In this document: one piece after another, positions 1-64,000 of the stretch
How the letters are laid out: each line of letters opens with the position of its first letter
How positions within the stretch are numbered: the first letter of the stretch is position 1
Notes under the pieces: model-generated
What the model was told of the DNA's origin: nothing
Seen by the model: only the letters and a program-made list of their open reading frames with translations
The model's database searches: none
Assembly (NCBI GenBank): GCA_903828455.1
Contig: CAIKMJ010000045.1
Location: 1 to 64,000, forward strand
Length of the DNA stretch: 64,000 bases
Source: an uncultured Acidobacteriia bacterium
GTDB lineage: Bacteria > Acidobacteriota > Terriglobia > Bryobacterales > Bryobacteraceae
Reading direction: 5' to 3'
Position numbers and translations under genes: made by a program

Positions 1-543
1 CACTCCGGCTATTTTCGCAGCCTCCTCGGCGAGGTCGAGGCCTTTTTCCGGATCGAGCGTGAACGGAGCCACGATCGCCTCGCCCCACGCGGCCTGTTCC
101 GGCAGCTTCACGCCGTCATAAACCACTTCGATGCGCCGCTCATCCACGCCGCCGCCGCACAGTTCGCCGGCCACGAAACGCGAGACCGCGAGAAACAACC
201 GCGGACGGCTGTACTTCCAGCGCGACAGCACTCCGTCCCGCACCGGAAACGCCACGCGGCGCGACACCACCAGCGGCGCGCGGCCGGCAATCGCGGCCAG
301 CGTGTGGGAGCGCGCATCGTGCGCATGGATCAGATCGAAGCCGCCCGAGGCGGCCGCCACGCGCAGCATGCTGAGCGCGCCGCAGGGCAACCCTTCGCGG
401 CGCGCTTCTTCCGCCAGCGGTCCGCCCGCGCGCGCCAGCAGCACGGAGTCGTGGCCCGCGGCCAGCAGTCCGCGATGCAGCGCCAGTACCTGCCACTGCC
501 CGCCGCGCATCTGGCGGCCGCTATCGAGGTGCAGGATTCGCAT
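1..543 (-). CDS. Glycosyltransferase family 4 (GT-B), N-terminal part, cut by window edge
   Basis: The reading frame starts at an ATG whose first base is 543 and stays open to base 1, giving 181 codons of an N-terminal domain. It begins MRILHLDSGRQMRGGQWQ, the GT-B opening with a Gly-Gly loop, followed by a repeated 'LLAAGHDSVLLAR' type Rossmann strand, a DLIHAHDARSHTLAA helix and a VVYDGVKLP segment. Together these are typical of the acceptor-binding half of GT4 enzymes that build LPS core or exopolysaccharide. The start overlaps the end of the GT2 gene by 23 bp, so the two are translationally coupled. The donor-binding C-terminal half and its E-x7-E motif lie outside the window, so the substrate cannot be inferred. 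Confidence 0.85.
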   Translation of the reverse strand, partial: MRILHLDSGRQMRGGQWQVLALHRGLLAAGHDSVLLARAGGPLAEEARREGLPCGALSMLRVAAASGGFDLIHAHDARSHTLAAIAGRAPLVVSRRVAFPVRDGVLSRWKYSRPRLFLAVSRFVAGELCGGGVDERRIEVVYDGVKLPEQAAWGEAIVAPFTLDPEKGLDLAEEAAKIAGV

Positions 544-1324
544 CGTTGCCCTCGTTCACCGTGCCCTCGCTCACCGTGCTCTCGCGCCAATCGCCCTCGC
601 GCGCCTTCGAGTATTTTCGGAACGTATAAATCGCCGCCATCCGCGCGATCGTCAGCCCTGCCGCGCCGTCCAGAAATCCCCGCTGCAGCACATACGATTT
701 CACAAACGTCCACGCCGGACTCAGCACCAGCTGCAGCGCGCCCACGCTGCGTCCCCGCGCGCGCAGTTCCCGCGCCGCCAGCGTTGTGTAACGGTCCAGC
801 GTGCGGTAGTGTTCCGCCAGCGAATCGCACGTGTAATGCAGCAGATCGCCGTGCAATTGGGCCACCGCTCCCTCCACGCGCACGCTTTCGTGCACATAGT
901 CACCCGTCCAGCGCGCCCGGTCCTTCCGGTAAAGCCGCACCTTGCGATCCGGATACCAGCCGCTGTGGCGGATCCACTTCCCCAGATACCGCGCCAGCCG
1001 CGGAAACGCATACCCGTCGGCAGCCGGCCCTTCGCCTTTCAGACGAAGGATCTCCGCCGCCAGTTCCGGGCCGACTTCCTCATCGGCATCGATCGACAAT
1101 ATCCACGTATACGCCGCCTGCTCCGCCGCGAAGTTCTTCTGCGCCGCATAACCGCGCCACCGCTCTTCGATCACGCGCGCTCCGAGCGCCGCGGCAATCT
1201 CCCGCGTGCGGTCCCGCGACCCGCTGTCCACCACCACGACCTCATCGGCAAACGGCACACTGCGGAGCGCCCGCGCGATATTTCGCTCCTCGTTGAGAGT
1301 CACGATGGTGACGCTGAGCTGCAT
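521..1324 (-). CDS. Glycosyltransferase family 2, KdtX/WaaE-like
   Basis: A 267-residue GT-A glycosyltransferase. I chose the ATG at 1324 because the protein then starts MQLSVTIVTLNEERNI, the canonical GT2 first strand; the longer frame upstream has no family similarity. The nucleotide-binding DSGSRDRT segment (about residue 46) and the metal-binding DADEE (about 92) are visible, then GWYPDRKVRLYRK and VHESV, which are typical of the WaaE/KdtX beta-1,4-glucosyltransferase branch used for lipopolysaccharide inner core. The C-terminus carries a 15-bp direct duplication (551-580) encoding STVSE/GTVNE. It starts 1 bp after the M50 gene stop and overlaps the GT4 start, so all three read as one operon. 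Confidence 0.88.
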   Translation of the reverse strand: MQLSVTIVTLNEERNIARALRSVPFADEVVVVDSGSRDRTREIAAALGARVIEERWRGYAAQKNFAAEQAAYTWILSIDADEEVGPELAAEILRLKGEGPAADGYAFPRLARYLGKWIRHSGWYPDRKVRLYRKDRARWTGDYVHESVRVEGAVAQLHGDLLHYTCDSLAEHYRTLDRYTTLAARELRARGRSVGALQLVLSPAWTFVKSYVLQRGFLDGAAGLTIARMAAIYTFRKYSKAREGDWRESTVSEGTVNEGNDANPAPR

Positions 1325-1325
1325 T

Positions 1326-2309
1326 TCAGTCGACAATCGGCGCCAGCGAGAAACAAAGCAGGAACATCGCCAGCGCGACCCAGCCCAGCTGCACTCGCCC
1401 GGTACCGATCTCCGTATCGTCATGCAGCGGCGGATGCCGGCGCGCCAGGAAGAACAGCAGCACGGCCCAGAACCACCAGCCGCTCCAGAATCTGCCCATG
1501 GGAATCAGCGCCACGAGGAAGATGTAAGTGACCCACTTGTGCGCCCGCCCCAGCAGCGCGTAAATAATGTGCCCGCCATCCAGTTGGCCCACCGGCAGCA
1601 GATTGAGCGACGTGGCGAACATCCCGACCCACGCCGCGCGCGCCACCGGATGCAGATAAATATCCGCGGCCGGCACGCCCGTGAAGATCGCCTTCTGCAG
1701 CAGCCACAGCAGCGCCGGCGTTCCCAGCTGCACCGCTCCCTCGTGATTGATCCCCGGGATGATCTTGGAAAATGCCAGCCCCACGCCGAGCGCCGGGACC
1801 AGGAAAACGAAGCCCGCCAGCGGCCCCGCAACGCCCACGTCGAACAAAATCCGCTTGCTGTAAATTGCGGAGCGAATCCGGATGAACGCGCCCAGCGTAC
1901 CGGTGAACGGCGTGGGCGCGGGCAGAAAGAACGGCAGCGTGGCATCCACGCCGTAGTAGACGCACGCCAGGTAATGGCCCAGTTCATGCGCCATCAGAAT
2001 GGTCAGCAGCGTGAGGGAAAACGGCAGGCCGCCCCACAGCAGTTGCGGATGCTCCAGCCCGAACGTGAAGATGTTCACGTCGCGATCGAAATCGAAAAAC
2101 GGCAGGTTGTGCCCGAAGTTGTACTGCATGCGCGCGCCCACCAGAGTGGTGGTGCACAGCGTCAGCAGGAAGCACAGTACGTTGACCCACGCCCGCCGGG
2201 GCTGCGGCCCGGTAACGCGCGGCGGCGCGGTTTCAAAGCGCTGCGGATACGCGGACGGGTCTCCGGGTGGTGTTGCGCGTGCGCTCTCGATGAGGTCTTC
2301 CGGAAACAC
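1326..2309 (-). CDS. Site-2 type zinc metalloprotease, M50 family
   Basis: A 327-residue polytopic membrane protein starting at GTG. It has the M50 zinc motif HELGH (about residue 109, preceded by a hydrophobic helix) and the second zinc site LDGGH (about 245) in a later transmembrane segment. A soluble segment with PFFLPAPTPFTGTLGAFIRI precedes FDVGVAGPLAGF, a pattern shared with the plant EGY/Acidobacteria branch of M50. Enzymes of this family cleave within membranes, often anti-sigma factors. The roughly 50-residue hydrophilic N-terminus is rich in Pro and Arg. No anti-sigma factor is adjacent, so the substrate is unknown. Confidence 0.88.
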   Translation of the reverse strand: MFPEDLIESARATPPGDPSAYPQRFETAPPRVTGPQPRRAWVNVLCFLLTLCTTTLVGARMQYNFGHNLPFFDFDRDVNIFTFGLEHPQLLWGGLPFSLTLLTILMAHELGHYLACVYYGVDATLPFFLPAPTPFTGTLGAFIRIRSAIYSKRILFDVGVAGPLAGFVFLVPALGVGLAFSKIIPGINHEGAVQLGTPALLWLLQKAIFTGVPAADIYLHPVARAAWVGMFATSLNLLPVGQLDGGHIIYALLGRAHKWVTYIFLVALIPMGRFWSGWWFWAVLLFFLARRHPPLHDDTEIGTGRVQLGWVALAMFLLCFSLAPIVD

Positions 2310-2363
2310 GGCTGTAGGGAACTCAGTTGGAATGACGCGGGCACCCTGCCGCCGGGTCCACCG

Positions 2364-2633
2364 TTATTGCAGCGTCTGCAGTTCCTTGCCCGGCTTGAAC
2401 CGCACGGCCTTGCCCGGCGGAATGGACACTTCCGCACCCGTACGCGGATTTCGGCCAATGCCGGTCTTGCGCGGTTTCACCGTGAAGACGCCGAAGCCGC
2501 GCAGTTCGATGCGGTCACCGTGCTCGAGCGCGCGCTTCATCTTTTCGAACACCGTTTCCACGGCCATTTCGGCCTTGGTCTTGGTGATGCCGGTCTTGTT
2601 CACCACTTCGTTAATGATGTCGAGCTTGATCAC
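2364..2633 (-). CDS. HU/IHF family DNA-binding protein
   Basis: An 89-residue histone-like protein of the usual HU length. It begins MIKLDIINEVVNKTGITK, has the RIELRGFGVFTVKPRK beta-arm start, the conserved GRNPRTG tip and the closing AVRFKPGKEL. It binds and bends DNA as a dimer and acts in nucleoid organisation. It is transcribed in the same direction as the M50 protease but separated from it by 54 bp. The 88 bp to the divergent flavin reductase must hold both promoters. Whether it is HU or an IHF-like subunit cannot be decided from one gene. Confidence 0.95.
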   Translation of the reverse strand: MIKLDIINEVVNKTGITKTKAEMAVETVFEKMKRALEHGDRIELRGFGVFTVKPRKTGIGRNPRTGAEVSIPPGKAVRFKPGKELQTLQ

Positions 2634-2721
2634 ACGGCCTCCCCGGCCTCGTCACGAACCGATTCTTCACCGATCCCGCGGCAATGAATGATAAACCGAT
2701 GATAGAATTAGGTTTATTCCA

Positions 2722-3228
2722 ATGTCAAGCAAGGCGGACCAGACCGCTTCGCTGCAGCCCGTCGATTCCGCACTCTACCGGCGTGCCTGCGCTCAGTTTG
2801 CTACCGGAATCACCGTCGTCACGGTGACCGACCAGGGCGGAATTCCGCACGGCCTCACCGTGAATTCCTTCGCCTCCGTGTCGCTCAATCCGCCGCTGGT
2901 ACTGGTCAGCATCGACCTGCGCAACGCCAAGCTCGGCCATTTCCTCGCCGGCAGCCACTTCGGCATCAACATCCTCGCCGACGACCAGGAAGACCTTTCC
3001 CGCCGCTTCTCGCAGCCGCTCGAAAATCGCTTCGAGGGCGTCGCCTGGCACCACGGCCCCGCCGGCACGCCGCTGCTCGATGGCGTCCTCGCGCGCCTCG
3101 AATGCGCCGTCGTGAAATCGTTCGAAGCCGGCGACCACATCGTTCTGCTCGGCGAAACCAAACACGGGGCCTTCCGTGAAGGCAAGCCGCTGCTCTACTT
3201 CAACAGCCGCTATCAAAATCTCGCCTGA
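2722..3228 (+). CDS. Flavin reductase domain protein (FMN-binding split barrel)
   Basis: A 168-residue protein of the flavin-reductase-like family, which supplies reduced FMN/FAD to partner monooxygenases. The N-terminal FATGITVVTV, the flavin-binding GLTVNSFASVSLNPPLVLVS stretch (from about residue 47) and a late GDHIVLLGE strand are diagnostic. A TAGAAT hexamer about 20 bp upstream of the ATG may serve as a -10 box. No monooxygenase lies next to it, so the partner is unknown. Confidence 0.88.
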   Translation: MSSKADQTASLQPVDSALYRRACAQFATGITVVTVTDQGGIPHGLTVNSFASVSLNPPLVLVSIDLRNAKLGHFLAGSHFGINILADDQEDLSRRFSQPLENRFEGVAWHHGPAGTPLLDGVLARLECAVVKSFEAGDHIVLLGETKHGAFREGKPLLYFNSRYQNLA

Positions 3229-3250
3229 ACGCCGGGCGCCCTTTGTTTGG

Positions 3251-3385
3251 TACACCGGAGCCAGGTACACCGGAGCCAGGTACACCGGAGCTCAATACAC
3301 CGGAGCTCAGTACACCGGAGCTCAACACACCGGAGCTCAATACACCGGAGCTCAATACACAGGCACTCGTTACACTCTGTGTATC
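3251..3385. repeat. 15-bp tandem array upstream of the methyltransferase
   Basis: Seven near-identical copies of a 15-bp unit (tacaccggagctcaa and a variant ending ccagg) fill 3251-3355. Two decayed copies continue to 3385, one base before the ATG at 3387. The array is in the same frame as the methyltransferase and would encode TPEPG/TPELN pentapeptides if translation began upstream. Each unit contains a CGGAG that could mimic a Shine-Dalgarno sequence. Confidence 0.97.
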
Positions 3386-3386
3386 C

Positions 3387-4304
3387 ATGAGCGCCGATCT
3401 GCCCTTCCTTTGCGCAAGGTGTCGCAACGTCATGCCGGGACTCTCCTGCGGGTGCGGCTTCACCGTCCCGGCTTCGGGCGGCATCCTCGACTTCATTTCG
3501 AACGATCCCGCCTGCAACGCGCTGCAGGAAGAGATCGAAACCTGGGATGAAGATGTATCGGCCTACGAAACCTCAAAGCTGAGAGAGCAGATCGTGGACG
3601 TGGCCGGCTACTTCCGCGGCCTCGGCGAACACCGCTCGGCCGCCCGCATGCTCCCGGCCATGGGGCAACTGGATCTCCGGGGCAAGCGATGCCTCGAGGT
3701 CGGCGGCGTCGGGCACTGCCTCGCCATGATGCTGAAGTCGGGCTGCACGGATCTCTACCATCTGGAAGTCAGCGCCGAAAGCCAGCGGCTCGCCATGCGC
3801 AACCTCGCGGCACTGCCCGAAACGAGCGGCGCGGCGATTCGTTACCTGCAGGCGCCGGCGGAAAAAATTCCTCTCCCCGATGCCAGCGTCGACTTTCTGA
3901 TGGCGCTCGGAACCTATCACCACACCGATCGAAGGCTCTCGGTGCCGGAGATCCACCGGGTCCTGAAGCCCGGCGGCTTTTTCTATTTCCACGAAGGCTA
4001 TATCGGAACCGCGCTCCTGCCTTTCAAATGGCTGACCCGCGCCGCACGCAAACCGTTCGGATTCCATCCGGGCAACGATAATCCGCTGGGCCGCGCCGAT
4101 CTCGCCATTCTCAACCGGCACTTTCCGGTCCACCGGTTTGAGATCCGCAATGTGCTCGATATCGCCGCCTTCGCGGTTCGCTACGTCAGTCCCGCTCTGG
4201 GCCGCAGGATGTATCGGGCGGAGATGAATCTGCCGGGCGTCACCGCCGTGGGCATCGACTTCCTGAAAGGCACCGTGCACTACTCAGGACAGCGAACCGC
4301 CTGA
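3387..4304 (+). CDS. SAM-dependent methyltransferase with N-terminal zinc finger
   Basis: A 305-residue class I methyltransferase. I chose the ATG at 3387 because the frame upstream is only the 15-bp repeat. The N-terminus carries a small Cys cluster (CARCRN and CGCGF, about residues 8-25) resembling a Trm112/zinc-ribbon entry. Motif I is degenerate, CLEVGGVGH (about 101), followed by an acidic strand end LEVSAE, and the DFLMALGTYHHTD / VLKPGGFFYFHEG post-motifs. The substrate is unknown. The N-terminal zinc finger recalls Trm112-domain methyltransferases acting on lipids, quinones or RNA. Translation start is less certain than usual because no Shine-Dalgarno sequence precedes 3387 other than those inside the repeat units. 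Confidence 0.8.
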   Translation: MSADLPFLCARCRNVMPGLSCGCGFTVPASGGILDFISNDPACNALQEEIETWDEDVSAYETSKLREQIVDVAGYFRGLGEHRSAARMLPAMGQLDLRGKRCLEVGGVGHCLAMMLKSGCTDLYHLEVSAESQRLAMRNLAALPETSGAAIRYLQAPAEKIPLPDASVDFLMALGTYHHTDRRLSVPEIHRVLKPGGFFYFHEGYIGTALLPFKWLTRAARKPFGFHPGNDNPLGRADLAILNRHFPVHRFEIRNVLDIAAFAVRYVSPALGRRMYRAEMNLPGVTAVGIDFLKGTVHYSGQRTA

Positions 4305-4356
4305 GGCGGCCATCTCTTCACTCGCCCGCCGTCAAAACAAACCACCAGCCCGCCGT

Positions 4357-4388
4357 CAAAACAAAACGGCGGACCCGAAGGCCCGCCG
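4357..4388 (-). terminator. Rho-independent terminator of clpC
   Basis: Read on the minus strand, a 9-bp stem (4367-4375 with 4380-4388, one G-U pair) closed by a UUCG tetraloop is followed by TTTTGTTTT. It begins 32 bp after the clpC stop. Two copies of a 24-bp segment (4324 and 4348) that includes the T-run lie just beyond it. Confidence 0.88.
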
Positions 4389-4419
4389 CTTCTCTTGCTC
4401 ACACTGACTGGTTAACGGC

Positions 4420-6918
<2,499 letters not shown>

Positions 6919-7031
6919 TTGCTCCGGGTTCTCCCATAATCCGCCCCGGCCTCTTTTACCGGTCGGACTTATACCTTAAAGATACTCTCTGGCCTGTTTC
7001 CGTTGCAAAACCTCTTTTTTTATTTGCCCCA

Positions 7032-7748
7032 TCAGACCGGATGCAGTGCGCCCGCCTCCAGCCGCAGCACGCGGTCGCAGCGCCTCGCAAAATGCAGATT
7101 GTGCGTCACCAGAATCGAGGTCAGCCCCCGGCGCCGCCGCAAATCGTCGAAAAGGTCGAAAATCCGCTCGCCGGTGCGCTCGTCCAGATTCCCGGTCGGC
7201 TCATCGGCCAGCAGGAGCGACGGATTCCCCGCCAGCGCCCGCGCAATGGCAACCCGCTGCTGTTCGCCGCCGGAAAGCTCGCCCGCCCGGTTCGACGCCC
7301 TTTGCCCCAGCCCCACTTCGTCGAGGCACGCCCGCGCATCGGCCGCCGCCCGCGCCCGCGGCACCCCGCGGATCAGCAGCGGCATCCGGACGTTTTCAAA
7401 GGCCGTAAATTCCGGCAGCAGATGATGCTGTTGCCAGACGTAGCCAATCTCACGATTGCGGAATACGGACATATCCGCTTCACCGAACCGGCAAACATCG
7501 CGGCTCTGGCAGGCGCCGCTGGTGTAGAAGATCGATCCGCCGGTCGGCCGGTCCAGCCCGCCGATCAGGTGCAGCAGCGTGCTCTTCCCCGCCCCGCTCT
7601 CGCCGATAATCGCCACCTGCTCGCCCGGCGACACCTCAAGCTCGAGGCCACGAAAAACCACCAGTTCCCCGTCGCCCGACGGGTAAACCTTTTCGAGCCC
7701 TTCGATCCGCACCAGAGGTTGTGAAGCCAAGCGCCATTTTAACGCCAT
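7032..7748 (-). CDS. lolD: LolD-type ABC transporter ATP-binding protein
   Basis: A 238-residue ATPase with Walker A GESGAGKST (about residue 50), Q-loop WQQHHLLPEFTAFENV, signature LSGGEQQRVAIARAL, Walker B LLLADEPTGNLD and H-loop VTHN. The Q-loop and the LDERTGERIFDLF segment match the LolD/MacB class, which energises lipoprotein release from the inner membrane. A LolC/E-type permease exists at 59427-60773 but is not adjacent. Assigning it to Lol rather than to a MacB-like exporter is inference. The start may be shorter (a later GTG), because the first 12 residues are not conserved. Confidence 0.82.
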   Translation of the reverse strand: MALKWRLASQPLVRIEGLEKVYPSGDGELVVFRGLELEVSPGEQVAIIGESGAGKSTLLHLIGGLDRPTGGSIFYTSGACQSRDVCRFGEADMSVFRNREIGYVWQQHHLLPEFTAFENVRMPLLIRGVPRARAAADARACLDEVGLGQRASNRAGELSGGEQQRVAIARALAGNPSLLLADEPTGNLDERTGERIFDLFDDLRRRRGLTSILVTHNLHFARRCDRVLRLEAGALHPV

Positions 7749-7764
7749 GCAGTTTCATATCGGC

Positions 7765-7806
7765 GCAAAAAACAAAACCGCGCAGTGAAAATTATCCACT
7801 GCGCGG
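7765..7806 (-). terminator. Rho-independent terminator after the frameshifted secreted protein
   Basis: A perfect 10-bp inverted repeat (7778-7787 with 7797-7806, CCGCGCAGTG) is followed on the minus strand by TTTTGTTTTTTG. It lies about 75 bp after the stop of the gene at 7881 and 17 bp before the lolD start, insulating lolD from upstream transcription. Confidence 0.85.
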
Positions 7807-7841
7807 CACTATTAGAAAGCCTGCCCCTTTGGCAGGGGGAG

Positions 7842-7886
7842 TTGGTTCCGCTATCTTTGGTTCCGCTATCTTTGGTTCCGCTATCT
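7842..7886. repeat. 15-bp tandem array duplicating a stop codon (three perfect copies)
   Basis: Three perfect copies of ttggttccgctatct at 7842-7856, 7857-7871 and 7872-7886. On the minus strand each copy contains TAG in the frame of the gene ending at 7881. The reading frame therefore meets three successive TAG codons 15 nt apart. Confidence 0.98.
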
Positions 7887-8995
7887 GCGGAAGCCGCCGC
7901 GTCCTCCGAACCCGCGGTAGTAGCCGAAACGCGGCCCCACGTAGAAACCAACGCTCGGTCCGAATCCGTAGTACGGCGAGGGGTAGCCATAGTAGCCCGG
8001 TCCGTAGCCCGGTGCGTAGCCGGGAGGCGGCGCGGGATACGCGATACGCGACTGCGGCGCCACGCCGGCACTCTGGTAATCCGGCGCCTCCACGTAACGG
8101 AAGGCCATGGGAGCCCGCTCGGTCGAGATCGCCACCGGCGCTTCGATGCGGAACGTCAGCATAGTTTCGGGAGCAACAATAGTCGGCTGGCCGCGCGTCA
8201 GCAGCACGCCGATCAGGCCCGCCGCCGCACCGGCGCCCGCGCCGATTCCGGCGCCAACACCGCCGCCCGCCACCGCTCCCGCGACCGCGCCCAGCGCCAC
8301 GTTCCACCGACGGCATTGACATCCCGGCCCACCGAAGTGGGGCCGTTCCGCGTGGCCACCTGCGACTGAATGCCGATCTGCTGCCCGTCCACCAGCGTCA
8401 GTTCGGTCAACTGAAGCCCAAGGTGCGAAACACCTTTCGCCATGCCGGCTTTGGTCGCCTCCGTCACGCGGCCCGAAACATTCTGCCCGCGCTGCGCGAT
8501 GACGACGCCATCGACCACCACCGGATCAGCCAGCGTCGCAAAGAAGGCGTCGCCCTGCTGATTGCGATCCGAAGACAGCCACTGATTCACCCGCACCGTC
8601 ACGAACGTGCCCTGCGGCAACGTCAGGTGAGCCGGCACGGGTGGAAAATCGACCGGCGGCTGCCCGTAAGGCTGCTGCTGGCCCTGCGCGAATGCCGGCG
8701 GCTGGCCCTGCTGGTTTGGAGCCTGCTGGTTTGGAGCCTGCTGATATGGAGCCTGCTGGCCCTGCGGATACGGCGGCGGCGGATAGGGCGAAGGCGGATA
8801 CTGACCCTGCGGGGGTGCGGCCTGCGCCTCCGGGCCGTTCGGGAATGTGGCAAACGCCGGGCCACCAGTGCCGTCGGGCACCTGCTGCTCAGTCTGCGTT
8901 TGCGCCAGCGCCATTCCGGCAAAGGCGACCAGACCGATGGCGAAACTGCCCGCTGTGAAAGCGGCTTTCGATTGGAGAGAATGAAGGGTTTTCAT
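7881..8995 (-). pseudogene. Secreted Pro/Gln-rich glycine-zipper protein, interrupted by a one-base frameshift
   Basis: One gene in two frames. The first part starts at the ATG at 8995 with a signal peptide (MKTLHSLQSKAAF...ALAQ). A Pro/Gln-rich stretch with QQAPN repeats follows, then a beta-rich domain (LPQGTFVTVRVNQWLSSDRN). That frame runs into non-homologous Arg-rich sequence after NAVGG near 8301. The sensible continuation, a glycine-zipper membrane segment (GAVAGGGVGAGIGAG) and a GVLLTRG...LTFRIEAPV domain, lies in the next frame and ends at 7881 in a Tyr/Gly-rich tail. A single missing base around 8300-8305 explains it. The cause could be a real null mutation, a sequencing error or programmed shifting; I see no slippery heptamer. 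The intact family is a secreted or periplasmic acidobacterial protein of unknown function. Confidence 0.8.
8711..8755. repeat. 15-bp tandem array encoding QQAPN repeats
   Basis: Copies of ctggtttggagcctg at 8711-8725, 8726-8740 and (two changes) 8741-8755, in frame with the secreted-protein gene and encoding QQAPN/QQAPY. More diverged copies continue on both sides. Confidence 0.95.
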
Positions 8996-9287
8996 AAGGT
9001 TTGCTTCTTTCACTTGCCTGACCTGTTGCAGTCGGCGTGCCAAAGTTTCCACACGATAATCCGTTGAAAACAGGCACCGACAAAAAGATGTAACCTGCTG
9101 TGAGCCACCAGAGCTGGTGGTTTTCGGCCAGTCGCGACGCCAGCGGGCCCGCCAGGGCACCGCGAGTGCGAACAGTTTCGCCACCCGCTGATTTATGCAC
9201 AACAAATGCACCGGCGGTTCCGCCAGCCGATTGAAAATAAAGCTCCGAAAAGCTGAGGAAAAGTGCCGATCCGGCGCATTTTTCCGT
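8996..9287. other. Non-coding stretch between the secreted-protein gene and the ncRNA promoter
   Basis: About 290 bp with no supported gene. It must hold the minus-strand promoter of the gene starting at 8995. I could not choose a convincing -35/-10 pair there. Confidence 0.5.
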
Positions 9288-9316
9288 TTGACTCCGCCGC
9301 GTTTCAGGCGCATGAT
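9288..9316 (+). promoter_or_regulatory. Sigma-70 type promoter of the large structured RNA
   Basis: TTGACT (9288-9293) and CATGAT (9311-9316) are separated by exactly 17 bp, matching consensus at 5 of 6 and 4 of 6 positions. A T-rich patch precedes the -35. The predicted start, about 9323-9325, falls 2-4 nt before the closing helix of the RNA. Confidence 0.7.
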
Positions 9317-9322
9317 CGACTC

Positions 9323-9863
9323 AGTTCCAGGGTTCACGGAACGATAGCCGAGCGGGACGAAGCGAGTCTGTAGCGTCGATCCGGAGCGCGGGCCGAAAGG
9401 CCTCTATCGCAAGATAAACGCGCCGGGGAGTGAGGGACGATCGGTTGAATCGTAAGGCGGGCTTTCGGTGAGGACGCTGGCTGAACGCTTTGATCCGGAA
9501 GGTTGTGTCGCCGTAAGGCCGGCACGGACCTGAAGGGGAGTGGAGGCCAGGGAGAATCGCCGGAGTGCCGAAGGACGGAGCAGGAAACAGGTTCTGAGCA
9601 AAGATCTCGCCCCGGTCGCGGCCTCGAAACCGGACGGAGCGGAGGAGTTCAGGATCCGAGCGCCTGAAACGGAATTCGGTGTGAAGACGAAGGCGCAGGT
9701 CAGGAACTGTGACCTCGTAATGGTGGCGAAAGCGTCGTTACGGGCGAGCGAAAGACCGCTCCGAGTTTTCGGCTCCAGGCCGGCGTGAAAACGCTGGTTT
9801 GCGGATCGGGCGCCGGCATGCAGGCGGATCGATCAATCGTGCCGTGAACCCTGGACGTTTTTT
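9323..9863 (+). ncRNA. Candidate large structured non-coding RNA (about 540 nt), class unknown
   Basis: The two ends pair over 19 nt with one mismatch (9327-9345 with 9836-9854), and TTTTTT follows at 9858-9863. The interior holds many local helices. A three-way junction has an outer stem 9381-9390 with 9419-9426 and hairpins capped GAAA (9395) and GCAA (9409). Further hairpins are GTGTCG/CGGCAC at 9505-9525 with a GTAA cap, TTCAGG/CCTGAA at 9648-9668, AGGTCA/TGACCT at 9697-9715, an 11-pair hairpin at 9716-9742 capped GAAA, and CCGGCGT/ACGCTGG at 9780-9797 capped GAAA. Five GNRA caps occur on the plus strand only. There is no convincing protein in any frame. I see none of the conserved sequence of RNase P, tmRNA, 6S or SRP RNA. 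Confidence 0.75.
9836..9863 (+). terminator. 3' closing strand plus U-run ending the structured RNA
   Basis: The 3' strand of the end-to-end helix (ending CCCTGG at 9854) is followed by ACG and then TTTTTT. The helix that closes the RNA thus sits directly before the U-run, as in an intrinsic terminator, but its 5' strand lies about 490 nt upstream. Confidence 0.65.
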
Positions 9864-9873
9864 GTTCGCGCTT

Positions 9874-9921
9874 GCTTTGAGCTGAAGCTGCTTTGAGCTG
9901 AAGCGGCTCTGAGCTGAATCT
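9874..9921. repeat. 16-bp tandem array between the structured RNA and the zinc-ribbon gene
   Basis: Three copies of gctttgagctgaagct at 9874-9889, 9890-9905 and 9906-9921, the last with several changes. It lies downstream of the stop of the gene ending at 9947. Confidence 0.9.
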
Positions 9922-9946
9922 GTGTTGCGCGTAAGCTGCTTTGCGT

Positions 9947-10753
9947 TTACGCTTGCGGCTCGACCGGTTTTTCCGCGCCAGCCTGACTGCCGACGGCTTC
10001 CATCTGGCGAGACGCCGTCTCCCCATGAGCTGCTCCGGCTCTGGCCGCCTCTGCCCGGACCGGCTCGGTCAGAACAGAATCACCCTCGTTCCGCTCATCG
10101 GTCTGCTGCTCCCTCGATTTCTGCGCCGTCGATTTCTGCGCCGTCGGTTTCTGCTCCGCCGGTTTCTGCTCCGCCGCTGCCTTTCCGCGATTCAGATCGG
10201 CTTTGAGCGACTGCGCCAGTTCTCTCAACCGGGCGTAGTCCATATCCGTATCTTCGTCCTGCTCGTCGCGGGGTGCGCCGCGGCGCTCACTCCCGTCCCA
10301 GCGTTGTCCCGACTTCGAACCCGGGCGCGCCTTCACGTAAGCAGCTTCCTGCCTGCGGAGATCGGCCGGCGTTTCGGCCGGCTCCGGCAGACCCGGCAGC
10401 GACATTTTCTTCCAGCGGCTGAAGCTGAAAATCTCCCGGCGTTTGCGGAAACTGGCGAAGTTGATCCGGCAGTATTCACAGCGCCAGCGCTTGGCGCCGA
10501 ACGCAAGCTTCACGGCTGTCCAGAATGGCGGCTCATACGTCTTGCCGCTCCAGGCATTTAAATCCTGCCGCAGACAGATCGGGCAGCGTGAATAAACCAG
10601 ATCGGACCACTCCAGCGTTCGGGCAATAAACCGATGCTTGCAATCGAGGCAGCGCAGCGGCGACATGAACCGCATCGCGCCCAGCTTCTCCGACAGGTCG
10701 CGCGGACGCGCCGGACGCAGATAGCGGCTCCCGCAATTCGGACAAGCGGTCAT
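9947..10753 (-). CDS. Zinc-ribbon protein of unknown function with pentapeptide-repeat tail
   Basis: A 268-residue protein. The first half has four CxxC knuckles (CPNC, CLDC, CPIC, CEYC, between about residues 4 and 95), which suggests two zinc ribbons. It has no membrane segment or signal peptide. The second half is charged and low in complexity, with EQKPA/TAQKS pentapeptides encoded by the 15-bp array at 10116-10175. The ATG overlaps the stop of the aminotransferase gene by 4 bp (10750-10753), so the two are translationally coupled. I cannot assign a function; a nucleic-acid or protein-binding role is only suggested by the ribbons. Confidence 0.75.
   Translation of the reverse strand: MTACPNCGSRYLRPARPRDLSEKLGAMRFMSPLRCLDCKHRFIARTLEWSDLVYSRCPICLRQDLNAWSGKTYEPPFWTAVKLAFGAKRWRCEYCRINFASFRKRREIFSFSRWKKMSLPGLPEPAETPADLRRQEAAYVKARPGSKSGQRWDGSERRGAPRDEQDEDTDMDYARLRELAQSLKADLNRGKAAAEQKPAEQKPTAQKSTAQKSREQQTDERNEGDSVLTEPVRAEAARAGAAHGETASRQMEAVGSQAGAEKPVEPQA
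10116..10175. repeat. 15-bp tandem array in the zinc-ribbon gene
   Basis: Two perfect copies of gatttctgcgccgtc (10116-10145) are followed by two perfect copies of ggtttctgctccgcc (10146-10175). They are in frame and encode TAQKS and AEQKP. The two sub-types suggest successive rounds of duplication. Confidence 0.97.
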
Positions 10754-11658
10754 GCGCGTACCACCTCCGGCCGCCGGACGCGGCTCGCAATATCTTCAGC
10801 CACAAATTCACGGAAAGCCGCCGTCAGTCTTTCGGCGACATCTCCGCGCCGCCGCAGCACACCCGGGGCCGCGCCGCTGCCCGGCTCGCGGGAAATCTCC
10901 CGCACCGCCAGCAGATCCCGCGTCGTCGACGTGATAAAGACCTGATCGGCCTCAAACAGCTCATCCACGCTCAGCCCGCGTTCCATCACACTGATTCCGG
11001 GCACCTCGATTTCCGTCAGAAGTACCTCGCGCGTCACGCCGGGCAGGCAGCCATCGGAAAGCGGCGGCGTATAAACGTTGCCGCCAAAAACAGCAAAAAT
11101 ATTGGCCGACGTGCATTCGGCCACCCGGCCGTGCTCGTTCAGCAGAATCACTTCGTCGAAGCCCTGTTCGTGCGCGCGTTCGTACCAGCGCAGATTCTGG
11201 CCCCACGAAAGAATCTTGGCCCCGGCGAATTCGCACGCCGCAAAACGCGCATTGGGCTGGACGCCCAGGTGAACGCCGCTGCCCCAGTTATTCGTGTCCG
11301 TGGTGAGCGCAATCACATCGATGGCGCTGCCGCTCGGCGCCGGACCCTGCCACACGCCCCCGGTATTCCGCACCACGACTAATCGCAACGTGCAGTCGGG
11401 ACGGCCATTGGCCTCCACCAGGCGCCGCAGATCGGCTTCAAGAGCATCGGGATCTGCCGGCATCGGCACGTTCAGCAGCCGGGCATCGCGCGTCATGCGC
11501 GCCCAGTGGCGCTCCCAGGCGAACAGGCAGCCGCTCGCCACACGCAGCGTGGTGAAGACGCCCCACCCGGCCAGCAGGCCGAGTTGTCCCGCCGTGAGCG
11601 CGGGGCTGGAGGCCTCGCGAATCACTCCGTTATGCAGAATCTGACGATGAATCGCCAT
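10750..11658 (-). CDS. Class IV aminotransferase (PLP fold type IV)
   Basis: A 302-residue enzyme of the branched-chain/D-amino-acid aminotransferase and aminodeoxychorismate lyase superfamily. Visible features are the early LLAGWGVFTTLRV entry with RHWARM-type arginine, the catalytic lysine in GAKILSWGQNL (about residue 145), the PLP-binding EVILLNEHGRVAECTSANIF and the PGVTREVLL phosphate-cup segment. These families are hard to separate by eye. The sequence does not show clearly whether it is a lyase (PabC) or a transaminase. It is coupled to the zinc-ribbon gene downstream. Confidence 0.85.
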   Translation of the reverse strand: MAIHRQILHNGVIREASSPALTAGQLGLLAGWGVFTTLRVASGCLFAWERHWARMTRDARLLNVPMPADPDALEADLRRLVEANGRPDCTLRLVVVRNTGGVWQGPAPSGSAIDVIALTTDTNNWGSGVHLGVQPNARFAACEFAGAKILSWGQNLRWYERAHEQGFDEVILLNEHGRVAECTSANIFAVFGGNVYTPPLSDGCLPGVTREVLLTEIEVPGISVMERGLSVDELFEADQVFITSTTRDLLAVREISREPGSGAAPGVLRRRGDVAERLTAAFREFVAEDIASRVRRPEVVRA

Positions 11659-11667
11659 CTGTCCGTA

Positions 11668-13353
11668 TTATTTCATCATCGCGTCCCGTTTGGAACGGAA
11701 TTCGCTGTCCACGTTCCAGTCCGGAAACGGTTCGCCGTCCGCCAGACGGTATCCGATATCGAAAAACGCGCCCAGATCTTCCACCGCGCCGCTGAGATCC
11801 CAGTCCGGTTTCACCTGGTCGGTGGGCTTGTGATAATCGCGCGAAACATAAGCAGAGCGCACTTTTTCGCTATAGTCGGCCGGTTTGCCGACAAAGTTCA
11901 CGCCGGGTTTCGGGTCGAAGGAAGGCACGCCTTGTTTGGCGAATTCGAAGTGATCGGAACGATAGTAATAGCCCTTTTCGGGCTCCGGATCAGCGGTTAT
12001 GGTACGGTCGTGAAATTTGAGTACCCGATCCGCCAGATCGTCCAGATTGGAGTACCCGTACCCGATAATCGTGACGTCCTTCGTCTTTCCCCAGACGTTC
12101 AGGCCATCCATATTGATGTCGGCGAGCGTCCGTTTCAACGGATACAGAGGATGTTCGGCGTAATACTGCGCACCCAGCAGCCCCTGCTCCTCGGCGGTGG
12201 TCGCGAGGAACAGAACCGAGCGTTTCGGCGCCGGCGAAAGCCTGGCAAACACACGCGCGATCTCCAGTAATCCGGCCACGCCCGAAGCATTGTCCACGGC
12301 GCCGTTGAATACCCGATGGCCGGGCAGGTCCGTGTCCTTACCGAGATGGTCCCAGTGCGCGGTATAGACCATCCACTGATCCCGCATGGAGTCTTCGCCG
12401 CCTTCGACCCGCGCCACCACGTTGCGCGATTCGATTTTGCGCAGGGTGTTGGAAATCGTAAAGCTGGCGGTAACGCCTTCGAGCGCCACCGGCTGGAAAT
12501 CCCGCGCCACTGCCGCGCGCTTGAGCTGCGCCAGGTCCTGCCCCGCCAGCTTCAAAAGCTCCGCGGCCTTGTCCTGCGAAATCCACGCTTCGACGGGCAC
12601 GCGCGATTCATTGTTGTCGGCGCGCTGCAGGCTGAAATGCTCGCTGGCGGCGCTGCCGGTGAGCACCTCGAACGGGTACCCGGCCGGACCGGTCTCGTGA
12701 ATGATAATCGCGGCCGCGGCGCCCTTCTGCGAGGCGATTTCATACTTATATGTCCAGCGGCCGTAGTAGGTCATCGCCTTGCCCTTGAAGTATTTCGGAT
12801 CCAGCTCCCGGGGATTGGCCGGATCGGGAACGGCAGGATCGTTGATCAGCATCAGGATCGTCTTGCCCTTCACGTCGACGCCTTTGTAGTCGTCCCAGCC
12901 GTATTCGGGAGCCACCACGCCGTAACCCACAAAGACGACGTCGCTCTTCTTCACTTCCACCGTTGGCGCAAAATGGCTGGAGAGCGCGATGTAATCCTTC
13001 TTATCCGTCAGCGCCAGCTTCTGCCCCCTGACCGCGATTTCGGCGGTGTTGGTGGACGTGATACCGGCCAGCGGCACTTTCTGAAAGTAAGTTCCGTCCG
13101 GATTCCCCGGCTTGAGGCCCATCTGGCGGAACTGCTGTTCGAGCCAGGCAACGGTTTTCGCCTCGCCGGCGGTGCCCGGCTTGCGGCCTTCGAAGTCGTC
13201 CGAGGCCAGGACTTTGATCTCGCTCAGCAGGGATTCGGCTGTGATGCCGTTCCGGGCTTTCCATGCCGAAATACGCGAGCAGGACACCAGCAGCAGCAGC
13301 GCGAAGGCAGTCAGGGCCCTCCCCGCCCAAGTCATCCGATGATTATTTTTCAT
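11668..13353 (-). CDS. M28 family zinc aminopeptidase, lipoprotein with PA domain
   Basis: A 561-residue exported peptidase. The N-terminus is a lipoprotein signal with lipobox LVSC (Cys about residue 25). An inserted protease-associated region spans about residues 130-260. The co-catalytic zinc ligands are visible in order: AHWDHLG, GAVDNASG, TAEEQG, INMDG and SDHFEFAKQG. The family removes N-terminal residues from peptides outside the cytoplasm. The stop lies 9 bp before the aminotransferase start, so they may be co-transcribed. Confidence 0.92.
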   Translation of the reverse strand: MKNNHRMTWAGRALTAFALLLLVSCSRISAWKARNGITAESLLSEIKVLASDDFEGRKPGTAGEAKTVAWLEQQFRQMGLKPGNPDGTYFQKVPLAGITSTNTAEIAVRGQKLALTDKKDYIALSSHFAPTVEVKKSDVVFVGYGVVAPEYGWDDYKGVDVKGKTILMLINDPAVPDPANPRELDPKYFKGKAMTYYGRWTYKYEIASQKGAAAAIIIHETGPAGYPFEVLTGSAASEHFSLQRADNNESRVPVEAWISQDKAAELLKLAGQDLAQLKRAAVARDFQPVALEGVTASFTISNTLRKIESRNVVARVEGGEDSMRDQWMVYTAHWDHLGKDTDLPGHRVFNGAVDNASGVAGLLEIARVFARLSPAPKRSVLFLATTAEEQGLLGAQYYAEHPLYPLKRTLADINMDGLNVWGKTKDVTIIGYGYSNLDDLADRVLKFHDRTITADPEPEKGYYYRSDHFEFAKQGVPSFDPKPGVNFVGKPADYSEKVRSAYVSRDYHKPTDQVKPDWDLSGAVEDLGAFFDIGYRLADGEPFPDWNVDSEFRSKRDAMMK

Positions 13354-13435
13354 TAGCCTTTACTTCCAGATTAGTCTGAACCAGTCTGAATTTCACTCCG
13401 CCATATTACAATTCAAACAGCGGGAGTTTTTAAAC

Positions 13436-14524
13436 ATGCCGACGCTCGACATTCCCATTTCCATACCGACACCCAGTTCCGTGAACGTCGATCTCGACCC
13501 CGCGAAACTGGGCTTTGGGACAACCTTTTCGCCCAACTGGTTCCAGTGCGAATACCGCAACGGAGCCTGGGGCCACGCGCGCGTGGAGGCCCTGCAGAAC
13601 CTTGCGATGCATCCGGCCGCGATTGTGCTGCACTACGGCCAGTCGATCTTCGAAGGCCTGAAGGCGTACCGCTGGGCCGATGGCCGCATCGCGCTGTTCC
13701 GCCCGCGCGAAAATGCGCGCCGCTTTGCGCGCTCCGCGGTGCGGATGGCGATGCCGCCGGTGGACGAAGAATTCTTCCTCGAAGCGGTGCGGTCGCTGGT
13801 TCGCACCGATGCCGCCTGGGTTCCGAAAGAGCCGGGCACGCTTTATCTGCGGCCCACCATGATGGGCACCGAGCCCTGCATCGGCGTGCGCGCCTCGCAC
13901 GAAGTGCTGTTCTTCATCCTCGCGCTGCCCTGCGGCGCCTACTTCAAAGAAGCCGGCCCGAGCGGCGCCGGCACGGTGACCGTGTACGTGGCCGAATCGA
14001 CCACGCGCGCCGCGCATGGCGGCACCGGTGACGTGAAGGCTTCGGCGAACTACGCCATCAGCCTGCGGACCATCGAAGAAGGCAAGAAGAAGGGCTGCTC
14101 GCAGGTGCTGTTCCTCGATTCCGGCGGCCGCCGGCAGGTGGAAGAACTGGGCGGCATGAACGTCTTCTTCGTGGAAGACGGCGCGCTGCACACGCCGCCG
14201 CTGCACGATACCATTCTGCCCGGCATCACGCGCGATTCGGTGATTCAGGTGGCGCGCGATCTTGGCATCAAGGTCATCGACACGCCGATCAACATCGACG
14301 ATGCCGCCGACCGGATGGAATCGGGCCACATCACGGAGATGATCGCCTGCGGCACGGCGGCCGTGGTCAGCGGCATCAAGGAACTCGTCTTCGAGTCGGG
14401 CCGCCACATCCACATTGGCGACGGCGCGGCGGGGCCGATCACGCGCCAGTTGAATGCCGAACTGCAGGGCATTCAGTTCGGGCGCATTCCGGACCGGCAC
14501 GGCTGGACCGAGATCGTCGCGTAA
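13436..14524 (+). CDS. ilvE: Branched-chain amino acid aminotransferase
   Basis: A 362-residue class IV aminotransferase of the longer ilvE type that interconverts valine, leucine and isoleucine with their 2-keto acids. It shows HYGQSIFEGLKAYRW, GTLYLRPTMMGTEP, the catalytic lysine in GTGDVKASANYA (about residue 200), QVLFLDSGGRRQVEELGGMNVFFV and LPGITRDSVIQVA. A GGGAG Shine-Dalgarno sequence precedes the ATG. It faces away from the M28 peptidase. ilvD at 62862 is the other branched-chain gene in the window, far away. Confidence 0.93.
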   Translation: MPTLDIPISIPTPSSVNVDLDPAKLGFGTTFSPNWFQCEYRNGAWGHARVEALQNLAMHPAAIVLHYGQSIFEGLKAYRWADGRIALFRPRENARRFARSAVRMAMPPVDEEFFLEAVRSLVRTDAAWVPKEPGTLYLRPTMMGTEPCIGVRASHEVLFFILALPCGAYFKEAGPSGAGTVTVYVAESTTRAAHGGTGDVKASANYAISLRTIEEGKKKGCSQVLFLDSGGRRQVEELGGMNVFFVEDGALHTPPLHDTILPGITRDSVIQVARDLGIKVIDTPINIDDAADRMESGHITEMIACGTAAVVSGIKELVFESGRHIHIGDGAAGPITRQLNAELQGIQFGRIPDRHGWTEIVA

Positions 14525-14552
14525 CGCGGCGGTTCCGCTCCATTTCAAAAAC

Positions 14553-14596
14553 AAAATGCCGCACCGGCAAGTAACCGCCGGCGCGGCATTTTTTGT
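14553..14596. terminator. Bidirectional terminator between ilvE and yceH
   Basis: A 10-bp perfect stem (14553-14562 with 14583-14592) encloses a smaller CCGGC/GCCGG hairpin. The plus strand follows with TTTTTTGTT and the minus strand with TTTTGTTTTTG, so it can serve both converging genes. Confidence 0.88.
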
Positions 14597-14703
14597 TGCG
14601 GCAGGTGCGACAGCCGGATGTCGGCTGATTTGCCGGACACACTGACCCCGGACCCGCGGCAACCGGCACCTCGGGACCAGAGCCATGGGCCGCATGGCGA
14701 GCG

Positions 14704-16498
<1,795 letters not shown>

Positions 16499-16546
16499 CT
16501 ATAGTTGCCCGCGCGCCGCAATGGCGGAGCGGACGATCGGTTGCGG

Positions 16547-16828
16547 TTACTGAGCGGCTTCGACAGCTTCCAGTTCGACCGGTTTAATGCTGACCCACTT
16601 GCCCATCTGGCCGCGGTCGCGGAATTCCACGATGCCGGTGACCTTGGCGAACAGGGTGTCGTCCTTGCCCCAGCCGACGTTGGTGCCGGGTTTGATTTTG
16701 GTGCCGCGCTGGCGAACGATGATGGAGCCGCCGGAAATGAGCTGGCCGCCGAACGCTTTCACGCCGAGCCGCTGGGCGTTGGAGTCGCGCCCGTTTTTGG
16801 AACTGCCTAAACCTTTTTTATGTGCCAT
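16547..16828 (-). CDS. rpmA: 50S ribosomal protein L27
   Basis: A 93-residue L27 with the conserved start [16 protein letters not shown], the RLGVKAFGG loop, [15 protein letters not shown] and [11 protein letters not shown]. It has no extra N-terminal pro-sequence, so the protein begins directly with the mature AHKKG terminus. It lies 27 bp after rplU in the usual rplU-rpmA-obgE order. Confidence 0.98.
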
Positions 16829-16855
16829 GACAAATCTCTCTGCGACGGTTGCGGC

Positions 16856-17167
16856 TTACGCCACGATGTCGCGGATGCGAACCTCCGTGAAATCCTGCCG
16901 GTGGCCGTAGGTGCGCTTGTACTGCTTCTTGCGCTTGAACTTGAAGACCAGGATCTTCTCGTCACGGTCGTGGGCGGAGATGGTGGCGTTGACGCGGGCG
17001 GCCTGAGCCTTTTCGCCGGTCAGCAGATCGCCGCCATCGGGGAAAACCGCAAGAACTTTGCCGAGCGCCACTTCAGCGCCGACTTCACCGGCCAGTTTGG
17101 GGACGCGGACCACATCGCCGGGAGCGACGCGGAACTGCTTTCCGCCGGTTTCAACTATCGCATGCAT
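16856..17167 (-). CDS. rplU: 50S ribosomal protein L21
   Basis: A 103-residue L21 with the hallmark start [14 protein letters not shown], the GDVVRVPKL strand and the basic end [20 protein letters not shown]. It is the first gene of the rplU-rpmA-obgE operon. A GAGG Shine-Dalgarno sequence precedes the ATG, and the 540-bp leader region upstream holds the promoter and any autoregulatory structure. Confidence 0.98.
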
Positions 17168-17706
17168 GGGAAAAGAACCTCTTTAGAATTCGGTAAATCG
17201 GGACAACTGCTTCGGGCGAGAACCAGAAAAACGAGGGCAACGCACACTACGCCGTCCGGGGCCAATCGCCAAAACTCCGATTTTAATACAAACCGGTGTC
17301 TCAGAGCAACCAGCGACTGCGACACGAGCACTCTGCCGGCCGAAACGGCAGCGCCGCAACGGCAGAATCTGAAAAAACGAACCCACCGCGATTGCGGAAT
17401 TTGAAAAAACGAACCCACCGCAGAACAGGGAATTTGAAAAAACGAACCCAACTTCCCGGCTCTGAGAAATGTCCCGCGCCTCGACCCAGTATAGCGCGGG
17501 CCACCAAACGAAAATGCATAAATCATTCTGTTTCAATGAGAAACCAAGCGTTATTGAAAGATCTCAATGAAACGAAAGCCGTCCGGCGCGGCGCGGAGGC
17601 GGCGAGGATCGAGAGGATCGCTCGCGGGGACTCGCTTTTCGCGCGGAGATGATGCGGACCGCGATTCCAGCGCTTTGCCGGCGATCCGGACTGGACGGCG
17701 AGACAT
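17168..17706. other. Long intergenic region upstream of rplU with a three-copy repeat
   Basis: No convincing gene lies in these 539 bp. Short frames here translate the repeat at 17365-17452. Near rplU a TATTAAAAT box (minus strand, about 17281-17289) may be part of its promoter. An imperfect inverted repeat (gtttcaatgag near 17529, ctcaatgaaac near 17563) lies closer to the GIY-YIG gene. Confidence 0.6.
17365..17452. repeat. Three-copy 32-33 bp repeat with core GAATTTGAAAAAACGAACCC
   Basis: The core occurs at 17365 (one change), 17397 and 17430, each followed by ACC or AAC and separated by unrelated 8-9 bp spacers. Spacing is 32 and 33 bp. The conserved core with variable short spacers suggests an oligonucleotide-binding or dispersed repeat rather than slippage. 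Confidence 0.92.
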
Positions 17707-18576
17707 CTAATTATCGTTGAGGCCGAAGGGAGAGCCGGAATGGAGTCGCAACTTCCACTTTGTCTCGAGGCGGATCACCTCATTCGGTTCCATGTCGGGT
17801 GACACCCTCTGCAAAATCGAAAACTTGAAGTTATGGGGCTTTCGCTTGCGAAGCAGGGCGTTTCCTCCATGCCCTGATGACGCATATTCTTGCCATCGGC
17901 CGAGCAGGTTGTCTTCCCCATAGGCCGAACCGACGTAGCCCTTTCCGTCGGACTCATCAAAAATGTAATATATGCCTCTTGTCTGAGCTAAGACGTCCCG
18001 CCACGACTTGGGAATAATTCCGAGGTCAGTCCAGTTGAGCGTTAGTTCGTCCCAGGAGGGCATTTTGTCTTCCAGCGCACTCTCCTGCAGTATGACGTCA
18101 ACCGGGATCACATTCTTATTCGCCCGCCGCCACCACTGCCGTTCAGGCGGAGGCCATTTCACAATCAACTTACCCTTCCAGCAAGAGTAGAAATCCGTCA
18201 ATCCAAGTTCAAACCACAGTACGGAAGGGCGTTCTCCGCCAAAGCCCTTCATGCCAAGTTTCTTCAACTCGATATAGGCTGGAACCCGCCAATATTCGTC
18301 AAAAGTCAGGGGCTTCGATGCACCTACCGAGTAAAGTCCGACGAAAAGAGCTTTGCCGGCTTCGTGGCCGATAAAGGAGGCGACATATGAGCAGCCGGCC
18401 ATAGCCTTTTCGACCTTCTCGCTCTGGGTCTGCTGATAGGCATTGAATACGTCGGGCGCGGCGACAGCAAGCCAGCCCAGTCGCTTGTTCAGCTCAGGTT
18501 CAAAAGGTCGGTGCCGGAAAACAAGGACCTGGCGAGGGTCAATCCCTTTCTTGTCTAACAGGTCGTTGAGCTCCAC
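17707..18576 (-). CDS. GIY-YIG nuclease domain protein
   Basis: A 289-residue protein. The C-terminal third (about residues 195-280) is a GIY-YIG domain: RGIYYIFDESDGKGYVGSA gives the GIY and YVG elements, followed by the arginine helix LLGRWQEYASSG and the late glutamate in VIRLETKWK. The first two thirds contain no motif I can name and may be a target-recognition domain. A 120-nt sample inside the gene (18001-18120) is 51% GC by my hand count, against 70% for a 120-nt sample of nearby pyk. This supports horizontal origin. It stands alone between conserved housekeeping genes. A defence or mobile-element role is possible but unproven. Confidence 0.8.
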   Translation of the reverse strand: MELNDLLDKKGIDPRQVLVFRHRPFEPELNKRLGWLAVAAPDVFNAYQQTQSEKVEKAMAGCSYVASFIGHEAGKALFVGLYSVGASKPLTFDEYWRVPAYIELKKLGMKGFGGERPSVLWFELGLTDFYSCWKGKLIVKWPPPERQWWRRANKNVIPVDVILQESALEDKMPSWDELTLNWTDLGIIPKSWRDVLAQTRGIYYIFDESDGKGYVGSAYGEDNLLGRWQEYASSGHGGNALLRKRKPHNFKFSILQRVSPDMEPNEVIRLETKWKLRLHSGSPFGLNDN

Positions 18577-18649
18577 CTGGTCACCTCTCGCCTGAGTTTA
18601 GTCCGACTGTCGAAACGTAAGGCGCTGCAGGCTCACGCGGGCGAACTCG

Positions 18650-19546
18650 CTACTTACTCAACGACCACGCAAGCACGATGGCGCCCACCACGATGCGGTA
18701 GATGGCGAACGGCGCAAAGCCGCGCTTCCGCACCCAGCCCATGAACCAGGCGACGACGCCCCAGGCAACGACGAATGACACGACGAAGCCGACGGCGAGC
18801 ACGATCCAGCCATGCGCATCGATATGTAACGGCGCGACGGGTTCGGCCGATTTCGAGGGGTGCAGCGTCTTCAGCAGGTCGTAGCCGGTGGCGACGGCCA
18901 TGGTCGGGATCGAGAGCAGGAAGGAAAATTCCAGCGCGGCGGTGCGGGAGAGGCCGGCGATCTGGCCGGCGGCAATGGTCGACATGGAGCGCGACGTGCC
19001 GGGGAAGACGGCGGAGAGCACCTGGCAGAGGCCGATCCAGATGGCCTGCGGCATGGTCATGCGTTCGACTTCGTCGACGGCCGAATCGAAGGCCGGAACG
19101 TTGCGCGAGCCGAAGATGCGGTCGACGACGAACATGACGACGCCGCCGACGATCAGCGCAATCGAAATCAGCTTCAGGCTTTCCAGATTCTTGCCGATGA
19201 CTTTGGTCAGAACAAAGGCCGGCGCGGCGGTGCAGAGGAAGGCGATGGCGGTGAGGGCGAGCGGGTGCGTGATGGCGGTCTTGTCGCCGCGCGTGCCGTT
19301 GGGGTAGGTGGAAAAGAAGCTCATGATGCGCTGCCAGAAGTAGATGGGCAGGCAGAGGATGGCGCCGAGCTGGATGACGATGGAGAACATCTTCCAGTAG
19401 CTGTCGCCGAGATCGACACCGAAAACTGCTTCGCTGATACGAAGGTGCGCGGTGGAGCTGACGGGCAGAAATTCGGTGAGGCCCTCGATGATGCCGAGGA
19501 AGACGGAAAGAAGATAGTCGTTCAAGATGGCGGCCTTAGAGGGCAT
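18650..19546 (-). CDS. uppP: Undecaprenyl-diphosphatase (BacA/UppP)
   Basis: A 298-residue polytopic membrane enzyme that dephosphorylates C55-PP to recycle the lipid carrier for peptidoglycan and O-antigen. The start at ATG 19546 gives MPSKAAILNDYLLSVFLGI. The family motifs EGLTEFLPVSSTAHL (about residue 24) and PGTSRSMSTIAAGQIAG (about 175) are intact. Only 37 bp separate its start from the divergent pyk. Confidence 0.96.
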   Translation of the reverse strand: MPSKAAILNDYLLSVFLGIIEGLTEFLPVSSTAHLRISEAVFGVDLGDSYWKMFSIVIQLGAILCLPIYFWQRIMSFFSTYPNGTRGDKTAITHPLALTAIAFLCTAAPAFVLTKVIGKNLESLKLISIALIVGGVVMFVVDRIFGSRNVPAFDSAVDEVERMTMPQAIWIGLCQVLSAVFPGTSRSMSTIAAGQIAGLSRTAALEFSFLLSIPTMAVATGYDLLKTLHPSKSAEPVAPLHIDAHGWIVLAVGFVVSFVVAWGVVAWFMGWVRKRGFAPFAIYRIVVGAIVLAWSLSK

Positions 19547-19583
19547 GATAGCGCGGAGAGGGCAATCTTCGATATGCTCGGTT

Positions 19584-21005
19584 ATGGCTAGTGCCAAGAT
19601 TGTAGTCACGGTCGGTCCGGCAACGGAAAAGCAGGAAACTCTCCAGGCGCTGATACGCGCCGGCGCACGAATCTTCCGTCTGAATGCATCGCACGGCGAA
19701 TGGGCGCAGCACGCCTCGCGCATTCAGGCAATCCGGCTGGCGGAGGTGCTTACGGGCATCGACGTCGGCATTCTTCTCGATCTGCAGGGGCCGAAGATCC
19801 GGCTGGGCAATTTCGCGGGCGGCAAGTGCCGGCTGGAGACCGGCGGCTGTTTCACCATCACCACCGAAGAGTGCATCGGCGACAACAGCCGGGCAACAAC
19901 CACTTACAAAGACTTTGCGCGCGACGTGAAGCCGGGCGACCGCGTGCTGCTGAACGACGGGGCGGTGGCGCTGCGGGCGCGGACGAACGACGGCACGGCG
20001 GTGGAGTTCGACGTGGTGTCGGGCGGCGTGGCGGGCGATCACAAGGGGATCAATCTGCCGGGCGTGCAGGTAAGCGCGCCGTCGCTGACGGAGAAGGATC
20101 TGCTCGATCTGCGGGCGGGGCTGGCGGTGGGGGTGGATTTCGTGGCGCTGTCGTTCGTGCGTTCGGCGGACGATGTGATTCATCTGCGCGAGCGGATGGG
20201 GGCGCGGCGGGTGCCGATCGTCGCGAAGATCGAGAAGCCCGAGGCGGTGCAGAATATCGACGGGATTCTGGAAGTGGCGAACGGGATCATGGTGGCGCGC
20301 GGCGACCTGGGGGTCGAGATGTCGCTCGAAATGGTGCCGCCGATTCAGAAGCGGCTGATCCGGAGGGCGCGGCGGATGAACCGGTTCGTGATTACGGCGA
20401 CGCAGATGCTGGAGTCGATGATCGAGAATCCGAATCCGACGCGGGCCGAGGTGAGCGATGTGGCGAATGCGATTTACGACGGGTCGGATGCGGTGATGCT
20501 GTCGGCGGAGACGTCGGTCGGCAAGTATCCGCTGGCGGCGGTGGAGTACATGACGCGGATTGCGGAGGAGGCCGAGCACGGGTTGCGGCGGCGCGGCTTC
20601 GGCGACATTCCGCATACGGGCGCCACCGGGGATTCGGACGTGGTGGCGGACGCGGTTTATCACGCGGCGCGCGAGGCCGGAGTGCAGGCGATTGTGGTCT
20701 TCACCGAAACCGGCAACAGCGCGCGGCTGATTTCGCGCTACCGGCCGCCGGTGCGGATACTGGCGATGACGACGTCACGCGACGTGGCGCGGCAACTGAC
20801 GGTGCAGTTCGGCGTGATTCCGGTGCTGGCGCCGGTGGTGGGGACGACCGACGACATGCTGGCGCAGATCGACACGCTGCTGGTGAAGAACGGATTGCTG
20901 CACGCGGGCGACAAGGTAGTCTTCGCGGCCGGGACGCCGGTGGGACGATCCGGTTCGATGAACCTGATGAAGCTGCACCGGGTGACCGCGCCGGGCCGGG
21001 CGTGA
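19584..21005 (+). CDS. pyk: Pyruvate kinase
   Basis: A 473-residue glycolytic enzyme converting phosphoenolpyruvate and ADP to pyruvate and ATP. The start at ATG 19584 gives MASAKIVVTVGPA. Visible are the FRLNASHG substrate loop, LLDLQGPKIR, the catalytic lysine in VAKIEKPEAV, the metal-binding VARGDLGVEM, the ATQMLESMI signature and DAVMLSAETSVGKYP. A C-terminal regulatory domain follows (about residues 340-473). The gene ends in the stop-codon repeat at 21001. Confidence 0.97.
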   Translation: MASAKIVVTVGPATEKQETLQALIRAGARIFRLNASHGEWAQHASRIQAIRLAEVLTGIDVGILLDLQGPKIRLGNFAGGKCRLETGGCFTITTEECIGDNSRATTTYKDFARDVKPGDRVLLNDGAVALRARTNDGTAVEFDVVSGGVAGDHKGINLPGVQVSAPSLTEKDLLDLRAGLAVGVDFVALSFVRSADDVIHLRERMGARRVPIVAKIEKPEAVQNIDGILEVANGIMVARGDLGVEMSLEMVPPIQKRLIRRARRMNRFVITATQMLESMIENPNPTRAEVSDVANAIYDGSDAVMLSAETSVGKYPLAAVEYMTRIAEEAEHGLRRRGFGDIPHTGATGDSDVVADAVYHAAREAGVQAIVVFTETGNSARLISRYRPPVRILAMTTSRDVARQLTVQFGVIPVLAPVVGTTDDMLAQIDTLLVKNGLLHAGDKVVFAAGTPVGRSGSMNLMKLHRVTAPGRA

Positions 21006-21085
21006 AGCAGGGCGGGCGTGAAACGGGGCGGGGCGCGATGTGAGGGCGGGGCGTGATTTGAGGGCGGGGCGTGAGATGAGGGCGG
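21001..21085. repeat. Tandem array copying the pyk stop-codon segment
   Basis: The segment GGGCGTGA containing the pyk stop recurs at 21017 and, with changes, at 21034, 21052 and 21070 (spacings 16, 17, 18 and 18). The last two copies share an 18-bp unit GGGGCGTGATTTGAGGGC-like. Five copies in about 85 bp fill the space before the terminator. Confidence 0.85.
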
Positions 21086-21089
21086 CTGC

Positions 21090-21122
21090 AAAAGAAAACC
21101 GCCGGTCTTTCGACCGGCGGTT
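21090..21122 (-). terminator. Terminator between pyk and the DUF6152 gene
   Basis: An 11-bp perfect stem (21097-21107 with 21112-21122, core CCGCCGGTC) has a 4-nt loop. On the minus strand it is followed by TTTTCTTTT. The minus-strand gene stops at 21151, about 30 bp before the stem. The stem may also stop pyk transcription in the other direction. Confidence 0.88.
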
Positions 21123-21150
21123 CACTCGATTTACCTGAATCGGGGTTCGC

Positions 21151-21561
21151 TTACTTGCCGCCTTCGGGGCCGCCATCGGTGGCAGAACCGGCAAACAGCT
21201 TCTTACCGTCCGCAGTCTTGATGGTACGGGCGTTGGCCAGCTTCGAACCGTCCTTCGCCATAAAGCCGTCGACCGAAACGTTGTCGCCGATCTTCATGGA
21301 GTTGCGGGTCCAGCCCTGGCGCATCAGGCCATTGGGCGAACCGAGTTCGAATTCCCAGTTTGCGACCTTACCGGACTCGTCCTTCACGTCGATATAGAAA
21401 CGCGCGTGGGGGTTCATCCATTCCACTTTCGTGACCGTTCCGGTCACGGTAACGGGTTTCGCGGCATCGAATTCCGCAGCGAACGAGTGGTGCGCCAGCA
21501 CCGGCATCGCGCCGACCAGCATGCCCACACCCGCAACCAAAACTGCCAGCTTCATTTTCAT
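21151..21561 (-). CDS. DUF6152 family secreted protein, copy 1
   Basis: A 136-residue exported protein with a clear signal peptide (MKMKLAVLVAGVGMLVGAMPVLA) and a mature start of HHSFAAEFD. An OB-fold-like beta domain follows, with VTVTGTVTKVEWMNPHARFYIDVKD and ELGSPNGLMRQGW. The HHSF start and the WxNPHxR motif define the DUF6152 family; its function is unknown. A paralogue is at 34145-34534. It has a good promoter, a 5' hairpin and a strong AAGGAG ribosome site, so high expression is likely. Confidence 0.88.
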   Translation of the reverse strand: MKMKLAVLVAGVGMLVGAMPVLAHHSFAAEFDAAKPVTVTGTVTKVEWMNPHARFYIDVKDESGKVANWEFELGSPNGLMRQGWTRNSMKIGDNVSVDGFMAKDGSKLANARTIKTADGKKLFAGSATDGGPEGGK

Positions 21562-21583
21562 GTGTCAGAAATCTCCTTGTTAC

Positions 21584-21632
21584 GGGTGCTCTCCGCACCC
21601 AAGTAAAGTATACATCGAGTCGGCATTGTCAA
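21584..21632 (-). promoter_or_regulatory. Promoter and 5' mRNA hairpin of the DUF6152 gene
   Basis: On the minus strand TTGACA (21627-21632) and TACTTT (21605-21610) are 16 bp apart, placing the start near 21598. The transcript would begin almost directly with the hairpin GGGTGC/GCACCC (21584-21600). The hairpin is followed by the AAGGAG ribosome site (21574-21579). A hairpin at the extreme 5' end is a known way to stabilise mRNA. Confidence 0.7.
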
Positions 21633-21893
21633 GAAGAAAAAATTACATCTCGTTACGGGTGGGTGTCAATGGTTCCCGAGCCGCTGTAAACATAGCGTTA
21701 AGTGCTGGTTAGTCAATATTAAGCAAACGCCAAAACAGGGCCGGCGGCGGCGCCGGAGCGGGCGAAAACGGGGGATCCGGGCCGCGCGCGGGCGGGCATC
21801 GACGCCTTCGGAAACCAGTAATTGACACAGGTTTACCTTCGCGGAGCCATTGCGGGGAAACCTTTTCCGGTTCCGGTGCGACAATAAGGATGT
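21633..21893. other. Non-coding stretch between two divergent secreted-protein genes
   Basis: No gene is supported here. A perfect TTGACA lies at 21822-21827, but the hexamer 17 bp downstream (AGCCAT) is a poor -10. The promoter of the plus-strand gene is therefore only tentatively placed. Confidence 0.45.
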
Positions 21894-22985
21894 ATGAAGT
21901 CGGCCCTTACCCGGGCGCTGGCGCTGGCGTGTCTCCTGACGCTTGGCGCGCTGGCGCAGCAACAACTTACGGTGGCGAAGCTGGTGGAGTTTATCCGCTC
22001 CTCGATCCAGCAGAAGCTGCTGGATAAGGATGTGGCCGGTTATCTGGCGGGCGTGAAGCTGACCGAGCGGCTGGATCCGAAGACGGTGGAGAGTCTGCAG
22101 GGACAGGGCGCGGGACCGAAGACGGTGGCGGCGCTGAATCGTCTGGCCGAACTTTCCGCTCAGTTGACGCCTCCGGCGCCGAAGGCCGCGGCCGCTCCGG
22201 CGAAGACGCTGGCGCTGCCCTCCTACGCCGAACAGCAGGCCGCGATTACGGCGGCGCGGGATTATGCGCTGAACTACACGCAGTCGCTGCCGGACTTCAT
22301 TTGCCTGCAGGTGACACGGCGTTATGCGGACCGGCACTACCGGCCCGGCGAGGAGGGTTCGTGGTCGATGCAGGACCGGCTGGCGGAGAAACTGTCGTAT
22401 TTCGAACAGCACGAAAAGTACGAGCCGATCAGCCAGAACGACAACTCACTGTACGGCAAGACGGCCGACGATCTGGGCGGGGCGCTGTCGCGCGGCGAGT
22501 TCGGCACGCTGCTGCGGGAGATTTTCGATCCGGCCTCGGACGCCGAGTTCGAGTGGAAGCGCTGGGGCATGCTGCGCGGCAATCTGTCGCACGTGTTTGC
22601 GTACTACATCGACCGGGCGCACTCGAAGGAGACGATTTCCTTTAACAAAACGCAGTCGGTGACGCCGGGTTATCACGGCGAGGTGTTTGTGGATAAGGCC
22701 ACGAACACGATTCTGCGCGTCACGGTGGAACCGGAACCGCCCGCCGATTTCCCGGTGCAGAACATTCACCAGACGCTCGATTACGCCTCGACCGAAATCA
22801 GCGGGCAGAAGTTCTGGCTGCCGCTCTCCTCCTCGGTGATCATGCGGGCCGAAGGGGTGGGGACGAAGAACGAGATTGACTTCCGCAGCTACCGGAAGTA
22901 TTCGGCCGATACGTCGATCAAATTCGATGCGGGCGACGACGATCCGCCGGCGGATGAGAAGCAACCGGCGGCCCCGCAAAATTAA
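21894..22985 (+). CDS. Secreted protein of unknown function
   Basis: A 363-residue protein with a signal peptide (about residues 1-22). An N-terminal helical segment has SSIQQKLLDKDVAGYLAGVKLTERL. An Ala/Pro linker (about 95-115) follows, then a beta-rich domain with NYTQSLPDFICLQVTRRY, FVDKATNTILRVTVEPEPP and SGQKFWLPLSSSVIMRAEG. The order resembles LolA-like outer-membrane sorting folds, in which a loop contacts lipids, but I cannot confirm this. It lies directly upstream of the TonB receptor cluster. Confidence 0.75.
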   Translation: MKSALTRALALACLLTLGALAQQQLTVAKLVEFIRSSIQQKLLDKDVAGYLAGVKLTERLDPKTVESLQGQGAGPKTVAALNRLAELSAQLTPPAPKAAAAPAKTLALPSYAEQQAAITAARDYALNYTQSLPDFICLQVTRRYADRHYRPGEEGSWSMQDRLAEKLSYFEQHEKYEPISQNDNSLYGKTADDLGGALSRGEFGTLLREIFDPASDAEFEWKRWGMLRGNLSHVFAYYIDRAHSKETISFNKTQSVTPGYHGEVFVDKATNTILRVTVEPEPPADFPVQNIHQTLDYASTEISGQKFWLPLSSSVIMRAEGVGTKNEIDFRSYRKYSADTSIKFDAGDDDPPADEKQPAAPQN

Positions 22986-23010
22986 CAGTGTGTTAAATCT
23001 TATTAACAGC

Positions 23011-23295
23011 ATGCCCCGCGTCCTGCGCATTGCCGCTGTATTGCTGGCCCTTATCGCCCTGCTGGGCGTGGCGTCAGCGGCGGCGTCGCCGGCGCACATC
23101 CACCTGACCACACCGGATGCGGGATGCGACATCTGCCTGACGGCGCACATGGCCGCGGCGGATACGCCATGCACTCTCGTGTTTCTGGCCCCGGAAGTAC
23201 GCGGGGTCCTGACCGTTCTTCCCGTGCTGTCGGGCTATCAGGCCCATAGCAGCGAATCGACTTATTCCCGCGGCCCTCCCTCACTCGTCCGGTAG
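23011..23295 (+). CDS. Small secreted His/Cys protein upstream of the TonB receptor
   Basis: A 94-residue protein starting at ATG 23011 with a signal peptide (MPRVLRIAAVLLALIALLGVASA). The short mature part has HIH, then GCDICLTAHMA and TPC, that is, two His and three Cys within about 30 residues. Such spacing suits a metal site and recalls small secreted proteins found next to metal TonB receptors. It ends 52 bp before the receptor gene, so they are probably co-transcribed. Function is unknown. Confidence 0.65.
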   Translation: MPRVLRIAAVLLALIALLGVASAAASPAHIHLTTPDAGCDICLTAHMAAADTPCTLVFLAPEVRGVLTVLPVLSGYQAHSSESTYSRGPPSLVR

Positions 23296-23347
23296 TTGCG
23301 GCGCAGTTCCCCCCGACCGACGACAGAGTGTTTTGAGGAAAAGGAAT

Positions 23348-26134
23348 ATGTCATATCCAGTAGTGCGTGATCTTGTAGTGCGGAATTGTGCGCAGGCCAT
23401 ACTGCTGCTCGCCATGGCGGGCGTCATCGCGGGGCCGGTCTCGGCGCAGTCCAGTTCCGGGACGGTGCGCGGCACGGTGCTCGATCCCTCCGGCGCAGTC
23501 GTGACCGGCGCAACGGTGAAGATTTCCAATTCCGTCTCCCACTTCGAGCGCACGGCGAAGACCGGCGAGCAGGGGACGTTCGAATTCAACAACGTGCAGT
23601 TCAACAACTACCACGTGACGGCGGCGGCGGCGGGCTTTCAGAGCGCGGATCAGGACGCCGATGTTCGTTCCGCGGTGGCCGTGCAGCTGAAATTCACGCT
23701 CTCGCTCGGGGCCGAGCAGACCACAATGACGGTGGCCGACGCGGGCGACCTGGTGGAGACCGATTCGACGGCGCACACCGATGTGGACCGCGAGCTGTTC
23801 GACAAACTGCCGCTCGAGAGCAGCTCGTCGTCGCTGAGTTCGCTGGTGACGCTGGCGAGCCCCGGTATTTCGGCCGATTCCAACGGGCTGTTCCACGGCC
23901 TCGGCGACCATGCGTCGAATTCGTTTTCGATCGACGGGCAGCCGATTACCGATCAGCAGAGCAAGGTGTTTTCCAACCAGTTGCCGCTCGAAGCCGTGCA
24001 GTCGAGGGACGTGATCGACGGCGCGCCGCCGGCAGAGTATGGCGATAAGACCAGCGTTGTTGTGGTGGTGACGACGCGGTCCGGGCTCGGAGCCGCGGCG
24101 CCGCATGGCGACACGAATTTTTCCTACGGGTCGTTTGGCTCGACCAGCGGCAGCATCGATTTCATCAATGGCAACGCGAAGCTCGGCAATTTCATTTCGG
24201 CGAGTACGATGAACACCGGGCGGTTTCTCGACCCGGCCGAGTTCAACGCGTTCCACGATCGCGGCAATCAGGAGAACCTGTTCGACCGGTTCGACGTGAA
24301 GCCTTCGCAGAACGATACGGTCACGCTGAATTTCGGCTACACGCGGTCCTGGTTCCAGACGCCCAATTCGTATGACGCGCAGAGCGCCACGGCGTGGAAC
24401 GGGCTGGTGGTGAACAATAACGGCCTCGGCCCGAACGGGCTGCCGGTGGGGCCGCAGGACCAGCGTTCCGAGATCAGGACATTTAACATTGCGCCTTCGT
24501 GGACACGCATTCTCGGCGCCAATACGGTGCTGACGGTGGCCGGATTTGCGCGGCGCGACGGCTACAACTACTACCCGAGCGGCAATCCCTTTGCGGACCT
24601 GACGCCGGGCCTGCAGGCGCAATCCATCGGCCAGAACCGGACGCTGACCAACCTCGGCACGCGCGCCACCCTGACGTACGTCAGAGGCGCGCACAACGTG
24701 AAGGGCGGCCTCACGTACGAAGATACGATTCTGACGGAGAACGACCGGCTGGGCGTGGTGGACCCGACCAGCAATGCGCCGTGCGTGAATCCGGACGGCA
24801 ACCCGAATTCCAGTCCGCTGCTGACGAATCCGGCGGCGTGCAAGGGAATCGGAACGGCGAACCCGGCGTTCATTCCGCTGCTCGGCTGTTACGATCTGAC
24901 GCGCACCGCTTCCCTGCCCGGGTCGGACGGCTGCCCGGCATCGAAAGGCGCCCCGTATTCGTTCTATGGGCACGCCAATATCCGGCAGGTGGCGGCCTTC
25001 CTGCAGGATACGATCAACTTCCACCACTGGACGTTCAACATCGGCGTGCGGCAGGATTTCTACCGCGGGATTACCAGCGCGACGCAGACCGAACCGCGGG
25101 TTGGCGTTTCCTATAGCGTGAAGCCGACCTCGACGGTGCTGCGCGTGTCCTATGCGCGCACGATGGAGACGCCGTTCAATGAGAACCTGGTGCTGGCGAG
25201 CACGGGCTGCAGCAATCCGGTGATTAACGCGATTGAATCGAGCACGGTGAGTCCGTGTATGAACACGACGCCGCTGAGCCCGGGGCACCGCAACGAATTT
25301 CACGCCGGCATTCAGCAGGCGTTCGGGCGGCATTTTGTGCTGGACGGCGAATACATCTGGAAGTACACGCACAAGGCGTACGATTTCAGCATCCTCGGCA
25401 ATTCGCCGGTGACGTTCCCGATTGAATGGAAGAGTTCGAAGATACCCGGCTACACGCTGCACGGGACGGTGCCGGCGTTCCACGGATTTTCGGCGTTCAT
25501 CGTGATGTCGAGCGTGGCGGCGCGTTTTTCGGGGCCGCAGGTGAGCGGCATCGGCGCGGGGCCGGGCGGGCCGGTGGTGTTCCGCATCGATCACGACGAA
25601 AAATTCAACCAGACCACGCACCTGCAGTATCAGCCGTGGAAGACGGGGCCGTGGTTCAGCGTGAACTGGCGCTATGACAGCGGCCAGGTGGCTTCGCAGG
25701 TACCCTGCGCCGGCGGCGACTGCAATAACGGGCCGCGCGGCACGGACACGATTGTGGACGTTTCGAACCTGACGCCGGATCAGCAGTTCCAGGGCGGGCT
25801 GTTCTGCGGCAGCGTACACGCCACGCCAACGACGCCCATCAGCGCGAGCGGCCTTTGTCCGGCGGCGCAGTACGGATCCACGCTGCTGACGATTCCGGCG
25901 GCGGGCAAGGAGAACACGGATCACAATCCGCCGCGGATACAGTCGCGGAATCTGTTCGACGCGGCCATTGGGTTCGACAACCTGTTCCACGGCGACAAGA
26001 AGAAGTGGAGCCTGCGGCTGGAAGCGATCAACCTGACAAACAAAGTGGCGCTCTACAACTTCCTTTCGACGTTCAGCGGGACGCACTTTGTGACGCCGCG
26101 CTCGATGACGGCGGCGGTCGGGTTCCATTTTTAG
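23348..26134 (+). CDS. TonB-dependent receptor with N-terminal carboxypeptidase-regulatory-like domain
   Basis: A 928-residue outer-membrane receptor of the Oar-like type common in Acidobacteriota. The start at ATG 23348 follows AAGGA. The signal peptide ends near VSAQS. A CarboxypepD-regulatory domain (SGTVRGTVLDPSGAVV, about residues 38-115) comes next. A plug domain has the FSIDGQPI and STVVVVTTRSG-like segments, and a 22-strand-like barrel ends in an aromatic residue (VGFHF). It would import a bulky ligand using the TonB/ExbBD system, none of which is in the window. The substrate is unknown; the small His/Cys protein upstream and the Nramp gene downstream make a metal chelate possible. 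Confidence 0.93.
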   Translation: MSYPVVRDLVVRNCAQAILLLAMAGVIAGPVSAQSSSGTVRGTVLDPSGAVVTGATVKISNSVSHFERTAKTGEQGTFEFNNVQFNNYHVTAAAAGFQSADQDADVRSAVAVQLKFTLSLGAEQTTMTVADAGDLVETDSTAHTDVDRELFDKLPLESSSSSLSSLVTLASPGISADSNGLFHGLGDHASNSFSIDGQPITDQQSKVFSNQLPLEAVQSRDVIDGAPPAEYGDKTSVVVVVTTRSGLGAAAPHGDTNFSYGSFGSTSGSIDFINGNAKLGNFISASTMNTGRFLDPAEFNAFHDRGNQENLFDRFDVKPSQNDTVTLNFGYTRSWFQTPNSYDAQSATAWNGLVVNNNGLGPNGLPVGPQDQRSEIRTFNIAPSWTRILGANTVLTVAGFARRDGYNYYPSGNPFADLTPGLQAQSIGQNRTLTNLGTRATLTYVRGAHNVKGGLTYEDTILTENDRLGVVDPTSNAPCVNPDGNPNSSPLLTNPAACKGIGTANPAFIPLLGCYDLTRTASLPGSDGCPASKGAPYSFYGHANIRQVAAFLQDTINFHHWTFNIGVRQDFYRGITSATQTEPRVGVSYSVKPTSTVLRVSYARTMETPFNENLVLASTGCSNPVINAIESSTVSPCMNTTPLSPGHRNEFHAGIQQAFGRHFVLDGEYIWKYTHKAYDFSILGNSPVTFPIEWKSSKIPGYTLHGTVPAFHGFSAFIVMSSVAARFSGPQVSGIGAGPGGPVVFRIDHDEKFNQTTHLQYQPWKTGPWFSVNWRYDSGQVASQVPCAGGDCNNGPRGTDTIVDVSNLTPDQQFQGGLFCGSVHATPTTPISASGLCPAAQYGSTLLTIPAAGKENTDHNPPRIQSRNLFDAAIGFDNLFHGDKKKWSLRLEAINLTNKVALYNFLSTFSGTHFVTPRSMTAAVGFHF

Positions 26135-26261
26135 GGCGGAAGAAAGCTCTTCCGTCGCTCCCGCACGCTAAATTAGGTAACAGGAGCGTTTCAACCTGAT
26201 TCCCGGCCCAGTCACGCCGTCGGCCACGCCCAGCCGCTCGCTTTCGGACGTTCACGAAAGT

Positions 26262-28097
26262 GTGGCGACCGACCATGTCTCGCGCTGGCGCCGCATCCTC
26301 GCCTTCTCCGGCCCGGCGTATCTGGTGAGTGTCGGCTACATGGACCCGGGCAACTGGGCGGCCGACCTCGACGGCGGCGCGCACTTCGGCTACAAGCTGC
26401 TGTGGGTGCTGGTGATGTCGAACGCCATGGCGGTGCTGCTGCAGACGCTCGGCGCGCGGCTCGGCATCGTCACCGGGCGCGACCTCGCGCAGGCGTGCCG
26501 CGAATCCTACCCGCGCGGCGTGAATCTGGCGCTGTGGTTGCTCTGCGAAATCGCCATCGTGGCGTGCGATCTGGCGGAGGTGCTGGGCGCGGCGATCGCG
26601 CTGAATCTGCTGTTCCACATTCCGCTGCTGACGGGCGTGATGCTGACGGCGCTCGATACGCTGCTGCTGCTCGCGCTGCAGCGGATGGGCGTGCGGTACC
26701 TCGAAGCGTTTGTGCTTTCGCTGATCGGCGTCATTGCGCTCTGCTTCGGGGTGGAGCTGTTTATCGCCAGGCCGGACGGGTGGGGCGTTGTGGGCGGGCT
26801 CGTGCCCACCATCGACAGCCGCAGCCTTTACACCGCCATTGCCATGCTGGGCGCCACGGTGATGCCGCACAACCTTTACCTGCATTCGGCGCTGGTGCAG
26901 ACGCGGCGCATCGGCAAGAGCGTTGAGGAGAAGCGCACGGCGTGCCGCTGGAATCTGGTGGACTGCGCGGTGGCGCTGAACGGCGCGATGTTCGTGAATG
27001 GCGCCATTCTGATCATGGCGGCGGCGGTGTTCTTCCGCGCGCATCAGGGCGTATCGGAGATTCAGCAGGCGTACCTGCTGCTGACGCCGCTGATGGGAAC
27101 GGCGCTGGCGGCGAAGCTGTTCGGCGTGGCGCTGTTTGCCTCGGGGCAATCGTCGACGCTGACCGGGACGCTGGCCGGGCAGATCATCATGGAAGGCTTC
27201 CTCAACATCCGGGTGCGAGCGTGGCTGCGCCGGCTGGTGACGCGCATGCTGGCGATTATTCCCGCGCTGGCCGTGATCTGGGTAGCGGGGAGCCACGGCA
27301 CGTTCCGGCTGCTGCTGCTCAGCCAGGTGGTGCTGAATCTGCAACTGCCGTTCGCCATTATCCCGCTGCTGCATTTCACCAATGACCCGAAGCGGATGGG
27401 CACCTTCGCCAGCGGCAAGTGGCTGCGGCTGGCCGGCTGGACGACGGCGGCGATCGTGGTGGGCCTCAACCTCTGGCTGGCGCAGCAAAGCATCGCCGAC
27501 TGGGCAAACAGCTCGGGCAACTGGGCGCCGCTCGTCTGGACGCTCTCGCTCGCGGTGACTTCCGGGCTGGTGGGATTGCTGCTGTGGATTACCGTGCAGC
27601 CGTACCGGCGGCAACCGGCAGCGCGTACGGCAACGCTCGGGCTGGAATCGCGAACTGCCGAGCTGGTTTCGCCGCCGAGCTACCGGCGGATTCTGGTGCC
27701 GGTCGATCATTCGTCGCTCGATCGGCTCGCCCTGAGCCACGCGGCGGCGATGGCGGCGCGGAGCCACGGGACGATCTTTCTGCTGCACGTGGAGGAGGGC
27801 GTCAACAGCCAGGTGTACGGATCGGAATCGTCCACCGCAGAAGTGGAGGCGGGGCGGGAGTATCTGGAGAGCCTGGTCCACTCGCTGAGCGAGATGGCGA
27901 TTGACGTGGAGACCTGCATCCGGCACGGGTCGAACCCGACGCGGGAGATCGTGCGGTATGCCAATGAGATTCGGCCGGACCTGCTGGTGATGGGCGCGCA
28001 CGGGCATGGCGGGCTGAAGGATCTGGTCTTCGGCAACACCATTAATCCGGTGCGGCACGCGCTGGGAATTCCCATTCTTGTAGTAAGAGAAGACTGA
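26262..28097 (+). CDS. Nramp family divalent metal transporter fused to a universal stress protein domain
   Basis: A 611-residue fusion. Residues 1-450 are an Nramp (MntH-like) proton-coupled Mn/Fe transporter with 11 or so membrane helices, MDPGNWAADL in helix 1 (metal-binding Asp and Asn) and VMPHNLYLHS in helix 6. Residues 465-611 are a UspA domain with RILVPVDHSS and the ATP-binding GAHGHGGLKDLVFGN loop, suggesting nucleotide sensing of transport. I give the GTG at 26262. A reading frame without stops runs 70 bp further up to an AGGAG followed by CTG at 26196-26198, which may be the true start. It lies 127 bp downstream of the TonB receptor. Confidence 0.92.
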   Translation: MATDHVSRWRRILAFSGPAYLVSVGYMDPGNWAADLDGGAHFGYKLLWVLVMSNAMAVLLQTLGARLGIVTGRDLAQACRESYPRGVNLALWLLCEIAIVACDLAEVLGAAIALNLLFHIPLLTGVMLTALDTLLLLALQRMGVRYLEAFVLSLIGVIALCFGVELFIARPDGWGVVGGLVPTIDSRSLYTAIAMLGATVMPHNLYLHSALVQTRRIGKSVEEKRTACRWNLVDCAVALNGAMFVNGAILIMAAAVFFRAHQGVSEIQQAYLLLTPLMGTALAAKLFGVALFASGQSSTLTGTLAGQIIMEGFLNIRVRAWLRRLVTRMLAIIPALAVIWVAGSHGTFRLLLLSQVVLNLQLPFAIIPLLHFTNDPKRMGTFASGKWLRLAGWTTAAIVVGLNLWLAQQSIADWANSSGNWAPLVWTLSLAVTSGLVGLLLWITVQPYRRQPAARTATLGLESRTAELVSPPSYRRILVPVDHSSLDRLALSHAAAMAARSHGTIFLLHVEEGVNSQVYGSESSTAEVEAGREYLESLVHSLSEMAIDVETCIRHGSNPTREIVRYANEIRPDLLVMGAHGHGGLKDLVFGNTINPVRHALGIPILVVRED

Positions 28098-28219
28098 GAC
28101 ACTTTGGTCACAATGCCGTGTCGCAGCGGCACGGACCGGTGAGCAGAAGTTCATCTAAATCCCGCAGATTCAACGAACCCGAACGGAGACCGGCTTGCAT
28201 CTAAAGGAGTGGAAGATTC

Positions 28220-28789
28220 ATGCCTTTGAGCCGGCCAGCCAAATTGGGTTCATTTTTGCGAGCGTGGCTCTGCGCGCTGGCGCTGGGCGCGGTGGCGGCT
28301 CCGGCTGCTACGCTGGTGCAGCTTTCGCTGAATCAGATGGCGCAGCAATCGACCGCCGTGGTGCGGGCGAGCGTGGTCAGCTCGTCGGCAAGTTTCACCG
28401 GCTCAACCATTTACACTCACTACAAGCTGAAGGTAACGGAAACGTGGAAGGGCACGGCGCCGGCTGAGGTCGTGGTGCCGGGCGGCGTGGCCAACGGGTA
28501 CCGCCAGTCGTTTCCCGGCGCACCTTTGCTGCAGCCGGGTACCGAGTATGTGCTGTTTCTGTGGACGTCGAAGGCCGGGATCACGTACGTCATGGGCCTG
28601 ACGCAGGGGCTTTTCAACCTGGCTGCCCCGGCGGGCGGGGCGCTTCAGGCGACGCGGGTGCCGGCGGGCGAAACGATGCTGGATGCGGCTGGCCGGCAGG
28701 TGCAGGACCACGGGTTGCAGATGGGGCTGGCGGAGCTGAAGGCCGCCGTTGCCCAGGCGCTGGGCGCGGCGGCGGGAAGCCTGCAATGA
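28220..28789 (+). CDS. Secreted protein of unknown function
   Basis: A 189-residue exported protein with a signal peptide (about residues 1-30, ending VAAPA). The mature part has STAVVRASVVSSSASF, YKLKVTETWKG and EYVLFLWTSKAG, a beta-rich pattern like the small OB/immunoglobulin-like domains that often precede matrixins in Solibacter genomes. It overlaps the matrixin gene by 4 bp (ATGA), so the two are coupled and may work together, for example as an inhibitor or chaperone of the protease. That role is inference. Confidence 0.72.
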   Translation: MPLSRPAKLGSFLRAWLCALALGAVAAPAATLVQLSLNQMAQQSTAVVRASVVSSSASFTGSTIYTHYKLKVTETWKGTAPAEVVVPGGVANGYRQSFPGAPLLQPGTEYVLFLWTSKAGITYVMGLTQGLFNLAAPAGGALQATRVPAGETMLDAAGRQVQDHGLQMGLAELKAAVAQALGAAAGSLQ

Positions 28790-31374
28790 GCGGAATGCGG
28801 CGGATCTTTGCAGTGGCGGCCGGGCTTTTTGCCGCGGCGCTGCCGGGCGCGGCCTACTACCATTTCGTCCATTACCTGAACGCAGGCAACGCGGTGGAAA
28901 AGTTCGACCTGAACGCGCTGCCGGGCCAGACGGTGACGTTCTTCGTATCCGAGAGCGATCCGACGGTTTATTCGGCCAACGACAGTTTTAACTCGGTGCT
29001 GAGCCAGATTCGCCAGGCGACGGCGGTGTGGAACGGGGTCGCGTCGTCGAGCCTGCGGGTGGCGTTCGGCGGCCTTGAAAACGGCTCCACGCTGCAGAAT
29101 ACTCCGGCCGCCGATGTGGTGTTCGAAGATCTGCCGCCGGGGCTGCTCGGCTACGGCGGGCCGACTTCGAAGGCCAGCCCCGTTACGGGCCCGGGGGGCA
29201 CGTTTATTCCGATTGCGCGGTCGGCGGTGCACCTGAACCGCAATCTGACGCTGGCGCCGGGACCGAGCTATCTGGAAACGTTCTTCATGACGACGGTGCA
29301 TGAGATGGGCCACGCGCTCGGCCTGCAGCACACGTTTACGTCGTCGACGATGTCGCAGGCGACGACGCGCGCGACAACGATGAGCCATCCGATCGATGCG
29401 GACGATATCGCGGGGCTGACGGTGCTTTATCCGGCGGCGAGCGCGAGCCAACTGGGCAGCATCACGGGAAGAATTACGGCGGGTGGACAGGGCGTGCATC
29501 TGGCGTCGGTGGTGGCGATCCGGGGCGGCGCGGGGGCGGTGAGCGGCGTGACGAATCCGGACGGAACGTACCGGATCGACAACGTGCCGCCGGGGCCGTA
29601 TTTCGTTTACGTCCACACGATGCCGCCGGATGCCAACATCTGCGGCCCGTGGAACGATGCCAACGGAGGAAGCGCCGCGCAGCAGGATGGCTGCAGCAGC
29701 ACCAGCGGGAATACGGTGGCGCCGTCGGGACCGGTCAATTCGCTGTTTTACCCCGGCACCACCAATTTCACCCAGGCGCAGGCGGTGAGCGTGCAGGCCG
29801 GGCAGACTGTGACGGGCGTGAACATCGCGACGGCGGCGCGCGCGGCGGTCTCGGTGTACGACGCCGGCGTGTATTCGTATTTCGCCAACAACACGATCAC
29901 GGTGAAACCGGCCGCGGTGAACATGAATGCCGGCACGGGGCTGGTGGTTGCGTCGGCCGCGGGGCTGGGGGCGAACGGCCAGTCGCCGGGCCTCGGAGTG
30001 AGTGTGATTGGCGGGTCGGTGACGATTCTGCCGAATGGGATTCAGCCGTATCAGGCGACGATCAACGGTGTTCCGTATACTTACGTGGCGCTGTATCTGG
30101 GGTTTGCGCCCGGTGCGCAGACCGGATCGCAGCACATGATTTTCAATACCCCGAATTACATGTACGTGCTGCCGGCCGGGATGTACCTGACGGTGAAGCC
30201 GCCGCCCACTATTACGGCGGCAACGCCGAACGGCGACGGCACGGCCACGATCACGGGCACCAACTGGGCCGCCGATACGCAGATATATTTCGATGGCCTG
30301 CGCGCGACGATTTTGTCGCTGAACGCGGCGGCTGGTGTGGCGATCGTACAGCCTCCGGCGGGTGCGAGCGGGCAGCAGTCGACGCTGACGGCCTACAATT
30401 CCGACGGGCAGAATTCACAGTTCCTGCAGAGCGCGTCGCCGGTGGTGTACTCTTATCCGAACGCGCCGTCGCCCTCGGTGGTCTCGGTTTCTCCGGCTTC
30501 CCTGCCCGCGGGCGCGGAAGCGGCGGTGACCATCACGGTGGCGGGCATGACATTGACGCCGGGTGCGACGGTGGCCGGCTTTGGCACAAGCGACATTGTG
30601 GTGCGCAGCGTGTTTGTCACCGGCGCCAATCAACTGGTAGCCAACGTATCGGTGGCGCCGGGCGCGGCGCTGAGCAATCCGGATATCAGCATCTTTTCGG
30701 GCTTTCAGCTGGCGACGGCGACGGCGGGTTTCCAGATTACTCCGGCGGTGAACGGACTGCCGGCCGCGATTCCCGTGCTGACCAACGCCACGCCGGGCCT
30801 GACGGGGGCGTATGCGGGGGCGACGGTGACGGTCAACGGATCGAATCTGAGCACGGCAAATCAGGCGCTGCTGGTGCAGGTCGGCGGGCAGTTTGCCAGC
30901 GTGATTTCAGCTTCGGCGACGCAGATGACGCTGCAGCTTCCGGCCACGCTGCCGCCGGGTCCGACGACGCTGGCGATTTACCACGGTGTGCTGAATGCCT
31001 TCCCGGTTGAGGTGAACATCGATACGCCGCCGGCAACGATTTCCGCCGTTCAGAATGCCAACGGTGCGGCTGTGGATGCGCTGCACGCCGCGCTGCAGGG
31101 CGCGCCGCTCACCATCAGTCTGGCCGGGTTTGCTCCGCCGACCGCATCGATCGGTACGGGCAACGTTCAGGTCAGCCTGGGCGGGGTGATCTTTACGCCG
31201 AGTCAGGTGGTGGCAAGCGGTTCCCAATGGCAGGTGACCTTTGTACCGGACGGGACCGCGCCCGTGGGACAGGCCGAGCAGTTGATCGTCTATCTGAACG
31301 GCCGCAGCAGCCTCCCGGTCTCGCTGCCGATGGCGCTGCCGAACGGAACCTTCACCGTTTCGACGGGCCAGTAG
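28786..31374 (+). CDS. Secreted matrixin-like metalloprotease with IPT/TIG and TIGR03437-type domains
   Basis: An 862-residue exported protein starting at ATG 28786. Residues about 25-220 are a metzincin catalytic domain with the full zinc motif HEMGHALGLQH and a downstream Met-turn TTMSHP. An SD-like carboxypeptidase-regulatory domain (about 228-320, GRITAGGQGVHLA) follows, then two or three IPT/TIG beta domains (PTITAATPNGDG, PSVVSVSPASL). The end is a TIGR03437-type domain common in Solibacter proteins. It likely degrades protein at the cell surface or outside. It is coupled to the upstream small secreted protein. Confidence 0.88.
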   Translation: MSGMRRIFAVAAGLFAAALPGAAYYHFVHYLNAGNAVEKFDLNALPGQTVTFFVSESDPTVYSANDSFNSVLSQIRQATAVWNGVASSSLRVAFGGLENGSTLQNTPAADVVFEDLPPGLLGYGGPTSKASPVTGPGGTFIPIARSAVHLNRNLTLAPGPSYLETFFMTTVHEMGHALGLQHTFTSSTMSQATTRATTMSHPIDADDIAGLTVLYPAASASQLGSITGRITAGGQGVHLASVVAIRGGAGAVSGVTNPDGTYRIDNVPPGPYFVYVHTMPPDANICGPWNDANGGSAAQQDGCSSTSGNTVAPSGPVNSLFYPGTTNFTQAQAVSVQAGQTVTGVNIATAARAAVSVYDAGVYSYFANNTITVKPAAVNMNAGTGLVVASAAGLGANGQSPGLGVSVIGGSVTILPNGIQPYQATINGVPYTYVALYLGFAPGAQTGSQHMIFNTPNYMYVLPAGMYLTVKPPPTITAATPNGDGTATITGTNWAADTQIYFDGLRATILSLNAAAGVAIVQPPAGASGQQSTLTAYNSDGQNSQFLQSASPVVYSYPNAPSPSVVSVSPASLPAGAEAAVTITVAGMTLTPGATVAGFGTSDIVVRSVFVTGANQLVANVSVAPGAALSNPDISIFSGFQLATATAGFQITPAVNGLPAAIPVLTNATPGLTGAYAGATVTVNGSNLSTANQALLVQVGGQFASVISASATQMTLQLPATLPPGPTTLAIYHGVLNAFPVEVNIDTPPATISAVQNANGAAVDALHAALQGAPLTISLAGFAPPTASIGTGNVQVSLGGVIFTPSQVVASGSQWQVTFVPDGTAPVGQAEQLIVYLNGRSSLPVSLPMALPNGTFTVSTGQ

Positions 31375-31434
31375 ACAGCTCTCGATTCGTAGCGCCGCCG
31401 TTGAGACAACAGCGGGCCGCGCTATAATCCCGCC

Positions 31435-31911
31435 ATGAAATCCCGCTTCTGGCTGTTCATCCCCGGTGTGATTCTGGCGGCGGCTGCCGTTCGAGGCGCG
31501 GCCGGGCCGGCGGGCAATCAGCGCTGGAGCAACGAACAACTGAACGAGACCGCGAGGACGCTGCCGGCAAAGATGTCGAAGGTCAGGGTGGCGTTTACGG
31601 GGCTGGCCAGCTGGGGCAATCATTCGATGTCGATCCTGCATCGCGAGGGCGACGGGCAGGCGGAACTGCACGAGACGGAGAACGACGTGCTGTTCATCCG
31701 CAGCGGCGAGGGCAGCTTCATTCTCGGCGGCAGGATTCCGGACGGCAAGCCGACGACCGCGCACGAGATTCGCGGCTCGAAGATTGTGGGCGGCGAAAGA
31801 TTTCCCCTGCATGCCGGCGACGTGATTCACGTGTCGGCAGGCACCGCGCACCAGTTTCTGGTGGAACCGGGACATCAAATGGACTACGTGGCCGTTAAAG
31901 TTCACCAGTAA
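31435..31911 (+). CDS. Secreted cupin domain protein
   Basis: A 158-residue protein with a signal peptide (about residues 1-23). The single cupin barrel has a first motif around LHETENDVLFIRSGEGSFILGG and a second, GDVIHVSAGTAHQFLVEPG, so metal-binding His/Glu positions are present in part. Cupins of this kind are usually small-molecule or sugar-binding enzymes. No partner or substrate can be named. Confidence 0.82.
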   Translation: MKSRFWLFIPGVILAAAAVRGAAGPAGNQRWSNEQLNETARTLPAKMSKVRVAFTGLASWGNHSMSILHREGDGQAELHETENDVLFIRSGEGSFILGGRIPDGKPTTAHEIRGSKIVGGERFPLHAGDVIHVSAGTAHQFLVEPGHQMDYVAVKVHQ

Positions 31912-31990
31912 GGGTACCGCTGAAAGCGAACGTCTGTGAGTGGTGGCGAGCGATCAGCGTGCGCGGCTTTATACAATTGGGGCGTCGCGC

Positions 31991-34144
31991 ATGACACGCC
32001 CGCTTGTCTTTTTCGCACTCTCTTTGACCGTTGCGCCCCTGTGTCCGGGGGCGAGGCAGCCGGTCACGATCGACGCAGTGGTGAATGCACCGGCCACGAC
32101 GCACGGGCCCGTGCTCTGGTCGCCGGACGGGACGCGGTTCGTCGTCACCGAACGGGGAGAGCTGAGGCTGTACGAGGTCAGGACCGGCAAGGAACGCGCG
32201 CTCATCGAACTGGCGAATCTGGAAAAGGCCGCCGTGCCGGTGCCGCCGCCAGCCACTTTCGACTGGACGAATCGCCGGGTTTCGGAGAGCAGCGTCCAGT
32301 GGTTTGCCGACGGTAAGCGGCTGCTGGTGGCGGCGGGGGGCGATCTGTTCGTCGTCGATATTGCGAAGAGCCGTTTCGAGCCGCTGACGCAGACCGCCGA
32401 GGCGGAGCGCGATGCGAAGCTCTCGCCCGACGACCGGCACGTATCGTTTCGGCGCGGGCCGGATCTCTACAGCATGGAGATTGAATCGAAGATCGTTTAC
32501 CGGCTGACGACGAACGGATCTGCAACGCTGCTGAACGGGCAGATGGACTGGGTGTATCCGGAAGAGCTGAATCCTGGGACGGCGCACTGGTGGTCGCCGG
32601 ACGGGAAGTCTGTCGCGTACCTGCAGTTCGATGTTTCGCGGGAGCCGCTTTATCCGCAGGTGTCGCTGGCGGGCGAGCATGCGGTGGAGGAGCCGGAAAG
32701 GTACCCGAAAGCGGGCGAGCCCAATGCGGAGGTCCGGCTGGGAGTTGTCGCCGCCGAGGGAGGCGAGACGCGCTGGATGGATCTGGGAGATCCGCGCGAT
32801 TCGTTGCTGGCGCGCGTGGCGTGGTCGCCGAACAGCCGCGAGATCATGGCTGAGCGATTGAACCGGGTGCAGAACCGGCTCGATCTGCTGCTGGCGGACG
32901 CGACGAAGGGCACTGCTCGAGTGGTGCTGCACGAGGAAGATCCGCAGTGGATCAACGTGAAGGCCGGGCCGCATTTTCTGGGAAAGGGCGATCGCTTCCT
33001 GTGGACGAGCGAACGCTCCGGCTTCCGCCATATCTATCTCTACGGCACGGACGGCGTTTTGCAGAAGCAGCTGACCGGCGGGGACTGGGAAGTCACTCAC
33101 ATGGTCGGCGTGGATGAAGAAGCAGGGCGGGTTTTTTACACCTCTACCGAGCAGGGGCCGACCGAGCGCCAGCTGTATTCGGTGGCGTTCGACGGATCAG
33201 GCAAGCAACGTATTTCGCAGGGCGCCGGAACGCACAACGTCAGCGTGGCGCCAAAGACTTCGTACCTGCTGGATGATTTCACCAGCCTCGCCAGTCCGCA
33301 GCGCAGCCGTCTGCTGAAGCCGGATGGAGGCGAACTGCACGAGTTCCGGGCCGGCAGCAAGGTGGCGGAGGATTACGATCTGCTTCCGGTTGAGATTGTG
33401 CCGGTGAAGCTGGGGGACGGCACGCAGCTCTACGGCCGGCTGATCCGCCCGGCGGGATTTCAGGCGGGGAAAAAGTACCCGGCGGTGGTGACGGTGTACG
33501 GCGGCCCCACGTCGCAGCAGGTGCGCAATGACTGGCAGGGGCTGAACTGGGATCAGGTGATGGCGCACAGGGGCTTCGTGGTGTGGCAGCTGGACAATCG
33601 CGGTTCGGCGGGACGAGGGCACAAATTCGAGTCGGCCGTTTACCACAATCTGGGCGCGGCGGAACTGCGGGACCAGAAGGAGGGCATCGAGCAGCTGATT
33701 GCGATGGGCTTTGTGGACCGCGAGCGGATCGGCCTGTACGGCTGGAGCTACGGCGGCTTCATGACGCTGTACACGATCACGCACGAGCCGGGGCTGATCA
33801 AAGCGGCCGTCGCCGGCGCTCCGGTGACGAGCTGGCGCAACTACGACAGCATCTATACGGAACGCTATATGGGGCTGCCACAGGATAACGCCGAGGGCTA
33901 CGACGCGAGTTCCCCGGCGGCCGCGGCGGCGGCGATGGGCGCGACGAAGCTGCTGCTTATCCATAATGCCGAAGACGACAACGTTCACTTCCAGAACTCG
34001 CTGCAGATGGCAGATGCGCTGGAGAAGGCGGGCAAGCGCTTCCACATGGTGGTGTATCCGCAGCGCACGCACGGCGTGGAGGGCACGGCGTACCGGCAGC
34101 TGCTGGAAGAGATGACGGCGTTCTTCGAAGAGAACCTGAAGTAG
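31991..34144 (+). CDS. Prolyl oligopeptidase family S9, DPP-IV like
   Basis: A 717-residue exported serine peptidase. I prefer the ATG at 31991, which gives a signal peptide (MTRPLVFFALSLTVAPLCPGA); a GTG at 31940 is in frame. An eight-blade beta-propeller (about residues 30-440) is followed by the DPPIV catalytic domain with the nucleophile serine in GWSYGGF (about 586), Asp in HNAEDDNVH and His in RTHGVEG. It cleaves Xaa-Pro dipeptides from short peptides outside the cytoplasm, matching the other exported peptidases here. Confidence 0.93.
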   Translation: MTRPLVFFALSLTVAPLCPGARQPVTIDAVVNAPATTHGPVLWSPDGTRFVVTERGELRLYEVRTGKERALIELANLEKAAVPVPPPATFDWTNRRVSESSVQWFADGKRLLVAAGGDLFVVDIAKSRFEPLTQTAEAERDAKLSPDDRHVSFRRGPDLYSMEIESKIVYRLTTNGSATLLNGQMDWVYPEELNPGTAHWWSPDGKSVAYLQFDVSREPLYPQVSLAGEHAVEEPERYPKAGEPNAEVRLGVVAAEGGETRWMDLGDPRDSLLARVAWSPNSREIMAERLNRVQNRLDLLLADATKGTARVVLHEEDPQWINVKAGPHFLGKGDRFLWTSERSGFRHIYLYGTDGVLQKQLTGGDWEVTHMVGVDEEAGRVFYTSTEQGPTERQLYSVAFDGSGKQRISQGAGTHNVSVAPKTSYLLDDFTSLASPQRSRLLKPDGGELHEFRAGSKVAEDYDLLPVEIVPVKLGDGTQLYGRLIRPAGFQAGKKYPAVVTVYGGPTSQQVRNDWQGLNWDQVMAHRGFVVWQLDNRGSAGRGHKFESAVYHNLGAAELRDQKEGIEQLIAMGFVDRERIGLYGWSYGGFMTLYTITHEPGLIKAAVAGAPVTSWRNYDSIYTERYMGLPQDNAEGYDASSPAAAAAAMGATKLLLIHNAEDDNVHFQNSLQMADALEKAGKRFHMVVYPQRTHGVEGTAYRQLLEEMTAFFEENLK

Positions 34145-34534
34145 TTATTCCTGGAGCGATTCGCCGTCGGCGGCAACCTTGCGCCCGTCCGGAAAGGTGA
34201 TGACGGCGGCGTTCCCCACGGTGGGCGAGCCCTTCGACTGGTAACCGCTGACAGTAACGCGGTCGCCGACCCTGAGGGTATCGCGATGCCAGCCGTGGGT
34301 GAGGAGCGCATTCGGGCTGCCCAGTTCGAACTGCCACGTGGCGGTGACGCCGCCGGCTCCGGGGACGCGCAGATAGAAGCGGCCGTGGGGGTTGGTCCAC
34401 TCCAGTTTGGTGACGGTGCCGGTGAGTTCGATCCGCTTGTTGTAATCGTATTCCGCAACGAAGGAGTGGTGCGCGAGGAGCGGCAAGGCGGGTGCGGCCA
34501 GAAGCGCGGCAAACAGGATGACGTTGAGTTTCAC
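34145..34534 (-). CDS. DUF6152 family secreted protein, copy 2
   Basis: A 129-residue paralogue of the gene at 21151-21561, with signal peptide (MKLNVILFAALLAAPALPLLA) and HHSFVAEYD, VTKLEWTNPHGRFYLRV and ELGSPNALLTHGW in the same order. It converges on the S9 peptidase, with stop codons directly abutting (34144/34145). Function is unknown. Confidence 0.87.
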   Translation of the reverse strand: MKLNVILFAALLAAPALPLLAHHSFVAEYDYNKRIELTGTVTKLEWTNPHGRFYLRVPGAGGVTATWQFELGSPNALLTHGWHRDTLRVGDRVTVSGYQSKGSPTVGNAAVITFPDGRKVAADGESLQE

Positions 34535-34649
34535 GGAAGATCGGCCCTGTCTTTACTATTGCAGCGAACGGGCGGGTGCTGCATCCTCGGGAATTCACGA
34601 GGCGCAGCCGGTATCAGGGTGAATCGGGGGGGGAATCCGGAGTACGGGC

Positions 34650-34738
34650 TGGGCGATTCGCCAGACGGCCGCTACGTGATTTACGCGCAGGAGGACTAAC
34701 TGGCGAGCGGCCTGATGCTGGTGGAAAATATCCGCTGA
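34650..34738 (+). pseudogene. Remnant of a WD40/TolB-like propeller protein C-terminus
   Basis: In one frame this short stretch reads GDSPDGRYVIYAQED, TAA stop, LASGLMLVENIR, TGA. This resembles the last blade and the closing S-D-L-M-L-V-E-N-F-x end of acidobacterial TolB/WD40-like proteins. The upstream body is missing and a stop interrupts it, so it is a decayed fragment. Similarity is judged by eye from about 27 residues. Confidence 0.55.
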
Positions 34739-34752
34739 GCGGCGGGCGAGCG

Positions 34753-35193
34753 TCAGGGCAGCAGGGTGTGTTCGCGCATATCGAACGGGCTGCCGAGAAA
34801 GGCGGCGATCTTTTCGCGGAACTGGCGCGTATTCGCCGAGCCGTTGTGAGCTTCGAAGGCTTCATGGCTCTGCCAGGTTTCCTGCATCACGAAATGATTG
34901 AAGCGGCTGCCCTGCTGGAGCACTTCGAAGCGGACGGCGCCGGGTTCCTTCAGGCTGGCGACTTTGAAATCGTGCATCAGTTTTACAGCCGCGTTGACGC
35001 CGTCCTGGCCGCCGATGATGTCGACGTGGGTCACGATGTAGACCGGTCCGTTGAGCGGCACCGCAACGGTGGGCACGGGGCCGGGCTGCTGGGCCTGCAC
35101 GGCGACGGCGAGCAGGGCGGCGATCACGGGGACAAGAGCGAAAGTGCATCGGGAAGATGCGCGTCGGGCGATAGCACGTGGGGAGAGCTGCAT
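34753..35193 (-). CDS. Secreted putative quinol monooxygenase (ABM domain)
   Basis: A 146-residue protein with a signal peptide (start at ATG 35193; an upstream ATG at 35241 exists). The mature part fits the antibiotic-biosynthesis-monooxygenase/YgiN fold: PVYIVTHVDIIGGQDG, EPGAVRFEVLQQG, FVMQETWQSHEAFEAHN. Usual members are cytoplasmic dimers; export is unusual. A second ABM-type gene is at 53495. Confidence 0.78.
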   Translation of the reverse strand: MQLSPRAIARRASSRCTFALVPVIAALLAVAVQAQQPGPVPTVAVPLNGPVYIVTHVDIIGGQDGVNAAVKLMHDFKVASLKEPGAVRFEVLQQGSRFNHFVMQETWQSHEAFEAHNGSANTRQFREKIAAFLGSPFDMREHTLLP

Positions 35194-35299
35194 GAATGGC
35201 AGTATACTCCGTGCGAAAGCGCGCGCGGAGGGATCAGGCAACTCACTGCTTTACAAAGCCTTACCGCCTGCGTGACAGCGGTAGTGTTAGATTTTAATC

Positions 35300-35986
35300 G
35301 TGCGCATCCTCATCGTGGATGATGACGACGAACTGACCAGCCTGCTGACGGAGCTGCTGACGCGCGAAGGTTATACGGTGGAATGCCGGCACACGGGTCC
35401 CGCCGGACTGGCCGCGGCGCTGAGCGGCGCCTTCGACATGCTGGTGCTGGACGTCATGCTGCCCGGCATGGACGGCTTCGAGATTCTGCGGCGCGTGCGC
35501 GAGAGCGCGCGGCTGCCGGTCCTGATGCTGACGGCGCGGGGCGAGGACGAGGACCGCATAGTGGGCCTCGACATGGGCGCCGACGATTATCTTTCCAAAC
35601 CCTTCAACACACGCGAACTGGTGGCGCGAATCCGGGCGATTCTGCGGCGGCTGGAGCCGCGCGATACGGCCGGGCGGCTGGAACTGGCGGGAATCGCCAT
35701 CGACCCGGGCACTCGTGAAGTGAAGCGCGAAGGGGCGCCGGTGGAAGTGACGACGTTCGAATTCGACATTCTGGAAGCGCTGATGCGCTCGGCGGGGCGC
35801 GTGGTGTCGCGCGACCAGCTGATGGAGGAGCTGTACGGCCGAAAGGCGACGCCGTTCGACCGCTCCATCGACATGCACATCAGCCATCTGCGGAAGAAGC
35901 TGGAAGTGGACAGGCCGCTGATTAAGACGGTGCGCGGCGTGGGCTATCAGTTTGTGCGTTCACCCGAAGAAGGCGTGGCTGCGTAA
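35300..35986 (+). CDS. OmpR/PhoB family response regulator
   Basis: A 228-residue regulator. The receiver (1-120) has the phosphorylation aspartate in VLDVMLPGMDG (Asp about 51), acidic DDDDE and LSKPF lysine. The winged-helix domain (about 130-225) has SRDQLMEELYGRKA and HISHLRKKLEVD...GVGYQFV. The start is GTG. It is followed at once by its histidine kinase. Its targets are not visible. Confidence 0.95.
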   Translation: MRILIVDDDDELTSLLTELLTREGYTVECRHTGPAGLAAALSGAFDMLVLDVMLPGMDGFEILRRVRESARLPVLMLTARGEDEDRIVGLDMGADDYLSKPFNTRELVARIRAILRRLEPRDTAGRLELAGIAIDPGTREVKREGAPVEVTTFEFDILEALMRSAGRVVSRDQLMEELYGRKATPFDRSIDMHISHLRKKLEVDRPLIKTVRGVGYQFVRSPEEGVAA

Positions 35987-36020
35987 GCGGCGGAGTCGGT
36001 CCGCGTAAAGGAGTTTTCGC

Positions 36021-37385
36021 GTGAGAAGCGTATTCGCAAAAATCCTGCTGTGGTTTCTGTTCACCGTCTTTCTGACGTTTGGCGTCACGTTTTACGTCTC
36101 GAACATTTTTGCGCGTTCGCGTCCGCCGGAGTATCCGCGGATGAACTACGAGCTGACCGAAGCGCGCGCGGCCTGGGAGACGGGCGGTAAGGCGGGCCTG
36201 CAGAAGTATCTGGAACACTATCGCGAAGTGGCGGGCTTTGAAGGCGCGCTGACAGACGGGGACGGCCGCGACCTGCTCACCGGACACGACTGGTCGAAGG
36301 AGATGCGGGAGCAGCGCAATCCCCGGCAGCGCGGTTTCTTTACTCCATTCGTGCGGATCGAAAACCGGCGAGGCAACCTTGTGCCGTCGCGATCGCGCGA
36401 TCAGAAGTACATCTTCCTGGCGGAGATTCCCGAGCGGGACGAAGGGTGGACGGTGCAGGTGCCGCGGGAAACCTACTGGATGCTGGCGATCTTTTCGCTG
36501 CTCTGCTGGGTGCTGGCACTGCAGCTGACCTCGCCTCTGCGGCGCATGCAGAAGACGATTGAACGCTTCGGCCATGGCGATTTTACGGCGCGCGTCAATT
36601 CCCGCCGCCGCGATGAACTGGGCAACCTGGGGCGAGCGGTGGATCAGATGGCCGAGCGCATCGAAGGGCTGCTCGATTCGCAGCGCCGGCTGCTGCAGGA
36701 TATTTCGCATGAGCTGCGCTCGCCGCTGGCGAGGCTCAGCGTGGCCGTGGAACTGGCGCGCGGGGGCGGCGATCCGGAAGTGGCGTACCAGCGGATCGAA
36801 CGCGAGGCCGACCGGCTGAACACGCTGGTGGGCGAACTGATTCAGGTTACTCGCGCGGAAGGCGACCCGGAGGGTCTGTCCACCGAACCCGTGCGCGTCG
36901 ATGAACTGATGGGGGTGATCGTCAGCGACGTTCGCATTGAAGCAGAGCGCAGGCAGGTCCGGCTGGAATTCAGCGCGGACGCCGCGGAGATGGAAGGCAA
37001 TCCGGAGCTGATGCGGCGCGCCATCGAGAACGTTGTGCGCAACGCGATCCGGTATTCGCCGCCGAACGGCCGCGTGGAGATCTCGCTGCGGGCGATCTCT
37101 CCGCATGGCGCCGACAGCCGCCTTCGCATTCAGGTCCGCGACTTCGGAGCCGGCGTACCGGAAGACGCGCTGGCGCACATTTTCGATCCGTTCTACCGGG
37201 TGGAAAAAGACCGCGGGCGAAACAGCGGCGGCGTGGGGCTGGGACTGGCGATTGCCCGGCGGGCGGTGGAACTGCATCACGGCAGCCTGCGGGCCGTGAA
37301 TATGCATCCGGGCCTCGAAGTCACTATGGAGTTTCCGGTGGCGGCGACGACGAGCCGCGAACCAAAACAGGCGATCCTGGCGTAA
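36021..37385 (+). CDS. CpxA-like sensor histidine kinase
   Basis: A 454-residue membrane kinase starting at GTG after AAGGAG. An N-terminal helix is followed by a periplasmic sensor (about residues 30-150). A second helix, a HAMP linker, the phosphoacceptor box ISHELRSPLARL (about residue 232) and a GHKL ATPase with N-box IENVVRNAIRY, G1 DFGAGVP and G2 GGVGLGLAIARRAV follow. It partners the upstream regulator; the two form one operon. The ligand is unknown. Confidence 0.94.
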   Translation: MRSVFAKILLWFLFTVFLTFGVTFYVSNIFARSRPPEYPRMNYELTEARAAWETGGKAGLQKYLEHYREVAGFEGALTDGDGRDLLTGHDWSKEMREQRNPRQRGFFTPFVRIENRRGNLVPSRSRDQKYIFLAEIPERDEGWTVQVPRETYWMLAIFSLLCWVLALQLTSPLRRMQKTIERFGHGDFTARVNSRRRDELGNLGRAVDQMAERIEGLLDSQRRLLQDISHELRSPLARLSVAVELARGGGDPEVAYQRIEREADRLNTLVGELIQVTRAEGDPEGLSTEPVRVDELMGVIVSDVRIEAERRQVRLEFSADAAEMEGNPELMRRAIENVVRNAIRYSPPNGRVEISLRAISPHGADSRLRIQVRDFGAGVPEDALAHIFDPFYRVEKDRGRNSGGVGLGLAIARRAVELHHGSLRAVNMHPGLEVTMEFPVAATTSREPKQAILA

Positions 37386-37400
37386 GCGGTTCGGGTCGCG

Positions 37401-38234
37401 CTATTTCGTCCACATTTTCGCGCCGGGCGGCAGGCGGAACAGGGCATCGTCGAGCGGTTTGCCCACCGCGACCTGATCGGAATACATCACGAAAATCTTT
37501 TCACCGTCGCGGCTGCGTTCGAGCGCGTGCGGCCACATGACGCCTTCGCCGGCATCGCGATATTTGGTAAAGCGGGTGACTTCCTCCACCCGGTCTTTGA
37601 GCACTGCGTCGGTCTTCTGAAAACTCTGCTTCACGGGCAGCCACGTGGTGGAGTTGATCCAGACGGTGACCTTGCGATGCTGTGCATCGTAGACGTCGAT
37701 AATTTCCACCGGCTGGTTCTCCACCACGTCGGCGCCGCGCGAATCGAAGTCAAGGCCGGGCTCCTGCATGCGGCAGCGCAGTGTGTAGAAAATATCGTGC
37801 AGCGCGGTTTCGCGGAACTGCGCGATGCGCTCGGCCGGGAGGGCCTTGGCGCCGCGGTAGGTGATCTCCCAGCCCTCGGCGGCAGTGAGGATGATGGCGT
37901 CATCCTGCTTCTTGCCCAGCACCTGGCGCTGCATCATGCCGAACTGTTCGCCAGCGCGTTTTTCCGGGTCCGGCAGATACTTCGTGTAGAGTCGCGCGAT
38001 GGAAAGGCCGTTGATCTGTTCGCGATAGAACGAGTAGGCGCGGCCGGTTTCGACGCGCGTCCGCATATTGCGAAAAGCATCGCCGCCAAGCGCGTCGATG
38101 GTCTTTTCGATTGCGCGCCGGGCGCGTTCGCCAGAGGTCTCGGCGCCGCACAGCGTCGCGGTTGCCGCGAGCGAGAGGGCAAAGTGCCGCCGCGTGAGAA
38201 GAGCGGAGCGGGCTGACGAAGCGCGCGCGGTCAT
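37401..38234 (-). CDS. Secreted LolA-like protein
   Basis: A 277-residue protein with an N-terminal export signal (RRHFALSLAATATLCG; the Arg pair could indicate Tat). The mature part starts with an IDALGGDAFRNM helix and contains a half-barrel-like set of strands typical of LolA-like folds (GWEITYRG, KVTVWINSTTWLPVKQ). The C-terminal domain of the M16 gene next door begins with the same ALGGxA pattern, so the two are probably related. The ATG overlaps the M16 stop by 4 bp. It may bind lipids or lipoprotein; this is inferred from the fold. Confidence 0.75.
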   Translation of the reverse strand: MTARASSARSALLTRRHFALSLAATATLCGAETSGERARRAIEKTIDALGGDAFRNMRTRVETGRAYSFYREQINGLSIARLYTKYLPDPEKRAGEQFGMMQRQVLGKKQDDAIILTAAEGWEITYRGAKALPAERIAQFRETALHDIFYTLRCRMQEPGLDFDSRGADVVENQPVEIIDVYDAQHRKVTVWINSTTWLPVKQSFQKTDAVLKDRVEEVTRFTKYRDAGEGVMWPHALERSRDGEKIFVMYSDQVAVGKPLDDALFRLPPGAKMWTK

Positions 38235-40423
38235 GGCTTCTTCGAAATCTGTTCGGCCGTAACGCCCTTATTAATTTCCACGCCGGTAACGCGGAGATCG
38301 GCGAAATGTTTGCCGTTCTGCATGATGGCGATCCTGCGCGGCAGCTTCACGCCGGCGGTTTCCTGCCAGTCGGTAAAGGTTTCGAGGATCTTATTGGCTG
38401 GCGCGCCGGCCTGCGGGTAGGACTCGCTGGCCGGCAGTCCGGTAGCGGGATCGATGGCGATTTCGACCGAGTTTCCCTGCTGATCGGCAATCACCAGCCG
38501 GCCTTCCTTTTCGGTCACAGTGCGGCCGGCATCGCGAGCGCTGAGCATCAGCGGGAACCATTTGCGGAACAATTCAAAAGCAATTTGCGCCTGCTCCTGC
38601 GGCGGGATGGCTCCGAGGCCCTGCGGCGTGAACATCCAGCCGGCGGCAGGATTGGCGCCGTCGTAGTACGACACGATTTTGCCGAACGGCAGCACGTCTT
38701 CTTCGCGATATTGCGACGGAGCGAGCCAGATTTCCGTCTGTGCGGCGCGGAGTCCGCCGGCGCTGGCGTCAAGAACCATGTCGGCCTTCTGGGTCATGTC
38801 CTTCACGGCCGCCAGCTTCGCTTCGCCGCCCAGAGCTTCGGCAAGCCTGGCAAGCAGTTCGCGGCCGCTGGCGATGGCGTCCGGCGATGGAGCCGGCGCG
38901 GCAGGCGCGGAGGCAGCGGCCGGCGCAACGGATTGATCCGCGGTGGTTGACGAAGGAGAAGTAGCGGAGCCCGGAATGGTGAGGTCAATGTCGGTAACGG
39001 GCCCCAGCGCCGTGAGCGGCGTATGGAAGTCCTTCGGATTTCCAACCGCGACGATGACAAACTTCGCGGGATCGATGTACTGTCTGGCCACGCGCAGAAT
39101 GTCGGCGCGTGTCACCTGCTGGACGGCCTTCTGGTACTGGAAGATGAAATCGTCCGGGTAGCCGAAGTAGCGATAAGTCAGCAGGCGATTGAGCGTCTTG
39201 GACGGCGTGTCGAAATTGAAAACGAAGCCGTTGATGACGGTATCTTTCGCCGACTGCAGTTCCTCTTCCGTTACCAATTGCGTGCGCATGCGGTCGAGTT
39301 CCGAGTAAACCGCCTTCAGCGTTTCCACCGTGCTTGCTGCCTTTGTGCTGCCGGCGATTTCAAAAATGCCCGGGTGATCGAAGTTCGCTCCCCACGAAGA
39401 GGAAATCTGGTACGCGTAGCCGAGTTGCGTGCGCACCTTCTGGAAAAGACGGCTGTGGAAGCCACCGCCAAGAATGTCGGCCATGACTTCGAGGGCCGGA
39501 TAGTCCTTTTCGTTGAGCACGCCGCCGAGGTGACCGAGCGCGAAGCTGGTCTGCGTCACGTCGGTCCGCGTGGCGAAGCGGATGCCGGGTTTGGCCTGCG
39601 TTTCGACTTTTGGGAAGGCAGGCACGGGCGGCTGCGTGGCCTTCCAGTCGACGAACTGTTTCTCGAGCGCGGCCTTCATTTCGGCGGCGTTGAAATCGCC
39701 ATGCACGGCGAGGATGATGTTGGCGGGAAAGTAGTAGCGCTTATAAAACGCCACCACATCGTCGCGCGTAATGTTATCGATGGTCGCGTGTTCAATGCGC
39801 CAACCGAAGGGCGTGGCGGGGCCGTAGACGGCGGCGACAAACTCGCGCTCGGCGATGCCGTGCGCTTCATCGTTGCGGCGCTGAATGGAGCCGTGGACCT
39901 GGGTCCGGACAAGGTCGAGCTTGTCCTGACGGAAGGCCGGATTGGTGAGGATGTCGTGGAACGTTGCCAGCACTTCCGCGGTGCGCTCTTTGAGAGTCGA
40001 GAAGCTGACCGATGCGGAACTCTCGCCGATTTCACTTTCCACCGAGGCGGCAATGTTTTCCAGTTCCTCATCGATCTGGTCGCCGGACTTCGCCGGAGTG
40101 CCGCCGCTGCGGATCAGTTCGCCGGTGATGGAAGCCAGCCCGATCTTATCCGCCGGATCGAACAGATTGCCCGTGCGGATGAGCGCGACGCCGCGCACCA
40201 GCGGCAGTTCGTGATCCTCCAACAAATAAACCTTCATGCCGTTGGGCAGCGTGGTTTCTTCCACTTTCGGAATCTGCACGGGACGCAGGGCACCGAATTT
40301 CAGATCTTTGTAGGAAGGCGGAACGGATGGCTTCGGCGGCGCAGCGGAAGGCGCGGCGGGCTGCTGCGCAAGTGCGGGCAGCGCGGCCAGCATCATCAGG
40401 GAAATAAGGGTTTGATGTTTCAC
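38231..40423 (-). CDS. M16 peptidase-like protein, inactive subunit, with C-terminal LolA-like domain
   Basis: A 730-residue exported protein. Residues 30-480 are an M16 fold, but the position of the HxxEH zinc motif reads GLASITGELIR, so it is catalytically dead like the beta-type partner of mitochondrial processing peptidase. Residues about 510-730 form a separate domain, after a Ser/Ala/Pro linker, with ALGGEAKLAAVKDM and GLPASESYPQAGA. It resembles the protein encoded next door (37401). It overlaps both neighbours by 4 bp, so all three genes form one translationally coupled unit. Confidence 0.85.
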   Translation of the reverse strand: MKHQTLISLMMLAALPALAQQPAAPSAAPPKPSVPPSYKDLKFGALRPVQIPKVEETTLPNGMKVYLLEDHELPLVRGVALIRTGNLFDPADKIGLASITGELIRSGGTPAKSGDQIDEELENIAASVESEIGESSASVSFSTLKERTAEVLATFHDILTNPAFRQDKLDLVRTQVHGSIQRRNDEAHGIAEREFVAAVYGPATPFGWRIEHATIDNITRDDVVAFYKRYYFPANIILAVHGDFNAAEMKAALEKQFVDWKATQPPVPAFPKVETQAKPGIRFATRTDVTQTSFALGHLGGVLNEKDYPALEVMADILGGGFHSRLFQKVRTQLGYAYQISSSWGANFDHPGIFEIAGSTKAASTVETLKAVYSELDRMRTQLVTEEELQSAKDTVINGFVFNFDTPSKTLNRLLTYRYFGYPDDFIFQYQKAVQQVTRADILRVARQYIDPAKFVIVAVGNPKDFHTPLTALGPVTDIDLTIPGSATSPSSTTADQSVAPAAASAPAAPAPSPDAIASGRELLARLAEALGGEAKLAAVKDMTQKADMVLDASAGGLRAAQTEIWLAPSQYREEDVLPFGKIVSYYDGANPAAGWMFTPQGLGAIPPQEQAQIAFELFRKWFPLMLSARDAGRTVTEKEGRLVIADQQGNSVEIAIDPATGLPASESYPQAGAPANKILETFTDWQETAGVKLPRRIAIMQNGKHFADLRVTGVEINKGVTAEQISKKP

Positions 40424-41940
40424 TGCGCACCTCCCGCGGCGGGGGCATCCGCCGGTTCGGGCGGCTGATAGGTCAGAGCCACGGTGCGGTTGGTGGGCAC
40501 GAAATACTTGCGCGCCACGCGCTGCACGTCGTCGGCGGTGACGCGGTCGATTTCATCGATGGACGTGAATAACCTGCGCCAGTCGCCGTAGTTGACGTAG
40601 TATTCGGCGAGTAACTGGGCGAGTCCGGAGTTATTATCGAGCTGATGAATCAGGCTCGCGCGGGTGCGAGTGCGGATGCGGGCCATCGCAGCGTCATCTA
40701 TCTTGTCCTTTTGCAGACCGGCGATGATGGTGTCGAGTTCCTTCTCGTTATCCTCTGCCGTATGACCGGCGCCGGGGATCAGATAGAAGACGAAAAGAGA
40801 AGGATACTTGCCGCCGGGGAACGTCGCTACAGCGCCGGCTTCGAGCGAAATCTTCTTATCGCGCACCATGTCGGTATACATGAGGCTGGTGCGGCCGCCC
40901 GCCAGCAGACCGGCGACGACGTCGAAGGCAGGATCGTCTTTATCGTGCTGATCCGGCCGGTGGTAGGCGACGAATTCGATGGGTTGCGAGGGCGACGCAA
41001 CTTCCACGCGCTTGGGCCCGTCCTGCTCCGGCTCCACTGTGAGGACGGGATCGGGCAGCGGGCGCTTCGCGATTCGCCCAAAATATTGTTCCGCAAGCGC
41101 GCGCATCCTGGCGGGTGCCACGTCGCCCACAATCGCGATGGTGATGTTACCCGGCGCGTAGTGGCGACTGAAGAACTTTTCGGCTTCCGACACGCGCAGG
41201 TTTTCGATATCGCTGGCCCATCCGCCCGGCATCACGCGATAGGGGTGCGCGGCGATGGCTGTTGAGACCATGGCTTCCATCAGCTTGCCCTGCGGATCGG
41301 ACTCAATGCGCATGCGCCGCTCTTCGCGGACCACGTCGCGCTCCTTATAGAACTCGCGGTAGACCGGATGCAGAAAGCGCGCCGACTCCAGATAGAACCA
41401 CAGTTCGGCGCGGTTGGCGGGAAAGCTATAAAAGAAATTTGTGGAATCTTCGCCGGTGGAGGCATTCATCCCGACCCCGCCGTTTTCTTCAATGATGCGC
41501 GGATAGAGGTTCGGCACCACATAAGAATCGGCCTTCTCAACGGCTTCGCCCAGCGCTTCTTCGAGCTTCTTCAGCTTGGCCGGATCGGCCTTGGCGAGCT
41601 TATTGCGTTCGGCGTCGAGCGCATCGTAGCGGCGCTCAATCTCCGCCATGGCAGCCTTTTCGGCGGGCCAGTTGGTGGAGCCGATCGACTCGGTGCCTTT
41701 GAACGCCATGTGCTCGAACATATGGGCGAGGCCGGTGTTGCCTTTCGGATCGTCGACCGAACCGGCATTCACATAAGTGTGGAAGGAAACGACCGGGGCA
41801 TCATGGCGTTCCAGCACGATGAAATGCATGCCGTTGGCCAGGCTGAATTCGGTGACGCGCTTTTCAAAAGCCTTCAGATCCTGCGCGGCGAGCTGGCCGG
41901 CCAGCGCGAGGGCGGGAAGAAGCAGATGTACAGTTTTCAC
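40420..41940 (-). CDS. M16 zinc peptidase, active subunit
   Basis: A 506-residue exported peptidase with a signal peptide and the inverted zinc motif HMFEH in GLAHMFEHMAFKGTES, with a distal glutamate in an ENGGVGMNAS-type segment. It has two M16 halves (about residues 20-250 and 260-500). It is the first gene of the operon. The inactive partner follows with a 4-bp overlap. Together they likely form an active/inactive heterodimer in the periplasm. Confidence 0.9.
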   Translation of the reverse strand: MKTVHLLLPALALAGQLAAQDLKAFEKRVTEFSLANGMHFIVLERHDAPVVSFHTYVNAGSVDDPKGNTGLAHMFEHMAFKGTESIGSTNWPAEKAAMAEIERRYDALDAERNKLAKADPAKLKKLEEALGEAVEKADSYVVPNLYPRIIEENGGVGMNASTGEDSTNFFYSFPANRAELWFYLESARFLHPVYREFYKERDVVREERRMRIESDPQGKLMEAMVSTAIAAHPYRVMPGGWASDIENLRVSEAEKFFSRHYAPGNITIAIVGDVAPARMRALAEQYFGRIAKRPLPDPVLTVEPEQDGPKRVEVASPSQPIEFVAYHRPDQHDKDDPAFDVVAGLLAGGRTSLMYTDMVRDKKISLEAGAVATFPGGKYPSLFVFYLIPGAGHTAEDNEKELDTIIAGLQKDKIDDAAMARIRTRTRASLIHQLDNNSGLAQLLAEYYVNYGDWRRLFTSIDEIDRVTADDVQRVARKYFVPTNRTVALTYQPPEPADAPAAGGAQ

Positions 41941-41988
41941 AGGATGACTCGTTATTCAGATTAGCCGATCGGCTGTGAATTCGGAGCC

Positions 41989-43704
41989 TCAGCCGGCGAT
42001 GGACTTCCAGTTTTTCACCAGACGGTCGGCCGTGCGCCACGCCAGCGCCTGTACCGTGCCGGTGGGGTTGCGCGCACCGTGCGTCCCCATCACCGAAGCG
42101 CCGACGATGCCGAGATTCGGCACCTCGTGCGCAAAGCCCCACCGATCGACCACATTCGTTTCCGGATTGTCGCCCATGCGCGTGCCGCCCGCCGCGTGAT
42201 TGGAAAGCTTCGGCGGCGCTCCGGCGCCCGGCGGCGTGATCACTTCGATTGCCCCGGCGGCGCGCAGCCACGCTTCGGCCTTCGCCGCGACAAAGGCGGC
42301 CGCGCGGCGCTCGTTATCCTTCGGTCCGCTGGTGATGCGGCAGACGGGATCGCCGAGCGGGTCTTTCACTTCGAAATCGAGATCGAGCCAGGTATTTTCA
42401 TACGGCAGTGTATTGCACTGAATGAACACTCCGGTCCAGCGCGAGGCATTTTCATGGACGAAGTGCTTCCAGGCCGAGCCCCAGGTGCGCGGCGTTTTGC
42501 CGAAGGTCGGCATGGAGGCTGCGGCGATGGGATGAATCTCGTGGCTCACCTGCATGCCCGCGCCGCCGATGAAGCCGAGGCCCGCGTGATCGAAGTTATC
42601 GTCAGCCCAGTCATTCACCATGATGGCCTGCCCCATGGCGCCGTACCAAAGGTTCAAATCGCGTGGAAACAGAGCCACGCGATCGCGCGAGGCCCAGTGC
42701 GTAATGAAGTGCCGCCCCACCTGACCGTGGCGATTGGCAAGGCCCGTGGGAAAGGCCTTCGATTTCGAAAGCAGCAGGAGCCGCGAATTTTCGTAGGCGT
42801 AGGAGCCAAGCAGCACGGCCTTTGCCGGCTGAAAGTATTCTTTGCCGTCGCGAATGTACAGCACGCCGGAAGCGCGGTCATGCGCGTCGGTCACGATGCG
42901 CGTCACGTGGGCGTATTCGAAGATAGTGAGGTTCTTCGTCTTCATCGCGGCCGGGATGGTGCTCACCGCAGTGGAATTCTTGGCGCCGATGTGACAGCCG
43001 CCGGTATCGCAGTAGCCGTGATAAACACAGCCGGGACGCCCGCCGTATTCACGCGTATTAATGGCAGCGGGCGACATGTGCGCATGGAAGCCGACGCTTC
43101 GCGCGGCCGCGGTGACCAGCTCTGTAAAGTCAGTGGAGCGCAGCGGCGGCATGGGATATTCGCGCTGTCGCGGTCCTTCAAAGACGTTGCCGGCCGGATC
43201 GATGGCGCCCTTGAGATTGCCGGCTTTGCCGGAGACGCCGATCTCATATTCCGTGATGTCGTAAAACGGCTCCAGATCCTCGTATGTCAGCGGCCAGTCT
43301 TCGAGCGTGGTACCGGCCGGAAGCGCGCCGGCTCCGTAGCGCCGAATTGTCTCGGAACGCGCTCTGAAATCCCAGGGGCTGAAGCGCCAGTGGTTGGCGT
43401 AGTAGTGGATCGAAGTGCCGCCCACCGCGTTCATCATGTTGTGGTACTGGGCGGCAGGCCGCGCGATCTCGTCGGGGCTGGTGCGGAACGTGGGAATCTC
43501 GCCGGCGACCTTGCGGCCGGTGGTCACCTGATGGCGGACGTTGTTGCGAATTTCGTCGGGTTTGAAGTCGCCCGGCTTCATCCATGCGCCTGCTTCGAGG
43601 GCCGCAATCCTGAGCCCCGCACGCGCCAGCGGCAGCACGGCCACGCCGTTCGCAGCGCCGAGTCCGATGAGCGCGACATCCACCGGCCTGAGGTTAATGG
43701 CCAT
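41989..43704 (-). CDS. GMC-type FAD oxidoreductase (sugar/alcohol dehydrogenase large subunit)
   Basis: A 571-residue flavoenzyme of the GMC family, similar to the large subunit of gluconate 2-dehydrogenase. The N-terminal Rossmann fold GLGAANGVAVLPLARAG gives FAD binding. The C-terminus holds the HAAGGTRMGD and NPTGTVQALAWRTADRLV signature with the active-site His/Asn pair. It has no signal peptide and would be exported in a complex with the Tat protein encoded just upstream (11-bp overlap). The cytochrome c subunit normally found with such pairs is missing here. Confidence 0.88.
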   Translation of the reverse strand: MAINLRPVDVALIGLGAANGVAVLPLARAGLRIAALEAGAWMKPGDFKPDEIRNNVRHQVTTGRKVAGEIPTFRTSPDEIARPAAQYHNMMNAVGGTSIHYYANHWRFSPWDFRARSETIRRYGAGALPAGTTLEDWPLTYEDLEPFYDITEYEIGVSGKAGNLKGAIDPAGNVFEGPRQREYPMPPLRSTDFTELVTAAARSVGFHAHMSPAAINTREYGGRPGCVYHGYCDTGGCHIGAKNSTAVSTIPAAMKTKNLTIFEYAHVTRIVTDAHDRASGVLYIRDGKEYFQPAKAVLLGSYAYENSRLLLLSKSKAFPTGLANRHGQVGRHFITHWASRDRVALFPRDLNLWYGAMGQAIMVNDWADDNFDHAGLGFIGGAGMQVSHEIHPIAAASMPTFGKTPRTWGSAWKHFVHENASRWTGVFIQCNTLPYENTWLDLDFEVKDPLGDPVCRITSGPKDNERRAAAFVAAKAEAWLRAAGAIEVITPPGAGAPPKLSNHAAGGTRMGDNPETNVVDRWGFAHEVPNLGIVGASVMGTHGARNPTGTVQALAWRTADRLVKNWKSIAG

Positions 43705-44296
43705 GGTTCATCTCTCCGCTCGCTGCCGCGTAGGCCGAGCGATGCGAAGGCGCCGGGGCATGGTCCATCTTCTGATCCTCCGGCGCGACGGCGAGGCGGA
43801 CGCCTGGATAGCGGATGAGATCCCAGCCGGCGAGAGCGCGATTGCCGCCATAGAAGGGATCGCCGAACGTGCCCTCCATCGTGAGGCGCTGCAGGCGCGC
43901 GAAGAACGGCTTCACGGGCGGGAAATTCTTGTCTTCGATCGAGATGAGGATGGCGTCCTGCTGTTCGGCCGTCAGCTGTGCGAACGATACGGCGTGCGTG
44001 GTGTGCGCGTGCGCTTCCAGCACTTCGAGACCGTTGAGGAAAGCCGTTTTTTCCGCCGCGAGGTAGCCTACGAGTTGCGTGTCGATGTAATTCCCGGCCC
44101 CCAGTTCAAGCGCGCCCGGACCGAGCTCGTCGTTCGGAATCAGGCGGGAAATGACGGCATCCAGCGTTGCGCGGGCACTTGCGCTCAGTGCCGTGGCAGG
44201 AGCTTTCGGGGCCGCCTGGATGGCAGAGATGGGCAGCAGCGCAGCCGCGCCGGCGAGCACGGTGCGCCGCGTTATGGTTGGAGTTCCGTCGTCCAT
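43694..44296 (-). CDS. Tat-exported gluconate 2-dehydrogenase subunit 3 family protein
   Basis: A 200-residue protein starting at ATG 44296 with a twin-arginine signal TITRRTVLAGAAALL. The family is the small chaperone-like subunit that carries the GMC dehydrogenase through the Tat pathway. It shows VISRLIPNDELGPGALELG and TMEGTFGDPFYGGN, which match the family. Its stop overlaps the GMC start, so the two are coupled. Confidence 0.88.
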   Translation of the reverse strand: MDDGTPTITRRTVLAGAAALLPISAIQAAPKAPATALSASARATLDAVISRLIPNDELGPGALELGAGNYIDTQLVGYLAAEKTAFLNGLEVLEAHAHTTHAVSFAQLTAEQQDAILISIEDKNFPPVKPFFARLQRLTMEGTFGDPFYGGNRALAGWDLIRYPGVRLAVAPEDQKMDHAPAPSHRSAYAAASGEMNHGH

Positions 44297-44333
44297 GTGC
44301 CGGAGTTTATCACCGGCAGGCAATGCTGCGGTC

Positions 44334-44378
44334 TATGCCGGCTGACACTATGCCGGCTGACACTACGCCGGCTGCAGC
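44334..44378. repeat. 15-bp tandem array duplicating the fumarase stop codon
   Basis: Three copies of tatgccggctgacac (44334-44348, 44349-44363; third diverged, 44364-44378). On the minus strand the coding end is CAG CCG GCG TAG, then TGT CAG CCG GCA TAG twice. Three in-frame TAG codons lie 15 nt apart. Confidence 0.98.
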
Positions 44379-45895
44379 TTCGCGAGTTGTTCGCCGGTTG
44401 CCTTCTCGACATCGGCGTGCAGGCTGTTGCCGTGCGAATCCATCGTGACGATGGCCGGGAAGCCATCCACCTTCAGATGCCACATCGCTTCGGGAATACC
44501 GAGTTCGATGAGATTCACGCCGAGCACTTCCTTCACCGTGCGCGCGTAAAACTGCGCCGCGCCGCCGATGGCATTGAGATAAACCGCGCCGTGTTCCTTG
44601 AGCGCCGCCAGCGTTTTCGGCCCCATGCCACCCTTGCCGATCACCGCGCGCACGCCGTACTTACCGATCACGTGCCACTCGTAGGGCTCTTCACGGATGC
44701 TGGTGGTGGGACCTGCGGCCTTCACCGTCCACTTGTCGCCGCCCTTGCCATCGGACTGCTTCAGCATCACCGGACCGCAGTGATAGAGCACCGAACCGTT
44801 CATATCGACTGGCGGATCGTGATGCATCAGATGATGATGGACAGCATCGCGGCCCGTGTACATTTCCCCTTTGATGATGACGACGTCGCCCACTTTCAGC
44901 GACCGCATCTGCGCTTCAGTCAGCGGCGCCTGCAGCACCACTTCGCGGCCCGTCAGCGGGAAGCCTTCGGACTTCGTCATCTTCTCCACGGGACGGGAAG
45001 GATCGCGGTACAGCCACCTGGTGATCGCGCCCGACTGCGCATCGAGACGCACACCGAGCCGCCGGAACGCCCAGCAGTTGTAGGCAACCGAGACAAAGAA
45101 GCTCGCGGGCAGGCGGTTGGCGGCGGCAATCTTGCAGCCAATCAGCGACGTCTTGCCGCCGAGGCCCATCGGCCCAACGCCGAGCGTATTGGCTTCCTGC
45201 ATGATCCGCGCCTCCAGTTCGGCCAGCACGGGATCGGGATTCGTATCGTCCAGCGTGCGGAAGAGTTGCTCTTTCGCAACGTCATAACCGTGCGCGCGGT
45301 CGCTGCCGATGCAGACACCGATGGCGCCGGGCGCGCAGCCCTGGCCCTGCGCCTGCCAGACCGCATGCAGAATGCATTTGCGGACGCCTTCGATATCGCG
45401 GTCAGCGCGGCCCAGTTTATCGAGCGTGGCAGGCAGCGAATACTGGATATTTTTGTTTTCGCAGCCGCCGCCCTTCAGCATCAGTTTGATTTCAACTTCA
45501 TCCTCTTCCCACTGTTCGAAGTGGATGACCGGCGTGCCGGGACCAAGGTTATCGCCGCTGTTCTTCCCCGTCAGGGAGTCGACCGAATTGGGCCGCAGCT
45601 TGCCGAGTTTTGTCGCTTCGGCGACCGCCGCGCGAATCGCTTTTTTTATGGCGACCTGACTCACGCCGACCGGCGTGTGCACGTAAAACGTCGGCATGCC
45701 GGTGTCCTGGCAGATGGGGCCGGAGTCTTCGGCAGCCATGTCGATGTTCGTGAAGATGATGTTCAGCGCCTGCGACGCCTGCGTATCGGGCGATTCGGCG
45801 GGGCCGGTGAGCGCCATGGCCTGGCGCACGTCCGGCGGCAGGTTGGTCGAGGTCTGGGTGATCAGTTCAACGAGGCTGTTCTGGAGGAATTGCAT
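44363..45895 (-). CDS. Class I (iron-sulfur) fumarate hydratase
   Basis: A 510-residue single-chain class I fumarase that hydrates fumarate to malate in the TCA cycle. Visible are the Fe-S cysteine in SGPICQDTGMPTFYV, the GGGCENKN segment (second Fe-S cysteine), CIGSDRAHGYDVAKEQLF (third) and the C-terminal PGEAMWHLKVDGF-like substrate loop. The N- and C-terminal halves are fused as expected. The stop codon is repeated by the 15-bp array at 44334. Confidence 0.93.
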   Translation of the reverse strand: MQFLQNSLVELITQTSTNLPPDVRQAMALTGPAESPDTQASQALNIIFTNIDMAAEDSGPICQDTGMPTFYVHTPVGVSQVAIKKAIRAAVAEATKLGKLRPNSVDSLTGKNSGDNLGPGTPVIHFEQWEEDEVEIKLMLKGGGCENKNIQYSLPATLDKLGRADRDIEGVRKCILHAVWQAQGQGCAPGAIGVCIGSDRAHGYDVAKEQLFRTLDDTNPDPVLAELEARIMQEANTLGVGPMGLGGKTSLIGCKIAAANRLPASFFVSVAYNCWAFRRLGVRLDAQSGAITRWLYRDPSRPVEKMTKSEGFPLTGREVVLQAPLTEAQMRSLKVGDVVIIKGEMYTGRDAVHHHLMHHDPPVDMNGSVLYHCGPVMLKQSDGKGGDKWTVKAAGPTTSIREEPYEWHVIGKYGVRAVIGKGGMGPKTLAALKEHGAVYLNAIGGAAQFYARTVKEVLGVNLIELGIPEAMWHLKVDGFPAIVTMDSHGNSLHADVEKATGEQLAKLQPA

Positions 45896-45935
45896 GGGAA
45901 ACCATCATTGTACTGCCGTTCCTGTTGCCCGGAGT

Positions 45936-47924
45936 CTAACGGACCAGCAGAGTCCCGCGAAACATTTTCATCCCGCAGCTGAAGGAAATTTCGCGCGGCG
46001 CTGCTGCCGGCAATTCGATGAGGGTCGTCTTGCCGGCGGGCAGTTCCTTCCGGAGATTGAATTCCGGGAAGAGCACGGCAGAGGCGCAGTTCTCTGCGTC
46101 GCGACGTTCAAAGCCGATGCGCATGGGCTTGCCCGCCGGCAGGCTGATGCGGGCGGGCGTGAACCCGGCGGCGCTCACGATTACGCGAACATCCGCCTTT
46201 TGTTCCGCAACCGGCGAAACCGCCGCGATTCGCGCGCCGACGGTGAACGTGAACGGAACCGTCACGATCTCACCATTGCGCTGGAACTGCACCCACAACC
46301 GGTAGAGGCCCGGCTCGCGAAATCCGGTAACCGTGCCAATGCTCGCGGGACTCGGCCCCGGCGCGGTGTGAGTGTGCTGCCACGGATCGCTTTGCGCGCC
46401 GGCCCAGGCGTCCTCCAGCGGATGCGCATGAATGAAGCGCGCCCCGTCCGAGCGGGCAATCAGCATATGCGCCCAGGCGCCGAGATAGGGTTGCAGATCA
46501 CTGACCGGCTGTCCGGTCGCGGGATCCGACACGCTGAAGCGGAACGCCAGATCGTCACCCGCGTGCAGAGACGGCGGCAACGTGAGAACGATGCGGAGAC
46601 CGTGGCGAACTTTCGCGATGGTTCTGTCCGGCGGAAGCGCATCGGCAACAACCGGCTCCGCCTTTTGCGCGGCGCCTCGCACGGTGACACGAAATCGCGC
46701 GATGGAAGGTGCCGCCCCGGGAAGCGTGTAATCGGCAAATAGCCAGTATTCGCCGGCGTTGCCGAACTGGCAGGTCACGGCAAACGTATCGTCCGGTTGT
46801 AACTCGGGATGGATGTGAGCAAATTCCTGTAAGTCCTTCGATGCCACGACGAGATGAACTGGCCGCTCATGAGTTCTTTCGAGAAAGCGCAGCCGGCGGC
46901 CGCGCGCATCGTGAAACTCGAGCGACAAGATTTGCGGCTTGCCCGCGTCGATGCCCACGGGCGCGCTGAGGCTGATGCGTCCGCGGTCGGCAGCATCCAG
47001 CGGCTGATAAGTTACGGACGGAACGTTGATTTCATCGGGGCGTTCTGCATGCGCCGCATTCACCAGTTCGGCGGCACTTACCTGGCCAGAGTAAGTTGGC
47101 CCGATGAGATACGGAAACATTACTCGATTTCCGGTGTCGGTACTCAGGAAGTAAGCATACGTCCCTTCGGGATACTCCGGCGTGCGCGCCATGCGTCCGT
47201 TGTGTTCGTCGAGATCGCCGGAACCGGCGACATATTCGTAATCCTCCACGAAGGTACCGGCCGGATATTTCGAATCGACCGCCGGACCCTCCTGCGAAGG
47301 CCCGAGCACGGTGCCGTCCGGCAGCACATCGCGCTTCACAATTTTGCGCAGCCGGTAACTCGAACGGAAACGCCGTACGCGCCCGTCTGCATCCACACCG
47401 TATGGCCCGTAAATCGGGTGGCCATCGAAGGCGAAGCCGATGAGCGGCGAATGGTGCTGATCGCTGCCGAGCAGGGATGAGAGCAGCGGCGTCATACCGC
47501 CCGCCGCTGCCGCCGCATCCAGATGCCAGAGATTCTGGTCGCGCCAGGAGACGACCGAGGTGAAGTTGTAGATCGGCACACCGTTGGTGAAGGCACCGAT
47601 CACGCCGATCGGCGTCGCCATGGATTTCGCCGCCGCAGGCCGCGGCTCCAACGGAATCCGGTACAGGAACTTCCGCCGTCCCGCCGGGACATCGATGCCG
47701 TTGGCTTCGAGCGGACCGAGCGACTGCAGCGCGAGTCCGGCCGACTCCGCGTAGGCGTAACGATCATCGGCACGAACGCTGTGAACATCCGGCAGGACCG
47801 CCGCCAGATCTTCATTCGTCACATTCGCCGCCTGCGGATTCACACGCCACGCTCGCAGCACCGGATTCGGTTCGGCCGAACCGAGTGCCAGCGCGCAGAG
47901 CAGAATGAGCAGGATCGTCCGCAT
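45936..47924 (-). CDS. Secreted YHYH-domain protein with C-terminal cupredoxin-like domain
   Basis: A 662-residue exported protein. Residues about 20-260 are a YHYH-family domain with GFAFDGHPIYGPYG, HNGRMARTPEYPEGTYAYFLS and SGDLDEHNG. The middle holds beta domains with HIHPELQPD and HAHPLEDAW, possible metal sites. The C-terminal 100 residues resemble a cupredoxin with RRDAENCASAVLFPEF and FSCGMKMFRG, giving Cys and Met copper ligands. A copper-related role outside the cytoplasm fits, but it is inference. The stop of the paralogue at 47940 is only 15 bp upstream. Confidence 0.82.
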   Translation of the reverse strand: MRTILLILLCALALGSAEPNPVLRAWRVNPQAANVTNEDLAAVLPDVHSVRADDRYAYAESAGLALQSLGPLEANGIDVPAGRRKFLYRIPLEPRPAAAKSMATPIGVIGAFTNGVPIYNFTSVVSWRDQNLWHLDAAAAAGGMTPLLSSLLGSDQHHSPLIGFAFDGHPIYGPYGVDADGRVRRFRSSYRLRKIVKRDVLPDGTVLGPSQEGPAVDSKYPAGTFVEDYEYVAGSGDLDEHNGRMARTPEYPEGTYAYFLSTDTGNRVMFPYLIGPTYSGQVSAAELVNAAHAERPDEINVPSVTYQPLDAADRGRISLSAPVGIDAGKPQILSLEFHDARGRRLRFLERTHERPVHLVVASKDLQEFAHIHPELQPDDTFAVTCQFGNAGEYWLFADYTLPGAAPSIARFRVTVRGAAQKAEPVVADALPPDRTIAKVRHGLRIVLTLPPSLHAGDDLAFRFSVSDPATGQPVSDLQPYLGAWAHMLIARSDGARFIHAHPLEDAWAGAQSDPWQHTHTAPGPSPASIGTVTGFREPGLYRLWVQFQRNGEIVTVPFTFTVGARIAAVSPVAEQKADVRVIVSAAGFTPARISLPAGKPMRIGFERRDAENCASAVLFPEFNLRKELPAGKTTLIELPAAAPREISFSCGMKMFRGTLLVR

Positions 47925-47939
47925 GTACCCGGCGTTCTT

Positions 47940-49928
47940 CTATTGGATCGTAATGTTCACCGGGTTCGAAGGCTTGCCGCCGGCTGTCACGACGATATCC
48001 ACCTTGCCCGCACCGGCGAGAGACGGCGGAATCACGATGTTGTACTGATCGAAGCCCGCATACGTTCCCTGCGGTCCGGCGTACTGTACAGAGGCCGCCA
48101 CGCCGCCAATCGTCGCCGTGGCGCTCGTGGCTGAACCAATGCCTGTGCCATAGAGCGTCAGGTAGACCGAATCGCCGTTGAGCGCAATCGGCCGCGCGGT
48201 GACGGTGCTGCCGGAAGCGGTGTAGACCTGTTCCGTGGTGGTCACTCCGTTGTGGACGCGCGTGAGCGTGGCGGCAGCCAGAGCATTGGCATTCAGCAGA
48301 AACAGGCTCGGATACACCGGCTGAATATTGATATGCGAGGTGATGGTCTGCGCGCTGTTCGTGATGGTCACGGTTCCGGCGCCGCTGGCGAGGCCGGTGG
48401 GGATGCGGAAGTTCAGCTGGGTCGGGGAAGCGTAAAAGATCTGTGCCGCGCTCGACTTTCCCGCCGAATCCTTCACCGCGATGCTGCTGACATCGGCCAG
48501 CGCCATGGGCCAGTTCGCCGAAGCCGCGCTCGCGGTGGATGACGCCAGCACCGCGAAATACAACGGCGATGCCGTGACCAGCGAGCCGGGCGCGACCGGG
48601 CCCTGTTCGAACGAAGCCGCCGAAGAAATCGCCGCATCCGGAGCCGGAGTGTTGCCGCCACCCGCATCAACCCCGGCGCTGTTCGAATAGCTCGCGCCAT
48701 CGATGAAGTTGAACACCGCCACGCCGTTTACCCACAGGCCCTGCGGTCCGCCGCCGGTCGAGGTCAGCGTCGTCGCCGCCGCGGGATTGCGCGGGATCTG
48801 CAGCGTCGTCGAACTCGCTGAAGGGAAGTTCATGAAGACTCCGCCCGTCATGTCGGCGGAGAACCACGGCCCCATGTTGTATCCGGCGAGGCCGTTCGCC
48901 GTGATGTACACAGTGGAATCGGTGTAGCGGATCCGTTGCGTATCGGCCAGCGCCGGACTCGTCACCGAACCCGAAGTCGTCACTCCCAGCGAATTGGTTC
49001 CGGGCCATGTAGTCGAAGCTCCGGCGGATGGGTCAAAGCCGCTGACGACTTTCGCGTACTGCCCGGAGTACTTCGTGGACCACGAGGTCAGTTCGGGGAT
49101 CGAGGGACCCGGCGTCACGGTTCCGCCGTTGAAGTAGTCGGTGGCGCTCACCGTCGCGCTGTTCGCAAAGCTGCCGGGTTTCCCGTAGAACTGGCCGGCG
49201 AGGATGAACGGGAAGGCAGGCACGCCGTTCGCGTCAATCGTGACGTAATATGCGTACGTGCCCTGCGGAAATTCCGGCGTCACGGCAAAGCGGCCGTTGT
49301 ATTGATCGAGATCGCCTACGCCGGCGGCCCATTCGTAATCTTCGAGGTAGCGACCGAGGGGAAATGTAGCGCTGATGGGCGGTCCGTACTGGCTCGCAGT
49401 AAGAGTCTGCGAAATGCCGCTGTGGTTGGGCAGGGACCAGTCCGGCAGCGACGTCCGCGCGGTGATGTTGCGCAACCGGAAGCCGGAAGCCATGCGACGG
49501 ACGGGACTGGCCGGGTCGGTCGGACTGGAAAAACCATACGGGCCGTAGATCGGATAGCCATCAAGCGCCCAGCCGAGAATCGGCGAATGGTGCAGATTGG
49601 TGGTGGCTTCGGCCCAGTTCGAACCGTCGCGCGACGTACGCAAGAGCTGCAGGTTGTCGTTCAGCTGGGCGCGCAGACAGAGCGGGTTGGCGTGATAGTG
49701 ATACTGACCGTTACCGGGCTGGTGTCCGACGCACTGGTCGAAGGTCTGCAGTTCGCCGTAATAGGCGTTGCGGCGCCAGATGCCGTCTCCCTGGCCGCCG
49801 CCCGGGCCGCCAGCCCCGCCACCAGGAGGTCCGCCGCCAGGAGGTCCGCCGCCGGGCGGGCCCTGGGCAATCGCCGAAGCCACAGCGAGGCCCGCAATCA
49901 GCAGCAGTTTCGATGCTGTATTGTTCAT
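47940..49928 (-). CDS. Secreted YHYH-domain protein with TIGR03437-type C-terminus
   Basis: A 662-residue paralogue of the previous gene. After the signal peptide comes a Gly/Pro tract (GPPGGGPPGGG) encoded by 15-bp repeats (49822-49851). The YHYH motif itself reads NGQYHYHANP (about residue 75), then GWALDGYPIYGPYG and LDQYNGRFAVTPEFPQGTYAYY. The C-terminal 200 residues are the TIGR03437 domain seen in many Solibacter proteins. The domain is found with copper and metal proteins in other bacteria. The two genes form an operon. Confidence 0.83.
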   Translation of the reverse strand: MNNTASKLLLIAGLAVASAIAQGPPGGGPPGGGPPGGGAGGPGGGQGDGIWRRNAYYGELQTFDQCVGHQPGNGQYHYHANPLCLRAQLNDNLQLLRTSRDGSNWAEATTNLHHSPILGWALDGYPIYGPYGFSSPTDPASPVRRMASGFRLRNITARTSLPDWSLPNHSGISQTLTASQYGPPISATFPLGRYLEDYEWAAGVGDLDQYNGRFAVTPEFPQGTYAYYVTIDANGVPAFPFILAGQFYGKPGSFANSATVSATDYFNGGTVTPGPSIPELTSWSTKYSGQYAKVVSGFDPSAGASTTWPGTNSLGVTTSGSVTSPALADTQRIRYTDSTVYITANGLAGYNMGPWFSADMTGGVFMNFPSASSTTLQIPRNPAAATTLTSTGGGPQGLWVNGVAVFNFIDGASYSNSAGVDAGGGNTPAPDAAISSAASFEQGPVAPGSLVTASPLYFAVLASSTASAASANWPMALADVSSIAVKDSAGKSSAAQIFYASPTQLNFRIPTGLASGAGTVTITNSAQTITSHINIQPVYPSLFLLNANALAAATLTRVHNGVTTTEQVYTASGSTVTARPIALNGDSVYLTLYGTGIGSATSATATIGGVAASVQYAGPQGTYAGFDQYNIVIPPSLAGAGKVDIVVTAGGKPSNPVNITIQ
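49822..49851. repeat. 15-bp tandem repeat encoding a Gly/Pro tract
   Basis: Two perfect copies of ccaggaggtccgccg (49822-49836, 49837-49851) plus a decayed third. They are in frame in the YHYH gene at 47940-49928 and encode GGGPP-type repeats just after the signal peptide. Confidence 0.9.
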
Positions 49929-50084
49929 TTCCTCAGTTCAGCACGGCGGAGCGCCACAGCGTGTAAAGTGTTGGTAAACCGTGTAATGCCCCTGTTAGCC
50001 GCGCGTAAAGCTCACGCGGCGCCCGGGATCATTTTATTCCTGCGCATTCGGCAGCCTTTAGACTGAATGCAGCATCGAAAATCC

Positions 50085-50489
50085 ATGGCCCTCGAAATTA
50101 AACGCCGGGAGCGCGAAGGGATCGACCTGCTCGATCTCAACGGCCGCATCACGGCGGGCAAGGACGTAGCGGCTTTTCGCGCCGCGGTGGAACAGGTTTC
50201 CGGCACGCCGCCCCGCCTCGTGCTGAACATGAAGGGCGTCGATTACGTCGATTCCACCGGCCTCGGCGCGCTGGTCATGTGCGCCAACCGGATCAGCCAG
50301 CTCAAAGGAGCGGCCAAACTGGCCGAGGTCAACCGTCGCAATATTGAGCTGCTTGTGATGACGAAGATCGACACTATCTTTGAAATCTTCGACGACGAAA
50401 CCGAGGCCGTCAACAGCTTTTTCCCGGAGCGCGCCATCCGGCGGTTCGATATCCTGTCGTTTGTCCGCCATCTCGACGACGAAGACTGA
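50085..50489 (+). CDS. STAS-domain anti-sigma factor antagonist-like protein
   Basis: A 134-residue single STAS domain (start ATG 50085; ATG 50067 also in frame). It has LDLNGRITAGKDVAAFRAAVE and the phospho-acceptor loop VDYVDSTGLGALV (Ser about residue 57), as in SpoIIAA/RsbV. No matching anti-sigma kinase is beside it. It begins a run of small redox genes with 17-bp spacing to the next. Confidence 0.87.
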   Translation: MALEIKRREREGIDLLDLNGRITAGKDVAAFRAAVEQVSGTPPRLVLNMKGVDYVDSTGLGALVMCANRISQLKGAAKLAEVNRRNIELLVMTKIDTIFEIFDDETEAVNSFFPERAIRRFDILSFVRHLDDED

Positions 50490-50506
50490 CTTTCTCACTT
50501 CCACTC

Positions 50507-50992
50507 ATGCTCCAGCCATCTGACAAAGCTCCCGATTTCGAACTGCCGCTGCTGACCGGCGGGTCGTGGCGTCTCAGCGACGCGCTGCAAAAGGGCTCCG
50601 TCCTGCTGGTCTTCTTCAAGATTTCCTGCGAGACCTGCCACCTGACTTTTCCGTATTTGCAGCGACTGGTGGACGCGGGCCAATCCGGCGCCCCGCAACT
50701 GCTGGCCGTCTCTCAGGACAACGCCGAAGATACGCAGTACTTCCACGACGAATTTAAGACCTCCATGCCGACGCTGCTCGAAGATCCGGCTACCTGGAAC
50801 GTGAGCAACTCGTACGGGATCGCCAACGTTCCGACGTTTTTTCTGATTGGAGCGGACGGCGTTATTGAGCGTTCTTTCGAAGGTTTTTTCCGTCCCGACC
50901 TCGAATCTCTGGCCGAACTTTTCGGCGTGAATCTCTTCGGCCCCGGCGACTCCGTCCCGATGCTGAAGCCGGGCTGTATGTCGAAAAACTGA
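50507..50992 (+). CDS. Redoxin (AhpC/TSA-like thioredoxin-fold protein)
   Basis: A 161-residue thioredoxin-fold protein. The active-site pair reads SCETCHLTFPYLQ (CxxC, about residue 43), a redoxin/TlpA-like arrangement, with the cis-Pro loop IANVPTFFLIGADG. It may reduce disulfides or peroxides. It lies between the STAS gene and a ferredoxin, so a redox role in one small operon fits. Confidence 0.83.
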   Translation: MLQPSDKAPDFELPLLTGGSWRLSDALQKGSVLLVFFKISCETCHLTFPYLQRLVDAGQSGAPQLLAVSQDNAEDTQYFHDEFKTSMPTLLEDPATWNVSNSYGIANVPTFFLIGADGVIERSFEGFFRPDLESLAELFGVNLFGPGDSVPMLKPGCMSKN

Positions 50993-51024
50993 CTCCCGCG
51001 AGGAGTTCCGGTAACATATAAGAA

Positions 51025-51528
51025 ATGGCTAATCTGATCGGCGAAGTATTCGGCGCAGCCGGCGCCGTACTCAATGGCATGGGCGTCACGCTGAAGGAGA
51101 TGATGTCTCCGACGGTGACGGAAAACTATCCGGACGAGCCTCCCGTTCTGCAGGAGCGTTTCCGCGGCGTTCACCAGTTGCAGCGCGATGTGAACGGCCT
51201 CGAAAAGTGCGTGGCGTGTTTCCTCTGCGCCGTTGCATGCCCGTCCACGTGCATCTATATTGAAGCGGCCGAGAATACCGAGCAGGTTCGCATCAGCGGC
51301 GGCGAACGCTACGCCAGGGTTTACAACATCGACTACAACCGCTGCATCTTCTGCGGCTACTGCGTGGAGGCCTGCCCGACGGATGCGATCACGCACGGTC
51401 ACGGCTTCGAAGTCGCCAGCTACAACACTTCCCCGCTGGTGAAACGCAAGGAAGATATGCTGGTCGCAATCCCGGTCGGCGCGAAACCGCCGGTCAACGA
51501 ACTGGCCGAGACCGGCGGCGGACACTAG
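51025..51528 (+). CDS. NuoI-like two [4Fe-4S] ferredoxin
   Basis: A 167-residue protein with two classic clusters: [12 protein letters not shown] (about residue 67) and [12 protein letters not shown] (about 111), at the spacing used by complex I subunit NuoI. The N-terminal [27 protein letters not shown] also matches NuoI. The other nuo genes are absent from the window, so it is a stand-alone copy or the partner of another complex. Confidence 0.87.
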
Positions 51529-51571
51529 TCCGCAGCCTCCGGCCCCGGACCGCATTGTCCGCGGTCAAAAT

Positions 51572-52216
51572 ATGTTTGCCCTCATTCGCGAACAGATCGA
51601 AACCATTTTCCGTGAAGACCCGGCCGCGAAGAGCGTCCTTGAGATCTTCCTTTGCTATCCGGGCTTCCATGCGATTCTTCTGCACCGGATTGCGCACGCG
51701 CTTTACACGGCGAAGGTCCCCCTGCTGCCGCGTTTGATCTCCCAGATGTCCCGATTTCTGACCGGCATTGAAATCCACCCCGGCGCGAAGATCGGCCACC
51801 GCTTTTTCATCGACCACGGCATGGGTGTGGTCATCGGCGAGACCACGGAAATCGGCGATGACGTGCTCCTCTACCAGGGCGTCACGCTTGGCGGCACCGG
51901 CAACGAAACCGGCAAACGCCATCCCACCATCGGCAACAACGTCGTGATCGGCACGGGCGCCAAAGTGCTCGGCAGCATTACGATCGGCAATCATGTGAAG
52001 ATCGGCGCCGGTTCGGTGATCGTCCATCCGGTGCCGGATCATTCGACCGTCGTCGGCATTCCGGGCCGCATCGTGCGAACCCGCGGCACTTCGGGCGTCC
52101 TCGAACACGGCGAACTTCCCGATCCCGAAGGGCAGGAGATCGACGAACTCAAGGCGCGCGTCGAAAAACTGGAAAAGCTGCTCAGCGAGCAACTGACCAC
52201 GCGCGCGGAACGGTAA
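51572..52216 (+). CDS. cysE: Serine O-acetyltransferase
   Basis: A 214-residue left-handed beta-helix acetyltransferase that makes O-acetylserine, the precursor of cysteine. The N-terminal helices have [21 protein letters not shown]. The hexapeptide part has [20 protein letters not shown] with the catalytic His, then GVTLGGTG and [17 protein letters not shown]. The tail is a short coiled coil. It sits 43 bp after the ferredoxin gene and may share its transcript. Confidence 0.95.
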
Positions 52217-52229
52217 GCCATCATCGGCC

Positions 52230-52547
52230 ATGACCGCCACTGAACGCCGCCGCCGCATTCTGGAAGAAGCCTGGATTGGCGACGCCGTCCTCTGCCTCTA
52301 CTGCCGACAGCGGATTCTCGACCGCGACAAGGTACTCGACGGCGAGAAATTCACGCGCATGACCTCGAATCAGTTTCTCACTGCTTTTGGCGATCCCTCC
52401 GAAGTCGAAGCCGAAATCGGCCGCGTCTACAGCGATGAAGGGCTCGAAGCCGCATTCACGTTTATCGAGGCAAAACTGATGCCGCGTTTCGATAAGCGCG
52501 AAGCCAAGCGCAACCCGCCGCCGCACCGCGCGCCTGTCGTTCGATAG
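52230..52547 (+). CDS. Small RNase III-like domain protein
   Basis: A 105-residue protein 13 bp after cysE. It resembles a trimmed RNase III/mini-III fold: EEAWIGDAVLCLYCRQRIL matches the signature helix (FLGDAVL), and VEAEIGRVYSDEGLEAAFTFI matches the second catalytic helix (EALIGALYLDGG). The GD pair and the second-helix Glu are kept, but some catalytic acids appear replaced, so activity is doubtful. It may be a structural or binding relative. The match was made by eye. Confidence 0.6.
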   Translation: MTATERRRRILEEAWIGDAVLCLYCRQRILDRDKVLDGEKFTRMTSNQFLTAFGDPSEVEAEIGRVYSDEGLEAAFTFIEAKLMPRFDKREAKRNPPPHRAPVVR

Positions 52548-52625
52548 AGGATGCCCGATAAGGAACGTTCCATAAAGGTCGCCCGTTGAGGGATGCCCGA
52601 AAATGTGGCCTCGCCACCGTCGCGT

Positions 52626-53393
52626 TTAAACGGCCTTTCCCTTCAAAAATTCCGTCAGACTTCCGGCAATGTGCACAAACTCGGCCGGGATCATCAGCAC
52701 CGTGGTGCTGTTGTTTTCCGCGCCCACTTCGGACACCATCTGCATACGCCGCAACTCCAGCGCCGCCGGATTGCCCACCATAAGCTGCGCGGCATCGGCC
52801 AGCTTCTGCGACGCCTCCAGTTCTGCCTCCGCTTTGATGATGCGCGCCCGCTTCTCGCGCATCGCCTCGGCCTCCATCGCCATTACGCGCTGCATGTCCT
52901 GCGGGATTTCGACGTCCTTCATTTCGAGCAGTTCCACTTTCACGCCCCAGGGCGCCGTCGTCTCGTGCACCGTACGACGCAGCAGGGCGTTGATCTTGTC
53001 GCGCTCCTTCAGGACTTCATCCAGATCGTGCTGGCCAATCACGTTCCGCAGCGCCGTCAACGCCAGTTGCTGCACGGCACGACGGTAATCCTCGACGGTC
53101 AGCACGGCCTTGCGCGGATCGTCGACCCGGTACCACAGGACCGCGTTCACCTTCACCGTGACGCTGTCCCGCGTGATCGTTTCCTGCTGCTCAATGGGGT
53201 TGGTGACGATGCGCAGATCCACGCGCGTCTGATTCTCAACGCCGAAGGGAATCAACCAGAAGAGGCCCGGCCCGCGCAGGCCGACGTAGCGCCCGAGACG
53301 GAACACTACCGCGCGCTCATACTCACGGGCAACACGGAGGGCGGAAAACACCAGAAAGACGAACAGCAATGCGCCGAGAAGAATAAGTGGCAT
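52626..53393 (-). CDS. Slipin/stomatin-like SPFH (Band 7) membrane protein
   Basis: A 255-residue protein. One N-terminal membrane helix (LILLGALLFVFLVFSAL) is followed by the SPFH domain (REYERAVVFRLGRYVGLRGPG, DSVTVKVNAVLWYRVDDP) and a C-terminal helical oligomerisation part (EAEAMREKRARIIKAEAELEAS). It would form large membrane-microdomain assemblies. Slipins often pair with an NfeD-type protease, which is not seen here. Confidence 0.93.
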   Translation of the reverse strand: MPLILLGALLFVFLVFSALRVAREYERAVVFRLGRYVGLRGPGLFWLIPFGVENQTRVDLRIVTNPIEQQETITRDSVTVKVNAVLWYRVDDPRKAVLTVEDYRRAVQQLALTALRNVIGQHDLDEVLKERDKINALLRRTVHETTAPWGVKVELLEMKDVEIPQDMQRVMAMEAEAMREKRARIIKAEAELEASQKLADAAQLMVGNPAALELRRMQMVSEVGAENNSTTVLMIPAEFVHIAGSLTEFLKGKAV

Positions 53394-53426
53394 GCTGCCA
53401 GCGTACTACCGATTGAGGTCCGCCAG

Positions 53427-53498
53427 CGTCTTGAGTTCCGCTATCGTCTTGAGTGCTGCCAGCGTCCTGAGTGCTGCTGGCGTCTTGAGTGCTTCTAG
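53427..53498. repeat. 18-bp tandem array at the end of the ABM gene
   Basis: Four copies of an 18-bp unit (cgtcttgagtgctgccag and variants) start at 53427, 53445, 53463 and 53481. The stop codon of the gene ending at 53495 falls in the last of these. They fill most of the space up to the slipin start. Confidence 0.93.
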
Positions 53499-53833
53499 CG
53501 CCCCGCCGGTCCGCTGTAGGCGCGTTCAACCTTCGCCACCCGGATCTCGTAATGTTCGTACCAGCGTGCTTTGCCGGCCGCCTGCGCCTCGGCGTGATCC
53601 ATCTGCTGTTTCCAGCGGGCGATATCCGCTTCGCTTTGCCAGTAGGAAACTGTGATGCCGGTCGTACCCGGTTCGCCGCCCGCGTATTCGAGCCCCAGGT
53701 ACCCGGGCATCGTCATCGCCAGACCGACCATTTTCATCACCGTATCGCCGTATCCGGCAACATCCGCCGATTTCACCGCAGTGAAAATCACGGCGTAGTA
53801 AGGAGGCTGAGGAGTCGTCGCAAAGGGGGACAT
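53495..53833 (-). CDS. ABM-domain (YgiN-like) monooxygenase family protein
   Basis: A 112-residue cytoplasmic protein with the antibiotic-biosynthesis-monooxygenase fold: PYYAVIFTAVKS, GYLGLEYAGGEPG, ITVSYWQSEADIARWKQQMDH and WYEHYEIRVAKVERAY. The last segment is the usual end of the family. The substrate is unknown (quinone, heme or polyketide in relatives). Confidence 0.85.
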   Translation of the reverse strand: MSPFATTPQPPYYAVIFTAVKSADVAGYGDTVMKMVGLAMTMPGYLGLEYAGGEPGTTGITVSYWQSEADIARWKQQMDHAEAQAAGKARWYEHYEIRVAKVERAYSGPAGR

Positions 53834-53878
53834 TCCCTTAGCTTCCCACAGCTGCAGATTCCCGCCGCGCGCCGCTGC

Positions 53879-54862
53879 TTACGGCTTCAGCGAAGCCGTG
53901 TAGGCCGAGATGTACAGCATGTCTTCGTTGCTCAGTTTCGCGACCACGCCCTTCATTCCCGCCGCGCCCTTGCCATGCCGCGCGCCCGTCTTGAAGTCGT
54001 TCATCTGCCGCGCAATGTAGCTGGGGGAACGTCCTGCGAGCGCTGGCACGTCGCCCTTGCCCTTGAGGTCCGCCCCGTGGCAGATGGAACACTGCACGGT
54101 GGTCGTATTCTTCGACGCGGCCAGTGCTTTGCCCTTCTCGACCGAACCCGGCGGCACGTACGCCACGAAGCCCGAGGTGTCGTCACGAACTTCGGTCCGC
54201 TCCAGATCCTCCGGCGTTTCGATGATCCGCATACCGATGGGTTCCATCTCCTTGCCATCCGGCACCCACATTCCGATCACCGCTTTTGTCTTCGGCACCA
54301 TGGTCGCTTCCACCACGCGCACCCAAGGCTTGTAGGTCAGCTTCGAAAAATATTCCGCGGCCGGCTTCACTTCTTCAACATTCGAAGCCTTCGACAGATT
54401 CAGCATGTTGAGAGGCGGTCCCATGTTGGGTTCGGAACTTGTCCGCAGACCGTCGCGCCAGTCGTTCACCTGTTGCTCGATGTATGCAGCGGACAAGCCG
54501 GCGAGGCTCGAATTTTCGGGCCGTCCCTGACCGTTCGGCAGATGGCAATAGCCGCAGGCCCGCATATCGGGCGCACGGCCTTTACTCACGATGTTTGGCA
54601 TTGCCTGGTGCCCTTCCGGATGCCAGTCCGGCGGATTGAAACCGTCCGTCACCTGCGCGCGCGTGAAACCGGCCTTGCTGTTCGGAACATGCAGAATCGT
54701 GGGATCGGGAGCCGCCGCAGTCACCGGAGTGTTGAGCGGATAGGCCCATGGAATGCCGGTGGCCGGAGTCAGCACCGGAGCCTGCGCCGCCGTGCGAACC
54801 GGGGCCAAATAAATCACAGTCACGGCCGCCGCGGCCAGCACGCTGTAGCGAATCAACTTCAT
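53879..54862 (-). CDS. Di-heme c-type cytochrome
   Basis: A 327-residue exported protein starting at ATG 54862 after AAGGAAGG. A signal peptide (about residues 1-27) is followed by two heme-c motifs, CGYCH (about 83) and CSICH (about 246), each within a small cytochrome c domain (HLPNGQGRPENSSLAGLS; GADLKGKGDVPALAG). Two hemes can pass electrons in the periplasm. A GMC dehydrogenase that lacks its cytochrome subunit lies 10 kb away, so a link is possible but unproven. Confidence 0.9.
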   Translation of the reverse strand: MKLIRYSVLAAAAVTVIYLAPVRTAAQAPVLTPATGIPWAYPLNTPVTAAAPDPTILHVPNSKAGFTRAQVTDGFNPPDWHPEGHQAMPNIVSKGRAPDMRACGYCHLPNGQGRPENSSLAGLSAAYIEQQVNDWRDGLRTSSEPNMGPPLNMLNLSKASNVEEVKPAAEYFSKLTYKPWVRVVEATMVPKTKAVIGMWVPDGKEMEPIGMRIIETPEDLERTEVRDDTSGFVAYVPPGSVEKGKALAASKNTTTVQCSICHGADLKGKGDVPALAGRSPSYIARQMNDFKTGARHGKGAAGMKGVVAKLSNEDMLYISAYTASLKP

Positions 54863-54924
54863 CTGCGGGGTTCCTTCCTTCCGAAACGAATATTCATCGT
54901 ATGGAAGTCGTGTCGGCCTGTCAA

Positions 54925-55407
54925 TCACACGTCCGCCGAATGAGACATGTCGGCCGCCGCGAAGAGGCCCGCCCGCTCGCGTTCCCACGTCAGCAGTCTC
55001 AGCTTTAGTTCAAGGCCACCCGCATAGCCGGTGAGCGAACCATCGGCGCCGATCACGCGATGGCACGGTACGATCACCGCGATCGGGTTGGCGGAATTCG
55101 CCCGTCCCACCGCGCGCGCCGCCCCGGGGGTTCCGATGCGACGGGCGAGTTCGGCGTAGCTGATCGTCTCGCCGAACGGAATGTTCCGCAGTTCGGCCCA
55201 GACGCGCTTCTGGAAGTCGGTTCCCTGCGGAGCGAGCGCCACGTCGAAGTCCGTGCGCCGGCCCGCGAAGAATTCTTCGATCTGGCGGGCCACGCTGCGT
55301 TCCAGGTGATTGTCCTGGCGCAGCGGTTCGCCGAACGTGAAGGCCGTCAGTGCACCGTTGTCATCGGCCGATGCCCACGCCGGTCCGAATGGTGTCTCGA
55401 ACCTCAT
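54925..55407 (-). CDS. ogt: Methylated-DNA--protein-cysteine methyltransferase
   Basis: A 160-residue suicide enzyme that removes alkyl groups from O6-alkylguanine. The start at ATG 55407 gives MRFETPFGPAW. The DNA-binding helix LARRIGTPGAARAVGRANSANP and the active cysteine motif VIVPCHRVI (Cys about residue 121) are intact. Its start overlaps the Ada-AlkA fusion gene by 4 bp, so the two are made together as an alkylation repair unit. Confidence 0.96.
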   Translation of the reverse strand: MRFETPFGPAWASADDNGALTAFTFGEPLRQDNHLERSVARQIEEFFAGRRTDFDVALAPQGTDFQKRVWAELRNIPFGETISYAELARRIGTPGAARAVGRANSANPIAVIVPCHRVIGADGSLTGYAGGLELKLRLLTWERERAGLFAAADMSHSADV

Positions 55408-56855
55408 TCCACTCTGTCTCCTTTCAAACTTGCCCACACGTGACAGGTCGCCAGACTTCGGTAGGGCGCGAACCTCGCCATCATGGCCCGAATCGAAGAT
55501 TCGTCCGGCCGCTCGCCCCGCAGCAGTTCGAGTCCCTGCGCAAGGCCGGCATCGCCCGCCGGCAAGCAGTCCGCATATCCAAACGCGCGCAGGAACACAT
55601 ATTGCACGGTCCACGGACCGATGCCGCGCACGGCGCCCATCGCGCGCGCCGCACGGAGCGCCGAAACATCGCCGCGCGCCGAGGCCCACTTGTCCAGCGG
55701 CAGTTGGCCTGACGCCACGGCGGCCGCCGCCGCAAGCAGGTATTCGGCCTTCGATCGCGAAAAGCCGAGGCCACGTAAATCATCGGCCGTGCAGGCCACC
55801 AGCGCTTCGGCCGCGGGATGCGCCCGCAGGCCGCAGGAGTGCGGCAATCCGTACGCGCCGATCAGCGCCCGCCGCAGCGACACCGCGGCCTTCACACTGA
55901 TCTGCTGGCCCATGATGGCCCACGCCATCGCTTCCCAGGGAGCGGGTGTCAGCGGAATCCGCAGCCCGCGCTGGCGGCCGATCAGTCCACCGAATTCGGG
56001 ATCCGACGCAAACTGCCGCTCGAACGACACGGCGTCGGAATCGAGACCGAGCATCCGGCTCGCGGCGCGATGGCCGGCGTAGCCATCCGCTCCATCCACC
56101 CGGCACTCGGCCACTCCCTCACGGAACAACACTTCCACCAGCGAAGGCGCCCCGTCAATCAACAGCGCCTTGCGGAGAGAATCCGAGTTCACTCGCTCGC
56201 TTACGCTTTGTTCGTCGCGCCCGTAAAAATCCAGCACCTCGCGGACCCGGTAGCGCGGCGGCAGTTTCAGACGGAACTCGCGGGCGCCCGTCAGCGCCGC
56301 ATACGCGCCCGGCGTCATGGCCATTCGCGCGGCAAACTGTTCATGAAAGGCCGACGCGCTTTCGAAGCCGGCCGCCGCCGCCGCATCTGCCGGAGTCGCG
56401 CCCTGCCGGATCAACCGCGCGGCGTGTTCGGCGCGCACGCGGCGCAAAAACGAACCCGGCGATTCGTGGGCATGCTCGCGAAACAGGTCATTCAGCGCGG
56501 TCCGGCTCACGCCGGCGGCACGAGCGATTGCGCCGATGTCGCGAAAGCCCGCAGGCTCGCTCCGCAGGCGCGCCACCGTCACTTCGTACAAGCTTTCATG
56601 CCACGCGGCGCCGCGATGGAACCAGTCCGGCCGGCAACGGCGGCAGGGGCGCAGACCGCTCGCCTCCGCCTGATCCGGCGTTCGAAAGAAACGAACGTTC
56701 TCGCGCCGTGGGCGCCGCGCCGGGCAGGATGGCAGGCAGTAAATGCCCGTGCTCAGCACGCCGGCGAGAAACTTGCCGTTGCAGGCAGTGTCCCGCAGCA
56801 GAAACTGCCGATAGAGCCGGTCGTCCGCGTTTTCCGCAACGGTAAGGCGTGCCAT
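55404..56855 (-). CDS. alkA: Ada-AraC regulator fused to AlkA 3-methyladenine DNA glycosylase
   Basis: A 483-residue fusion starting at ATG 56855. The N-terminal Ada zinc domain has the four cysteines in DTACNGKF-GIYCLPSCPARRP and RPCRRCRPD. Next is an AraC-type HTH (FRDIGAIARAAGVSRTALNDLF and the second helix-turn-helix, about 95-190). The C-terminal half is AlkA (about 200-480) with the HhH element GIGPWTVQYVFLRAFG and the catalytic Asp near LPAGDAGLAQGL. It senses methyl phosphotriesters, activates genes and excises alkylated bases in one chain. It forms an operon with ogt. Confidence 0.93.
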   Translation of the reverse strand: MARLTVAENADDRLYRQFLLRDTACNGKFLAGVLSTGIYCLPSCPARRPRRENVRFFRTPDQAEASGLRPCRRCRPDWFHRGAAWHESLYEVTVARLRSEPAGFRDIGAIARAAGVSRTALNDLFREHAHESPGSFLRRVRAEHAARLIRQGATPADAAAAAGFESASAFHEQFAARMAMTPGAYAALTGAREFRLKLPPRYRVREVLDFYGRDEQSVSERVNSDSLRKALLIDGAPSLVEVLFREGVAECRVDGADGYAGHRAASRMLGLDSDAVSFERQFASDPEFGGLIGRQRGLRIPLTPAPWEAMAWAIMGQQISVKAAVSLRRALIGAYGLPHSCGLRAHPAAEALVACTADDLRGLGFSRSKAEYLLAAAAAVASGQLPLDKWASARGDVSALRAARAMGAVRGIGPWTVQYVFLRAFGYADCLPAGDAGLAQGLELLRGERPDESSIRAMMARFAPYRSLATCHVWASLKGDRVE

Positions 56856-57018
56856 CCGTTCCGATCTTACGCCGCCCGGCCGTCCGGTGTCTTCCGGAAT
56901 CGGCCGTTCAAATCCACAACTGGATCTTGAGCGCGATTCCGGGCGCGATCCGGACAGAAGCCCGGGAAAAGACCCGGTGCGCTGCGCACCATTTTGCGAC
57001 ATAATCCTCTCGACCACC

Positions 57019-58335
57019 ATGTCTACACAACCTCGCGGCTTCAATCGCTGGCTCATCCCCGTCGGCGCTGTCCTCGTGCATCTCTGCATCGGCTCCGTGT
57101 ATGCATGGAGCACGTTCAACCGGCCCATCATGGCTCTGTTCCCGGACGACCCTGCGTGGTTCCGGCCGCCCTACATCACCTTCACAACCGCGCTGGTGCT
57201 GCTCGGCCTGAGCGCGGCCTTTGGCGGCCCCTGGGTGGAGCGACGAGGCCCGCGCGCGGCGGCGACGGCGGCGGCGCTGTTCTTCGGCACCGGGCTGATG
57301 ATTGCCGCCATTGGCCTCGCCATTCGCTTTTCGCCGCTCGTGTTTCTCGGCATGGGACTGATCGGCGGCATCGGCTGCGGCCTCGGCTACATTTCGCCGG
57401 TGAGCACGCTGGTGAAGTGGTTCCCCGACCGGCGCGGCATGGCGACCGGCATGGCTATCATGGGCTTCGGCGGAGGCGCCGCGCTGGGCGCGCCGCTCAA
57501 CACCTGGCTGATGGCGCAGGCCGGAGTGCCAGGCACGATGCTGACGCTTGGCGCCGTTTACCTTGCGGTAATGCTGGCCGGCTCGCGCATTCTGCGCCGC
57601 CCGCCGGAGGGCTGGCTGCCGGAAGGCTGGACGCCGCCGGCCGAGGACAGGAAATCGCTCGCCGTACATGTGACCCGCAACGAAGCGATTCGTACGCACC
57701 AGTTCTGGCTGCTGTGGGGCATCCTGTTTATCAACGTCACAGCCGGAATCGGCATCCTTGCGCAGGCTTCGCCCATGATGCAGGACATGTTCACCAAAAC
57801 CGCCGTGCAGGCCGCGGCGATCGTTTCGATCATCAGCCTGTTCAATGCCGGCGGGCGTCTTCTGTGGGCGTCCGGCTCGGACTACATCGGCCGCCGCGAC
57901 ACGTACACGATCTTCTTCGTGGCGCAGTTCGCGCTATTCCTTGCGATTCCCGGCATGGCGTCGAACGGCCAGTGGGAAATCTTCGAAGCCAGCCTGTTTA
58001 TCATTTTCACCATGTACGGCGGCGGCTTTGCCACCATACCCGCATTTCTGGCCGATCTGTTCGGCACCGACAACGTGGGCGCGATTCACGGCGCACTGCT
58101 GACGGCATGGAGCGCCGCCGCGGTGGTGGGGCCGGTCATTATCACTGAACTTTCCAGCCGCGCCAGGGCTGCACTCGCGCCGGGCGCAAGCAAGATTCAC
58201 ATCTACGACCAGCCGTTGCAGGTTCTGGCCGGCCTGCTGGTGGCCGGGTTCGTGCTGACGCTTTTGGTTCGGCCGCTGGCGGCCAGCCAGACGCACGCCG
58301 CGCGCGGGGCGGCTACTCCTGTATCTGGAGATTAA
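57019..58335 (+). CDS. MFS transporter, OFA (oxalate/formate antiporter) family
   Basis: A 438-residue 12-helix transporter. I chose ATG 57019. The family start RWLIPVGAVLVHLCIGSVYAWSTF and ISPVSTLVKWFPDRRGMATG, GGGAALGAPL and WASGSDYIGRRDTYTIFF are diagnostic of the OFA group. Members exchange oxalate with formate, or carry lactate or other small organic acids; the substrate is not visible. It converges on the small secreted protein gene with a 23-bp overlap. Confidence 0.92.
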   Translation: MSTQPRGFNRWLIPVGAVLVHLCIGSVYAWSTFNRPIMALFPDDPAWFRPPYITFTTALVLLGLSAAFGGPWVERRGPRAAATAAALFFGTGLMIAAIGLAIRFSPLVFLGMGLIGGIGCGLGYISPVSTLVKWFPDRRGMATGMAIMGFGGGAALGAPLNTWLMAQAGVPGTMLTLGAVYLAVMLAGSRILRRPPEGWLPEGWTPPAEDRKSLAVHVTRNEAIRTHQFWLLWGILFINVTAGIGILAQASPMMQDMFTKTAVQAAAIVSIISLFNAGGRLLWASGSDYIGRRDTYTIFFVAQFALFLAIPGMASNGQWEIFEASLFIIFTMYGGGFATIPAFLADLFGTDNVGAIHGALLTAWSAAAVVGPVIITELSSRARAALAPGASKIHIYDQPLQVLAGLLVAGFVLTLLVRPLAASQTHAARGAATPVSGD

Positions 58336-58672
58336 CCGTCAGTGCCGTGTGGTTGTCGAATGTGCTGATGGTGCGGGCCTTGCTGAATTTGCCTTCGGAC
58401 ATGGCCTTCACTTCCCAATCGACATCGGCGGCGAGCCCCTGAAAGATGTAATCGCCTTTTTCGCGCGCGATGAAGGATCGGACCTGCAGGGTCTTCATGT
58501 TCTTGAGTTGCACCACCGCGCCTGGAATGGGTTCGCCCTTCGCATCAGAAACTACTCCGGTGACGGTCTTTTCCACGGGCGTCTTGCTCTTCTGCGCGAA
58601 GGCGAAAGTGGCCAGAGCCAGGATCAGCAGCAGTGCGGCGAAGCGTTGCAGTGCAAAACGTTGTTGTCTCAT
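58313..58672 (-). CDS. Secreted carboxypeptidase-regulatory-like domain protein
   Basis: A 119-residue exported protein starting at ATG 58672, with a signal peptide (about residues 1-26). The mature domain VTGVVSDAKGEPIPGAVVQLKN is the CarboxypepD-regulatory fold seen at the N-terminus of the TonB receptor. It stands alone here. The ATG overlaps the nth stop by 4 bp. Confidence 0.85.
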   Translation of the reverse strand: MRQQRFALQRFAALLLILALATFAFAQKSKTPVEKTVTGVVSDAKGEPIPGAVVQLKNMKTLQVRSFIAREKGDYIFQGLAADVDWEVKAMSEGKFSKARTISTFDNHTALTVNLQIQE

Positions 58673-59427
58673 TTGGTAACGGCCTTCATTATAGGAGACA
58701 CCGGCGGCGATGCGGTTTTGTCGGCGGCGTAGCAGAGAGGGTTGAGACGGCACTCGGCGCACTTCGGCTTGCGCGCCACACACGGGCCGCGGCCGAGGTG
58801 GATCAACTGGTGCGAGAACTGAATCCACTTGTCGCGCGGGATGATTTTGACCAGATCTCGCTCGATTTTCACGGGGTCGGATTCTTTGGTGAGATCGAGG
58901 CGGTTCGAAAGGCGCTGGACGTGGGTATCGACTACGATGCCGGAAGCGATGCCGAACGCGGTACCAAGCACGACGTTGGCGGTCTTGCGCGCCGCGCCGG
59001 GGACGGTGGTGAGTTCGTCGATGGTACGCGGCACCTCACCGCCGAATTCGTTCACGATTTTTTTTGCGGCGCCGATGATGGATTTGGCTTTGTTGTTGAA
59101 GAAGCCGGTGGAGCGGATGTCCTGCGCGAGGGTTTCCTGGCGGACGGCGGCGAAATCGTGAGGGGTGGGGTATTTGGCAAAAAGGCCGGGCGTGACTTCA
59201 TTGACGCGCTTATCGGTGCACTGGGCCGAAAGGATAGTGGCGACGAGTAGTTCCCAGGGCGACGTGTGCGTGAGGGCGCAGGTGACGTTCGGATACATTT
59301 CGTCGAGCGTCTTAAGGATGGCCGTGACGCGGGCGGCGCGCTCAGCGGCGGTCTTCGGTTTTACCGGTTTGAAGACGGGCGGCGGCGCAGACTTGCCCGA
59401 TTTCGCGTTTTTTGAGGTGGCAGGCAT
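58669..59427 (-). CDS. nth: Endonuclease III
   Basis: A 252-residue DNA glycosylase/AP lyase for oxidised pyrimidines. It has a basic 30-residue extension, the catalytic lysine in the HhH PGAARKTANVV, the Asp in VVDTHVQRLSNRL and the 4Fe-4S loop CVARKPKCAECRLNPLC. The ATG overlaps the stop of the LolC gene by one base (TAATG), so it is probably translated by re-initiation. Confidence 0.96.
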   Translation of the reverse strand: MPATSKNAKSGKSAPPPVFKPVKPKTAAERAARVTAILKTLDEMYPNVTCALTHTSPWELLVATILSAQCTDKRVNEVTPGLFAKYPTPHDFAAVRQETLAQDIRSTGFFNNKAKSIIGAAKKIVNEFGGEVPRTIDELTTVPGAARKTANVVLGTAFGIASGIVVDTHVQRLSNRLDLTKESDPVKIERDLVKIIPRDKWIQFSHQLIHLGRGPCVARKPKCAECRLNPLCYAADKTASPPVSPIMKAVTK

Positions 59428-60773
59428 TATTCGTATCGTAAGACCTCGACGGGGAGAATGCTGGTCGCGTTGCGGGCCGGGTAGATGGTGGCCAGCAGGC
59501 TGACGCCGAGCGCGACGGCGGCGATCCAGAGGCCATCGAGAGCGCGGGCTTCGAAGGGGACGAAGCTGAGGGCGTAGACGGAGGCATCGAGCTGAATCCA
59601 GCGATAGGTATCGGCGAAATAGCAGAGGCCGTAGCCGAGAACGAGCCCAATCGCGGTGCCGAGCACGCCGATGATGATGCCCTGGTAAACGAAAATGCGG
59701 CGAATCTGCGCGCGGCGGGCACCCATCGACATGAGGACGGCGATGTCCTTGTACTTGGTGAGCACGATCATAGTCAGCGTGATCAGGATGTTCAGCGCGG
59801 CGACGAGAATGATGAGGCCGATGGTCACAGCGGTCACGACGCGCTCCATTTTGAGCGCGTGGAGAAGCTGACTGTTCTGCTCTTCCCAATTCGTTGACGT
59901 ATACGCGGGGCCGGCGGCGGCGCGGGCGGCTTCGGCCACCTGCGGGGCGAGATAGAGATCGTCGACGCGAACCTCGATGGCGTTGACGACGTTGCCGAGC
60001 GAGAGGAGTTTCTGCACGGCGTCCATGCGGGTGTAGGCCCAGTTGTCGTCGAAATCGTAGAAGCCGGATTCGAAGATACCGGCGACGCGGAAACGCTGGC
60101 TGCGCGGCTCGGGGCCGAAGGGCGTGAGGCGGCCCTGGGGGCTGATGACGGTGACGACCGTGCCGAGCGAAGCACCGGCGGCGTCAGGCGAGAGGCCGAG
60201 ATCCGCGGCGAGTTTGACGCCGAGGATGATGCCGGGGATGTTGCCGGTGACGGTGGCATCGGAGGCATTGAGGGCCTGCAGAGAACCGGCTTTGAGATGG
60301 CGGAGGGTTTCGCTGATGCTGAGTTCGCTTTGCGGCTGGATGCCTTTGAGGACGGCGCCTTTGCCGGTGAGAGGGCCGGTGACGAAGACCTGATCGTAGA
60401 GGACGGGGGCGACGCCGGTGACGTGGGGCAGGCTGCGGAAACGGTCGAGGAGGGTGGGCCAGCCGACAATTCCCTGCCCTGGCTCTTTGGCGAGGATGTT
60501 GACGTGGGCGGTGGCGCCGACGAGGTTCTTTTGCAACGTATCGCGGAAGCCGTTGTTGATGGCGAGGGCGATGACGAGGGCCATGACGCCGGCGGCGATA
60601 CCGATGACAGAGATGACGGTGGTAACGGCAATGACCTTTTCGCGGCGGCGCGCGCGAAGGTAGCGGGCGGCCACGAACAGTTCGAACGTGGCGGGTTCGA
60701 ACGTGGCGGGTTCGAACGTGGCGGGTTCGAAGGTGGCGGGTTCGGGGGGGACGGGTTCGAGGGAAGGGTCCAT
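59427..60773 (-). CDS. LolC/E-type ABC transporter permease (FtsX/MacB fold)
   Basis: A 448-residue inner-membrane permease. After a 35-residue N-terminal tail with four or five EPATF pentapeptides (15-bp array 60681-60755) comes ARYLRARRREKVIAVTTVISVIGIAAGVMALVIALAI (helix 1). A large periplasmic MacB-like domain follows, then three C-terminal helices (LNILITLTMIVLTKYKDIAVLMSMGA...). LolCE with LolD moves lipoproteins to the outer membrane. The ATPase (7032-7748) is far away in this window. A MacB-like exporter cannot be excluded. Confidence 0.9.
   Translation of the reverse strand: MDPSLEPVPPEPATFEPATFEPATFEPATFELFVAARYLRARRREKVIAVTTVISVIGIAAGVMALVIALAINNGFRDTLQKNLVGATAHVNILAKEPGQGIVGWPTLLDRFRSLPHVTGVAPVLYDQVFVTGPLTGKGAVLKGIQPQSELSISETLRHLKAGSLQALNASDATVTGNIPGIILGVKLAADLGLSPDAAGASLGTVVTVISPQGRLTPFGPEPRSQRFRVAGIFESGFYDFDDNWAYTRMDAVQKLLSLGNVVNAIEVRVDDLYLAPQVAEAARAAAGPAYTSTNWEEQNSQLLHALKMERVVTAVTIGLIILVAALNILITLTMIVLTKYKDIAVLMSMGARRAQIRRIFVYQGIIIGVLGTAIGLVLGYGLCYFADTYRWIQLDASVYALSFVPFEARALDGLWIAAVALGVSLLATIYPARNATSILPVEVLRYE
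60681..60755. repeat. 15-bp tandem array at the 5' end of the LolC-type gene
   Basis: Three perfect copies of ttcgaacgtggcggg (60681-60725), a one-change copy (60726-60740) and a diverged one (60741-60755). They are in frame, encode EPATF pentapeptides and sit just after the start codon at 60773. Confidence 0.97.
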
Positions 60774-60858
60774 TGGCGACGTGTTCGCGAAGAAGGGGCT
60801 AAGAGAACAGTATCGTTGATTATTCTGCGGCGTGAATCGTTGAGCGGCGTAGCGGACG

Positions 60859-62796
60859 CTATGTGCGGCGCAGGATGAGGCTGCCGCGCACGTCCCGGCG
60901 GATGCTCCAGCCGGCGGGGATGAGCGTGGTGGAGCCGTAGTCGGTGATGAGAGCGGGGCCGCGGGGGAGACGCCGCGGGAAGAAGTCGCGGGGGACGGCG
61001 GGGACCTGGCGGAACCTGCCATCGATATATACGCGGCGGGTCTCGACGGGAGCGTCAGGGGATGCGGCGCGGCGGGGTTCGCGGAGTGCGGGCTTTTCGG
61101 TGGGCAGCGTGGCGCGGAGCCGGAGGGTGACAACTTCGACGGGGCGCGCGGGGTCGGAGTAGCCGTAGATGCGGTGGTGTTCCTTGTGGAATCCATCCGC
61201 GACGCCTTGAGCAGACCACGGAACGGTCAGTTCATAACTTTGGCCGGCGTAGCGGAGGTCGGCGAAGCGCTGCAGCGTGGCTCCGCGCAGATCTTTGTGA
61301 GCCTGTTTTTCCAGCTTTCGATAGCGAGTTTCGATATCGCGCGGGGATGAGCCGAGTGCGCCGGCGGAGTAGTCGCGAGTGCGGTCGGCGAGGAGCATGC
61401 CGAGGGCGGAGAGGGCACCGGCGAGGCGCGGGACGATGACTGTGGTGACGCCGAGATCGTCGGCGAGTTCGCAGGCGTGGAGTCCGCCGGAGCCGCCGAA
61501 GGCGACGAGGGGGAAGTCGCGCGGGTCTTCGCCGCGTTCGACCGAGACGGCACGAATTGCCCGCTCCATGTTGGAATTGGCGACGCGGATGATGGCGGCC
61601 GCGGCGTCGGCGAGTGTGAGTCCGAGGGCGGAAGCGATTCGGGCCACGGCGGCCTCGGAGCGCGCGAGGTCGAGCTGCATTTCTCCGCCGACCAACTGAT
61701 CGCGGCCGATGCGGCCGAGGACCACGTGGGCGTCGGTCACCGTGGCTTCCGTTCCTTGTCCATAGCAGGCAGGGCCGGGGATGGAACCGGCGCTCTCGGG
61801 GCCGACGCGGAGGCTGCCGCCGTGATCGACGCGCGCGATAGAGCCCCCGCCCGCGCCGACGGTGTGGATATCGAGCATGGGGACGCGCACCGGAAGATCG
61901 CCGATGCGGGCTTCAGTGGTGAGGCGCGGGTGGATGCCGGCGAGAGCGACGTCTGTTGAGGTGCCGCCCATGTCAAAAGTCAGGGCGCGTTTGAAGCCGG
62001 AGAGGCGGGCGATTTCGACAGCGCCGACGATGCCGCCGGCCGGGCCGGAGAGGATGGTGCGGACAGCATGACGGCGAGCTTCGGCAGCGGTGAGAAGTCC
62101 GCCGCTGGACTGCATGATGGCGACCGGATGCGGGCTGGCGGCTTCGAGGCGCGCGAGGTAACGGTCCATCAGCGGGCCGACGTAGGCGTTGATGACGGTG
62201 GTGGAGGCGCGCTCGTATTCGCGAAATTCGGGGGAGATTTCGCAGGAGGCGCAGACGTAAGGGACATCGAGCGCGTCGAGCAGCGCGCGTTCGTGCGTGT
62301 CGTTCTGATAAGAGTGCAGGAGGCAGATGGCGACCGATTCCGCGCCGCGCAGCTGCCTGCGGAGCTTTTCGATTGCGGCGGCGCGAAGGGGCGTGTGGAT
62401 GGAGCCGTCAAACAAAATGCGTTCATCGACGCCCAGGCAGAGATCGCGCGGGACGAGCGGCGGGGTGAGGGAAGGCGTGAGGTTGTAGAGTTCGGGGCGG
62501 TTCTGGCGGCCGATGGCGATGATGTCTTCAAAGCCGCCGGTGGTCACAAATGCGGTACGTGCGCCCTTGCGTTCGAGCAGCGCGTTGGTGGCGACGGTGG
62601 AGCCATGGACGACATCTGTTCCCGCCACTGTTTTTCGATTTGCGGCGATGCGGGCGAGACCTTCGAGAATGACCGCGTCAGGCGCGGCCGGGTTGGAGCG
62701 AAGTTTGAAGGATTCGAGATGGCCGCCGGCTTCGTTGTCGTCATGGAGAACGACGAAGTCGGTGAAGGTGCCGCCGGAATCGATGCCGATGCGCAT
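60859..62796 (-). CDS. Hydantoinase/oxoprolinase family protein (HyuA-like)
   Basis: A 645-residue ATP-dependent enzyme subunit. The N-terminal MRIGIDSGGTFTDFV and the later TFDMGGTSTDVAL are the paired phosphate-binding loops of the actin/hsp70-like fold. VHGSTVATNALLERKGARTAFVTT and SVERGEDPRDFPLVAFGGSGGLHA are family signatures. HyuA normally works with HyuB to hydrolyse N-methylhydantoin or 5-oxoproline; HyuB is not adjacent. The gene is slightly short for the family. It faces ilvD, with 65 bp between. Confidence 0.9.
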   Translation of the reverse strand: MRIGIDSGGTFTDFVVLHDDNEAGGHLESFKLRSNPAAPDAVILEGLARIAANRKTVAGTDVVHGSTVATNALLERKGARTAFVTTGGFEDIIAIGRQNRPELYNLTPSLTPPLVPRDLCLGVDERILFDGSIHTPLRAAAIEKLRRQLRGAESVAICLLHSYQNDTHERALLDALDVPYVCASCEISPEFREYERASTTVINAYVGPLMDRYLARLEAASPHPVAIMQSSGGLLTAAEARRHAVRTILSGPAGGIVGAVEIARLSGFKRALTFDMGGTSTDVALAGIHPRLTTEARIGDLPVRVPMLDIHTVGAGGGSIARVDHGGSLRVGPESAGSIPGPACYGQGTEATVTDAHVVLGRIGRDQLVGGEMQLDLARSEAAVARIASALGLTLADAAAAIIRVANSNMERAIRAVSVERGEDPRDFPLVAFGGSGGLHACELADDLGVTTVIVPRLAGALSALGMLLADRTRDYSAGALGSSPRDIETRYRKLEKQAHKDLRGATLQRFADLRYAGQSYELTVPWSAQGVADGFHKEHHRIYGYSDPARPVEVVTLRLRATLPTEKPALREPRRAASPDAPVETRRVYIDGRFRQVPAVPRDFFPRRLPRGPALITDYGSTTLIPAGWSIRRDVRGSLILRRT

Positions 62797-62861
62797 GGTC
62801 AGGGGCGCGCCGGGCGGCGCGTTGGTCCGTTACTTATAATGACATTTTCCCCACATTTTCC

Positions 62862-64000
62862 ATGACACTCAAAAGCTACACGATCACGCAGGGCCGCGAA
62901 CGCGCTGCCGCACGAAGCCAGCTGAAGGCGATCGGATTCACCGACGAAGATCTGAAGAAGCCGATTATCGGCGTGGCCAATACGTGGACCGAGACGATGC
63001 CGTGCAACTACAATCTGCGCGAGCTGGCCAAATACGTGAAGGAAGGCATCCGCAAAGCGGGCGGGACGCCGATGGAGTTCAACACCATTGCGATCTCGGA
63101 CGGCATCACGATGGGCACCGAGGGCATGAAGGCTTCGCTGGTGAGCCGCGAGGTGATTGCCGATTCGATCGAACTGGTGTCGCGCGGTCATATGTTCGAC
63201 GGCGTGGTGGCGCTGGTGGCCTGCGATAAAACGATCCCCGGCGCGGCGATGGCGATGCTGCGGCTGAATATTCCGGGCGTGATTCTGTATGGCGGATCGA
63301 TTCTGCCGGGCAAGCACCACGGGGTGGACATCACGATCCAGGAAGTATTCGAAGCGATCGGCGCCAATGCCGCGGGCAAGATGAGCGACGCCGAACTGCT
63401 GGAGATCGAAAATGAAGCGTGCCCGGGCGCGGGCGCCTGCGGCGGCCAGTTCACGGCGAACACGATGGCGACGGTGATGGAACTGATCGGCCTTTCGCCC
63501 ATGAATACGGCGGCTGTGCCGCAGGTCGACAAGCGCAAGGAAGATGTGGCGCGGCGCTGCGGCGAGGTGATCATGAACGCGGTGCAGAAGCAGCTTCTGC
63601 CGCGCGATATCTGCACCCTCACGGCGTTTGAGAACGCGATTGCGGGCGTTTCGGCAACGGGCGGCTCGACCAATGCGGTGCTGCATCTGCTGGCCATGGC
63701 GCGCGAGGCCGGCGTGAAGCTCGATATTGAAGCATTCCAGCGGATCAGCGAACGGGTGCCGATTTATGTGGACCTGAAGCCGGGCGGCAAGTATGTGGCG
63801 CAGGATGTGGATAAGGCCGGCGGCATCGGCGTGATCGCGCAGCGGCTGGTGGAGGGCAAGTTCGTGGATCCTTCCGCGATGACGTGCACGGGCGAGACGT
63901 TCGGCACGGAAGCGGCGAAGGCCGTGGAGACGCCGGGGCAGCCGGTGATTCATCCGATTTCGAATCCCGTGAAGCCGACCGGCGGACTGGGAATTCTGCG
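62862..64000 (+). CDS. ilvD: Dihydroxy-acid dehydratase, N-terminal part, cut by window edge
   Basis: The first 379 codons of the iron-sulfur enzyme that makes the 2-keto acids of valine and isoleucine. MTLKSYTITQGRERAAARSQL starts the family, with CNYNLRELA, VACDKTIPGAAMAM (cluster cysteine) and PGAGACGGQFTANTMA (cluster cysteine). The C-terminal third, with the catalytic serine, lies beyond the window. Together with ilvE it supplies branched-chain amino acids. Confidence 0.96.
   Translation, partial: MTLKSYTITQGRERAAARSQLKAIGFTDEDLKKPIIGVANTWTETMPCNYNLRELAKYVKEGIRKAGGTPMEFNTIAISDGITMGTEGMKASLVSREVIADSIELVSRGHMFDGVVALVACDKTIPGAAMAMLRLNIPGVILYGGSILPGKHHGVDITIQEVFEAIGANAAGKMSDAELLEIENEACPGAGACGGQFTANTMATVMELIGLSPMNTAAVPQVDKRKEDVARRCGEVIMNAVQKQLLPRDICTLTAFENAIAGVSATGGSTNAVLHLLAMAREAGVKLDIEAFQRISERVPIYVDLKPGGKYVAQDVDKAGGIGVIAQRLVEGKFVDPSAMTCTGETFGTEAAKAVETPGQPVIHPISNPVKPTGGLGIL

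Follow-up and report, generated by a model that had tools for sequence, protein, structure and literature searches.

The plus strand of the window (the whole stretch of 64,000 nucleotides that was analysed) carries the gene for a large structured RNA, which is best read, with a probability of about 0.7, as a free-standing, trans-acting RNA of a new class in the Bryobacteraceae that would work as a kissing-loop homodimer. The gene and its ends, the fold, the repeated modules and the self-covariation of one loop all emerge from the comparison of homologous sequences, and by comparative standards the existence of the RNA is certain. An earlier note on this DNA had recognised a free-standing structured RNA, which stands, and had overlooked the kink-turn-like modules, the dimerisation loop and the conservation of the promoter across the family. 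Under the preferred reading, a sigma-70-type promoter of its own drives the RNA, a long helix joins both of its ends, and the molecule folds into a maximum of five arms, in each of which a kink-turn-like module would introduce a bend, together with a separate 3′ hairpin. The six-letter palindrome in the loop of that hairpin would dock two RNAs symmetrically to give the homodimer; alternatively, the symmetric loop contact may be the starting contact of a larger assembly. By analogy with OLE RNA, we infer that the dimer may serve as a structural scaffold, made of RNA only or joined by some protein that is not related to L7Ae.

The transcription unit comprises the following features:

9288-9316, plus strand: promoter, with the -35 element TTGACT (9288-9293), a spacer of 17 bp and the -10 element CATGAT (9311-9316), by direct reading
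9322-9863, plus strand: RNA gene, with a predicted start at about 9322-9324 and a predicted end within the U-run (108 aligned homologues)
9327-9345 and 9836-9854, plus strand: 5′ and 3′ strands of the closing helix P1, paired at 18 of 19 positions, with a single A.G mismatch
9858-9863, plus strand: T6 run, three nucleotides past the helix, predicted to form the terminator jointly with the closing helix (direct reading)

Direct reading confirms the complete transcription unit with a TTGACT-17-CATGAT promoter that the earlier note had described. Its 19-nt end-joining helix was correctly placed, apart from the one mismatch, and its U6 run is present, albeit not directly after the closing strand. 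The RNA is about 535 nt long in the window and about 530-700 nt long across the Bryobacteraceae. Nearly every complete homologous locus carries TTGAC-17/18-[CT]ATNNT at an equal distance upstream of the RNA; in nearly all complete loci the RNA starts with GGTTCCAAGAGG or AGTTCCAGGGTT, with the complementary strand 500-700 nt later, and nearly all homologues have a T-rich tail 3′ of the P1 3′ strand. Most of the promoter surveys used the -35 element (TTGAC/TTGA) or the start motif as a search condition, and one set was read without a promoter condition; only a few loci failed the -35/start-motif condition, most of them truncated where a contig stops. The note had proposed a covariation check on the closing helix, and the helix passes it: P1 differs in sequence among relatives yet stays paired (GGTTCCAAG/CTTGGAACC, GGTTCCGAG/CTCGGAACC, GGCTCCAAG/CTTGGAGCC). 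The plus strand has a folding energy of -249.8 kcal/mol versus -220 +/- 6.3 for dinucleotide shuffles (z = -4.7, with 0 of 100 shuffles as good), and the minus strand gives a weaker z of -2.5. Protein coding, which had been judged implausible from the start, is ruled out: most indels between homologues (1566 of 1739) are not multiples of 3, all plus-strand frames contain stops, and the longest plus-strand ORF shifts its position between homologues. The source genome has one copy of the RNA. Shortly 3′ of the terminator, at 9875-9925, the window also contains direct repeats that are imperfect and about 18 nt long (GCTTTGAGCTGAAGC...).

Since the genes on both sides of the RNA in the window lie on the minus strand, the RNA is neither a leader nor a trailer but a free-standing unit. 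At many loci a convergent, unannotated gene for a zinc-ribbon protein and a gene for a class IV aminotransferase are found 3′ of the RNA, while at others the 5′ side is occupied by genes for what we take, from their sequences, to be a GAF protein and a Ycf48-like protein. Conserved neighbours of this kind could suggest a cis-regulatory element or a processed part of an mRNA, but the zinc-ribbon and aminotransferase genes are encoded on the other strand and point toward the RNA, and the RNA keeps its own promoter and terminator where the neighbours differ, which leaves such an origin hardly credible. In the window, the minus strand encodes a cysteine-rich multi-zinc-ribbon protein at 9947-10753, with homologues in 180 of 237 family genomes. 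In about 50 genomes (counted by eye) the zinc-ribbon gene and the RNA are convergent, and searches for relatives of the protein in Pfam, NCBIfam and PDB found none. It is also common in genomes with no match to the RNA, so that the association looks like shared ancestry of the locus; the gene keeps synteny with the RNA and is no more than a weak candidate for a partner.

A MAFFT alignment of 108 homologues, folded with RNAalifold, gave a consensus structure of 186 pairs, laid out as P1, arm A, a central stem bearing B1, B2 and B3, arm C and the 3′ hairpin:

9347-9458, plus strand: arm A with module M1 (bulge GTC 9375-9377, GA 9378-9379, GA 9428-9429)
9459-9775, plus strand: central stem (9459-9463/9771-9775) bearing arms B1, B2 and B3, from the consensus structure
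9464-9564, plus strand: arm B1 with module M2 (CGC 9486-9488, bulge TTT 9489-9491, GA 9492-9493, GA 9538-9539)
9566-9681, plus strand: arm B2 with module M5 (CTGAGC 9594-9599, bulge AAA 9600-9602, GA 9603-9604, GA 9645-9646, GTTCAG 9647-9652)
9683-9770, plus strand: arm B3 with module M3 (bulge TGT 9708-9710, GA 9711-9712, GA 9746-9747), the conserved core underlying covariance models R1 and R2
9776-9801, plus strand: arm C, a short hairpin here and about 100 nt with module M4 in most relatives
9804-9834, plus strand: 3′ hairpin, with outer stem 9804-9808/9830-9834, inner stem 9811-9814/9823-9826 and loop GGCATGCA at 9815-9822
9816-9821, plus strand: palindromic loop hexamer GCATGC, the proposed kissing loop of the homodimer, perfectly palindromic in 95 of the 108 rows of the alignment

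Covariation was assessed by a G-test with average-product correction against 20 tree-simulated alignments with the observed substitutions, at E<0.05 over about 187,000 pairs. Twenty-three column pairs were significant, all 23 of them inside the consensus structure and canonical in more than 80% of sequences, in support of the proposed large structured RNA that has a promoter and a terminator of its own. An earlier run on 54 sequences had given 12 significant pairs, all canonical in most sequences, and in the first set of 20 homologues both sides had changed in 80 of 111 pairs. Most helices show compensatory changes at most of their pairs; in the central stem, for instance, 99% of cells are paired, all five pairs have compensatory changes and the pair 9459-9775 is significant. 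The GNRA-capped hairpins that had been read from the window are present as described; several of the caps, namely those of two small hairpins near 9391-9416 and that of the GTAA hairpin near 9510, belong to particular lineages and are missing in most relatives. That some of the caps are special to this genome had also escaped the earlier note.

The most repetitive aspect of the fold is a module that occurs once in each of arms A, B1, B2, B3 and C, of which the window copy keeps four (M4 is missing). Its pattern is a C-G pair followed by three bulged nucleotides, of which the last is mostly U, then a GA opposite a GA, and a paired stem. The consensus of the kink turn is itself established knowledge of that motif, and the modules carry its two-dimensional signature (three-nt bulge, GA/GA and C-G pair). 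More specifically, GA/GA is kept in 89-97% of homologues for M1 (100/105), M2 (105/108), M3 (96/108) and M5 (96/105) and in 86% for M4 (91/106), and the C-G pair that ends the C-stem is found in 79-103 of 105-108 homologues across the five modules. The stems flanking M5 and M4 covary strongly; in M1 and M3 the C-stem is short, and its neighbours are purine-rich and non-Watson-Crick. In several genomes the covariance model of M3 also matches M1 within the same RNA, which fits an internal duplication. From this pattern, the modules are probably true kink turns in three dimensions. The usual kink-turn proteins are those of the L7Ae family, to which OapC belongs, and no L7Ae relative (PF01248) was found in the source genome or in 60 relatives by a search that does find them in control genomes; an L7Ae-type partner is ruled out by this absence from 61 family genomes.

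The purine-rich composition of the RNA, with its many GGA triplets, would also suit a protein sponge or regulatory RNA, for example one that binds CsrA in the manner of CsrB, the more so as the source genome encodes a CsrA relative and the RNA is free-standing, with a promoter that is strong by its sequence. However, it is the paired strands of the modules, and not hairpin loops, that contain the conserved GGA triplets, and the long-range closing helix, the covarying multi-arm fold and the palindromic loop would all be superfluous in a simple sponge. Such a role is very unlikely.

The case for a homodimer comes from the loop of the 3′ hairpin, which is 7-9 nt long among homologues. Seven forms of its hexamer occur in relatives (GCATGC, GCTAGC, GCGCGC, GTATAC, TCATGA, TCTAGA and GTTAAC); all are palindromes, and a single substitution never converts one of them into another. 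Counting G.U pairs, the palindromes in the alignment rise to 98 of 108. When the loop was read blind to the palindrome, demanding Watson-Crick closing pairs, 85 of 107 sequences had a perfect palindrome, compared with a mean of 39.8 and a maximum of 54 when the 3′ halves were permuted among sequences in 20,000 trials that ignore relatedness. By parsimony, GCTAGC was gained independently about four times and GCGCGC and TCATGA twice each, with G.U wobble intermediates such as GCATGT ahead of GTATAC. Two homologues (L024 and L177) have no palindrome, and about seven retain just the four central pairs. An intramolecular partner for the loop was considered and is ruled out: in 14 of 16 variant RNAs the hexamer is present once only, and it therefore cannot pair within one molecule.

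It is this switching between palindromes, a self-covariation, from which two RNA copies are taken to form a kissing-loop homodimer in cells. Another possibility is that the palindrome is not for dimerisation, being instead a DNA-level site or the target of a symmetric protein, and that the RNA acts as a monomer. The dominance of GCATGC (82 of 108 aligned rows) would be equally expected of a sequence-specific site, but such a site would not drift among seven palindromes with G.U intermediates. Furthermore, the position of the palindrome coincides exactly with a hairpin loop closed by one of the significantly covarying pairs, whereas the other apical loops have a palindromic hexamer in 0-21% of sequences. 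A monomer with a palindromic site is thus unlikely, and the kissing-loop homodimer is the preferred explanation of the loop. Comparable arguments have been used elsewhere: in the cryo-EM study of OLE, ROOL and GOLLD, palindrome switches were among the evidence for the OLE L9.3 and GOLLD L21a bridges (PMC12286853), and for the OLE B3 and GOLLD B8 bridges the supporting switches were GGCC to GAUC or AGCU, and GC to CG (PMC12286853).

One contig in the IMG/VR collection carries the RNA (L187:1-4514, IMGVR_UViG_3300021853_000534). Among its genes are those for a phage maturation protein and an RNA replicase, so it belongs to a single-stranded RNA phage; such phages have no DNA stage, and the contig is necessarily RNA-derived. 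Its first 579 positions align with the RNA, beginning at about nt 6 and stopping about 9 nt short of the end of the closing helix, where phage sequence takes over. Most likely the contig is a chimera that took in an abundant transcript during assembly or in the library, and possibly it is a phage that has captured a host RNA. Since the contig is RNA-derived under either reading, the RNA existed as RNA, with nearly the predicted ends; judging from this one contig, probably a chimera, it is transcribed in nature. A search for carriage by phages or plasmids was negative: blastn found no match to the RNA in a phage collection (50,697 phage records) or in a plasmid collection, and the sole match on a viral contig is this fusion with an ssRNA phage.

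The homologue search that had been suggested as a check was run and yielded relatives throughout the family. Blastn over 200 genomes of the family found relatives in 24. A first covariance model, made from the 95 most conserved positions of 20 aligned full-length copies (window 9689-9776), matches 144 of 237 family genomes, and among 396 genomes sampled across the phylum its matches are confined to family members. A second covariance model, built from 45 diverse copies, finds the RNA in 145 of the 237 genomes, which represent 58 of 76 genera and mostly have 1-2 copies; in a class-wide sample of 299 genomes, all among the matches listed are family members. With these core models, no match was found outside the Bryobacteraceae in the sampled genomes (396 phylum-wide, 299 class-wide). 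Carriers include Bryobacterales, Solibacteraceae, Ca. Solibacter and Ca. Sulfopaludibacter, several of them from soil or peat. About 40% of family genomes have no core-model match, and in at least one of these the RNA is diverged rather than lost. Specifically, a genome of the window's own genus (G041) has a shorter, strongly diverged relative (L108:1145-1600) that keeps the promoter, an M2-like module and the closing helix, re-paired as CCAAGGGTCACGG/CCGTGACCCTTGG, and in which the core is missing. The RNA family is therefore bigger than the covariance models show, and absence is partly divergence. At least two copies at separate sites were seen in G036, G001, G094, G028, G053, G073 and others, those of G053 being only about 1.3 kb apart.

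The covariance scan against Rfam, likewise suggested at the outset, was also run. It gave no match in the window, in agreement with the earlier impression that no known class could be recognised, and a search below threshold of the RNA and of 16 homologous loci, the latter at E up to 3, gave nothing meaningful. Chance-level matches to an HCV stem-loop (E 0.4), an S10 leader (E 3.1) and mascRNA (E 0.11) are not common to the homologues and were set aside. The size, conservation and complexity of the RNA, with many nucleotides invariant or nearly so, fall within the range of catalytic RNAs, and a ribozyme or the replacement of a housekeeping RNA might be envisaged. Yet the scans of these 17 family members returned no catalytic family, and the source genome has its own RNase P RNA elsewhere (RF00010, 274 bits; the present RNA has no RF00010 match) together with a weak 6S-like candidate, so this role appears quite improbable. 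The possible 6S RNA (G000:C73:18653-18846, L190) scores 36.9 bits, below the Rfam cut-off of 46.4.

No description of the RNA was found in the literature searched. An entry to be compared is Solibacter-1, which is not in Rfam: Weinberg et al. (2010) give it as a candidate motif for Solibacter usitatus, of the same bacterial group, and list it as a doubtful RNA, for that species alone (PMC2864571). Compared by its description only, Solibacter-1 may equal part of the present RNA. The RNA class is new to Rfam and to the literature searched, with Solibacter-1 as a possible exception.

The hairpin loop of the HIV-1 dimerisation initiation site (DIS) has seven to nine nucleotides. At its centre is a six-letter palindrome, in many cases next to purines, and this palindrome is GCGCGC in some HIV-1 strains. 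The resemblance to it is one of mechanism only: loop size and a six-letter palindrome are alike, and two relatives (L128 and L185) carry GCGCGC, but there is no homology, and the DIS belongs to the leader of a viral genome whereas the present molecule is a bacterial structured RNA.

Three natural RNA classes were found to form large homo-oligomers in a 2025 cryo-EM study (PMC12286853), and the likeness to OLE, GOLLD and ROOL that had been suspected earlier holds in kind and not by homology. OLE has about 600 nt, is free-standing and many-armed with at least one kink turn, and forms a homodimer through a symmetric kissing loop, the palindrome of which differs from relative to relative by switching (PMC12286853); the comparative signature of such a loop is found here. 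However, neither the window nor the 16 homologous loci match the OLE covariance model; OLE occurs in Bacillota and the present RNA in Acidobacteriota; the 61 Bryobacteraceae genomes have no L7Ae-family protein although kink-turn-like modules are present; and the palindrome is a hexamer here and a tetramer in OLE, with one module per arm here. GOLLD is likewise large and ornate, and homo-oligomeric with symmetric kissing loops that covary in their palindrome (PMC12286853), but there is no covariance match, and GOLLD lies on phages or prophages near tRNAs, whereas the present RNA is chromosomal and the window has no tRNA genes. ROOL is also large and a kissing-loop based homo-oligomer (PMC12286853); again there is no covariance match, and ROOL is encoded by phages and prophages, in contrast to the RNA described here with its lack of blastn matches in the phage and plasmid collections.

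Most likely, judging from these comparisons, the RNA works like OLE, as a homodimeric structural RNA, without being a member of OLE, ROOL or GOLLD. There is about an even chance that it represents a fourth natural homo-oligomeric ‘ornate’ RNA class, unrelated in sequence to those three and distinguished by a repeated kink-turn module (up to five, one per arm) and a six-pair palindromic kissing loop, that is, a chromosomal RNA machine that may need no dedicated protein. If so, (i) soil bacteria would add another homo-oligomeric RNA class, (ii) the commonness of RNA quaternary structure would gain a directly testable case, (iii) a modular kink-turn-like architecture would be open to structural tests with one transcript and (iv) the comparative evidence for the dimer contact, with its seven six-letter palindromes, would be richer than the switches reported for OLE or GOLLD.
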